From Bryopsis sp. KO-2023 (Eukaryota > Chlorophyta > Ulvophyceae > Bryopsidales > Bryopsidaceae): 64,000 nucleotides of DNA. Positions 1 to 64,000 of the stretch are shown in pieces (the stretch's first letter is position 1; each line of letters starts with the position of its first letter). A program made the position numbers and the translations under genes. The DNA is taken from positions 2,298,001 through 2,362,000 of the forward strand of contig BSYQ01000007.1 in assembly GCA_030272585.1 (NCBI GenBank), written 5' to 3'. The notes under the pieces are model-generated. The model did no database searches. It saw only the letters and a list, made by a program, of their open reading frames with translations, and had not been told where the DNA came from.

Positions 1-4618
<4,618 letters not shown>

Positions 4619-7572
4619 TATTTTCGTAGTTTTGATTTTGTTTGTGTTTTTTGGTTTATTTTCCCAACTTTCAAGTTTCGTTTCGCATACGTTCTACCAT
4701 ATTCTATGGCTTTTCTCGGGGGAAAAAAAAAGCCAAAAAAAAAAAATGAAGGCTGATATTCTATATATAGAGTTTGGGGGAAAAGGAAAATACGAAAAAA
4801 AAAAAGCAAACAAGTTGAAAGATAAAAAAAAAAGGACCCTTTCATGTTTTGTTCGGTGTGATGAAAGGGGAAAAGGGGGGGGGGGGGAATCCCTGGCAAA
4901 AATTTTATACATATATATATATATTGCCGGGGTGGTACATAGCCAATATAGTGCCACATTAGTCATATGGCATCAGCAGTGTTTTTGGCGAGGCAACAGC
5001 AGGGAAAAAAAGAATATGTATATACATATATCTGGAAATGGCCATAACAATACCAGTGATTTTCAAGCATCGGGGGAAAAAAAAGAAAGAGAAAAAGCAA
5101 GTCACCCAAAAAGAAGGAAAAAATGGGTGCAAAAAAAAAAGCAAAAAATTAGGGGATTGATTTAATTTCTATTTTTTTTAGAAAGAAAGAGAAAAATATA
5201 CATACTATGTGCTGGTGGTCCGATAAAAAGAAAAAAGAAACATGCAATCATATTTTTGTGTGTTTCTGTCCAGATTTTTTTTTTCTTCTGTGTTGCCCAA
5301 AAATCAATTTAGTTTTCCTTAAAAAATTTAAAAAAGGGTTTTTCAAAAAAAAAAAAAAGAAAAAAAAAAGAGGGGGTGGGGGATGGCTTTTTTAAAAAAA
5401 GAAGTAAAAAAGAAGTAAATAGAAAATTGTACCTGGCACCCGGTATGGGGTGGGACAATAATTAACAAGATAAAAAAAAACGTTTTATCGTGAAAAGTAA
5501 AAACGCACGATGGATATTTTCGTCCCCTTTCCTTATTAGGGTGGTCGGCTAATTTTGACACTTAGCAGCAAAAAGGTTTATGACTTCAAAAAGGAATAGC
5601 TATTCTTTGTTTTTTGTTTATATCTTTTTTTTATATATATTACATTTTTATTTTTTCGGTTTTTTTTTTGTTCCTTTTTCGAAAGAAATGGGGAAGCAGG
5701 GGAAAAAAAAGCAGTTGTTTTTTCGGGTGTTTTTTTTTTTACACATATTTACTTTTACCATGGTTTTTTTTGAAAAAAGTGGCTGCATCTCTTTTGAAAA
5801 GGAGGAAGGAAAAAAAAAAACTTGCAAGAAATGCTAGCAATATCTGACTTTTGACATCCCCAATTGTTTTTAGTTTTGAGGAGAGGGATGGTTTTTGTTT
5901 TTACATTCTTTCTTTCTTGACCTGGGGGGGGGGGCTTTCAACACGTGAAAACTGTTCCATTTTGGACTGGTTTTTTTTGGACATGATTGGAAGAAATCAA
6001 CAGTTTTTATGTGAGTAAGGATTTTGAAACGGGCAAAAAAATGGGTTAATTTTTTGTCACTGATTGTCTTCGGGGGATATTATATGTTTTGGAATTACTC
6101 GGGGGCAGGAGGGTTTGTTTGGGGGAAGCATATTACATATTACCCCCTCCCAATCGACATTTGATTGGTTGAGGGGGAACACCCAAAAATCTCGTTTTCA
6201 AAAATCTCGTTTTCAAATGAACCTTATTTGACGGATATTTCATAAAAAAAAAACAGATTGGATTGGTTCATTGTCGAGGAGGGGAAAAAAAAAGAATTAA
6301 AAAAAGAGAAAAAAGCAGAAGAAAAAAAAAAGTTCTGTAAAGAAAAATTCTCCAGGCGGCCGAGATCTCGGCTTGACGAATTTTTTTTTTTTTTGAGATG
6401 GGATTGATGGCAATTTTATCAGCTGCAATTTTTGTTTTTGAATAATGAGCTGGTTTTATCTGTTGTTTTGTGAAGGTTGAATTACCCTGTCATTTGGGGA
6501 AAATTTCCGTTTCTTTCCCCTCAGAATGGACCGTGTTTTTGGATGGGGGGGAGGGGGAAAAAAAGCGACAAAGTAGAAAGGGATGCATGATTAATAACCT
6601 ATGGCTGTGCATCTCTTTTTTGAGGGGGGGGGTAGGGAGGGAGGGGGGGAACATTAAAAAGGTGCTGTAGTGAATCTCACCAGTGAAAAAAAGCTTGTAA
6701 GAATTGATGAGAAGCATCTTTACACATTTTTTGTGTGCAAAATGATGTGAATATTTTGTTTGGGAGGGTGTGCATGTCCTTCCTGTTGTTTCCCTTTCAC
6801 TTAGAAAGACTCTGCCCCAAAATGAGCCACTCTGGAATATTCCGGTGGTTAAATATCATCCATCAACCAAAACGGAAAGATGAATCGACCGAACGCCCAC
6901 CACTGAACCACCTCCACCCCCCCCCCTTCTTTCCATCTCTGTTGAGTCCGGATGCTGGTGGTTGGAGAATAATTCTGTTGGAAGTCGTTTGCTGACGTAA
7001 TACACGCTTGACTCTGCATCGTACGGTCGGCACTACCCCGGTGTGCCAGAAACTGGTATTTGACACCACTGTCGGGAGCTTTTCGTTTCAATTGCCACCG
7101 TGGGAAGGGCACAAGCAGCAGCTTCAGGAGAGTGCCACGGTGAGCCGCGCTTTATATCTTACCGCACGTCTTGTGGTGTCGCAGTTCATGAAGCACCGAG
7201 CGGATGCCTATCTCAGAAGTCGAGAACCCCGAAAAAATGTCCTTTTTCCCTTTCGTTTAGCCCCGGTTGTAGCTACCCTGATGACCATGTTTCTCCTTCG
7301 AAAGCGTTTGGGGTACTAGGCCTGTGCTAGGCCGCAGCGACCTCAATCGGCTGACTTTGACTGTCAACGGGATCGCTTTCATTGAGTTGTACTCGAAGCC
7401 ACTGTAGCGTAACGAACCAGACATCACGATATGTTGATGGGCTTGCTCGAAGGAAAGAGACCCCCTCACGGGATTCTTTCTGAGTTCGTCGTGCCACAGG
7501 CGAGCATCAAACTGGAAACTCACAGCGCAATGGTTACAGAAGTCCAACGCTTGAATATGTTGTGCAGGTACG
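4619..7572. other. AT-rich, homopolymer-rich intergenic region
   Basis: Nearly 3 kb of A and T tracts with scattered G runs of 7-12 nt. Six-frame translations are Lys/Phe-rich low complexity. From about 6.9 kb composition becomes more balanced, and a plus frame at 7008-7319 (103 aa) could contain upstream exons of the next gene, but no domain or consistent splice phase supports it. Confidence 0.5.
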
Positions 7573-10500
7573 ATGGAGTGCGGGTGGGAGTTTGCGGGCG
7601 CATGCTTCGTCAAGAAGACCAGCGAGAATGCTTCCCTGCTGGAAGAGGGCATACTCGACGAAATAGTGGACGACCTTCTCCAGGATCTCTTCGTCGATGA
7701 ACAAAGAGAAGAGGACGGCAACAGAGATATAGATGAATATCTGGAAAGCCTGATTCCTCAAGACGACGAAAGCGCTCCAAGTGCGCGGGGTCGAGTCATC
7801 GTTTTTGGAAACGAGGGTGAAGGAAACTCGCCGTTGCCGGAAAGCACACACTCGGCCCATTCTCAAGACTTGGACTTGACTTCAGTTGGGGAGCCACAGG
7901 ATTCGGACAATATGAACGTCCAGCCGAGAATGGTCGAGGGCACTTTGCCTGACCCTGACAATCAGGAAATGGAGAGACAGCGGACTCCCCCTGGTTCAGA
8001 CATCATCACAGAGGCGTTGGAGGAAGAACCGGAATTGCTCCATGAAACTGAGACTGGACCATCAAAATCGGAAGGTCAGGCATGCCCTCTGGAGGAGGAG
8101 GTACCACTTGGTGCTTCCCAGTTTGCAAAGATGGAGCCAACCATGATCATGAGAGAGGCTGCCCCATGTGCCGCTTCCCAGGCAGTCGAAACTAACTCCA
8201 TGCAGGAGGAGAGTGTCCTGCCTGGCACTCCCAAGCTAGCAACAATGGAGCCAACCATGCGGGACGGTGGCAAATCCACCTCCCATGGTACTGAGAAAGA
8301 GTCGACCAGGAAGGAAACTGCCCCAACGAGCACTCCCCAGACAGCAAAGATGGAGCGAAGCGTGGCGGAGGGTGTCCAATCCACCTCCCATGAAAACAAC
8401 ACGGAGCCTGATCTGGAGGAGGGTGGCTTATCTGCCACCTCTCTGGTAAAGCTGACAGAGGTCCCCATTTTGGAGAGCGTCCCAGCCGGCACTTCTCAGG
8501 ATGACTCAAGTACGGAAGAAGATCGGGAGGGGCAGGACACTGACTGTAGCATCCCAAAGTCGATCACATCCAACACTTGCTCCGGAGGGTCTTCAGAAAA
8601 TTGCGAGGAAAAGAAGGTCAAGAGTGCACCTGCTTCAGTCAGAGGTGCCCCCATCGACCATCAGCCAGACTTGTTTGGAATCTCATGCCGGAGAGATGAT
8701 TGTGGGGGGGGGATGAGGAGCATCACTGGAAGGCACCTTTTGGAAAATGCTGCGAGCCCTGACTGCCGATCAAAATATGGGAACACAGTGTGGAGGGGAA
8801 AGGAAAGTGGACAGCTTGGGCAGCCTAAGACACTCCCTTCCCCGAATTCCAAGACTCGGAGCTTGTTTGTGGATGCGATCAGAGAATTGGCCAAACAACA
8901 GAAAGCTGAGATGGTTGCTAGGGCCAACGAGGAGAAGGAAAGGTTGGAAAGGATTGCCAGACAAGCACGCATCGAAAGGGAGGACCGCTTGGCCAAGGAA
9001 AAAGCTGCCAGACTGGAGGAGGAGAGGCAGAAGGCCGTTCGAGAGGAGGAAGCCCGAAAGGCCAGGGAAGTGGAAAAGCAAAAAGCCATCCAAGAAGCAG
9101 AAAGGTTGCGTATTGCTGAGGAGAATGAAAAGCGGAGAGCTGCGGAGGACGCTGAAAAAATGCGTAGGGTGGCCAAGGAAACTGTATGGAGGAGGGTTGT
9201 CCGAGACACCACCGAACCTGGCAAGCAGAAAAAAACCCAGGATGAGGAGGGAGATAAGAAGGGTGTCCTCATGAAAACAGGCATGGAGCGCCAGTGTTCA
9301 GGGGAGTCCAGAAAATCCACATCGACGGCTGTGTGGGAAAACGATGCAGGGTCGGACGGTGGCAGTGATCCCTTCCGGCGTGATTTGGAGTGGGGATGGA
9401 GCGAGGAGATCAGCGAGGGGGAGGAATTGATACAAACCAGGCGATCCCCCACAACGAACGAGAAACAACAACAAATGAAAGATACCAAGAGGGTGGCCAC
9501 CAAAGGTAGCTCGAAGGTTAGGCCCTCTGGAGGCAAACCCTCAAAACAGGACAGCGTCAAGGAGCTGCCTGTCAGAAGAACCGACTCTGGGCGAAACTCA
9601 GGTCGAGCCCAGAATGTGGGTGGTGCTGGCGAGGGACCCCCAAAGGCCCACATGACAAAGTCTGCCGCCAGGAAGGCCAAAAAGGCCAAATCCAAAAGGA
9701 GGCAGCAATCAGAACGGGAGTCGGTCGGATCGAATGAGTCGGCGGTGAAGGAGCCTAAAACTGCCACCCGCTCTTCATCACGCTCCCCGGTGCTTGTTGT
9801 ACCCAAGGGGAAAGTGGTTAGACCAGGGGTATCCTCTCCACCAGCTGCTCCACCGGCACCTACCCCTCAAACCGTGTCCGTGGAACCCAGCCCCCCCCCC
9901 GCTGAGCCTGCCAAGAGCTCAGGTCTGACTGCAAAACGTCATCCTGAGCTTGTGTGCACTGGGACACAGACTTCTGCTCCTGCTGCTCCTCCCCCCGTGG
10001 AGACCTCACAACGATCACGGCCCAGGTACTCCATCACTTACAAGGCAGCTGTCCAGAAAGCCATTGTGATGGAGTCGAACTGTCCACCACCGCCCCCTGA
10101 GAGCCCTCCATCTCCAGCACCTCAAGATCTCGAGGAGCCCACAACAGGTAACCCAGAGCTTCTTGTACCAACCATGTTCCACTCCAAAAAAAAAGGCTTT
10201 CCCGCGTTCCTTTTGCTTCTTTTGGTTCTGACACGTTTGGTACATGCTCCTACAGAGATGGGGCCCCAATTGAGCTCCGGATCATCACTGCCAGGAAGCC
10301 CTGAGTTTGGTGCTCCCCAAACCATGTCCACACCATCACCAAGTCAGGTCTACCCTCCACAGATGATGCCAGCTTTCCCTCAATGGTTCCACTACCCTCC
10401 AATGGGCTTTCCAGTGCCTGGTATTGACATGCACAGCATGCCCGCCTTGCCACACCTCATCCAGCCATACTGGACCACCTACTGCGGGTAAGTTCGATCA

Positions 10501-10804
10501 ATGTAGGGGGGGGTTGGGTGACGTGTTTTTTAAGCAGCTGCTTTGCCAGGATTTTTCGGAAAACTTGGAAGGAAATGAGATTCTGTTGTGATATGAAGTT
10601 GCATGATGTATGCTGAACAGGCTTTTTCATCCAACCGACATCTGCGAGTCGAAATTCCCCATCCCTAACGAAGATGACCTCTGGGCTGGCGACATGGAAA
10701 GACAGGAGCAAGAGCTAGCGTTTGCCAAAAAATGTCAGCCGGTTTTGAGGGAAGAATATCAAGAAATGGTGATGCAAGGCCGACACTTGCCATGGAGAAG
10801 ATGA
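7573..10804 (+). CDS. large coiled-coil, low-complexity protein of unknown function
   Basis: Exons 7573-10147, 10256-10487, 10621-10804; 996 aa. I do not recognise the family. An acidic N-terminus (residues about 20-75) is followed by four degenerate repeats of about 35 aa (8089-8515), then a continuous charged coiled coil at about 435-545 made of Glu/Arg/Lys/Ala-rich heptads, a Lys-rich stretch near 695-715, and a Pro-rich C-terminal third. The first intron is 108 nt and in frame, so a naive reading keeps it and shows a false hydrophobic segment (FPAFLLLLLVLTR). Its GT at 10148 and TACAG at 10251-10255 mark it as an intron. The last junction is in phase and adds a 61-residue tail ending HLPWRR. 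The ATG at 7573 follows a good acceptor-like TTGTGCAG, so an upstream exon may exist. A cytoskeletal or scaffold role is only a guess. Confidence 0.7.
8089..8515 (+). repeat. four degenerate 35-37-aa coding repeats
   Basis: Units start near 8089, 8200, 8305 and 8410. Shared landmarks are an acidic or Ser start, a Gly/Thr-Thr-Ser/Pro-Gln step (GASQ, GTPK, STPQ, GTSQ) and AKMEPTM or a close variant. The repeat is visible at DNA level too, so it arose by tandem duplication and then diverged. Confidence 0.6.
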
Positions 10805-11797
10805 ACAAGATATGGCTGCATTCGCTGCTCTTGAGGTGGTGGTGATGTTGGAATGTCTTGCGGTGGTGCTTCCATATCACTGATTTTGGCTGCTTTTGGT
10901 TGGGAGAGGGGAGACCATTGGAGGCGATTTGAATTGTTGCTCGTGGCTTGGGTTTTTCATGTGGAGGGGTCGCGGTGATGTTACGAGCGAGAGGAATGCA
11001 AGGATGGTTCGCACAGGTGGCTGCTGCTCGAATCGCGGGGGGGAGAGCTGCACCAGAAAGCAGTAAAATTATTTCAGCTGCTCCACATGAAGTATAGTTT
11101 TGATGGGGGGAAAATTTACCTTTAATAGCAAAAGAAAAATGTATCAGTTGGAGCATGAGGGTGACCAGGGCATTCATTCAGTTCTGGTTTTCTTGCTTAG
11201 ATTTGAGAGAGAAAAAAAAGTGTTTTGTACAGGAGAAGGGATAGTAGGGCAGGTCCAAATAGACAGGACTATTTTTTCAATTTGGGGGAATGTAGGACGA
11301 ATAGGGCTTTTGGGTTTTTTCTTCCCTTCATTGGGAACACCATCAAGTTCGTGATAATCAAGCCTTTTTTACTGAGTTCTACACACATTTGTCATTGTAA
11401 CAAAAGCACTCTCTCCTGTGTTCATTGAGCTTGTGCATTGAGAAAAATCTCACCCCATGTCGGAAATTGTGTTGCCAAAAGAAAAGACTTTGGTAAGGAC
11501 CTTGTCCTGTGGGAAGTTTGAAAGAAAAAAAAAGAGCATGTCATGAGCATGTGTATTTTGAGCAACGCTATGGCTGATCAGCCGCCGATACTGGGTATTA
11601 TTACTGTTGATATTTCTTGGCAATAGGATGAAATAGGATGCCACCATTCGTTTCACCAAACGATTTTGCTGGGAACTGATTAACACAACTCGAGAGCCTG
11701 TTCATTTTTGCTCCGCCCGGATCTAGACCCACTTTCCCTCCCCAGAAATTTGTCAAGTATGATTCCCGCCGCTGCAGATTTCCTTTTCCATCACACA
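10805..11797. other. intergenic region between converging genes
   Basis: Lies between the 3' end of the plus-strand coiled-coil gene and the 3' end of the minus-strand SDR gene, so both 3' UTRs should be here. Short T-rich and A-rich tracts, no supported ORF or repeat. Confidence 0.5.
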
Positions 11798-13955
11798 CTA
11801 TTGCTTCACGGTGATAATACCGAGCTCCACCACTGCTTTGACCATATCATCCAGGGTGTCTGCAGGGTCGATGAACTTGAGGCCCAGTCCTTTGATCTTG
11901 CTGTTGTCAAATTGAGGTATTTTGTCATACAAGTGTCTGCGTGTGGAAAGGCACCGCTGCACAGTCAGCACCCCAACACTGCAGCAGAACCATTGGCAGA
12001 ATATTCGCCTGGTCTACCTTCTGAGACATCTTTTTGTATTAGTGTAGGATCAAACAAAGTTTCTTCCAAGCAACCTATGTGTAATGATGGTGGCCATCTC
12101 ATGAATGATAAGCGAACTGAAAAATCGAGCTCATATCGCTTCATCCATTTTTGCACAGTGCTGTTTCTTTTCTTCTTTTTTCATCTCTTGTGTGTCCATT
12201 TCTTCCATTTTTTGTTTCACTTTTTTCAGTGCTCTCATTTTATTTTCTTTTGTTTTACTTTTTGTTTTTCCTTCTCGACTGCATTATATAATCCTTCTTA
12301 CGTTATGAATTCTTGTGGCAATCCGAGGAGCGGTGCCATGAGTCTCATTATTGCTTTGGGAGCATTGGCCTTGGGCAGCCATACTTTGGGGTATTTGGGT
12401 CTCAATAGATCAGCAAAATCCAATATCCACAAAGACCCATTGCACAGGATGTACCTGCATCAGCACTCAACGTCTTAAAAATTCCAGAAGTTTTCCAAAG
12501 GGGGGGGGGGGTAAAAAAAGGGCACTGGATCGAACTCCAACCCTAGGTTGCCCTACCTTCCATTGGCGCTCTTGTCTGCCATGGCAACGCAGTGTGCTGC
12601 TGCAACGTCTCGGACATCAATAAAGCCCATGCCGATCTTGGGTGCAACAGGCCACGCTTTCCCAGTCATCAACACTTTGATGAGATTCACGGATTCCCCA
12701 TCCGGACGGCTTCCGAGGGGCGGCCCGCACACAACACCAGGATTAAAAGTCACGAGATCCCACCTGCATCCAGTAGATTTCCTCGTTTTTTGGTGAAATG
12801 GCAACCGGGTTAGTTTATCAGATCCTTTTGAATCGACTTGGGGCTTTACCCGACCAGGAAGAACTCATCCAACCTGGTTTCTGTTTTCATATTAGGGTCA
12901 GTGGATGCATTTTGTGCAACTGGCGTGTGATACCCTCCCCCCCATTTTTATTTTATTTTTGCACATTGAAAACCGTGTCGCCGCATTGTCCAAAAATAGA
13001 GTTGCTGATTTGATATGCTTGCGTCGCACACCTGGTTTGCTCTTTACATAGTTCGTATGCCCGTTGCTCCGCCACTTTCTTGGAAAAGGGATAAGGAAGT
13101 TCCTTTTCAGAAGCCTTGATGGTCCAATCATCCTCTGTAAAGACATGATCAGGCCCCCTCTCTGCGGGATCGCCGTGAATTGCAGTGCAAGACGATGTCA
13201 CGATCAGACGCTCCACACAATCGGTGGCATTCACAGCCGCTGGGAAAAAAAAACAAACAAGCAAAAGAAGGGAAAGAAAGAAAGGATCGAGTGTCAGCAA
13301 CCAGGGGCTTCAATGGAGTTTTTTTTTCATTATTTTATGTTTTGTTGGTACTTGTCTCATTTACACAGCTTTGAGTCGAATCCATGGTAGGTATGAGAAA
13401 AAGAAAGAAGAAAACAGAAACATGCACCCCCGCCCCAACACACACACACAAAACGGATACTTTCCAGAGGCCAACCCTAGGTGCTCCCTCACCTATTACG
13501 TTTTCCGTTCCTTTCAAGGCGGGATCGATCAGCACTTCTCGTTCCTTCCCCCTGGGGACGTTCGCGACGAAGGGACTCGCCGTGTGCATCACGCAAGAGC
13601 ACCCGGCGACCGCCTCCTCAAAAGATCCTTCCTCCAGAAGATCTGCACGAAACAATTTCAACCGTTCATCAGCCCCTGGGAGCTTCTTGAGGTGCGCAAC
13701 CGAGGCTTCGTTTTGGGGATCCCTGCATGTGGCGTGGACGGTGTGTCCAGAAGCCAACAGGCGCTGAACGATGGGCCCGGCCACATATCCCGTGGCCCCT
13801 GTAACACAAACCGTCGTGGCTTTTGACGACTTTTCGACGTCATACAGGGGCACTCGCGTCTCCTCCATGTTGTGTGCCGTGAAAGTGAGGTCAGAAATCT
13901 CCAAACGATTTTGATTTTGGTCCAAAATTTTTGGATCGAAACGATTATTCCCCAT
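11798..13955 (-). CDS. NAD(P)-dependent extended SDR, dihydroflavonol 4-reductase-like
   Basis: Minus-strand exons 13955-13493, 13239-13032, 12763-12557, 12454-12302, 11936-11798. All four introns are GT-AG with matching phases; 389 aa from the first ATG or 360 aa from the Met at 13868. The N-terminal Rossmann fold has TGATGYVAGPIVQRLL. The active site has an upstream Ser in VTSSCTA and the Tyr-x3-Lys pair in YPFSKK. NPGVVCGPPL and FIDVRDVAAAH are typical of the DFR/cinnamoyl-CoA reductase/aldehyde reductase branch. It should reduce a carbonyl with NADPH or NADH. The substrate is not predictable, and in algae and protists this family is broader than flavonoid metabolism. The final exon ends VKQ-stop. 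No targeting signal is clear; the longer start adds a polar 29-residue leader. Confidence 0.9.
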
Positions 13956-15431
13956 TTATGGTTAATTCGGTCCTTGTGCAGAACATGCAAACAAATCCAA
14001 CCCAAGCATCTCAATTCGAAAATCATTTGATCCTCTGACACGATGGTCTCGAATGACACTTCTTTTCTTTTTTCATTTTATGTATTTTTATTTTTATTTT
14101 CATTTTTTATTTTTTGGGGGGCAGCAGGAAATAAACAGGGAGTACCTTTTCCACTCATTTTTTCTCATCACTTTCAATCTTGCCAAGAACTCTGTGCACA
14201 AATTAGTCAAATATATATCGCATTAAATCGAAGGTACGCTTGTCTGGGGATGGTTTTTCGTTCTCACACAGTTTATTAGTATTTGGAGAGATCCTTCTGG
14301 GCTCATTCAAAACATCCCCTGAAGTTGCTTTCTGAACTACAAGCATGCTCTCATAGGAATCTGAAAAAACATGTTTGGGAAGCGTGAACAATATTCTTTT
14401 CTGGGGTCATAATTCGAAGGATATTTGTGCATAGTGTTGATAGGATTTAGGAAGAGTTGGGATTTCCCCGTCAATGGTCATTTTTTTGTAGTTTTTGGCC
14501 AGCAGTGGTGAACTCAAGAGAAGACTGATTGACACTCGAGTTGAGAACGAGATGATCTGCTCTGCAAAGTAAAGTTGGGGAAAAGTTGATTGCCCGATTC
14601 AGCATCCGCTTGGTTGGATGTTATTGACTCTGATAAAAATGGGACAGAACCAAAATTAAGGAAATGTTGTAGACAACACAATGCACCAGGGACAACACAG
14701 GGTGAACATAGTGTTACAGAGAAGCCCCTACAAATTCTAGAGTCCCGAATATATACGAAAACCGGAGGTACAACAACCAACTGGCTGTACTGCAACCACC
14801 TCACTTCAATCTCGGGTTGACAACAGAAAGGTGATAGACGGCAGCTTTCGAAAGTTATTGATTCGTTTCAATTTTGAATGAAAGTAGTTTTAAAAAGGCA
14901 CACGGACGGATTCTTTTGTGTTTCTCTTTCATCAGAGGGGAAAAGGCCAATTAAGAAGAACTGATCTGTGTAGCAAATAAGATGGATGCTCTGTGTTCTG
15001 TTTCGAGAATTCGAGGGCTAGGAGATTTTGTTGAATGATTGTCTTATAATCCCAGCCCTTTTGCCCACGACCAGCCATTCACCAAGACATTCAAACTAGG
15101 AAACAAACGAATACATACCTCTCAAACCACAACTGAAGCCTCTCATGAGAATTCCCAACAATATGGCACCAAATAAAACATCTTCGGGCACTCAAAATAA
15201 ATATTAAATAACTGAAATGTAGAATATACTTATTTTTGCATGACATATATGATAACATGGTGCTGTTGTTGCTATGGGTTCTAATCGAAGGATGCATCCA
15301 TCCACATGGTGGAGAAATTTGTGCAGAGTTCTGCCTGGAACTTCGTTTTCAGTGCAAGCTGATGCTCCACAGGCCGTGCGCCCCCGTCAGACCTGCTAAC
15401 CTCCATCAAACCAACCAATCAACATTCATCT
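13956..15431. other. intergenic region between divergent genes
   Basis: Separates the start of the minus-strand SDR gene from the start of the plus-strand CCCH gene, so it should hold both promoters. T-rich stretch at 14060-14120. No ORF with domain support and no clear repeat seen. Confidence 0.5.
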
Positions 15432-17680
15432 ATGAATGGCAAAATGCGTGGGGAATTGCTGCGAGGTGATTTGCCGAGCGTCAGAAACAGAGCGCGGGGA
15501 GCTGGGAGCTTGGAACACCAGGGCCGGTCTTCACGTCTGCGTTGTGTTGGGACTACAGCGAGGTTTTCTTTTGCTGCAAGACGAGGGTGGGAAGACAGCG
15601 ACGCGATGCCCCCCGCTTATGTCCGTAAAGGTTACTCGTTGATACGAGTTGACCCGACCAAGGGGAAGGACGGGCCGCCTTCGAAAACGTTACCGTGTGC
15701 AGCGGGGTCGTCCAAAGCCATCCCGATTGCAGAACCTGACGCAGGGGAGCGGACAAAGCTAGTCCCCCCTTGCGTCGAGATTAGCGCTGAGGTGGGTGCC
15801 CCGGCAGGAGCTATCAGCGCCACGAGCGCACCTCCTTGCGGTGATACTTTTTCAGAATCAGAGTCGGATGCAGAGGTGAAAGAGGGACCCGACATTGTGG
15901 TTCCTCCGATATGGAGGCACCTCAGCTTCAAGGAGTTTTTTGGGAGCTTGTTGTACGACCTGGAGGGCGACGCGGGGCGAACTGACGATGATGCGTTCAA
16001 AAACGGGGGCGATGGGGAACCGCGGAATAGGGTTCGGGGAGAAGATCCCAGTGTTGGCGAGAACGAGGGAATTCGAGCGAATCTGGAGAAGGTGTATGCG
16101 AGTCCGACACCGGCTTTCGTGAGGGTCGAGACAGTACATGGCGCGAGGAGTGATGGTGATGCTAGCGACACGAGCAGCGTTTCCGGGAACTGGGAGGTGT
16201 ACGAAAGCGATAGCTCGGAGGACGACGGTAACACTGACGATATTGACGAGAAGGCGGAAGCCACACAAACTGATTCGTTACAAAAAGCGGCGCGCCCAAA
16301 CTCTGATGACGCAAAACCAGGGGCCCCTCCCAGTCCCAGCGAGCAGTACTACTACAAGAGGCTGAGGAGAAACCAGATAGTGAGGCAGGGGTTGGAAAAC
16401 GGGGGATCAAATGGGGTTGCTGCCCCTGTGCAGCCTTCCTTGAATGGGGTTGCTGCCCCTGTGCAGCCTTCCTTGGGTTCGGGAGGAGGGAGTGCCGGAG
16501 GCCGGAGCAGGTCTCCTCCAAGCTTGGTCAGGATGGGGACGAAGCTGTATAGATCCCAGTACACAAACCACTCGAGAAAATTGGAGCGGGTTCATAACAA
16601 AATCACAAGATGCGAGGAAGAGGTAGGGCATGGCTGTTTGGTTTATATCCATCCTTTGAGCAACCCAGACAGAGACGCTGATGACCAGCCCGCAACAACT
16701 GTGCTCTTTTTCCTGTTACTGAAATTTGTTGCTGTCCTGATGGGGCCTCCTGTGCCTCAGCAAACACTGGCGGGTTTGATGGTTGAGAAGTAGCGTTCGA
16801 TCCACTGGACAGACGGAAGGATAGCACCATTGGTTCAGTTCCAGTCCAGCCCAGTGGATTGCATTTCGATGCAAGGGGCTCCTAGGGCACTTGCAGTGAA
16901 CAACTCCCTAAAACCAGGCCGAGGTGGCGGATCAACGTGGGCTTTGCTGAAGTCTGTCTTTTTGTCTGGGGTTTTTCTCATGGAGCAGGTTGGTGGGGCA
17001 GTGGCGGCGTCGAGTCTTTGCACATCCTACCAGAAGAGCGGCGTTTGCAAGTGGGGCTCTGGTTGCAGGTGGGGAAACCGAAACGATCGGAAGAGAACTG
17101 TAGGTCGTGCTGTTGGGCTGCACCTTTGGGGGGGGGGGGCAGGCATGTGTGTTTTTTTGTATTGAGAATCAATCACAATAATTGCCATACTTTTACCCGT
17201 GATTTTGAGAGATTCAATCCCGATGGTTGAACCAGGAATAGCAGTGTGGTCTGGGCCAGGTACATTCACAGGGGGGGTTGTTTTGCTTGCGGCAGGTACA
17301 AACATGATGCTGACAAAGTGGCTGTCTGCCCTGCGTGGCTCCACGGAGACTGCGAGCGGAAGGATTGCAAGCTCCAGCATGCTACAAGGCCAGACCTGAT
17401 GCCCAATTGCATTCACTACCTAAATGACAGGTGCCACCGGTCGGATTGTCCATATTCCCATGCGGATATTGACTCGAAAGCACCCCTCTGCAGTGCTTTT
17501 TCGCTTGGGTATTGTCCGAATGGATCGTCTTGCCCTAAGAAGCACTTTACCCCTAAAATGCTGGCGGAAATGTTGGGGTCCGTAGAAGAAGCAGGAACGA
17601 GCGGAAAGCGACCAAGGGGTAATGGAGGAGGTGGGGTGCTGGCCCAAAAAAAAGGCCAAAAAACATGGATGATCACTTGA
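15432..17680 (+). CDS. CCCH zinc-finger protein, ZC3H3-like
   Basis: Exons 15432-16622, 16989-17068, 17296-17680; 551 aa, all phases consistent. Four CCCH fingers occupy the C-terminal 150 residues: CX8CX5CX3H (split by the last intron between SGCR and YKHDADK), CX7CX4CX3H, CX7CX4CX3H and CX7CX5CX3H. The order, with DADKVAVCPAW after the first finger, matches ZC3H3 of animals and C3H7 of plants. The N-terminal YVRKGYSLIR and the central SLVRMGTKLYR resemble conserved lysine/arginine boxes outside the fingers of that family. ZC3H3 proteins act in nuclear mRNA polyadenylation and export. The region between is acidic and Ser-rich (about 110-280). The start may instead be the ATG at 15606, right before the YVRKG box. 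The stretch 16623-16793 after the first donor is open by chance. Confidence 0.82.
16410..16475 (+). repeat. perfect 33-bp tandem duplication in coding sequence
   Basis: Two 33-bp units (16410-16442, 16443-16475) encode NGVAAPVQPSL twice in the linker of the CCCH protein. The identity suggests a recent in-frame duplication. Confidence 0.85.
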
Positions 17681-18804
17681 CAATGTTTCATTTTCAAAGA
17701 ATTTGTGGAGAAGGGATAAAGACCAAAAAAATATATTTTGAAAAAGAAATATGATTTTTTTTCTTTCTTTTTTCCTTTTCGATGTGTGGATGGGTGGCTG
17801 TCTTTTTGTTGTGCAGATCCCGAGAAAATTGCGAGAAGAGTGAAGCCATGCGTCCACGGAGAATGACTTGCTTAGTTTTATGTTCTATTTTTTTTCCTTG
17901 TGCTTTTCTCTTTAATTCAGTCAGGTTTAAAAAAAAAGAAAAAGAAAAATGCCAACAGTGTTGTGAACCCCATGAACGTTTTCCTCTCAACCAACTTTTT
18001 TGGATATCTCCTTGCTGTGCATCATGTGGATTCCTCTGGCCTGTTTTTGCAATTAATAGCACCCTCCTGCTCCCTTTTCCCTTTTTTTTCCCTGCCCTTA
18101 ACCCCCCTTTCCCTCCCCCCCCCCCCCAAAAAAAAAGGAACCACATTTTCAATTGACTTTAATTGTGATGTGATTTGCCTGCTGAGTCCAATTCAGGGAT
18201 CTTGCCCTGTGTCATTGTGCCGGCAAAGGAACTGGCTGTCCAGGCGAGCGTCCTGAAAACGACGAGGTCAATCATCAAGCATGAAAAAAAAAAAGGGAAG
18301 GAATTTAGCTGGGGATGAAAAAAAACAAGAAAAAAGAAAAAAAAAATGAAGAGAGTTGACAAAAAAAAGGAATGGAGAGGTCAATGGAAGGGAAAGTTGC
18401 AGTTCCAGGAAGATAGAGGGGAGACACTTACTGTTGCTTAGATTTGTGGGAGGAAATTTTGGGTGAATGTAAAAAGAAAAGATTGAATTGTCAAACTGTG
18501 GAAACTCGAAACGATCGAATTTGGATAAAATGCAACCCATAAGAACCTCCTCCATGCTGCTGGCGTGTCTGGGCAATTGATGAATGTGCTTCGAATGCAC
18601 CCACTGATGTCCACCCCCCTTGCTTTTTCGATGCAATCGAAGCTCTATTCTGGCGGCGGCAAATCATGACATCCCCACAAGAAAAGCATCGATCACTGAG
18701 AAGAACTCGCGGAGGAAATCTTCACACAGCGCCTGAAGCACGATTGTTGGTAGTCTTTGGTGCTTTGGACAATCCGATTCACACCCGACGACGGCTTTCA
18801 CACA
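17681..18804. other. intergenic, low complexity
   Basis: Pyrimidine-rich on the plus strand to about 18140, then A-rich to 18370. Frames here are Phe/Lys-rich and unsupported. The 5' flank of the EF-hand gene lies at the right end. Confidence 0.5.
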
Positions 18805-20854
18805 ATGCAGTCGCCCGCCGCCACATCGTCAGCGATGGCGAGTCCCAGGATTAAGCACGACGTCGCCACGCTGCTCTGTTTGGACGGCAAAGTGTTGCTC
18901 TCCCACCAAGCGAAGCAATCCGCCGAGGCCGTGTTCAAAGAATTCGACCATGATGCTTCGGGCAAGATCCCCGAGGGGGACCTCAGAAAAATGTTCGATC
19001 GAGCAGCGGTGCGATCGAGAACTCATCCCCCAGCTGTTGCTTGCCTGTGCACTATCAACACATGCCTGGATCGCAACTTTACGGAAGGAAAATACAGACA
19101 CCACTCCTTGGCATTGCCCCCCTTTCCATTTGCGTAATCAAGCAGCACATTCCCCAAACAATACCCTAATTGCTTGATTGTCCTGTTCAGAGCGCACCTG
19201 AACAAATGAAAGCTAAGCTGTTCTCCCAGATGAGCGTCGGGCTCGATCAAACTGTATCTCTGGATCAATTCTCCAGGGTAAAGATTCTGACCTCCTCTTC
19301 CCAATGCTTTCGGTTGCCAGGTCCAAGCTCAGAAAACTAACCCGATCGACTTGTCCAGGGAGTCGTTCGATATTGCAGGCAAGCAAATCTGCATCCAGCT
19401 TTTCCACCATCAGTTCAACAGAGAAGCATTTTCCACATGGGAAAAACATGGGATTTGTATCTTTTTTGAAAGAAAGGCATGCACCCATGCATCCCGATAT
19501 CGACTTTCTGTGTTTAAAAAAAGTGTGAGCATCGAATAATGCACTGGGGAAAAAGAAAAAGGTGGTGTTGTAACTGTCGATCAGGAATTTGAGGCGGGGT
19601 TTGGGGGAGCCCTCCACATCGAAGAGCAAGGTCAAGGGTGCGGCAAAAAGGCCAGGAGCACAACAGAAAGCATCGAGAGTGTTCAGGACGGAGGGAATGT
19701 CTCACTGCTATGTGTGGGTACGAGGAGATCCACTCTTGAACAGACTGTCCAACACAAAGGCTTTCGACATGGCTGTGTTACGGTGAGCAACAGAGAAAAA
19801 GGATTGCATGGTTCTTCCTGATTCGAACAATAAGTTAAATAAGCAGCGTCCAATTCAAAATCGTTTGAGTGAACTTTTTTGTGTGGCAAATATTCGTAGT
19901 TCGATGAATGGGTCGAAAAATGGTACTTGCAGCGTTTTAGTCAGTTCTTTTCCACAGATTCTATTGTGTGGAACAGGAATCCGGCTGATGCATGTGAGGT
20001 GTTGCATGTTGTCATGCTGGCAGGGACACGGCGCTTCGCAATGTGCATGTTGTGTTCGGTGAGATAGATGTCGATGGAACTGGCCGAGTAAGTCTGAGAG
20101 AGCTGAAAACCTACTTGAAACACAAGGCCCCCTCCTTGCTTCCGATGGCGACTGGGATTTTCAATCAGCTGGACCCAGCGGGGAGAGGGAAGGTCAGCTT
20201 CAAGCAAATGATGAAAATGCTGTTTCCGACGGCACCTGAGGCAGATTTGAAAACAATGGTGGAGCTGGCCAGACCCCAAGATCAACAAAGGAAAAACAAA
20301 TCGATGGATCAAGAGCTTCTTGTCGACGTTTCAGAAATTTTCAGGTGGGTGCAGGGACCGACTCCACGTTTTAAACAATTTGAAAATTTGTGAAAATTTC
20401 CTGTAGTTAGAATATCCTGTAGAAACAACAGATATCAAAATTTCCTTGATATAAAATCAGTATTTTATGTAATATTATATATATATTGCCGCTGCATACA
20501 AACTTATTATAGTATCAATATTTTTGATTTTGCAACACGATTATGAAGCAAACTTTACAAAGATTGATTCAAGCACTAAACCCATACAAACCTGATGCAA
20601 AGATGTTTGCTCCCTTTTGTTTTTTTCCTTCCAGAATATATGATGATAATGGAGATGGGACCTTGGATTTGGAAGAGTTTGTGAGTGCGATGGGGGTGTG
20701 CGGTTTCGAGGATGAGGACAACGAAACAGTTTTCGCATCGATCGATACAGACGGCAGTGGTACCGTTTCCCTCGATGAATTCATCGCTTGGTATGTTGAG
20801 CAAGAGCAGCCCGCAGCAAGGGAGGATTCCTCATCTGACGAGGAAGACGATTGA
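18805..20854 (+). CDS. EF-hand calcium-binding protein
   Basis: Confident exons: 18805-19008, 19191-19277, an exon ending at 19782, 20024-20344 and 20635-20854, with matching phases where they adjoin. Five EF-hand-like loops: DHDASGKIPEGD (Asp in place of Glu at position 12), a degenerate one in the second exon, DVDGTGRVSLRE, a degenerate DPAGRGKVSFKQ, then DDNGDGTLDLEE and DTDGSGTVSLDE. The protein ends in an acidic tail of Ser, Glu and Asp. The middle is unresolved: an exon probably starts at 19321 after TTGCCAG, but the phase to the exon ending at 19782 (which encodes LLNRLSNTKAFDMAVLR) could not be settled. A GC-type donor at 19379 is one option. A calcium sensor or buffer is likely; the target is unknown. 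No kinase domain is seen. Confidence 0.78.
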
Positions 20855-21441
20855 TCCAGGAAAATGGGGATTGAATTCTGGTAGATGTCAGCATTGTTGG
20901 TGACAAGAATTGGGAGTGCATCCAATCCTAGTTGTGGAAAGGAAAGATGGGAAAACCAAGGTTTTTAAAACAAGGAAAAAGGAATCAGGAATCAGTTTAC
21001 ACTTGAGTAGGCCGCTATGGCTGTGTGCCTGGGGCCTGTTGCAAGTCTCAATCAATGAGCCATTCATGCGCACCATTATCCTCGTTTTTATCCAAGGTTT
21101 TAAAAACAAGGAGTTCTTACATTCAGATCGCTTATCTCCCTTATAGGCCAACGATCCAGAACACAGCCTTGCAATGTCGACCCCCCTTATTCACCCCTCA
21201 GGTCAAACAGACCTGTGCCACATCCACACTATTGCTTCAATGCAATCCTCATGGGTTGGAGAATGGTTCTTACAGAGGATGCAAAAAGGAGATCCAGCAG
21301 GGAAATCGTCAATTCTGAGACTGACTTGAAACAAGTCAGGTGGGGGTGGAAGTCTTGTGGAATTGGTTTGCCTCGACTGCTTCCACCCAGCCGTTACTCC
21401 GATTGGCGTGACGCGGTTTGTAAGATCAGAACATCTGCCAC
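20855..21441. other. intergenic, 3' flank of EF-hand gene
   Basis: No supported gene. Ends at the 8-bp target duplication ATCCACAG that flanks the nested transposons. Confidence 0.5.
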
Positions 21442-21917
21442 ATCCACAGTAGGGATGTCCCTGAGAACTTTTCATGCGAAAATCCACATTTGGGTGGACC
21501 TTCACAAAATCCACATTTGGGTAATCGTTCGCATTTTTCCAAATAGGATGATAGGTCGCTGGTGAAATTTTGAAAAATTTGTGAGACTAATGATTTGAAG
21601 AAACCGTGGAGACAACTCAATCAATCAATCAATATTACATGGAGACAATTGTGATGTTGCAGTACAACAAACGGGTGTTTTGATGCTGTTGATAGGTTGG
21701 ATATTTTTTGAATAGTGCTTGGGGGGTGAGATACATTTCTTTTTTGTAAGGCTGGTGGTTCATGATGTCATTGTGATGAATTTTACAAGCCAGAAAAATT
21801 CACAAACAATTCACAGTTGGGGAAAAGTTGCACGTTTTTTCTCACATTTGGGCACCGAAAAGTCCCCATCAAAAGTCCACATTCAGGTGAACCGGAATTC
21901 ACACACAGGGACATCTC

Positions 21918-21942
21918 CAGGCATGCTCAAAAGTGGCATTTG
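21918..21942 (+). repeat. left terminal inverted repeat of hAT element
   Basis: Begins CAGGCATGCTCAAAAG. It pairs with 25066-25090 on the opposite strand with mismatches only at positions 9 and 10. Confidence 0.92.
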
Positions 21943-22085
21943 GCCCAAAATTGCCACCCGATGCCACTATTAAGAGCAGTGGTGGTGCCACTATTAAAGG
22001 CCTGTCGTACAGTTGCGTCTGTGCGGCTTTTGGGCGGAATGGTGTCACGTAACGCTGGGAGCCCGTGGGCTGCGGCTGGTGGCTC

Positions 22086-22325
22086 GCGGATATGTGCGGC
22101 TTGCATTGTCGAAGTCGAAAAATTGGCGGAGAGAAGTCGTTCTGGGGCGTTTGTGGGACGATGGTAGGATATTTTTAGCTAGCGTCGTCGAAGTCGAATT
22201 GTGGCTGAGGGAAGTCGTTCTGTCGAGTTTGTGGTAGGGCGCTGGTAGATATGTGTGGCTAGCATAGTCGAAGTCGGGTAGTGGCTGAGGAAGGCCGTGC
22301 TGTGGAGTTTGTGGTGGGGTGCTAG
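22086..22325 (+). repeat. three 80-bp tandem repeats in the transposase leader
   Basis: Three diverged copies, recognised by TCGAAGTCG at 22109, 22188 and 22268, each followed by a GGCGGAG/GGCTGAG step and a GTTTGTGG step. They lie between the left inverted repeat and the transposase ATG. They could be promoter or transposase-binding repeats, or simply duplicated leader. Confidence 0.75.
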
Positions 22326-22403
22326 TAGAAAAGCTGGGGATTGTAACATTGTCTTTACCGCCACTCTTCTTCTCGTTTTTCTTCTGCTCGCTCATATAAA
22401 AAA

Positions 22404-24738
22404 ATGGCTCCAAAGAAGCGGACAACTCCGTTTCAAAAAGGCCACGAAGTGCAGTATGGTCTCAGAGTGACCGATGTCGACCCTGCCACAGAGTCGACAC
22501 GCAGCGTCGTTTGTCGATTCTGCGAGACCTTTGGGAGAGAGGAGCAGCCTGGAAGAAAGAGGAAGGCCACAAAGAACTGTCACTACTTCACGAACCCGTT
22601 TCGGCCGGAGACCTACCGCAAGCACAACGAGTCACAGCACCCGAGCAAGTGGGCAGAGTACTTGCAACTTTCGGATAGCGAAAAGAGCAGCTTCTTTGAC
22701 GGAGTGGTGCCGATCAGGAACACTCTCCTTAGCCACTTCACGCTGGAAACGACGACGAGGGTGTTTGATATCAACGGCGGGATCGTCGAGACTATTATTG
22801 CTGAAATGTTTTTTGATGTCGACGACGAGTGCGACGACGACGACGACGACGATTCTTGCACAGATGGTCGTCGTCGACCCCTCCCAACACACGCAGAAGT
22901 TAAGAAACGAGCTTTAAGTGTGTTTAGTCCAGTGGAAGAGAATGGAAGGGTTGTTAAATACAAAGCGACGATAAAAAACGGTTCGTTGTTCGACCTGGTA
23001 GTCGAGTTTGCCAGTCTTGGCTCGTCCTTTCGTTGTATCAGTCGTCTCGCGGAGTCGACAAAAAACCTTACGGGAATGGGTTGTTACGGTGGGTGTGGCC
23101 GCACTAAAGTAGCGTCGTTTCTTCGAGTAATGGCTGCTGCTAATTTACAAATGCTTGGAGGGATTTTGAGTGAGTGTTGGACGTTTTCATTAGCGTTGGA
23201 TGGTGCTACACATCAAAGCACTTCATATATCGATATCAGAGTTCGTTTTTTTTTTTACGGGGACCTTCATAATTTCCACGTTTTGGCGTTGCCCTTGAAT
23301 CAGAGACACACTGGGGAGACGATGTTTGTACTCATAGAAAAAACGCTTGACGTGATTAGACCCGGATGGAAGGAATCCCTGTTGAGCGTTGCAAGTGACG
23401 GCGCAAGAAACATGACAGGACGACACAATGGTCTTCTTACGTTCTTGGAGCGTGCTGCTGGACCTGGCTTCATCAGAGTGTGGTGTGGCGCGCACCAGCT
23501 TGATCTTGTAATGGCTGATATTTACGGGAAAACGCTGCACGCGGATTTCTTTTCCCTTTTGACGACCCTGATCGCTTACTTGAGGCGTCAGCAAAACCTT
23601 GTCGCTGACATGAAGACAACGTGCCCAAAGGTGGCCCTGACACGGTGGTTGTCTATGATCAAGGTCATGAAGTGGTTTAAAAAGCACAGAATCGCTATCC
23701 AGGCGTACTTGAACGAGAAACGCCCAGCGTGCCGTCCCTCTTCAGGTTTGCCTTGTTTTTGACGTGAATTGCATTGAACGCACTTGTTATTTTTTGTTTG
23801 ACTTCACTTTGTTGCACGCAACTGGCTGATGAAAATCTTTTTGTGTGACTGCACTATGTTGCGTGCAACTAGGCTGGTGGGTGCTGATGATGGCCGTGCA
23901 CGATTTTGCACTTGAAGCTTCACTGGTTTTTCAGCGCATCCAAGGAATGACGACACTGGTGTCTCAACAAGTGACCGAACTGTCGAATCTATCTCAAACA
24001 TACTCCCGGCTTGTAGCTGCGAAAGGACCGTTGCTTGAGGCTGAGATCCAAGCGATGGCAGTGGAATCTAGCCACTCTGGTGGTCTCCTTGTGGTTGGCT
24101 CGTTTGCTGTGCCGATTGCAAAAGTGGAGCAATTCATTCGCGGCCTTGGGACTTTCGTATCAACCCAACTCGACGAATTGCCTGTTGAGAACGGCGCGAG
24201 GCATACCATTATCCAACTTGTTGGTAGCATGTTCGTTTCAGCCGCGGACCGGCTCACGTCGATCACAGTCGAGCGCAATGCTTGCAATGAGCCAGCCAAT
24301 CCCATGGACCAGCTACCACCTGTGATGCCCCACCAGCTTGTGAAGTGCAGCCGCGCCGACTTTTGTGCCAATGTTCGGAAGCATATTCTTCGATTGCAAG
24401 CGAAATTCACAGCACAACAGGTTGAGGAGATCGAAGAAGAGCACGGAGAGCTTCTTCGAGCCTACCATAGTGAGGAGACTTTGCAGGTGGTGCTCAACGC
24501 CTGCAATCACACCACCTCGTTCAAAGCAGGTTGGGGTTTTCTTGGGTCGCGATTTCCAGCTCTCCATGGGTTCGCAGGAGGCTTGGCCACGGTTTTTCCG
24601 GGTACTTCAACCGTAGAGGCCGACTTTTCTAGACTCAGGCGCGAGAAGGATATTTTTAGGCAGAACCTCTCTGATTTTGGGCTTGAATGTGTTCTCCACG
24701 CCCAACAGCACAAGGAGCTACTGAAACTATCTCAGTAG
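22404..24738 (+). CDS. hAT-family transposase
   Basis: Exons 22404-23745 and 23873-24738 (127-nt GT-AG intron, phase 1); 735 aa. It cuts and pastes the surrounding element. The N-terminus has a BED-type zinc-finger pattern: Cys-x2-Cys (CRFC) about residues 37-40 and a His-x4-His (HNESQH) about 72-77. An acidic run of eight Asp lies near residue 148. The RNase-H-like core shows SLALDGAT and VASDGARNMTGRHNG, which carry catalytic-type Asp residues, and CGAHQLDLV. The C-terminus has a hAT dimerisation motif: a Glu-Ala-Asp-Phe-Ser core, then SRLRREKDIFRQNLSDF. Length and order agree with complete hAT transposases. TATAAA sits at 22395-22400 directly before the ATG, too close to serve as a promoter for this start. 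Confidence 0.92.
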
Positions 24739-25065
24739 AAGTTCGTTGGGTTTTTTGTTCTTGTTTGCTTCGGAGATAAAGGGGACGAACACGATTCGTG
24801 TTCGTGTTACACGAACTCTGTAAGTTTTCGTTCTATTTGCAAAATGGTGTGAGCGACAATCCATCTTTGCGGTCTCCAAAGACCCGCTTAACTGTTGTAA
24901 CAAGGCCTTCGAGTTTTGTGATGGAAGAATAGGAGTGTGGTTGGATGACTCTGCCACTTGACGCAAAGCAGACGGTTCTAAAATGCAATTTTTGTTTGGT
25001 GCCACTTTGATGCCACTTTTAAGATTGTGCGGGCGCCACGATTAGCTTAATCTCCGTAAAAGTGG

Positions 25066-25090
25066 CAAATGCCACTTTTGTACATGCCTG
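25066..25090 (-). repeat. right terminal inverted repeat of hAT element
   Basis: Read on the minus strand it begins CAGGCATGTACAAAAG and matches the left end at 23 of 25 positions. It is followed directly by the target duplication at 25091-25098. Confidence 0.92.
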
Positions 25091-25355
25091 GACATCTCTA
25101 ATCCACAGCAAGAGTTCGATTTTTGCTCCAGAAAATGCCATTGAATAATTGCTGTCAAAGGGTTGCAATTACTGTCGTACAGAACGGGGAAGCGGCCACA
25201 GAAACCAATCGAACCGAACAGCAACTACTTTTTGGAAGGCGAGAACTGTCGAAGACCTCCGAAGAGTGCATTGACGTGGATTCAGTGTTTCCAGCGGGCG
25301 TCTGGGGTTTTGCGGAAAGGAATTGGGTCGTTTCTTGTTCAGATTTCCTGTTGCT

Positions 25356-28300
25356 ATGGAAGGCGGTGCAGGGGGAGGTCGGGACCTGGTCGTCCACGAC
25401 TCGTTGAACGGCGGCGGTGGGGAGGAAAAGAAGCGGGCGAAGGATGCCACCGACCCATCCGTGCTGGTCGAATTCGCCGGAATTGACGAGTGAGTGAGAT
25501 GCGAGCTGTTTGAAGCAAACCTGTCATTCGGGTGTCAGGTTATTTCTCCTTTTTGGAGGGAGTTGGTTGGGCGTGTCCTGATTGATCGAGATATGCCACT
25601 TTTGTATGTACAGGGAGGGGAAATGGCGCTTGCAGCAAGTTTTGGAACTTTGGTCGCAGTGGTACGATACCAGGGCGTCAGAGGTGAGCTTCATTCCGAA
25701 GAATCTGGGTTTTGTTTCTTTGCGTTGACGGGTCCATGGCCGTGGCGGGCTTTGCCTGACGCACTAATGCACCGCAGATCCGAGGGGAGTCGTCGCAGCG
25801 CTTTGAAGGCAAGCTGGGGTATGTTGAGGGAGGGACATTCGCCGCGCACGTCGATTTACCATCCAAGGAAACTGCTCCTGTCTTCTCCATCGACAACTCG
25901 AGAGCTTTCAACGCCGAGTATGAGATGGTGAGCGCGGTCTCCAGGCAAACCACGTTTTTCAGACATTCTTCCCGAATTCTCTTTCCGCTTCTTGACAACT
26001 TTCGACACCAACACCGAATCCATTATTTCGCAGGTGCACCAAGACGTTCCGCGGTACGACCGAGCACAGGACGTCCTCCCCACGAAAGAACACGTCCGGG
26101 ATGCCCCACCACATTTCCACACGCAAGCGCGCTGCTTCAATTGCGGAAGCTACAGCCACATCGCGAAGAGTTGCCACCGCGCCCCCTCCTTATCCACCAT
26201 CGCTGAAAATCTTTCCAAGTACGAGCCAATCCATACCAAACGTGGCGGACGGGGTGGCCGTGGTGGCGGACGGGGAGGTCGAGACTCGAGCAGGGACGCC
26301 TATGACACCAGGCGGAAAGAATCCCGCGGGCGCGGGATGAAAAGGTTTTATACGGATGGTGCTGGAGAGGACAGGGATGGGAGTCGAGGGAAAAGGGCGA
26401 GAGATGAGCATCGTGACGGGGATGGCTTCCCCCGATCAAAGCAGCTGGAGAATCAGCTGCCGAAAGCTGCGTCTAGCAGCCTCGAAAAAAGCCTTGGTGA
26501 TACGATCTCTGCCAACACCCGTGCTGGCGACGTCGACGGCAAGGTCCGCATTTTCAAATAGAGTAACGCAGGGGATTAACAAAGTAGGGTTTTCCGAAAC
26601 ACTTTTTTTTCTTAGCTTCTGGGGAATGGAACGCGCACGCTCGCTTACATCTTATCAGCGTTTATTTTAGTATGGTATAGTTTTTTTGTTTCTTTCTTTC
26701 TGTGTTTTCTGTCAAGCAGACCTTGTTGAGGGAAAATTGAATTTGGTTCGAGAAAAGATTATTGAAAGAGCTGTTGAAAGACGGTTGCTGGAGTAGCACC
26801 TGATGTCTTTTTTAAAACCGAAAGAGAACGTCGGACTGCCATAGCCTCAGTCTGAAGCGCGGCAAAGGTTCGCAGCCATTGCCACGCTAAGATGAGATCC
26901 TTGCGGTCCTAAATAGAGTATGGGCGTTACTGTCTGGGTGACCTGTGTTTGGTTGCGCAGATCGCCAAGGAGGCCTCACCAGTGCTCGAAAACGAGTGTG
27001 TGGAATCGCAAAACCAAGAAGCCCCACAACCGTCCGAGAAGGAAACTGCCCGAGATGGTGTAGCGAATAGAGGGAGTCCATCTGAGGGGGCAACCCCTGA
27101 GATTAAAATCAATGAAAATGAAGCTGCGAGGGATAACCCAGCGGAGGATGCTGTATTGATCGAAGAGGATGAATTGATGTATGACTCAGATTCCAGTGAC
27201 GAAGTGATCATTATCAGAGGGGTGCAGGCCCAGCCCACTGCTCAGGCTCAGTCCACGGCTGCAATCGATACAGCCAAAAGACCTGTGGATACAAAAGAAG
27301 GTACTAAAATCAAGGAAGATGGGGATGTTGTCTGTGCAAAAGACACCACAGAAGGTGTAAGCAATTCGATTGCTGGTGGTGTCTGCGAAGCGGGGTCCGG
27401 TGGAGCTGTGGTGAGTACAAATGAGGGAAAGATGGCTCCGGTGGCAGAACCAATCGTCCAGGAAAAAACCGCGGAAACTCCCCTCATCGAGATAGTCCCG
27501 TCAGCGGGGGCTGGAGTGAACAATGGAATCAGTGGTGTGTATCAAAAAGAGAAGGGAAAAGAGGAAGCAGGGACGACTCCGATCAGGGTGGCAAGGTCTA
27601 TGGCTAGGAAAGCTGACAGGGAGGAAGGCGAGTTGGATATCGAAGAAGGGGAAATCGTGGAGACTTCGCTCGGTCCCAAGCGCGTGTCGGAGCCTGGGTT
27701 GTTTTTCCCTGTTGCGACACCTGGACGGAGCCCTGAAGGTCGAACATCCAGGAGGAAAAGAGGTACGGATCCAACTGCCAACCCTTGCCCCCTTCACAAA
27801 GTAAATCAGTAAAGTACAGAGCAATAATGATGCAAAACAATCCTGAAACCGCTTTTTGAAGATGAATCGCTTGGGAACAAGTTGATAAACCGTCGGTGTC
27901 GTGAAAGCCTACCTGTTATTGTTCAATAGCTGTTTTTCCCCCCCGAGGTGGTGTCCCACCCAGCGCTCTTCTTTTCCTTTTGCGTAGGTTTCAATGGCCA
28001 ACAGTTTTACAGGTCGCATAGTCAGGACGCAACCCCCCCACACACCCTTAAACCACAGATGATAACCGCGTCGGCAACTTTAACCAAACCGAAGCCACTC
28101 GCTCGCGATATCAGCGGCGGTAACAAATCTTCTTCGGAAATGCATGCATCGAATGCGTCTGCCCGTCCCCGTAGTCGACAAATGCAAATGCGTGAGGCTC
28201 CAAAAGTTGAGCAAGGGAGCAGAGGACCTGTCGTCGGCCTGATGAAACGACCGATGCGTGGAACTCCACCGCCACCGGTCCTCCAGCCTCCTCACCAAAT

Positions 28301-28952
28301 GATTCCGGGCCAGCACAGCAACGGAGCAAACAACATGCACCATCAAAACAGTGTTCAGCCGATGCATGCGATGCAGAATAACGTCAGCTCTGGGAACGCT
28401 CACTCGGTCATTTTCGGAAATCCCCCCCACAATTGCACCCCCCCAGCCCCCCGTCACTTGTTACCGCAACAACTGACGATTCCCGGAGCGCAGCAGATGA
28501 CTCAGAAAGTCATAATGCAGAGCGGTCTTGTTGGGCAACAACATCAGCCAGTTTTGGCCAGAAACCCTCAAATCGTTGTCACCCCTCCAGCTCAGCACGT
28601 ACCTCAAATGCCACCCTCGTTGCAGCCGAACTTGCAGCCGAATTTGCAGCCGAACCAGCATCCACATCATGCGATGATCTCTGGACACCAGTTTCCGGGC
28701 AATCTCGAGCTATTGGGACAACAGCATGAGCATTACAGTCACGTGCCAGCACAAATTGGAATGGGGGCGGGGTTAGGTCATGTGACGGGGTATCAGTTGT
28801 CTAACCACAATCAGCAACCGCGGTTCGTTACCCGTCCAATGCATGCCCCTCAGCAACAATACACTCAACAGCAAGTTGTTCAGCTCGGTAACAGTATGGT
28901 GGTAATCAACACAAACGGGCAGCAGGTGGTGGTAAAACCTGCGCCCAGGTAG
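25356..28952 (+). CDS. CCHC zinc-knuckle / RGG-box protein, probably RNA-binding
   Basis: Exons 25356-25489, 25614-25683, 25778-25927, 26034-26543, 26961-27762, 27988-28952; 876 aa, all junctions in phase. After a short Gly-rich start, exon 3 encodes a conserved-looking stretch ending AFNAEYEM. Exon 4 has one CCHC knuckle, CFNCGSYSHIAKSC (CX2CX4HX4C), followed by an RGG box (RGGRGGRGGGRGGRD) and an Arg/Asp-rich region. Exon 5 is acidic and ends with EEGELDIEEGEI. Exon 6 is Gln/Pro/His-rich with three LQPN-type 12-bp repeats. The knuckle with acidic GEL-type motifs recalls ZCCHC8-like nuclear RNA surveillance proteins, but no PSP domain is visible. The donor after exon 4 (GTCCGC) is weak. If unused, the protein ends at 26561 and the downstream exons are a second gene. 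The start lies only about 250 bp from the nested transposons. Confidence 0.68.
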
Positions 28953-30958
28953 ATCTCTCTCTCTCTGCTTTTTTGTCTAGTTTTGTTTTTGTTGCGAAAT
29001 CAACTATGGGTATGGGAGGCTAGGTTGACCATGAAGGTTGCGCGTGCTTTGCAGCATTTTGAACATGCTGGAAATGAGGGTGGGTTAGAAGGGAGAGAGA
29101 GAAAAAGATAAACAGTTACATTGATCGTAGAAGGGAAGTTGCTTTATAAGACAGTTGAAATGTCTGGGGATCCGTTTGGGTGTTGGGTCATTTGTGAAAA
29201 GTACTATCTAAAAGGTTTCTTTTTGTTGATCGATGAAAGTTTTTTTTCGAAGGTCTTAAAACTGAAACCCCCTGAATCAGAACTTCGATGACTTTTTTGA
29301 ATTGCTGCACATGCACCAAAAATTCAACCTTCGCGGCTTGACTGTCACAACCTAGGTGATTTGTTGAATTTTTTGGTCCAAGGCTGTACAAGGAGACCAA
29401 CTCGGAATTGCCAAATAAAACAAAGTGAAAATCGTTGAAATTCCTGGAATTTGCACGCAACCTTGAAAAAGCAACATGATTTGAAGCAATATTTAGGGAA
29501 GGGATTGTTCCGCCATCTTGAATAAGGGATGAGTAAATTGGGGTCCACAATCATAAAACTATTGTTGGAAAAATGTCCAGGGTTCCGGAGCTGATGCCAT
29601 CAAGCAAAAGTGCGCAAAATTCCAACGCCAACAAAATCTGGTTTCCAATAAGAATGTCTAAACTCCCAGCCAAAATTTTTAGGGTGACAGAGTAAATCGA
29701 GTCGGAGCAAATATCCCAGATATGATGCAGCCGTTGTTTGGAACAATGGCTGCAGCAGGAAACTGGCCCCTCCCTTGCCCAAATCCCTCTCTCCAGCATT
29801 GAGCACTGTGTACGAATGTGAAACAACTGGCTGCCCTTTATCGGATGGCACACATGATGTGAATCAATACAATCAATATCCTGTTCATTTTACCAATGCT
29901 GTGGTGACAGTCATCTCCTGAATGACGAAACCCTCCAAAACGTCGATACATATACATATATGATGGCTCCTGGATCGAAAATCTCTTTTTCATTGCTGAG
30001 TGAATTCTTGACATAGCAAAGCACCCTGGTTCAGGATGGAATTCCTGTCGGCGATATGGCAAAGCTCTTCGGAACTGAAGAACTCCTCGATTCTACACTT
30101 CGAAAACAATAACAGCATAAACAGCATTGAGGAATGACCTGGACATGGTGAATGAAAAAAACGCCACGGATTGTAAATATTTGAAATGGCAGATTAGCTG
30201 ATATGGGACAATGTTTGGTGGGCATCTGGGAGACAGGGGGGGTTCAACGCTCGATTGAAGTCAAAATCGATTATGAGGATCAGTTTGATTGGAAATTCTG
30301 GCCTAGAGTAAAAAGGGCGTGGTGTAACCCGCGGGCAGTCACATTTTTCATGACGAAATCATGTATTTGTGCATCCTTGGTGTCCAAAGTCCATTTTTAT
30401 CTATTCCACACATTCCAAGATTGTACATCGTCCCAAGTCAGGGCAACGATGAATTTGACAAGGAGGGGACTTGAGCCCTTCTTGGCATGATGTGGATCCA
30501 TGCAGCCCAACAGTGAGATTCTTTCCTCGCACTTTCGAAATGAATACAAAGTCTGGAAAGGGACCACCCCCATCCCGGGATACCGAATCTATGTACATCA
30601 ACATCAACACCATTGAAATGATTGCCCACATCCAGCACAGTGCGAAAATGACCACCAAAATTGTGAATCTTGGGGTCATGCTAGGGAGGACGGATTTGGA
30701 GACCAAGACCGCAAAAACTAACTTATGCTCCAAAAACCGGCTGAATTCTGTGATATGAAATTCTTGTGAAAATTTTGAGGTGAACCAGATGGTGCAGGGG
30801 CAGCAAGATGGAATGCACCCCGCATGCATTCAACCACTCACAAGGAAGAAAACAAAATACACAATCTGGCGGGGCTCACTTGCTCCAGAAGAAAATTCAG
30901 GGTGCAGGTTAATGCTCTCTCAAAGGAGCCATGGCCCTTTTCTTCAATTTGTTGATCA
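28953..30958. other. intergenic region, possible minus-strand exon
   Basis: No gene can be assembled. A minus-strand frame at 30829-30401 contains one strongly hydrophobic segment (LVVIFALCWMWAIISMVLM) and would read as part of a membrane protein. Neighbouring minus frames at 30225-30031, 30062-29838 and 29853-29551 might be further exons, but splice phases and homology are not convincing. Confidence 0.35.
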
Positions 30959-31357
30959 GTTGCCAGCAGTGTATTTTTTTTCAATGTCACTGGCCCCAAA
31001 GTGGCCCTAGATTTGGCCGTTTCATCCAGTTGTGGCCCTTTTGTGGCCCCAATTTGTCCGGAAAAAAATAGAATGTGGCCCCAACTTCAAAAACACAAAT
31101 TACAAGGCTTGGTGTTTATATAGCATTTACTCAATGTTGTTGATTTTAATTTTTGTGGAAACTCGATTGATTTCTTGGATGTGGCCCAGGCCTTACAAAC
31201 TTCGGGGGAATGTGGCCCTTTTGTGGCCCCAAATTCATCTTCTATTAAAACGTTTTGGCCCTTTTGTGGCCCCAAAATTTGCCATTCTGATTTTTTGGGG
31301 GGCCAAAATGGGCCAAAAGGGCCACAATGGGCCACAAAAATATACACTGGTTGCCAG
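30959..31357. mobile_element. 383-bp non-autonomous hAT-type MITE
   Basis: A perfect 8-bp target duplication GTTGCCAG (30959-30966 and 31350-31357) flanks 30967-31349. The ends are inverted repeats beginning CAGTGTAT and then a T run, matching at about 13 of 15 positions. The interior is filled with TGGCCC / GGGCCA motifs in both orientations, dense subterminal repeats for so small an element. It has no coding capacity. The terminal sequence differs from the 21918-25090 element, so a different hAT transposase must have moved it. Confidence 0.88.
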
Positions 31358-31559
31358 CAGCTTGGAATAGCTCACACATGCCAAGAGGACACGGGGCATT
31401 ATCAATGCTTTCATGTGGGATTTGCTCATTGGCCACAAAATTGGAGTTATGGACAAAATTGACGCACAGATGCACCCCTGTGCATTCAGTCCCCTTTCCC
31501 CCCACAGTTGTGCCTGACAGCGAATCCGCCTGGTCCGTGCGTCTTCGCAAAACCAAGAA

Positions 31560-33217
31560 ATGATGCGGATCTGTGTGGGGGCCTCTGCGTCACGTGTGGC
31601 CGTTGGGTCGACTGCACCCAGAACCATCACCGCTCCAGCCGTCAGAAACGTCCCAAGATTCGTGGCAAGTCGGTCAAGTCTTTGTTTTCTTTTTGTTCCA
31701 CAATGATTGCCTGTTGATGTGTTTCACACACCAACTCAGGTGTTCAAATGCCTTTCTCTTATGCTGAATACTGCACATGCATGAATTGTACAAACCCCCC
31801 TCCCCGCCCCCCCTTCCTTCACTCTTATAGGGAAATTAGGAAATCTTTGAGTGACTGAGAAAAAATGCATGACTAAGTCGACACACACTGGCCAATATCA
31901 CCCGCTTGTGGATGGGCTATATGAGGTTGCAGCATTTTACATTGTATTTTAATTCTGTCAGTAAGTTGAGATATAGTTTGAAAAGAATTGAAACCATTTT
32001 GCAGACCTCCGCTGTGGCTGAAAGATCGGAGGCAGAAAATGTTGCTCTGGTGGAGGTCACCAAGCGGATAAGGGATTTGGGAAGAGATGGAAAGCTGAAA
32101 ATGGCAGTGGGGGAGTTAGCCCAGTTTGCACGGCTGGGCTTTCAACCGGATGCCCAGGCTGCGTCTGCTTTACTGGACGCCTGTGTCAAGAACAAGAAAA
32201 TGGAAATGGCTGAAGCAGTGTTTCAGGACCTCTTCGGTAAAATGGAGAACCCATCACTGCACACATACGCCGTTATGGGCAGCTTTGGAAAAAAATCTGA
32301 CTGCCTGCCAAGCTGGGCCAAACCTCAGCATGAAAGAACTCATTTGGATATTCTGAGTATTGTGTTGAGGTTGGAGGATTGGGATGGTGTGCAGGGGAAG
32401 TTGTGGAGCCGGATGATGTCACTTTTTGCATCTTGCTTCGAGGATATGGTGCAAGCGATCCTCCGAAATGGGAGAAGGTCCAATCTTGGTTGAAGAGAAT
32501 GGAAACTGATTATGGGATCAAGCCCACGACAGGTCTTGGCCCAACGCATTGATATGGCAGTAGTTATAAATAGATAACTGGCATGAATCATCCTCCGTTT
32601 TCTGTGTGCTTCTTCTGCATTTTCCTAGAGTGATGCCCCGCTAGTGGCATGTGATGGGCACTCGGTGCTTACATGAAAACTATTGATCTAATACGCTAAG
32701 AATTGGGCAAGTTTCCACTTCTTGGACGTGGATCCCTCTTTTTCTCCAGGCAGTTTTTGAAATTGGGGGTAATTGGCTGGAGAAGAGGCTTTCCCCTATT
32801 TTTGCCATGGCTTTGATTTCTTCCTGGCTGCCTGGTTAGTTTGTTTGATCATGGTGTGGTTGCGTCCAATTAAGAAAAGAAAAACCTTGGAGCATAGTCG
32901 AGAAGATGTTCATTATATATAACCGACTGCAACATCTTTTCATTTAGAAAAACCGTGCTTTTTTGAACGATTTTGCAGTCGTTTACAACACTCTCCTCGA
33001 GATTTGCTCGAGAACGAAAGACCTGGAGATGGCCGAGACATTTGTGGATCGCATGGCTGCCCAGGGAGTCCGGCCCAATGAACTCACTGCAGCGATCGTC
33101 AGCAAAAGAAGGGCAATGAGGGGGCTGGTCAGACGGTTGGAGCAATACATCGAGGAAGAGGAGGAGGAACAGCAAGCGGTGCAGAGCGACCAGGCAGCTT
33201 CCCTCATGAAGCTGTGA
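31560..33217 (+). CDS. small pentatricopeptide-repeat (PPR) protein, probably organellar
   Basis: Exons about 31560-31661, then 32005-32236, 32395-32532 and 32979-33217; about 236 aa. The last three junctions are in phase and restore continuous PPR helices. The start (MMRICVGASASRVAVG...) is Ala/Ser/Arg-rich without acidic residues, as in mitochondrial or plastid transit peptides. Its splice to 32005 uses a GTGGCA donor and is inferred. PPR-like helical pairs: about 50-85 (AVGELAQFARLGFQPDAQAA), 86-150 with VEPDDVTFCILLRGYG, and a canonical one, VVYNTLLEICSRTKDLEMAE followed by MAAQGVRPNELT. The C-terminus is an acidic Glu run. PPR proteins bind organellar RNA. Three or so repeats is short for the family. 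Confidence 0.75.
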
Positions 33218-33600
33218 AATTGAAAACTGCGCCGGCACAACAGAATGATCTCTTTCCTACCATGTTTCACAATACCCCCCTGCGCATGTTTTCACCACCG
33301 TCTCAATGGGGCAGGTTTTGGTTAGCTGATCGGCTGCTGTCTTTGCCTTTTTTTTTCCTTTTCTTAATGGAATGCAACCCGGGATGTGGGTTTTTACGAT
33401 AATTTTTTTTCTTCTCTTTTCACAGTTCCAAGTCACCTCTCACACTAGTCTGTTTGCTGTTATGGATCTAATGTACCTTCAGTGCATCGTGGGGCAGTAC
33501 TCTGAATTTGAAAGCTATGATAGGAGGGGGGAGGGGGGGCTCCATAGAATCGAATTTGGAAGTACTTTGCCTCTCTATCTCTCTCGTCTGCTTTGCAGTT
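33218..33600. other. short intergenic gap between converging genes
   Basis: 3' flanks of the PPR gene (+) and the protease gene (-). T-rich, no supported ORF. Confidence 0.5.
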
Positions 33601-34551
33601 TTACATGGTGATCGAAAAGATCGATTGTACGACAATAGCAGAGTTGTACATAGCATGGCCTAAGGTGGCAACAGCCAGATTGCCCCCCGACAGGACGTAC
33701 CCTCCCCCATAAGCACAGCCAGCCACAAAGAAACCAACGCTCAATTTTGGGTTGCAATGTGCAGCAGCAAAAACTGCGGATGTGATTGCAACTGCAGCTG
33801 GAGGCTTGAACCACTTGAGCAACGACGGCAAGAGGAACCCCCTGTAGATCAACTCCTCCAAGATCGGCGCCAGTAAAACCGCCAGCACGGATGCACCCAG
33901 AGTGGTGGAAATATCGTTGGTTTCCAAAAGCTCTTGCCCTATTGGTTTCTCAGCGCTGCCCCCAAATACATCGGATAGAAATGCCAGAAAAAGTGCGCCG
34001 CCGAAAGCGGCGAGGAAAGTGCAGCCCCCCTGGGCAGCCGCTTTTGGAGTGATTTCATATTTCAACCACTGCGGGGACAAAGGCCATTCTTTCGTTCCAA
34101 CCCAAAGCAAAACGCCAACCCCAAACAACTGAACGACCTCCATGAAATCCGCAGCCCAAGCGATTCCTGCACCGGACAACTCATCGACTGACGTCCCCAT
34201 CAGCCGCGCCACCAATGGCACTCCCCCTTGGCTCAAAGGAATCGTCAAACACACTATTTGCACCATCAATTTCCACACTGTCCACGTGTCCCAAGGAGGG
34301 CTATCGAACTCAACAGCGCTCAACTCAATTCCACCGCTAGAGGCTGCGCTTTCTCCCGTCGCCTGCGTCGTTGGGTCGTCAAAGCCATTCCGATCAGATC
34401 CCCGCGGATCTATCGAACGGACAGCACCCCTTGGCAACGTACGCGGGGAAAAACGCTGATCATATGGGTGGAGAGATAGGCTCGCTGGCGAACGTGGTTT
34501 TGAGAAACACCAACCTCGCACCACGCTCCCACAGGAGCAAAACCTCTCCAT
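33601..34551 (-). CDS. CPBP-family (CAAX/Abi) intramembrane metalloprotease
   Basis: Single exon, 316 aa from the ATG at 34551 (an in-frame GTG lies at 34581, with a stop just above it). Motifs of the family are all present: Glu-Glu-x3-Arg in EELIYRGF (about 232-239), Phe-x3-His in FAAAH (His about 265) and His-x3-Asn in HAMYN (about 299). These residues hold the catalytic zinc in membrane proteases that cleave prenylated or other membrane substrates. About seven hydrophobic segments run from residue 95 to the end. The first 70 residues are Arg/Ser/Pro-rich and read like a plastid or mitochondrial transit peptide; in plants and algae many members are in chloroplast membranes. Divergent from the exonuclease gene. 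Confidence 0.88.
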   Translation of the reverse strand: MERFCSCGSVVRGWCFSKPRSPASLSLHPYDQRFSPRTLPRGAVRSIDPRGSDRNGFDDPTTQATGESAASSGGIELSAVEFDSPPWDTWTVWKLMVQIVCLTIPLSQGGVPLVARLMGTSVDELSGAGIAWAADFMEVVQLFGVGVLLWVGTKEWPLSPQWLKYEITPKAAAQGGCTFLAAFGGALFLAFLSDVFGGSAEKPIGQELLETNDISTTLGASVLAVLLAPILEELIYRGFLLPSLLKWFKPPAAVAITSAVFAAAHCNPKLSVGFFVAGCAYGGGYVLSGGNLAVATLGHAMYNSAIVVQSIFSITM

Positions 34552-35229
34552 TCGTTGTCCGCCAGTGCCAGCAACTGACACCGCCCGTCAGCTTATGTCA
34601 GCACGGACACGATTTTAGATACACCGATCCTGTTGGCGGTGAGAAATCCAAGGGCAGAAAAAAAATCATAAATATCGTCAAAATCGAATGCACAAGAGCA
34701 CTGCTGACATGCATTCCGTTGCCCGCACCTTGTGCAGGGGGCGAACCTCGCTGATCCAACGCCTCAGGTACTTTGCAAGAAAAGTCCAGGCCATTGCCAC
34801 ATTTTAGGATTCAACCACACACATATCTGGGAGTCTTTTCTAGCCATTATTGTTCACCTGGGTTGGTTAATCATAAGGAAACACACAAAGAACAGCCAAT
34901 GCAGGTTATATACACACAAACACATATATATATATTGCCATAGCAACCCCGGAATGGACTCATTGGGTGTGTTATCGACAGAGGAGTGTTCAGTTAAAGT
35001 GCACCGTTCCCCTTTGAAAGAAAAGAACCCAGTATTTTGCTTATTAAAGCTGTCCAGCAGGTGGAAAAATAGGACTGTTGTTTTTTTTGTCTGTATCGAG
35101 CATTCTCATTTGACGGATGGGCGACATGGAGGTTTCGGTCCATGCGATACGTTTGAAAACAAAAGAAACACTCAATTATTGGTGGTTGGAGCTTGCCCCA
35201 TTTTTTTCATGTGAATTGTGTGCGCACAG
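34552..35229. other. divergent promoter region
   Basis: Lies between the minus-strand protease and the plus-strand exonuclease, and should contain both promoters plus the undetected first exon of the exonuclease. Short TA repeat at 34925-34936. Confidence 0.4.
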
Positions 35230-36934
35230 TGCCTGGCTTGGAACGTGACTGGTCTGTCTCCATATTTGAACAGCTCGAATCCGCTGGTAAACCCTTGTTC
35301 ACTCAGAGGGCGCGTCCAGCCCTTCTTTATCAAGCCTTTCTTTTCGAAACCGTCAGTAAGATGCAACTCCAGTTCCACTTGGCCTCCAGTGCTTGGCAGA
35401 CCTTACAAACTGACGGGTGCTCCAGAGATCCCTCCAGAATGGTATGATGCTGAGAAAGACAGGTAGGGTATACGAGATTTTCAAGGTTCGTCTAGAAAAA
35501 GTTTTGGTGGAGTAGGAAAGTATAGTTTGGGCTTAGAGAAACGATTAATATTTCCTGAGATTAATTATGATCAAATGGATCAGCAAGAGGTGTGCTATGC
35601 AAGGAAACAGTGCATGCACGTATGCTGTTTTTATTGTGTGGTGTGCAATATTCCTGTGTGTCGTTTTCAAGGGTCCAAGGAAATCGATCAGACACTCTGC
35701 TGCCTTTCTCAAACTTGTTGGGAATGAGATTCAAACGCTCACATTTTTTTTTCTTCTTCTTTTCGAAGGATTTCGTTTTCGTTTGATAAGAAATTTCCTT
35801 TCAAGGGTGCTGTTGTGTTTTCCTTCGTGTGCATAGATTGTTCATTCTGGATGTTATGGGGCCTTTGTTCAGAATCGATGGAGGGTATGGAAAGACTAAA
35901 CTGACAGCTCCGTCTGGAGAGGATACTACACTCCTGTTTGGCTTTCTCAAGTTCTTTTTGGGAATTCTGGGCTGCCAGCCACCACCCACGCATGTGGTGA
36001 TGGTTTTTGATGCTCCGGGGGCAACTTTTAGGTAAGAATATTTGCTGACATCTTTTCTTTTTTTCGAAATATCGTATCAAGGCTTTCCACTATCGAAAAC
36101 AATTTTTTGGAAAGATATTGGGCTTTCCAGAAAACAAAGCGAAAAATAAAGTTGCTGGAAAAATCAGACGTAACTGATTCAAAGAAAAATAAAATAAAAC
36201 ATAGAATTCTTTCAATCATGCCTTTTTTTTTTTTCCTTTTCATTTCCAAAAAAAAAAAACAAAAAAAAAACATTCAGATGAGAAAGAAAAGATAGGAAAG
36301 AGAGGTCAAAGGAAGCCCATCGATTTTTTTTTCTTGTTTCATTTTTTTGCATTTTTATTTTTTTGCAGAACCGATATATCTGCCAAAGATTTATGGCACC
36401 CCGACAACGTTGCAGACTTTATTCAAACTCGTAACCAAAGCTTTAACAGCGACACATTCAGCAAGGCTTTTCCCAACAAGACGTCCCCTAAGGGCAGGTG
36501 TGTGTGTGTGTATGCCAGTCTTTTGGTTTCAAAGAAACGCTATACCCAAACTACCAACACCTCAATATCAGCTATTCCCCCCCCCCCCCTCCCCCCCCGT
36601 TCTTTTCCAGCCTGTAAATCCAGCAATGCATGTTGTCAGATTTTGACGTATGATTTGGTGGTGTTTTTTTGTTCGAAGGGATGAGCTGTACCCGGCTTAC
36701 AAAGGCAATCGACCGCAATTGAATGAGAGGGTGTACACGGGGGGTCGAAAGGTGAAGGAGTGGCTGGAGAGCCTGGGAATCAAATGCCTCCAAGTGCATG
36801 GAGTGGAGGCAGATGATGTTTGCGGAACACTCGCCTGCCGAGCTATCGAAGCAGGAATGTCAGCTTTCTTATTCTCTCTTGATAAGGTGAGCGACCGATG
36901 CAACACTCAGTCTTACAGCAGAAAAAAAAAGATA

Positions 36935-36993
<59 letters not shown>

Positions 36994-38260
36994 ATATATA
37001 TATACATATTCCATAAACCATAAAGATGTATATGTATATATATATACACGTATTCCATAAACCACCACTTCATTTTCATCATTCATTATTTGACCACATT
37101 GTGTTGCGTTTTTGTATTTATATTTTTTTTTCTGTTAAAAGCCCTGGGGTGATGCCAACGCACTGGTTGACAGTTCATTGCGTTTTGCAAACCGGTCAGC
37201 AGTCCATGTGATGGGAATTTGACCGGTTTTTGCTCTTTTGTTTTTGCTCGTATCAGGATTTCTTCCAGTTGCTCCAAAAAGATCTCCTTTTATTTCGGGG
37301 TCCGGCCAAGCTTGGTGAATTTCGACTGCACACTGCAGAAGGGTTTTCTGAGGAGCGCAAGGGCTTGCTACCGAAACAGTTCATCGAGGTGGCTGGATTG
37401 TGTGGGGACCCCTCTGACAACATCCCAGGAGTGTTTGGCATCGGAGAAAAATCGGCAATGGAGCTGGTGCTCGAGCACATGGACATAGAGGGAGTTATCG
37501 AAGCAGCTAAAACCGGGGCAAGTTGTTCAAAATGAGGAAAAACTTTGTGGTTGAAAAGAGTATCCGAGCAGTTCTCGCTGTGAATACCTACATACTTTCA
37601 TTATTTTTTCAGAGTCGTTATTTTTGATCAATTTCTTAAAAGAGGTTTGATGCTGAAAAGGTGCCCCCCAAAACACCCTGCAGTTGAGGGAAATGCGTTC
37701 TGATTGGGGCTGCTCGCTTCTGTGTGTTCAGATGCTGAAAGACAGTAAAAGAAACAAGCCGCTTTTCATGGAGGAGGGATGGAACGCAGCCAGAAAGAGC
37801 CGGCAACTCGTTGAAATTCAAACTCAGCTCAAGATGCCCGACGTCAGGTGATACAATCACCTTGCATCGGTCATTTTTTTCGACAGATACATTGTGTCTG
37901 TTAATTTTTGCTCACTTGTTCTCATATTCTCCTGAGGTCGTCAACCTCTATGTCAGACGGCTAGGTAAACATGACATCAGATATCCTGAGTACCCACACC
38001 ACCACGCACGCTCCTTGTTTTTGCCATTTCAATGACAGTGCATGAGGTTTCTCTTCAATTTTTGCGTTTGTTTTCAGCATCTCAATGACAGTTCATGCAA
38101 TTTCTGTTCAATTTTTGCGTCTGGTTGCGCTAGGTTCAACATTGAGGAGTGCCGACTAATGCAGCCAGCCGACAGAGCAGCATTTGAGACGTTGAGGGAG
38201 CTAGGAATCAATCAGCCCGTCCCAAGGCTGAAGGAGCTTGTCGCACAATGGCAGCAATGA
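35230..38260 (+). CDS. 5'-3' exonuclease (PIN/H3TH, bacterial Pol I N-domain type), 5' end incomplete
   Basis: Exons 35230-35462, 35837-36031, 36369-36497, 36679-36886, 37257-37517, 37732-37847, 38134-38260; 422 residues plus an unfound start. No ATG occurs in frame in the first listed exon, whose left edge follows a GCGCACAG acceptor, so an upstream exon must supply it. The Ser/Arg/Pro-rich leader before [11 protein letters not shown] looks like a transit peptide. Metal-binding residues: [31 protein letters not shown]. The helix-3-turn-helix is [31 protein letters not shown] is the substrate-arch box. This type removes RNA primers and flaps and in plants and algae serves organelles. The intron after 37517 starts GCAAGT, a GC-AG intron; GT alternatives there break the frame. 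Confidence 0.85.
36931..37009. repeat. (TATATG)n / (TA)n microsatellite in an intron
   Basis: About ten TATATG units followed by TA repeats, then a second short TATATG/TA block to about 37048. Located in the exonuclease intron after 36886. Confidence 0.9.
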
Positions 38261-39513
38261 ATCAAGCCAAACATTTTTAGGCAGGAATGAATCAAGCCAA
38301 GAAGAATTTTCTCGAAACATTTTTAGGCATAGACGGCTGGCTGGATGGGTGTGCGGCTGCCTGGGTCATCTCATTTCCCTTCCAGGAAAATCTTGGTGTG
38401 TAATGGATGAGCAGAATCCTACGGGGAGGGGAGTTCTCTGCTTTTTTTTTGGCTTTTTTGGGGGTGGGGAGGGGGGGAGCAGGAGGATGGTTGATTTGTG
38501 TGGCAAATTTTGAGTGCACCCATCTGTATTGCCGTTGGGCAGCAGCTGATTGAGAAGTACGCGCCCTGTTACCAATCGATTTCTGGACGGCCCCCTTCAA
38601 ATGACACAGAGGATGTGGAATTGTTGATCTTTTCCTTCCGACGAAGGTGCCAGAGATCCTTACGAATGACCGTCGAGTGTTTTCGCTTGGGCAACTCGTA
38701 CGGCATGCTGCTGTGAAAGGCGGCCGGAAGCGGAGCCCCTATCCACTTATGGTCCCCCCCCCCGTCGCAAAATAGCGCTCGGAGGAAGAGGGCCGTGAGT
38801 GGGGGACGATGCTTTTTTTATTATTTTTATGTTCTCTCATCCAAGCTACAGCCGCGATCGCGGAGCTGCAGGAGGAATCTCAAGGTCCACCAGCCGGTAA
38901 TGAATATGCCCTGAAAAACCCTCACGAGAATCGGAGCGCTTCCCTTTTTTTAACCCTCCCCACAAAAAATCAAATTTTGAAGGGAAAAAAAAAGTGCTGC
39001 AACTTTCTACAGCACAAGTAGTCGTGTACGTCATTGGGGGGGGGGTTGCGGGTGTCGGGATGGCTGGGGGGGGTGTCTTGTTTTTTTTTTGTTTTTGGCG
39101 CGAGTGGATTCTGGGCGCGTGCTGTTGGGGAATGACATGGTCTAGAATCGAGAAACGCGTGGAGATTTGCAAATGTTATTTTTTTTTGTAAAAGAAAGCT
39201 CCGAAATGTGTCGCGTTGAAAAAAGTTCTGCTAAGTCGTCACAGTAAGGTTGGTTTGCCGCTCAACCAGGGGGTGGTGGTTGCAAATCGTGGAAGCCCGT
39301 TGCAGTACAAAAAATAACCACCAGTCCAGATTTCTGTGTGTTCCTTCGCTGGCACTCGGTTCTGTTCTCGCTCGTTTGGAGGGGAAAAAAGCCAAAAAAC
39401 AAAAAAACAAAAGACGCCTTTCTTTTGATTTTTTCTTTTCCGGGTGCTCTTTTCGTTTTTCGATTCGCGGCGGTGGTTCTGCAGGATCAAGGGTCTCTCA
39501 GGTGGTCAGCATC
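38261..39513. other. intergenic, isolated exon-like stretches
   Basis: Stretches at 38520-38790 and 38855-38960 have coding-like composition (for example AELQEESQGPPAGNEYAL), but no start, domain or in-phase splice connects them to either neighbour. G-rich runs occur at 38461-38477 and 39040-39080. The promoter of the phosphatase gene lies at the right end. Confidence 0.35.
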
Positions 39514-42500
39514 ATGCTGGGCCTAAAGCTCCTTGTTGCTGCTGGAGCTGCGGCCATCATAATCTGGAAGTGCTTCTATGAGCAGTCGGTGAGGGGAGCG
39601 GCGTTTCTGGTTGCTCGATGACTTCTCAGCCGTGCAGAGTTCCTTTCTTTTGTTTTTGATTCCTGCACATCATGGAACGAAAACTTGAACCGAAAAAGAA
39701 ACTACGGAAAAAAGCCCAAAAACACTAGAACCCAAGCAGACAAACGCTCTTAGTGATAAGTGCTTTTTCGCGCGTTTCGTGGGTTAGTATTGATGGCGTT
39801 TAGTGTTCCGAGTGCGTGAGTGTGCTTGTTTTTCCTCTCGTCAAGAGGACGTCACTCGATGCCCAAAAGTCGGTTTGGTCGCGTTCGGTCAAAATTGGTC
39901 AACCGGTTCACTCCGTTTTGGTCGCGAACGGTCAAAACCGGTCGACTGTTTGAACGCTTGTGGAGGACTGGGGGTTATGGGTTGCTAGGGATACGCCAGC
40001 TTTCTTTTTTCAAGAAGGTTTATTCGGTTGTTTTCTTGAAGGAGTGCAGTTTAAGTGCAGCTTTCAGTTTTCCCTAGAGAATCTGTGCCCTAGTCTCAAC
40101 CCTTTCAAAACAAAATAAAAGAATAATAAGCTGAGGCTTTTGCTACCCCCCCCCCCAAAAAAAAAAATAAAAATAGATAAATAAATAATAAATAAAAAAA
40201 TGCACCATCCAAATCAAAGAAAAAGGGTTGCTCCCATTCACTTAACTCCCGTCAATGTTGATGGGTAGACCGAACCCCCCCAAAAAAAAGAAAGAAAAGA
40301 AAAGAAAAACACCCTAGTCGATAAAACTTCAGCGAAAATATCTCGTCAATCGAATATGCGCCTGCCCCTTGATTGTTTTCAGCGATATCTTTTGAAACAA
40401 TAGGGTAACGAGGATGGAGAAGATGTTCCGCATGACTTGTCTTTGGAAGTGGTGGAGGGGCCAGCGGTCAAAGCCAAAATACGGGCATCCCATCAAGGCG
40501 AAGTGGTAAGCAAATATCTCAATTGCAGAAAAGCGTGTGGCCGGTACAAAATTGCTGAAAACAATCCCTACAAATGTATTTTATCGCTGGTTTCGTTGCA
40601 TTCAAAATTGATGCACTTGTGGAAATCATTCTTGCCCTGCTGAATGATGTCCCCCAAATATGGGTTATTTTTTGCTTTGTTTTTTTGTTTTCAGAGAATT
40701 GTATCTAAGGGTGGATTCTGGTGTGTTCAGGTGTTAATTGGGCGGCTTCCAGAGAACACACTCACCGTTTCAAGCGATCACGTGTCAGGCGTACATGCAC
40801 ACGTGTTTTGGGAGCGCAAACTGAATCGATGGATCGTTGTGAGTAGAAAAAGAAAAGGCATGGAACACTAAATGCGTGGGCACCCCTCGCCCCCCCCCCC
40901 CCCTCCCCCCCCAAAAAAAAAGCAAAAAAGAAACGTTCTTGTTCAATAATGAAATCTGTGATGCTGCTTGTGTTCATATTTTTGATCGTTGCCTTTTTTT
41001 TTCTTTCTTTTCCTGCTGAACAGAGGGATGTCGGCAGCATGAATGGAACCATGCTTAATGACGAGGTCATTAGCCTCCCGGATCGCAAAATCGGACCGGA
41101 CCATGCTTTGTCCTACGGAGACTGCATCACGATGGCAAACGCTGTGAAGATCATGGTGGAATTGCATCCCCCACTCACGAGCACCAACCGAGGCCTTTCG
41201 GATCCACGAATTTTGTCGAGCCTCAAAGGTCCGTCGCAAAGCAATCCTCAACAAAAAATAAAATAAAATAAAAATAAAATAAAATAAACAGAACAAGACA
41301 AGACACAAGAAAACAACTTGACCAAACCAGCATGTCGTATCTGAAATATGCTGCTTGTTTCGTTTTTTGTCGGACAGTTGCACCCAGGAGCGGAAGCATG
41401 AACGATCCAGGATTACAAGTCCCAGCTTCGCTGCTGGAACCCAATTCCACCCTCCTCAGTCAAAGGCCAAGGCCTGAAGCCATTGATCTCTATTTCGCTG
41501 GATTACAAGCAGAATTTGCATTTGTTACACAGGTCAGAGGCTCGCACCCCTCCACCAAAAATGAAAATAGTAGTGAGTAGATTGCATGGAATCCTAAAAC
41601 ATGTCTCAGGAGAGTTCTCCGATCATTTTATGAAGCATGCCAAGAATTCAATGCAGTTGACCTGGTGGTTGCAGTAATTAATGGAGGCAAGCTCGTCTGG
41701 TTTTTGACCCGAGATTTGTGACAAAGTTTGCAATGTTTTATACGCATTTATGTTAAAAATCAAGAATATATAAACTGGGGATCCAAAAAAGAAAAGAAAA
41801 CAAAGTGCCGTAACAGAACCTGCCCAACATAATCCAAACTGAGATCCCGATCTTGCAACAGCAGCAGGAGCATATATTTGTTGTCAGGAGTTTTTAATCG
41901 AGTTTGAATTGGGTGCATTGTGGAATAAACAGGTGGGCATGCATCACTGGCAACAAGAATCTGGATCAGAAGATGTGGCCTTTTGGGAAACCCCTTTCTC
42001 AAATTTCTTACGGGTGCGTGTGGTTCTGGAACATTGAATTGAATTTGAACCTTGAGCCTTGGTCATATTCAAAAACGTGCAAGAAAAGTGGCTCCATTGT
42101 TGGACTTTTTGTTGGCCCCATAAAAAAAAAAAAAACCGAAGTGAAATGTGCACAGAGAGGAAATCCTCGGCTGAACGCCAAAATGCCAGAAACAGTGCGT
42201 TTTCATGGGTTTGTTTTTTTTTATCGATGCGCGTACAATTTCGACATGCTTTTCATCTTCTTTTCGATGAAATATGCAGGCGGGCTTATTCGGCGTATGT
42301 GATGGTCATTTCGGCGATCGCACATCCAAAGAACTGCAAGTGCGGTTGCCACAAACTCTGCAAGCGGGCATTCCCAGCGGGAATTCTATTTTTGGATCCG
42401 ATAACAGAATCATCACCAACCTGTTGAAGCGAACTTTTCCAGAATTGGATGCACAATTGCAATCCGAGGACGGCTCGACAGCCACTGTCATGTTGGCCGA

Positions 42501-43352
42501 GCGACTGGAAGATGATACTTTGGTTTTGCAAGCAGCTAACGTGGGGGATTCCATGGGAATTCTGATCGACCCAGACACGTAAGTTTTTTTTCCTGTTTTT
42601 TCATAATGCTTTCCTCATAGACAAATGCAGTGTCCCCTGTCGTGAGTTTTTTTCCCTTCTTTTCAAATAAGAAAAAAAAAGCCTTTTTTTTTCTGTCCAT
42701 TTTTTTAATTGTAAAAAGAAGTGGCATTGTCCCTTGGCATGAGCTTGTTTCTCTCTTTTCATTTTCGAGTCTTTTTTTTCAACAAGTGGGTTCGACCCTT
42801 GGTATGGGATCACTATTTCATTTTCAAAACTGTGCCCCCCCCCCAAGTTTCGATGGAGCCAAAAATTAATTCCTTGGAAATCATGCCGCAAGCCAAAATT
42901 GTGCATTTTTGTGTTTGTGCAGTGGAGACAGCCAATTGCTGACAGCCGACCACAGAGTGTGCGCCGCCCCGGAAAAGCAGCGACTCCGTGCGATCGGAAT
43001 TCCATTGACTCACAACGACACCCGAGCATTCATGTTGAACTTGGCGAGGGCCATGGGGGACAAAGCAATGAAAGAAGTCAACTCTGGGCTGATATCGGAG
43101 CCACACGTCAGCCGGGTTATCAAACTGAGGCCGGACCAAAGCGCGGTTGCTGTGCTCGCTTCGGACGGGCTGTGGGATGGGGTGACTTTTGCAGAAGCCT
43201 CCAGGATAGTGACGAACGGGGTGCATGCAGGAATGAACGTCGACGAGATCGTGATGAATTTGGTTAATCGGAGCATCAGCAAGGGAGTCCCAGACGATAT
43301 CACGATCGCTTTGGTCAGATTCCTTCCTGTGCCGAAAGCTGGTCAAGCGTGA
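39514..43352 (+). CDS. membrane-anchored FHA-PP2C protein phosphatase, KAPP-like
   Basis: Exons 39514-39588, 40404-40505, 40695-40838, 41024-41228, 41378-41532, 41933-42013, 42280-42578, 42923-43352; 496 aa, every junction GT-AG and in phase. Residues 2-20 are a hydrophobic anchor (LGLKLLVAAGAAAIIIW). An FHA domain follows at about 70-155: VLIGRLPENT, SSDHVSGVHAHV and DVGSMNGTMLND carry the phosphothreonine-binding Arg, Ser, His and Asn. The PP2C domain (about 228-496) has ED in GSEDVAFWE, FGVCDGH, DGSTATV, ANVGDS, LTADHR, VLASDGLWDG and DDITIALV, so all metal-binding Asp positions are kept. This order (anchor, FHA, PP2C) is that of plant kinase-associated protein phosphatase, which binds phosphorylated receptor kinases and dephosphorylates targets. 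The first intron is 815 nt; the second exon is acidic. Confidence 0.93.
39865..39952. repeat. 42-bp imperfect tandem repeat in phosphatase intron 1
   Basis: Two copies of a unit with GTTTGGTCGCG(TT/AA)CGGTCAAAA(TT/CC)GGTC, starting near 39872 and 39914. GGTC occurs six times in the block. Confidence 0.6.
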
Positions 43353-45396
43353 AGGGGCTTGCGTGGATTTTTTTTTGGGGGGGGGGGAGAGAAAGAGAAG
43401 GCTAGCACGACATATTGTGGGTTTTGGTTGGTTGGATGGTTGTGTGCGTGGGGGTCTAAAAATGTTGTCTGAATTTCTGGAGCTGGGGAATGTGTTTTGC
43501 CTTAATTGAGTTCATCGGGTAGGAGGTCTGACATGCGGGAATGGAACGGGCCAAGGGGGAAAAAGAGAGAGAGAAAAAGTATTGTGAAATGCGAGACGTG
43601 GCGAAAATCTAGATAAATTCGGTTTTCTTTCCGTGTGGAGGTAACTCGGTGGGTGTCATTGATGAAAGTACAGTGCTTTTGTCGTTACTTTGCTTTCCCA
43701 GTTCTATTATAGAATGCGTTTGATTCATGCATCCTTTCGGATTTTTCGGGGGCTTTTTTAGACTTTGAGTTCGATGATACGTAGAGGTAAAAAAAGGAGT
43801 GAGACAGATTGAGGAAAAAAAGTGAGGTTCTGTGAAGGCCCCCCAAAGAGGAAATTGTGAAGGGAAAAAAGCCCAAAAACAAAAAAGAGAAACTGTGAGG
43901 AGACTAACGACTAGTTTGGGAAGAGGGGGGAGGGAGGGAGGGGGAAAGTGAACTCGCATTTGGGAAAAAAAGGGGTTGGGGGTTACTTGGGGGGGGGGGG
44001 GGAGGGAAATGAAGTTCAGTTGATTATTGAAAAAAAAGAAAAGAATTGAGAAAAGAGCAGGCGTAACGATTAGAACAATAAGAAGAATGCCCTTGTTTTT
44101 ACGGCATCATCATAGGGAGACGAAAAACCTTAACAACACACATACACACACAACACAGAAAGTTGCAAAAAAAAACAAAAAAAAGGGGTGGAGGGGAGAA
44201 AAGAGAGAGAGAGAGAGAAAGGGAAAAGAAGTGTATGCATGGAACGAAGCCATGGAGGGAGGGCTGGAAAAAAAAATGCAAAAAAAAAAAAAAATATATA
44301 TATATATGCAACGAAAGTCGTCTTGTTGTATCGGAACGGTGATTTATGCGAAAAATTCATCGGTGGGCTTTATTGGATTGGATTGGACTGACCTGGTAAA
44401 ATCCTAGTTGTTCATCTATGCATAGCTTCTTTTTGCCTGTCGAATAAGTATGTCGAATACCTACTGTTACAAAATCGAATGCTCTTCTTTTTGTTTGTGT
44501 GCATATGGATATGGATGTGTGCAACTGAGACGATGGTTTTCGAATTGAAGTGTAAAAAACTTGGGAATTGAAGCACAACTCAAGCCGGGTCGTTCTGGCC
44601 GACACTGTCGGCCAGAACGCCGAAAAGGATAGTTAAAAAAACAGCAGAAAACGCAGAAAAAAAATGCATAACATGCACCCCAGACATAGAAAAGACACTC
44701 GATCACGGACGGACTTCTGGTACTTCTTCCCGTACCAGCCGTACTTGCCGGCGTGCACCCTGTTCTCTCTCCTGCAACGTTTCGGGAAAAACGGGTGTCT
44801 TCTTTTTTGGGGGGTTGGACGTCTCGATCGCTCCTCTCTGCCTTCGCGTGCGCTGAGCAAACGTTTCTGGACGAGAGGTGGAAAAAAAAGGCAACTCTTG
44901 AAAGCTTCTCTACCTTCTTTACCTTCGAAGGTACGCAACCGGGACCCCGATAGATCCGTGCAAAGAGATCGCGGTGCACCGACACATGGTGGTGTTGAGT
45001 AACGAAAGACCAAACCTAAAAGCAGGACGTTGAACAAACAACGGCTGCGTGAACCTGACCTCTGTTCCCGTCCCTTGGTGGCTATTGACTGAAAAAGAAG
45101 TGTGTAGACTTCCCAATTGGACGTGTGTGGGGAATTGTGGCGCCACCATTCCTCAGCACCGTTGGAACAAAGCCGCAAAGAATGGGTGCTCGCAGAAAGA
45201 GCGGTGGAGGCGAAATCATTTGCTTGTTCCTCCGTCCTAAATTCGCATGAATCGAAAAATTTTACACCGATAAAAACGCACACACCCCAGTATGTGCGCG
45301 CGCGCATTTCTCCTGAAACTGACGTTTTAGATTGGTTCGTCGAAGCTGTGCCTTCGTTGAAATCTACCGGGTTGGTTTGTAGGTGTCCTTCACGCG
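43353..45396. other. intergenic, purine-rich then mixed
   Basis: 3' flank of the phosphatase. G and A tracts (43370-43390, 43920-44000) and a TA repeat at 44295-44307. Between 44640 and 45310 both strands have open frames (minus 45307-44633, 224 codons; plus 44664-45002), neither with a recognised domain. The minus reading has a basic stretch with GKYGWYGKKYQK but no splice support. Confidence 0.4.
44591..44619. repeat. perfect 29-nt palindrome
   Basis: Two 14-nt arms, CGTTCTGGCCGACA and its exact complement, separated by one C at 44605. It lies in noncoding sequence. Confidence 0.9.
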
Positions 45397-46314
45397 ATGC
45401 CGAACGCTGGTCGCAGTTACCGCATGAAAAGCCCTCTGGAGAGACGCTATGCTGCGTCGTCGATCGATGGATCGTCGACTGGAAGGGAGAGCTATCATCA
45501 TGACCTGTTTGATGGGGTTTTTGAGGAAATTTGTCAGGTGGAAACCGTGACGGTGTCGAAGCGTTACATGATGCCGACGATCAGCTCCCTGGTGAAACAA
45601 AGACGAGCGAAGAGAAGGTCGAAAATTAGAATTCTTAAAAGACTTCAATGGTGATTTTGTTGTTTTTCAATTTTTTCCTTCTTCTCAACAAGCCAGGCTA
45701 CTCCGACATCACTTTTGATCATTCAGTACTTTTTTGAAACAATGTATATTTTCAAGAATGAGAGAATAAATAATTCTTTGAGTTTTTAGGAACCCCCAAA
45801 TGAAGCTGGTCAGGTTCTGCCATTGATACAAGATCGCATGGTGTGTGTGTTTTTTTGCTTGGCTTGTAGACCCTCCTTCTCTGAATGTGTGGCTGGGGAG
45901 AATTCGGAGCCCTGTGGATTCAACAGACACCACACTCAAAACACTGCAAGGCAAAACAAGAAACAGAGAAAAACGCCTTCGGATGCCGAAGTGACGAGCA
46001 AAAAGGAGTTCAAGCCGGATCAACGGAGTGTGGGTGTTCAGACCAGCGATTCCCTTCGGAAGGTCCCCAGAGTCAAGGAAAAAACACCTCCGATTAATGA
46101 TGCTGTTGGGGATATAGATTCCATATCGTTGAAAGAGGGGGTGGTGGACATCACAAGGAGGATTGAGCTGTGTAGCGTTCGAAATTGGAGGGAGAGTGGG
46201 GAGGTGGTCGATTCTAGACACGGAGTGCGTCCGAGGATTGCTAGGTGGAGCGGGGTGCTGTCGTTCATGGCTGGAGCAACCCTTGCCCTAGGTCTTAAAA
46301 TGATGCATGACTGA
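45397..46314 (+). CDS. small basic protein with C-terminal membrane anchor, unknown function
   Basis: Exons 45397-45617 and 45870-46314 (phase 2 GT-AG intron); 221 aa. Family not recognised. The N-terminal half is Ser/Arg-rich with MKSPLERRYAASS and a Lys/Arg-rich patch (VKQRRAKR) at the exon junction. The middle is hydrophilic. The last 20 residues (SGVLSFMAGATLALGLKMMH) form a hydrophobic segment followed by a single charged residue and the stop, so a tail-anchored topology is likely. A TAG acceptor at 45380-45382 lies just before the ATG, so a noncoding or coding upstream exon is possible. Confidence 0.55.
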
Positions 46315-48149
46315 GATGGACGGATGTTTTTGTTTTTTTTGGTTGGTCAGTACGGAATCGATGGCGGAATGTTTTTGTTTCCTCGATCCTTGGCCAAATC
46401 TATGATACTTGATATGAAAAAAAAGCACTTGTAGGGATTAGAAAACTTTTTCAGTACTACATGGGACGGCGGTCCGTTTCTTCTTCTTTTTTTGTTCCAA
46501 TGCATGAGCCACCTTCGTTTAGATGGGTGTATTTAATGGTAGTTTGCCTCGAGATCGCAGTTATGGTTGCAATTACTAGACAGTGTTGTGGTTTTTTTTT
46601 ATCGGAAGTCTCAGGGAAAGAGTTTCCGTTGGGGTGAGGGGTTGAAAAAATCGATCTCGGGTTGAGGGGTCCATGATATTTCGATTGCTGGGAAAGAGGA
46701 ATCATTGTGAAAGGGCACATCAGCAGCTTCAAAGGATGGGAGGGGTGTTCATAGAGACGTGATTTTAGGTAGATTGTTGTGGTGGATTTTTCGAAAAGGA
46801 TGGAATTCATTATCATTAGGGATGCGCCTACACATAACTGGGCAGATGCAGAGGATGCAGAGTAAGGACGGTTCAAACAAATATTAAAAAAAGAACAGCA
46901 GAATTGAGTAGGTCTGAGGCCACAATTCACATGGATTTGTTATGTTTGCTTCATATTTTGGCTTTGGGGGGGCTGTTTCCACTTTTTTTTTTGTCTGGAT
47001 TCGGATGGTGCAATGTCCGGGTAAATTGTAATCAATGAACAAAGAATGTAAAAGAAGCCAAAAATGAACACTTCGGGTGTTCACTTCTGTGGAGGCTTGT
47101 CTTGCAAACTGCTTAGCCCAACAAAACTGTCGCACCAGCGAAAGCAATTTGGAATGGTTGAGGTAGTTGAGATGTGGTTGGGAGTGAATGACGATGTGAT
47201 GGTTCGAACAATCAATGCTGCAATCGGCTATTAATGTGACTACCTTGGTGTTTAAGGTCTATTGATGTGACTACCTTGGTGTATTGTCCAGGCGTTCAGC
47301 TAACTAACTGATCCCGCCTTGGCTAAGGTGGAGGAATGCAGACATCGACCCCAGCATAATTGTGAATGATCTCCTTCAGTTCCAGCATGACCCACTTTCC
47401 TGCAGCAGATATGGAATTTGGAAATCTGGAGTGACCAACCTTAATCTGCGTTTTCCCAAATCTGGGTCAGACAAACATGATCCTTGCTTGGTGCAACCCC
47501 ACAATTTCTCAGCACATTTTGTTCCCAGAGATAATTTCGCAACAGGGTGGAAAATTGAAAAAATATTGGGAAGGATTTTAAGAATAAATCAGGGGCATAC
47601 ACTTTTTACCCCAAATCAGAACCAATTCTTTGATTTGTTTTATATTCAAATCTGACTGAATTTATTGAAGGGGAGAGAAGGTTTTGGTGGATAGGGGGAA
47701 GGGTTTCATTATTTTTGTAAAAGGATTGAGCAGCACCAGCTCAGAATGTGCAAAAGGGACCAGCTGCTATTTTTCTATTATTGATGTTTCAAAGACTTGT
47801 GGAGGGCTGGCTTTTTGGAATCTACAGACTGGATTTTTTGAGAGGCTTTGTTTGCTGGTGTTCGGATGGGGTCCTTCCTTGTGTTAATGAAAGAAGGCAA
47901 AATTCTTGTATTTTAAAACATTTGTGGGATGGGGATGAGTCATGCTTTTAAGCTGCATTTTGGAATTCTGGCACTCCATGAAACGGAAAACCCCACTCAA
48001 GAATCATGAAACACCATTCAATGTGCATGCCACAAAACAAAGAGAGAAAAGACATACTTGCTGTCCAATTTTTTTTTACAGAAATTTTTGGACTGTTTTT
48101 TCACCACCCCCTTTTGTTCCCCTCACTGATTCTAATCATTTTTGAGATT
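46315..48149. other. intergenic region
   Basis: No supported gene. A short direct repeat (GATGTGACTACCTTGGTGT type, near 47232 and 47264) is the only structure noted. Long frames lack domains. Confidence 0.45.
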
Positions 48150-48960
48150 TCAAGTCGATCGCTGCCGACCTCATTCGATGAGAGGTTGGTTGCGATCCAC
48201 TGTCCACTTGCTCGTGTCAGTCAGGGAACTAGGGGGTGGCCCTCTACAATACAACTGCCCAAATTCAACTGCCCATGCAATAAATCCTGATCGTCTTCGA
48301 AAAACCAACACTCCCTTCAAAAACTGGTCTCCATATTATTTTTTCTCACTCCACACCCAATATTCTGTTGATAAACTTTTTTTCATTTCAGACCTTGTCC
48401 CACAAGAAGATTTACCATTCGAGGCCAGGCCTTGTGAATATTTCAACTAGATTCTACCCTCTTTTGTAATCTCCTCCACTTCCCCCCCATTACTCAATCA
48501 ACCACCCATGTTGAGGTGGGAGATTCTGGTCGATCACCGCCGACCTCATTCGACGAGAGGTTGGTGGTGATCCACTGTCCACTTCTTTTTTCTGAGTTTC
48601 AGGGGGGGAAGAAAACTAGAGGGTGACCCACAGAAAAATCCAACAATCCTCGCCTCCATAAGAAAACTACCCATCTTCTTCATCAAGTCAAAATCAACCC
48701 ATATATAATTTTTTCATGTTCATTGATCCACATTCACTTTACTTTCATTCATCCCACCGGACGCTTCCAAAATCTGGAAAAATATTCCACACTCTTTCAA
48801 TCCTCCCCCCTCACTCAATCTACCACCCATGTTGAGGTGGGTGTCCAGTGCATCACCGCCGACCTCATCAAATCAGAGGTTGGTGGTCATGCACCTTACA
48901 CTTTCTTTTTCAGGGGTTTCAGGGGGGAAGAAAAACTCCCCAAAAAATATTCTTTGTTTT
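48150..48960. repeat. three copies of a 320-375-bp hairpin-bearing repeat
   Basis: Each copy carries an inverted repeat of about 15-bp arms (ATCACCGCCGACCTC ... GAGGTTGGTGGTGAT in the middle copy) with a short spacer, at about 48160-48196, 48533-48573 and 48851-48891. Each is followed by a (TTT)CAGGGGG(G)AAG-type or related G-rich step, and the last two are preceded by CCACCCATGTTGAGGTGGG, itself a small hairpin. No coding potential seen. Confidence 0.75.
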
Positions 48961-49009
48961 TTTCTTGCGACGTACGATCCACTATTTCTCTACCACATTT
49001 TTGAAGTAA

Positions 49010-49268
49010 AAAAATCTGCTGCCAAATGCAAAATAAAGAATAAAAAATTTGCTGCCGAATGAAAAATAAAAAAAATAAAAAATCTGCTGCCGAATGAAAA
49101 ATAAAGAATCAAAAATCTGCCGCCAAATGAAGAATAAAGAATAAAGAATCTGCAGCCAAATGAAAAATAAAGAATCAAAAATCTGCTGCCAGATGAAAAA
49201 TAAAGAATAAAAATCTGCTGCCAGATGAAAAATAAAGAATAAAAATCTGCTGCCAGATGAAAAATAAT
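49010..49268. repeat. about 32-bp minisatellite, roughly 8-9 copies
   Basis: Unit resembles AAATCTGCTGCC(A/G)AATGA followed by AAAATAAAGAAT. The minus-strand translation looks like a repeated Phe/Ile/Leu peptide but follows from the repeat. Confidence 0.88.
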
Positions 49269-49399
49269 TCGTATTTTTTTCGTTTTCTCCAACACTGTCC
49301 ATTCATTCTGCCTTGTTTCTGTTCTTCCCATTTTACTTCCCATTCTTTCTCTCCCAGCAATCCCACTTTTTTTTTCCAGGTTTAGTTTTTTTAACCATT

Positions 49400-49745
49400 C
49401 TCTCTCTCTTGATTCTCAATCCAGAGCTTATCATCATATCTCCTCCTGGTTTTAAATCCAGAGCTTATCATCAATGCTCCTTGCCTCCACTGATCTCCAA
49501 ATTCCACAGCAATTCTGTCCTGGTTTTAAATCCAGTGCTTATCATTAATGCTCCTTGCCTTCACTGATCTTCAAATCCCACAGCAATTCTTTCCTGGTTT
49601 TAAATCCAGAGCTTATCATCAATGCTCCTTGCCTCCACTGATCTCCAAATCTCACAGCAATTCTTTCCTGGTTTTAAATCTAGAGTTTATTATCAATGCT
49701 CCTTGCCTCCACCGGTTTCCAAATCCCACAGCAATTCTTCCCCAA
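49400..49745. repeat. about 75-bp minisatellite, 4-5 copies
   Basis: Unit includes CCTGGTTTTAAATCCAGAGC, then TTATCATCAATGCTCCTTGC, then CTCCACTGATCTCCAAAT and CCACAGCAATTCT. Copies begin near 49422, 49446, 49518, 49592 and 49667. Confidence 0.85.
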
Positions 49746-49756
49746 TTTTTCACTCT

Positions 49757-49995
49757 CATCAATATTCCAACTTGATTTCAGTATGAAACATACTGAAACA
49801 TTTGCATTCACTGCACTCCAAGATATATGCCACAACCATCAATTTCCCAACTTGATTTCAGTATGAAATATACTGAAACATTTGCATTCACTGCACTCCA
49901 AGATATATGCCACAACGATCAATTTCCCAACTTGATTTCAGTGAAAAAAATACACTGAAACATTCGCATTCACTGCACTCCAAGATACATGCCAG
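49757..49995. repeat. 80-bp tandem repeat, three copies
   Basis: Copies begin near 49761, 49841 and 49921 with exact 80-bp spacing. Each contains the small hairpin TTTCAGTATGAAACATACTGAAA or a variant, and CACTGCACTCCAAGATA. Confidence 0.9.
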
Positions 49996-50027
49996 AACAT
50001 TTGCTGCACCCAACAGCCCATAAATTT

Positions 50028-50395
50028 CTCCCCCGCCACCCCCTCTTTTCAAAGTTTTTTTTTTTTTTTACTTCCCCGCCACCCCCTCTTTTCCTGGTTT
50101 TTTTTTTCGTTTTTTCAGTGCTTTCCCCGCCACCCCCTCTTTTCTTTTTTTTTTTTTTTTTGTTTTCCAATACTTTCCCCGCCACCCCCTCTTTTCTTGT
50201 TTTTTTTTTTTTGTTTTTCACTTCTTTCCCTGCCACCCCCTCTTTTCTTTTTTTTTTTTTTTTTTTTTCACTTCCTTCCCCGCCACCCCCTCTTTTCTTT
50301 TTTTTTTTTTTGGTTTTTCATTACTTCCCCCGCCACCCCCTCTTTTCCTGTTTTTTTTTTTTTTTTTTGAACCCCGCCACCCCATTTTTTTTTTT
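50028..50395. repeat. CCCCGCCACCCCCTCTTTT + T-tract minisatellite, about 7-8 copies
   Basis: A C-rich core of about 20 nt alternates with T runs of 8-20 nt every 45-60 bp, so the plus strand is almost pure pyrimidine for more than 350 nt. It ends just before the stop codon of the minus-strand gene at 50407 and falls in its 3' flank. Confidence 0.9.
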
Positions 50396-50406
50396 CAAAA
50401 TATACC

Positions 50407-53400
50407 CTAGAACAATGGGCAATACCCATGTTCGACGTCCATGATGCCGTGATACCGGCTGTACTCTGCCTCGGCCACAACCTGAATTAAAAAAAACAAA
50501 AATACACCAGTTAATAAATCAGAACACACAACATCCATTCACATGATTTGTTAATTTTCGTCGGTGGCTGATCGAAAAACAATAAACAGAAATAGGGAAA
50601 CAATAAAGATTCTCTTAGTCAACAGTTTGTTGTTTTTCACACGAATCTTTTCTTCCTTACCTCATCGAACAAGTGGACTCGATTGGAGCTGATGGCCTCC
50701 TGCCTGAGGCTCTTCATGACCTGCCAGGCCCGTGCGCAGCTGTAACGCCAGTGCTGGCTCAACGTGGCATGGACGAAATTCTGGAAAAAAACAAAACCGC
50801 AAACAGCAAAATTCAGTTCAATGTGTCTAAAGACACCACAGCAAATTCAGTGAAAAAAAAAGGGGAGAAAAGAAGAAGGGAAAAAAAAACCAAAACAGTA
50901 AACAACAAAATTGAATTCAATGTGTCTAAAGACACCACAGCAAGTTCAGTGAACAAAAAAGGGGAGAAAAGAAGAAAGGAAAAAACCAAAAACAGGAAAC
51001 AACAAAATTCAGTTCAATGTATCTAAAGACACCACAGCAAAAATCAGTGAATAAAAAAGGGGAGAAAAGAAGAAGGAAAAAAAATAAAAAAAAATTACCT
51101 TGTAAGGGTCATCACCAGCCTGGAACCCGGTGGTGACTTTGATGGCGTGCCACACCCGTTGGGAGAGAGGAATCTGGCTGGGGGCCGGGTTGCGTTTCAC
51201 GCGTTTTTTTGGCCTTTGCACGACCCCCAGCGAGATCCCTCCGGAGGTTTCGTCCCTCTCTGCTTTCCTTTTTTGGCTCCCAACGGGTGTGGCTGTGGGA
51301 GGGATGATGTCGATGTCCATGGGGTCGGAGATCCTTTGGCAGAATCTTGGAGGCGCATGGATTGGGACTGGGGTTGGGATTGTTGGGGAGTCAATTTCCA
51401 TGGGATCCCCATGGACATCGACACCACGGGCGGGCTGCTGGGGTACCATCTTCGGAACTTCCTGTTTCTTCGCCACGATGAAACGCTGTTGATTTGAACC
51501 TAAAATAAGCACAACCTTGTTGTCATTTATACTCATTAAACTCTGATTTTAAGGGGGGAGATTTCCAGCCGCATCCACAGCCGCATCCACAGCCGCATCC
51601 ACAGTCGAATCCACAGTCGAATCCACAGTCGAATCCACAGCCACATCCACAGCCACAGCCAGCCCCCAATGACGCCAAAGCCAAGTTAAAAAAATGTATA
51701 TATATATATGAAGAAAGAGGAAAATTTATTTTACTTTTGTTTCTTTAGGGGTGGATACAGTTTTGATGGACCTACCAGTTGGCTGCTTTGCTGCCGATGA
51801 ACCAGCTCCGACACCGAATGCAAAATTGTTGGTGTTAGCAAGGGGGGGCGCTCCACTAGAACTGGAATCTTTTGGGTTGTGCTGCGAAGGTCTGACTGCA
51901 TGGGGAGCAGCCACAGAACCTTGGCCAGCAACATTCGTTGGAACATTTGCTTGGAAAACAGCGCCAGCGATATTGGAAGACCCTCCGAACTGTTTGCCAT
52001 GGCGACTGCCAACGGGTGCACTGACTTGCACCGGATTCCCAATCTGTTTGCCATGGCGACTGCCAACGGGTGCACTGACTTGCACCGGATTCCCAATCTG
52101 TTTGCCATGGTGACTGCCAACGAGTGCACTGACTTGCATCGGATTCCCAATATGTTTGCCATGGTGACTGCCAACGAGTGCACTGACTTGCATCGGATTC
52201 CCAATCTGTTTGCCATGGTGACTGCCAACGGGTGCACTGACTTGCACCGGATTTCCAGTCTGTTCGCCATGGTCACCGCCGATGGGTGCACTGACTTGCA
52301 CCAGATTTGCAGGGTTCTCGGATGCCCTGACGCCAGCAGTTGACACTCCTGCACTCCCATTGTTTGCAGAACATTCTGCCACGCTTCCCGGTTTCACAGA
52401 TTCATTCACCTCGGTCGTTGACACTCCTGCAATCCCATTATTGAGAAGAAAAAAACAGTTAAGAGTCTGCTGTACAACGCATTGTGAACTTGCGGACCCG
52501 TTCCATGTTGCAATCGAGAAAAAAAAATCCAAAAAATAATAACAAGGGAGATCAGTCATGGCCGGTTCTGTCCTTCATGCAACATTCTGCAGAATTCTCT
52601 TTACAACGACAAAAGGTTCAGAATTTATATTATTCCTACCGCTGACACTAACACTTGCAGTTGCCACTTTCCCACTCAGAAACCCAAATACATTCAAAAC
52701 AGAAGAAGCTTACCATCAACTGATCCATATTGTAGGCGCTCTTTTCCTTTCCCGTCGTCGATTGGTTTTTTGGCGGGTGGAGATTTTGGCAGAGGTGGGA
52801 CAGGATCAGGGGGAGCACCTGCAGCCAAGTGGATTAGTCAGGAAAATTATAAGAATAATATTAAGGAAAACAATAATGAATGAAAGAAAATCAGTGCAAC
52901 TTATCTTCTTAAAATTCATATATTTTGACCTGAAATTTCTTTACACAAGGCCAAAAGGCTGAGTGCAGCCCATTCTTTGCTCTGTTTTTTTTTTCAACCC
53001 CAAAACAAAGACTTTCTGCTGGAATCACATCCTCATGGAAGTTGCGGTCTTTGAAAATCAATGCTGCTGCATATGGGATGCTACAGTTCTGAATGGGGGT
53101 TTAGCAATCATGGGTGTTACAACTCCACATCGCAAAAGAAAAAAGTTCTTTTCGAATTAGCTTGGCCAGTTCTGTACTTCATGCAGCACTCCATAATTCT
53201 CAGTCACAAACTCTATAACGATGAGCCCAAAGAGAAATGCTTGGAATGTAAGTTTTCCCTAACACTAGGTTGCAGTTGGCACCTTTCAGTTCAGATAAAA
53301 CTTAGGTTCTACCCCCAAATATCCCCAAACAGTATGAGCTTACCAGTCCTGGTAGAAGAGGGACCTTGTGAAGATTGATCGGATGCGAAGTTGTTGGCAC

Positions 53401-54607
53401 TGGCATGCACAACACTGTCATCACTGCTTTGAACTCCTCCAATGTTTCCAACAAGGGTGCCACAACTGGGGGCATCGTCACTGACTCCTCCTGCGTTGTT
53501 CGATCCACTTAGATCGGCAGCAAAATTTCCTGCAATCCCATTGTTGAAAAACAGTTTAGAGCCTGATGTACAGCATATCACCACCTAATATATACTTAAA
53601 CCTTACTGCGGTTTTTACAAGCAATGCTGGAACTGGTGCTCAGCCGAATAGAAAATGGGGGAATTCACTCAAGCAATCCAGGACCAGATTTGATACCCAA
53701 ATCATGGAATTTGATTTACAATATGGATGCTCATGGAAGTTGCGGTTCTGGAAAATCAATGCTACAGATACGCTGCAGTTCCGAATGGAAAATCCCTCAG
53801 GAAATAGGGGTCGGGGCAATCTGGTTTCTCACTCTGGAAAAAATTTGTCCATCAAATGGGGTTCCAATTAACTAATCACCAGAAATTTTAACTCATGGCG
53901 GTTATTTTCAGCGGGTGTTTTTCTGTAGTTTGTAATGGACTGGGTTCTTGACTTCACCAAAAAGAAAGAAAAGAAAGAAAGAAAGAAAGAAAAAAAATAT
54001 AAAATAATAATTGTTTAGTTAACCAACCTGCCGAATCCTCATCAATGCTCGGAAGACCACGTTTCTTCAGTCGAGTTCTTTTGGAGGGTGCCTTTGCTTT
54101 GGTTTCCGGATCAGCATCAATGTTTGCCTCTGAAATTTGCATTCAAGGGCAAGGTTAGTCTGCCAGCCATCCATGTGGGGACATCACTTCAAAAAAATTG
54201 GCTGGTGCATTGCCACATGGATTAGAAAAATTCTTATGCAATTTATATGTCATTATTATTTTTATTTTATTTCTGGGTGGCAGGGGGGATGTGTGCAGAA
54301 ACGATATCAAAAATGGAAAATTGTTTGACGAGTTCGGGGGGGGGGGCAGGGGTGCTTTATCTTCCAGTTGCTTGCTGGGGGGGTGTAACGATTTAGCTTT
54401 CAGTGGGGTGGAATTAGTTTCCCCACCCGTAAAAATGGCTGGAATTGATTCTGTCCAAAATTAAATCCGGCCAAAAAAATTCTGGCCTGATTTGCTTTTT
54501 TCTGGCTATTTTTTCTATTTTGTTTTTTTTTCTATTTTTTTTCTGGTAGAAAAAAGCCTCAACTTCAACTTACCCCGCAACGAACTCCACAGTTTTCGCC
54601 CGGACAT
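50407..54607 (-). CDS. repeat-rich protein of unknown function with mostly symmetrical phase-1 exons
   Basis: Minus-strand exons 54607-54574, 54129-54028, 53529-53344, 52818-52714, 52426-51776, 51499-51099, 50780-50661, 50481-50407; 557 aa, all junctions GT-AG and in phase. The five junctions between exons 1 and 6 are all phase 1; the last two are phase 0. Start MSGRKLWSSLRE, then a Lys/Arg-rich nuclear-localisation-like patch (KRTRLKKRG), Ser/Asn/Gly-rich low complexity, a Pro-rich exon, and the 651-nt exon with six copies of an 18-aa repeat (GNPVQVSAPVGSHHGKQI type). The following exon has paired DPMEID / DPMDIDI motifs and RPKKRVKR. Only the C-terminal 80 residues look globular (QRVWHAIKVTTGFQ, LSQHWRYSCARAWQVMKSLR, ending GYCPLF). 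Family not recognised. Exon and intron copies within the gene show internal duplication. Nuclear location is inferred from the basic patches. Confidence 0.68.
50790..51075. repeat. about 100-bp tandem repeat, three copies, in an intron
   Basis: Each copy has AATTCAGTTCAATGT, the hairpin GTGTCTAAAGACACC (or a variant) and AAGGGGAGAAAAGAAGAA. It lies in the intron between the 51099 and 50780 exons of the minus-strand gene. Confidence 0.85.
51565..51660. repeat. 12-bp minisatellite (CATCCACAGCCG type), about 8 copies
   Basis: Units alternate between CCGCATCCACAG, TCGAATCCACAG and CCACATCCACAG. It lies in the intron between the 51776 and 51499 exons. Confidence 0.88.
51985..52312 (-). repeat. 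54-bp coding minisatellite, six copies
   Basis: Encodes the 18-aa repeat on the minus strand (V/M at position 4, P/L at 9, S/R variants before HGK). The same array is also open on the plus strand, which produces misleading forward reading frames. Confidence 0.9.
52430..53860. repeat. diverged segmental duplications inside the minus-strand gene
   Basis: Three pairs can be seen: 52426-52480 with 53530-53570 (acceptor side, CCTGCAATCCCATT...), 52556-52714 with 53158-53344 (donor side, GGCC[GA]GTTCTGT[CA]CTTCATGCA), and 53028-53100 with 53722-53790 (CATGGAAGTTGCGGT). Exons and flanking intron were copied together. Confidence 0.7.
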
Positions 54608-55676
54608 CGTTCACCTACAGATGCACACACAACCATTGCTTTACCTTCCACATCCCTTTTTTTTCAGAAAAAAAAAACAAAAAAAAAACATCTACATTTC
54701 TTTCTTTCTTGTTTTTTTTTGGAGGGGGGGTTCCAAGCAGTTTTCTTTTGTGTTCGAAATAGTACTTGTTTTCTTTATGACATGGAAATTGATGCAACGC
54801 AACTGCCAAAATAAGAAGGGAACTGTGGTTTTCGGACAATTCTCAGAATCAAAATTAATGGATTCATCAAGCCATGGGGCAAAAGGTTCGAAAATTTCGA
54901 CGAGCTGCAATGAATTCAGGCCGGAAAAATCCAAAGGGTGTCCGCCTTTCGTTGGAATCGAAAAAGAAAAACGGAGTGACTACTCTTGACTCGACTTACT
55001 CTTGCACCAATTTGCTCGCACTCGCTCGAACTTCGCCGAAAAAAAACTCCGGAAAGAAAGAAAAAGAATCCTACCTTGGGATGCCTTCGTCAGGTAATTC
55101 GTGCCGAGGTGCTGAGGTGACGTCCTGGAACAACGAGGTAGCGGCGTGAAACGAGTCCCCAGTCGACAGACTTCCGCATCCTGATCCGGCGAAGATCCAG
55201 CCAACTCCGAGACCTGAACGCAAACAGCGGCTCAAAACTGGCACAAAAATGCACCCCAACTTGAAAACCCCACAGAGGCCTCGAAAATCATCCAAAAACT
55301 CTGAAATTTGGATGAACCACTCAAAACACACGTTGAAACAACCTGTTTAAGTTTCTTTAAAAAAATCGATTTTTATTCATCCCTTTCATCTGGCTGATGA
55401 GTCACTTTTGGTCAGTAGCTCATCAGTCATGTTATACATCAATAGTTTCAGCCCAAATTTTGCCACTATGTGTGAAACACAGTTGGAGATCATGTGTCAA
55501 AATTTTGGAATTTTTCATGAACTCAACTGCAGGTCTTCTGCAAGTTGAGACCTGCAGAAGAATCTCAACTTTAAAAAAAAGTTTCGAAAGGTCGGGCCCC
55601 TTAGCTAATTGAAAGGGCCTACAGTGTCCATGCTGCAGTAGATTTTTGTTGCTCCGATGAACTTTTAATTATGATA
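54608..55676. other. 5' flank of minus-strand gene and intergenic sequence
   Basis: A CTGTAG acceptor-like site just upstream of the ATG (minus strand, near 54616) and a donor-like site near 55076 suggest a noncoding first exon at about 55080-55200. That stretch is open in two minus frames, but neither splices in frame to the next exon. 55330-55670 has no gene. Confidence 0.4.
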
Positions 55677-55820
55677 TGTTGGAACGACCCAATCGAAGTG
55701 AGGCTTTATAGTACAGATCTGGGTTTGTAGTACAGATCTGTCCACCCGTTTTAGGATATAGGGTGAACACTCGGTTGTTTGTTTGTCTTTTGTAACCTTC
55801 TCGTTTTCCCCAATGTAACA
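55677..55820 (+). repeat. left LTR
   Basis: 144 bp, TG...CA ends. It contains a doubled AGTACAGATCTG step and is identical to 56663-56806. Confidence 0.9.
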
Positions 55821-55833
55821 TGGTTTCGGAGCC
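55821..55833 (+). other. primer-binding site of the LTR element
   Basis: TGGTTTCGGAGCC abuts the LTR end. The leading TGG would pair with the CCA end of a tRNA. The exact tRNA is not decided. Confidence 0.65.
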
Positions 55834-56269
55834 AGATTCGCTCTGGGAAAGTGCACTCTAGGGAGGGCGCAAGTTGTGGAGCAAGTCGCACAAACAGTGC
55901 GCAGTTGGTCACATCGCAACACCCAGGTGGCGTCCAGAACGTCAAGTGGAGTGGGTGCGATCGATGGGACCTCCTACTATGAGGCACAGACCGTCTGGCC
56001 TTTTGCGCCCAAGGAAGCGTACGTCTAGAGCGACTGGCCAGCAACGAGAACCGTCGCTGAGGGTGGGTGGCTATGGGCAGCACAACCTGACGCAGGCGTG
56101 GAGAAGTGTGACCGCCAAGCACTCTTCTCGGAAGCAAGAAGACCCGTCGTGCGTGTACCACGACGTAAAAGATCTCTCCTCACAAAGCACACACTCGGCA
56201 TACGACACATCCCCTGACTTCCTTGGTACTCTCGAGCTACACTGATTGAGGAGCCACGTCTGCATCGAA

Positions 56270-56493
56270 CCAGGTCGAGGATTGTGAGTTCGAAGGAGGC
56301 GTTTGGGCTGCGCTGGGTTAAACAAGCCCTGAACTGAACATACCTACGATGAAAGGTATCGAGAGTGACGAAATCCCCAAGCCAGATCGAGGATTGTGAG
56401 TTCGAAAGAGGCGTTTGGGCTGCGCTGGATTAAACAAGTCCTGAACTGAACATACCCACGAAAAGTAGTGAGAGTGGCGAGTATAGTATACAG
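56270..56493 (+). repeat. 112-bp tandem duplication inside the LTR element
   Basis: Two copies offset by 112 bp share GATTGTGAGTTCGAA, then GAGGCGTTTGGGCTGCGCTG and CTGAACTGAACATACC, with scattered differences. So the duplication is older than the LTR pair, which is identical. Confidence 0.8.
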
Positions 56494-56662
56494 GGGTAGT
56501 TTTCGTTCAGATTGTGTTGTGTGTTCAGTGGGAAAAAGAACGTTTTTTAATGAGTTTGAGTATCGGCTAGTCAAGGAAAAAAAAATATGGGCCCACCACA
56601 CATTTCATTGTGGGGAAACTTGAACAGAGTTCAAGGGTCGGAGTTTTATGCGCCGTGAAGCG

Positions 56663-56806
56663 TGTTGGAACGACCCAATCGAAGTGAGGCTTTATAGTAC
56701 AGATCTGGGTTTGTAGTACAGATCTGTCCACCCGTTTTAGGATATAGGGTGAACACTCGGTTGTTTGTTTGTCTTTTGTAACCTTCTCGTTTTCCCCAAT
56801 GTAACA
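56663..56806 (+). repeat. right LTR
   Basis: Identical copy of 55677-55820, followed by GATA. Confidence 0.9.
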
Positions 56807-58259
56807 GATATTTATTATGATTATCTCTTGAGCACATTCTGTCGAAGTTTCAGGGTCAAACCTTCAGATCCTGATTTTTTATGATTTTTTGAATGACTCT
56901 AAAACTCGACCCCCCCCCCTTCAGCGAAGTTTTTGAGCTTTTGTTTTCGCTGAAACTCTGGGAAAGGGTTTTGACATGGGTTTTAGGAACACTGGTCGAA
57001 GGGGACATGAAAATTCGAAGTATTCCATGAGTTATGACGATTCTAAGATTAGAGCTCTTGATGGGTGAGAATTCACTAGGGATCTGAAATTTTGCAGAGG
57101 TCTGAATATTGGCAATATCTACTGGATTGGCCAATTGTTTGAATATTGGCAATATCTATTGGATTCAACCATGTTTCATGGTGTGATTACATATTTCATG
57201 TTGCATGGGTGCTGTGGGGACCTTTGTGGTGGGAGAATGTTGTTAGCGGTTTTGGTACGTTCGAGAGGTGTGCAGTTCGAATCCTTGTGTGGTTGAAGGA
57301 AAGTGAGAGGATGGGTACATTTCCTTGGAACTTCTCCCATCAGAAGAGCACACATATGTATATGTTGTCTTAATGGACATGAATGAAGGGCGAATATGTC
57401 CCATCACTGAGTCTGACACCATGTCGAAATGAGGGGTTTCATGATGTGTGTGGTCACAGGCGGAGCGAGTCGGTGTTGGTGTGCAAGTGTATGGCAGAGG
57501 CAACTTGCACATAGGCCAGAGGTGAAGGCCAGAGTTTTTGTCAGAGGTTTCCAGTTTTTTGTTGTTGGCCAGAGGGGGTTTTCATTTTGTGTGCTTTTCA
57601 TTTTATTTTTCTTCATTATTGTTTTATTGTGTTTTCTTGTTTTTCAGTTGTGTTTAAGGGTTGCAGTTGTGTTTTTTCAAGATTGTTTAAGTTGTGCTGT
57701 TTAAGTGAGGTTGCACTGTGGGGTGGGTGTGGTTTTTATTTGGTTGTGTTTTTTTTCCCTGTTTTTTTACTGTATGTAACCCCCTCCCTTTTTTTTTCCC
57801 GGGATTCGAACCCTTCCACCCCCCACCCCCTGGGATTCAAACCCTTCCACTACCACCCCTTTTACAACATGACCTTACTGATTCCCCCTCGATTTTTGGA
57901 CATAGATCTATGGATCAACCCCATCAATCAAACTTCTTTCCCAGCGAAGCAGTTTTTCCCAGCACCTCCATAACCCCACAAAAAATCTTAAACTTTCGCA
58001 ATTTCGCCTCCATGGATGAACAACAGCAGGGGCGCCGTCCACATTATCCTCAGTAATCTGAATCCCACAGAAATACAAAAAAAAAGAAAACAACACTTGA
58101 AAAATAATTCAAAAAAAAACAAAACAAGAAGTCTGCATCCACATGATATTCTTCCCCCCCCCAAAAAAAATAAAAATAAAAATAACCCCCTGCGGAAAAA
58201 AGAAAAGAAAAAAAAAAACGCACAGAATAATAGCTTTGCTCACCCCGAAGGACAGCTCT
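56807..58259. other. intergenic region
   Basis: No supported gene. Two GGGATTC(G/A)AACCCTTCCAC copies at 57800-57850 resemble a tRNA B box on the minus strand, but no tRNA fold surrounds them. A-rich at 58075-58220. Confidence 0.45.
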
Positions 58260-60222
58260 TCAACTCAAGAAAAAACAATGTCTTATCCCAAATTTCTCGC
58301 TGTCAGTCCCGCTGCATTGACTGGCACATTCGCTTTCTTCCGGAGTGCTGGACTTTTTCATTTTCGAAGGTGTCTTGGTTGCCTCTGTTTTGATTCGAGG
58401 TTCATACTCTTGCCACTCACCATCAGAATGCTACAAACAACAAACAAACAAACAAACACACACAAGCAAACTGACGGAAATCATTTCCATGTCCATATAC
58501 ATATATATGGATGGTTGATATTTCCAAAAATGTTAAACCATGCGATCCTGGTTTCCTGTTAGCACAGCACCTTGCAGGTTTCGACTCCGTCCAGCTCAGT
58601 ACAGTCCACCCACAGATCCCCACTGTATGTGAACAGAAATCGGCAATGGTCGACAAGAGATTCATAGTGATCCTTCACATCGGTTTTTCCATAGTTTCTG
58701 GATTGCCTTCCAATGGAGCACACTCCACTCCACCAAATCATCCCCAACTCTGGAAACATCTTTCCTTTCATTGCCTTTTCCTCGTCTTCTCCACACAATC
58801 GGTGGTCAATGTGCTACAGAAACACAGACAGACATTGAAAAACTCCTCAGTTGAATCACAGAAAGATATGCATTAAGGGAATTCAACATGTTTTGATACA
58901 CGCAGTCTTAACTCACCCTTCCGAACAAGGAAAAACGGCATCACACATTTGTCCCCATCAACGCTGGTTCGTTTCACGGCTTGGATGTTATCTTCTGGAA
59001 CGCATTCATCCCACTCCTCTTTACACAGTTGATCTGGACTCTGCCGTTGTACATGAAATTCAACACACATTTTACCCCTCCAAGAAAACCCCCAGATGAA
59101 CGAGCTTCCAATGAACCATCCCAAAATCAATTGCAAGCAGCAAAAAGATCGATGTCAAACACCATCCAGGAGAAAACTTCCGGAAAAAAAACAAAAACAA
59201 AAACAGCTCGACACCGGAAAAATTAAAATAAAAAAAAAGCATGCCCGAGTGCGAGTTAGGGGAACCTGCAAGGGTGAATCTGATGACAGACTCACATCAG
59301 ACATCAGGCTCCTCTTCTATTCTAAAGAAGAAGCTCTTGGAAGTAGGGGAGCACTCCTCCAATGACCCATCAGCAACCATACATTGCTCTTTGCCGTCAA
59401 TACAGTCGATTGCTTTCTGAAAATTAAAAAAAAAAAAAAAAATCAAAGTTATATGAATATATATATATCCAACTCCTTTCTGTGCCCAAACCCATTGGTA
59501 AAGATATGCAGCTCACCTCGTCATTGTGTGAAAATGACAGGAAGCATTGGTTTCCTGTGATTCTTGTGGTACGAGCAGGTGCGCATTCAGCAAATTGGCA
59601 ATTTTCAGCTTTACGACTGAAGCCTGATCCTGCGAAACCAGCTTCCCTGCAGCTTGCCCTGTGGAATTTTTCAAAACAAGCTTGCATTGAAAAGGGGGTA
59701 GACAAAAACAAACACGCTGAAACAGTTTGTTGGTTACACAGTGGGATCACTCAGGAGATGCAGCCATTGCCCCACTTTCTAAAATATATATATATATATA
59801 TATTTTGTGAACATACCTTCAAAAAATTAAGCACACCGCTCCTTATCAGCTGTTATTCTTCCAGGAAGCAAAACAGGAAACCTGTCCGTGACAGCAGGAC
59901 ACATTCTTCCCAGAAGCCTGGATTAGAAAACAAACATTCAATACAAGATTTTCAGCAAAAAGATACGACCCAATAGTCGATTGATTTCTTCATCAGGCAA
60001 ATTTCTGTATGGCTGTCCTGAGGAAAAAGCTTACTATTTACCCTGACATTGGTTCGATCCTCCAATATCCACACTATCTCGATAAGACCCCATAAGCAAA
60101 ACAATATTTTCTTCCTCCATAGCAACATACAGAACCCCCACCCGGATATTGACAAGCAGAAAAATACCGACCATGAGAAACCAAATAAAGGTTTCCCTCA
60201 CTCTTTTGATGTCTCTTCTCAT
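58260..60222 (-). CDS. cysteine-rich secreted or type II membrane protein with fibronectin-II-like modules
   Basis: Minus-strand exons 60222-60042, 59917-59882, 59716-59517, 59416-59303, 59040-58917, 58749-58571, 58430-58260; 334 aa, all phases agree. Residues 1-13 are basic (MRRDIKRVRETF), then a hydrophobic stretch about 14-34 (WFLMVGIFLLVNIRVGVLYV) acts as signal peptide or anchor. The rest repeats a module of the form W-x-Glu-Cys, ten or so residues, Cys-x-Phe-x-Phe, about 10 residues, Cys, 6-8 residues, Cys. Examples: CFLSFSHNDE...DCIDGKEQC and CRFLFTYSGDLWVDC...ETC; CVMPFFLV is a partial one. This resembles fibronectin type II / kringle-like folds. Short exons split the modules. The 36-nt exon 2 and the left edge of exon 5 are the least certain. 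Function unknown; an extracellular binding role is inferred. Confidence 0.6.
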
Positions 60223-61489
60223 TTTTTTTTTTCCCTTTCTATATCTATCCACACACACACGACCGTTTCCTAAAAACTTTTTTCAATTTCGCGCAGAACT
60301 CAGAAGACACACACAGGCACAATGCAATGAATATCTCCCTTTTCATCCTCTGCCAATTGGTATCGTATTTATTTATCAGATCCTGAAGAAAGTGAACAAA
60401 ATATTGAATGGGTTCCTCCGGATGATTTTTATCATACAGAAAATATAGACGACTTATTGTCGAAGGTATTCCTGCAGGAATATCCGCCGCTTGCGGTACC
60501 TTGAGTGCACAAATTTTTATATTAAACTGAATTAATTATTAATATCACCAAAATTTTTTTTAAATACTTCTTGAACTTTTTCACCGGAATCTATCGTTTC
60601 TAACGGATCCCCCCCCCCTTTTCAGCTCATTCCAACCGACTAAAAAGCGGGTGCAAAAAGGAGACTTTTATTTTTCCCTTCAAAGTTTTTTGGCTCCCTG
60701 CCTAACCTCACATCATAAACTATTACCTCCCTTTTTTTTTTTTTTTAAGAGAGAGCTCCGTTTTATTTTTCTGTAAGGGGAAAAAACTCAGTTTTAGTAG
60801 GAACATGCACACCACCCATTTTCCCCAGCTGCACAACCCAAAGCATCACAGACTCCAATTCTAAAAACTGTCCTTTAAATTCGTCACCTGGAAATCTAAC
60901 CGAAGCCTACGAAGAAGTTTTCCTTCTTTCCTTTTTTTTTTTTGCTGTTTGAAATTCTGATCAATCAACCCGCAGTGCTGGCGTCAAATATACACATATA
61001 AATCTTTCTTTTCCTGGTTTCTTTTCTGTACTTTTATGTCTCTCCTTCCGATCTAACTTCTCACAGTCTGTTTACAAAAAAAAAAAACGAAAGCTAAAAT
61101 TAGACTTGGCATTCTTAAAAGCGTTCAGAAGGATAAGCATTTTCCTTAATTCTCTTTCTATTTTCCAAATCCTCAAAGAGAGAAAATTCACTGAAAAAGA
61201 GGGAAGAAAAAAACAGAAAAACCGGAAAAACACCACCCAACACATATATTCGGACCATAATCTTTTTCTATTCTATTCCCCCCAAACTGCCTAATGTCAT
61301 ATTTTTAGGAGTGTGGAATTGACCCCTGGGGATCAAGTCATATCGTTGTGGACAAGGTTGTGGGTGGACAGGGTTGTGGGGGAAGTTGTGGACAAAGCTC
61401 AGGATGGTGCTAGTTTTCAATGTTCCAGTGGTTCCCGTGTTAGTATTCTGAAAAGACTATGGTTGCAGTGGTTTAGATTGTTCAACGTT
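60223..61489. other. intergenic region upstream of the cysteine-rich gene
   Basis: AT-rich with T and A tracts. No supported ORF. The promoter of the minus-strand gene should lie at the left end. Confidence 0.45.
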
Positions 61490-61790
61490 TTTTCCAATGG
61501 TTTCAATAGTTTTCAGTGTTTGAGTGTTCAGTGTTTCAGTGCTTTCAGTGTTTTCAGTGTTTCAGTGCTTTCAGTGTTTTCAGTGTTTTTTCAGAGCTTT
61601 TTCAGTGGTTAAGGGTTCCAGTGTTTTGAGTGTTCAGTCAGTGGTTTCAGTGGTTTTCAGTGTTCGAGTGTTCAGTGTTTTCAGTGTTCTGAGTGTTCAG
61701 TGTTTTAGTGTTCCCCAGTGGTTTTCAGTGCTCAGTGTTTTTTCAGTGATTTTCAGTGTTCCGAGTGGTTTTCAGTGTCTTTTCAATGTT
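61490..61790. repeat. TTTTCAGTG-type short repeat array
   Basis: About 25 units of (T)TTTCAGTG, CTTTCAGTG or GTTCAGTG in irregular order. On the plus strand each unit contains a TTTCAG that looks like a splice acceptor. Confidence 0.8.
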
Positions 61791-62459
61791 TGGGTGTTTG
61801 CAGTGCACAAAGAGGCATGTGTATACACAACACATTGTTTCATGCCTATCTACTGTTCATCTCTGCCTGCAGCTTAAAAACAAAAACAAAATAGTAAGAG
61901 CAACGAAAAGCGAGTGCAAAATAAAATAAAATAAATGAATAAAACAACAATTATAATTTTTAATTCGCTTGCAAAAAAATAAAATAAAATAAAAGATGGG
62001 ATATTTTTGCCTGCCTGAAGGATGTTATCTTCTGCTACTACTGACGATAGCTTCCAATTCTTCCTGTAGTTCCATGACAAGTCTGCAACTTTCGCAGTGT
62101 CTCCATGAATGCACAGCAGCTCAGGGGGCCGTCTGCTGCATTGTCCAAAAACCACAGAAATACCAAAAAAAATGCAGACTAAATGTGAATAACAAATGAA
62201 ATGTAATTCATTTTCAAAAAATAATAATAATAATTAGAAGAAAAAAAATGAAGGGGGAGCTTGGAGAAGCTTCTTTTTCTGAGTTTGCCAAACAATCTGT
62301 TTGTTTGTTTTTTGACATTCACCCTCCATCATTTCTGCTTTGAGGCACTGGATTTCGGGGGACGAATCCTTCCATCGCTCTTCCAAGCACAGCTCTGATT
62401 GCAGATATTGACTGCATCTTCTCTCCTCTTGACCTGCTTCCGTGAGCCCAGCTGGAGAG
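61791..62459. other. unresolved region with exon-like stretches on the minus strand
   Basis: On the minus strand, 62440-62330 and 62145-62020 each have open, Cys- and Glu-containing frames (for example QYLQSELCLEERWKD, and MELQEELEA) that could be coiled-coil exons. Phase choices are not unique, so no gene model is given. Confidence 0.3.
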
Positions 62460-62751
62460 TTACTTCAGCTCCTCCCCCATTTCTTCCACCTCTTGAGCCT
62501 GTCAAAACCCAAAAAAACAAATTCATTTATCCTCCCTCAGCCTTGCACCTCCTAGCCTATCTTTGTCACCCCGAAAAATTTATGAATCCACAAGCAATGA
62601 AGTCCATTTTTTAAATCATCCAATTGTTGCCCTTCTAAGCTAATCATTCCCCTACCATTGTCCTTTTTGCTGTACCTGCTCTTCTGCTTCTCTTTTCATA
62701 AGGCTTGCCCTGGCCCTGGTCTCCTCGAGCTCCAATCGTATTGGTGCGTTT
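62460..62751 (-). CDS. putative 3' exons of a coiled-coil gene
   Basis: Two minus-strand exons, 62751-62676 and 62498-62460, join in phase 0 after GT-AG removal and read LELEETRARASLMKREAEEQ followed by AQEVEEMGEELK-stop, a continuous heptad pattern across the splice. Upstream exons were not found. Short and low in complexity, so this is tentative. Confidence 0.35.
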
Positions 62752-64000
62752 CTGTAAGCCACAAAAAAGGACATGGTTGACCAAAAATATGACAAACATG
62801 ACAAAAACAGAACAAAAAATGATGGTGGATTCGAGATAGCCGGCCGGCTGTCGCGTCGCGTGTTGTAATGTATATACCTTTATTATTCATATATATATAG
62901 ATATACAGATATATATCTACAGATCTGTAGATATCTATATCTATATATATACACATCACCAGAAGAAAAAAAAGCAGTGCTGCCTCCCCAGCCCAAGCAA
63001 AGCAAGTCATGGCTTTGGATGAAATCCAAAGTGAGCAGGAAAGAATGGTTTGAAGGGAGGAAGTGGAGCAGGCAGAACAGGGCCTTCATAACCAGGGTCA
63101 GCAGCAGGAGCTTTCAGCAAATGCTCCAAGCCTGAGCCTTTTCTCAAAATCTTCCAACTCCGTTCCTTAGATCACGTTCCCTCTACCAAATCATACACTC
63201 TGGGTGCTGGGTATCTGATCATCTTCGATCCCCCAACTTTCGCTCTTGATCACAAGGAAGAGTCCTTGGCGACTGCTCCCGCGTAGGTTCGTCTCGACAG
63301 GGGCTCAAGCAACAAATCCAATCCGTTCCGGTGCCATCGCTCAATGTCCAGCCATTCACGATGGCAGTCTGGCCGTCAATGTTCCTCAGATCGATCGAAG
63401 CCTGGATACAAACAGGACACGACACTCAGCCAGACGATACAAAGATCAAGGCTGGGGCTAATTCAGGAAGAGGTTTGCGCAGTGTGCTGCTGTCTACAGA
63501 AAGCGAGCGCACGCATCAGCAAAACGGACACTCAACACTGTAGCTGCCTCTAAACAGCATTTCGACCCCATAAGATCTGGGCCAACGAAAGAAGCGAAAA
63601 AGCCGCCGCACACATGGCGGCATGTGGGCTGAATCCCACCTTCACCGTTGTTTCGTGCAACCAAACCTGATATAAACCTTGCGCAGTTGCGCACACCCCT
63701 ATTGGTTCTTGGCTGTCTTCCAAACAGCTGTTGCTGGAAACAGGTGTTAAATTCACGACGGTGCAAAAAACTATGTTTCTGAATTTCGCAGTGACGACGA
63801 GAGTTTTGTATGCGGGCGTTGCATGGGGATGTGCAGACTGGGTCGTGTCATTATTCGCTTGCAACAGGACAAGTAACATCACTCAGCACAGCACGAAAAG
63901 GAAATTTGGCACGCCTCTCCCAGAAACCTCGGAAAAAACGAGGGTGCCCATCATGATTCACCAAGCACTAGCCAACCAGCGGGAAATTTTTGATTTTAAC
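62752..64000. other. window end, tentative minus-strand coding fragments
   Basis: A minus-strand frame from an ATG at 63879 to 63550 (109 aa) starts MLLVLLQANN and has spaced Cys residues. It may be the first exon of a secreted protein. Minus frames at 63172-63007 (ends PAHFGFHPKP-stop) and 63425-63219 are also open. No domain is recognised and no joined model is convincing. A 22-bp AT-rich palindrome sits at 62913-62934. Confidence 0.3.

Follow-up and report, generated by a model that had tools for sequence, protein, structure and literature searches.

Architecture of the locus

The window analysed here, a stretch of 64,000 nucleotides from the genome of the ulvophycean alga Bryopsis sp. KO-2023, contains two transposable elements on the forward strand, one of which is lodged within the other. 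The outer one is a non-autonomous element (MITE), of which the first 468 of 470 bp, starting with TAGGGATGTCCCTG, occupy positions 21450-21917, and the final 2 bp (TA) lie at 25099-25100 (468 + 2 = 470 bp), where they complete the terminus CATCTCTA with which the other full copies of the family end. It is flanked by exact copies of the 8-bp target duplication ATCCACAG at 21442-21449 and 25101-25108. The inner element spans 3173 bp (21918-25090) and is bounded by CAGGCATG...CATGCCTG, the same ends being found on shorter elements elsewhere. Its own target duplication, GACATCTC, is likewise exact, with the left copy at 21910-21917, within the right terminal repeat of the outer element, and the right copy at 25091-25098. 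The right terminal repeat of the outer element is split into CAGGGACATCTC and TA, placing the insertion 2 bp from the outer right end. The two outer ends, TAGGGATGTCCCTG and TAGAGATGTCCCTG, match at 13 of 14 positions, and those of the inner element show 23 matches among their first 25 positions.

The composite unit (L009) measures 3651 bp and retains TAGGGATG...CATCTCTA as its ends and ATCCACAG on its flanks, because the duplicated 8 bp rebuild part of the outer end. With the boundaries fixed, an exact 8-bp duplication would arise by chance with a probability of about 1.5e-5. An earlier note on this DNA had proposed the same arrangement, and its coordinates, both exact 8-bp duplications and the 470-bp reconstruction proved correct to the base. 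When the one available assembly was searched for an empty or MITE-only copy, the joined flanks matched their own two places only, and are single-copy in it. Scans of the window for tRNAs and, at the gathering threshold, against Rfam returned no matches. Further along the window, an open reading frame at 33604-34581 clearly matches Rce1-like CAAX proteases (E 1.2e-17).

Copies and target duplications of the outer family

A search of the whole genome (91 Mb in 28 contigs) with the outer element, as the earlier note had suggested, recovered relatives in at least 39 matching pieces. Places within one mismatch of TAGGGATGTCCCTG number 63, as against 22 for the reversed control, and those resembling the right end number 24, as against 0 in the control. 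The ends could be set for 22 copies besides that in the window, the remaining pieces being fragments or single ends, which were excluded. Exact 8-bp duplications flank 8 of these 22 (L002-L008 and L070), so the expectation that further copies would be bounded by such duplications is borne out. In three others (L062, L071 and L072, the last judged by eye) 7 of the 8 letters match. A recognisable duplication is absent in the remaining 11: three copies with damaged ends (L059-L061), three on contig 5 with a different tail past position 377 (L063, L065, L066), three with identical flanks that were counted as one event (L067-L069), and L064 and L074. The left flanks of the contig 5 trio differ from each other, and the two whose full sequence was inspected (L063 and L066) run into a common different tail.

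The seven full-length copies elsewhere in the genome (L002-L008) are 98-99% identical to the window MITE, and the eight full copies including that of the window carry on average 2.9 substitutions each relative to their majority sequence; this low divergence suggests a recent spread of the family. Among the 12 duplications of the outer family (9 exact, 3 near), T is found at position 2 in 9 and A at position 7 in 6, and none has a central AT. The length of 470 bp, the lack of a gene, the ends matching at 13 of 14 positions and the exact 8-bp duplication together identify the outer element as a MITE. There is no long open reading frame inside it, the frames there being short or extending into the flank. 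No autonomous partner with its ends was found among the places sharing its end. By eye, none of the 63 TAGGGATGTCCCTG-like places lies within 6 kb of the 150 PF05699 places listed, for which 150 of 185 candidates were scored; transposases like the inner one would escape this comparison. Similarly, visual inspection of the open reading frame lists recognised no transposase at L078 and L095, two of the 24 right-end-like places, which carry divergent relatives of the outer end. The hAT label that the earlier note gave to the outer element is upheld by its 8-bp duplication and terminal repeats, but is less secure given that it has no recognised gene and that no transposase partner was found.

Other outer copies have been disrupted as well, with L070, L071 and L064 carrying inserts at internal positions. 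The copy L070 (C6:6398641-6406762) is broken by an insert of 7.2 kb whose 300-bp terminal repeats are direct and 99% alike; the insert begins with TG, ends with CA and has GTTCA on either side (by eye), and is LTR-retrotransposon-like. In L071 (C3:3110432-3113928) the insert is 2.6 kb long and contains internal repeats as well as a proline-rich frame. At about 6.10-6.23 Mb of contig 4, a set of three outer copies, 87% identical and with the same flanks, is spaced at about 24-25 kb, and so is a set of three inner-family ends that likewise share their flanks; a segment has apparently been triplicated here. Contig 19 (C19:62337) also has the inner-family end and flank of this trio.

The inner family and its predicted transposase

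The inner family is represented genome-wide by at least 41 matching pieces (20 candidates were scored), and the search for its ends, also suggested in the earlier note, found 31 as against 0 in the reversed control. Including the window copy there are eight two-ended members, seven of which have exact 8-bp duplications, whereas the eighth (L087) matches at 6 of 8 letters. The seven other two-ended copies measure 864, 864, 978, 978, 978, 1299 and 1353 bp, and no full-length member other than that of the window was found. Subterminal TGCCAC repeats are a further feature of this element, with 7 of 8 lying within 150 bp of an end.

The inner element contains a transposase-like gene on the forward strand. 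Exon 1 (22404-23745) is an open frame of 447 codons plus one base, ending at a predicted splice site; it is followed by a predicted 127-bp intron (23746-23872, GT...AG), across whose junction an intron-less relative (L099) aligns ungapped, and by exon 2 (23873-24738), an open frame that comprises the C-terminal hAT-like region and the stop. The frame is intact if the 127-bp intron is spliced, and the predicted product has 735 amino acids. The relative L099 has an intact open reading frame of 746 codons and is 40% identical over positions 4-733 of the inner protein; another on contig 17 is closer in sequence but decayed, with in-frame stops. The window element is an autonomous, possibly working copy.

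Neither the inner protein, at E values up to 10, nor L099 matches any hAT domain in Pfam; such a match is the usual mark of the hAT superfamily, though not a strict requirement. A profile comparison (hhalign) linked the inner protein over its presumed catalytic region to the open reading frame of L100 (E 6.2e-7, probability 92%), which in turn matches the hAT dimerisation domain (Dimer_Tnp_hAT) at 21.1 bits and DUF659 at 16.2 bits, both below the respective cut-offs of 21.4 and 34.7. The linking region holds the motifs SDGARNMTG and CGAHQLDL, which are part of a series, ALDGAT, SDGARNMTG, CGAHQLDL, TRWLSM and VEADFS, whose order is largely kept in L099 and fits hAT. The residues D266, D332 and E696 are conserved in L099, and, given the role of their counterparts in other hAT transposases, may form a DDE catalytic triad. 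Searches against solved structures gave no credible relative, the only hits being two at chance level in one search (best E 0.56), and single-sequence structure models of the two exons had mean pLDDT values of 34.5 and 47.1, too low for use. At the level of the element, the 8-bp duplications agree with hAT membership, as do the short inverted repeats at the termini and the subterminal repeats. Taking together the L100 profile link, the motifs, the duplications and the end structure, a hAT-like inner element is the best reading, though not a proven one. The inner family would then be a mildly interesting, divergent hAT-like lineage beyond Pfam's hAT models. Of the "two hAT families" claimed in the earlier note, the distinctness of the families stands, but the hAT label of the inner protein, with no Pfam hAT match, is less secure than was claimed.

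Target preference of the inner family

For the analysis of target sites, 24 inner-family ends were reduced to 18 independent insertions by merging the two ends of the C16:46-48 copy (the second likewise AT), counting four ends with one common flank (no AT) as one, and dropping two 3-mismatch ends (C3:253 and C9), both without a central AT. Ten of the 18 are readable on one side only, their duplication being assumed. The dinucleotide AT occupies the central positions 4-5 of the 8 bp in 14 of the 18, against a frequency of 0.064 expected from window composition (p 4e-14); the count is 14 of 20 with the two dropped ends included, and 7 of 8 in the two-ended copies alone. This distinguishes the inner family from the outer one (14/18 versus 0/12, Fisher p 2e-5). 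The alternative step TA is seen at positions 4-5 in none of the 18 inner insertions, and a separate count found it in none of 16 inner and none of 11 outer sites. Of the Ac-group target nTnnnnAn, T at position 2 (6/16) and A at position 7 (8/16) are weakly represented in the inner family.

In 9 of the 18 insertions there is a second AT 7 bp upstream of the central one (p 5e-7, uncorrected for the 29 offsets examined). Given symmetry, this predicts an AT 7 bp downstream, and four of the eight two-ended copies have one (p 0.0009). At the window site of the inner element the downstream AT is present (taATcc) and the upstream one absent. It is conceivable, though we would put it at clearly worse than even odds, that the inner family is a divergent hAT lineage missed by Pfam, with a transposase that recognises a symmetric, periodic target of the form AT-N5-AT-N5-AT, unlike the rules of Ac or Buster. 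In the portions of the literature covered by our search, we recognised no report of hAT insertion sites that combine a central AT with AT steps 7 bp to either side.

History of the locus and relationship to known systems

Outer copies that lack the inner element occur elsewhere, and members of the inner family occupy other sites, which supports the nesting, the order of the jumps and the existence of two distinct families, in agreement with the earlier note. The most plausible history, with a probability of roughly 0.93, is that the 470-bp element inserted first and was followed by the 3173-bp element, which carries a divergent hAT-like transposase, within its right terminal repeat. In the first step, the gene-less element would have inserted by cut-and-paste at ATCCACAG, duplicating the 8 bp, probably after mobilisation in trans by another hAT-like transposase. 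Later, the larger element with its own transposase gene would have inserted at GACATCTC, duplicating those 8 bp in turn; its transposase is presumably produced and active, and may use the hAT-type DDE mechanism. The window pair is a genuine, well-preserved nested insertion of an ordinary and common class.

Other explanations bear on different parts of this history. The possibility that the outer element is a duplicated genomic segment rather than a mobile element draws on the copies that lie in common segments, such as L067-L069 with the same flanks, but eight other copies and that of the window have differing flanks and exact, different 8-bp duplications, which refutes segmental duplication for those nine and leaves this explanation with almost no credibility. 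An inner element that targets transposon terminal repeats, making the nesting directed rather than accidental, might be suspected from an insertion only 2 bp from the end of such a repeat. However, 2 of the 42 AT steps of the outer element lie in its terminal repeats, so that such an event is expected about once in 20 times if all steps are equal; outer-family terminal-repeat sequence, the only kind looked for (by eye, in 30-bp flanks), is found at none of the 17 other inner sites, and the inserts in L070, L071 and L064 are internal. Directed nesting is accordingly very improbable, and the landing site is explained by chance together with the central-AT preference.

Superfamilies other than hAT, such as P and KDZ/Zisupton, also make 8-bp duplications, and the inner element could belong to one of these, as its lack of both a Pfam hAT match and a credible PDB relative might indicate. 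Against this stand the profile link to the L100 protein, with its sub-cut-off hAT dimerisation and DUF659 matches, and the motif order, which fits hAT; we regard a non-hAT origin as unlikely.

As far as the cited portions of the respective papers go, several hAT systems resemble this locus. The ends of maize Ac/Ds (Ac group) are C/TAGGGATGAAA, and the outer element, compared on end motif only, has TAGGGATG in common with them (PMC3260210). Ac/Ds elements also make 8-bp duplications and may be nested, as with Ds-l4 in Ds-l3-15, such Ds-in-Ds nesting being called rarer than LTR nesting; like the inner family, they combine a full-length element with shorter derivatives and have repeated subterminal hexamers, here TGCCAC (PMC3260210). 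The inner element differs from them in its CAGGCATG ends, its AT-centred target and its transposase beyond Pfam's hAT models. Tol2 is comparable to the inner family in its 8-bp duplications and symmetric target with a central AT, TNA(C/G)TTATAA(G/C)TNA (PMC4818426), unlike which the inner family has AT 7 bp to either side and weak T2/A7. The Hermes rule is nTnnnnAn (PMC10368747). Mar MITEs and Buster, like the outer family here, include short gene-less derivatives, mostly with 8-bp duplications, but their consensus nnnTAnnn (PMC3517528) is not seen in either family. The Tip group likewise makes 8-bp duplications, and according to PMC3942097 its target preference was not studied in that work. 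For understanding site choice by hAT transposases, the target pattern seen in the inner family would be of help. The locus allows two transposon families to be dated relative to each other; the class of event being already known, its specialist interest lies in the divergent inner transposase and the periodic AT target.

The genome as a whole contains at least 150 places with a hAT dimerisation domain, many of them in open frames of 774-839 amino acids with identical scores, which suggests a recent amplification of several hAT families.
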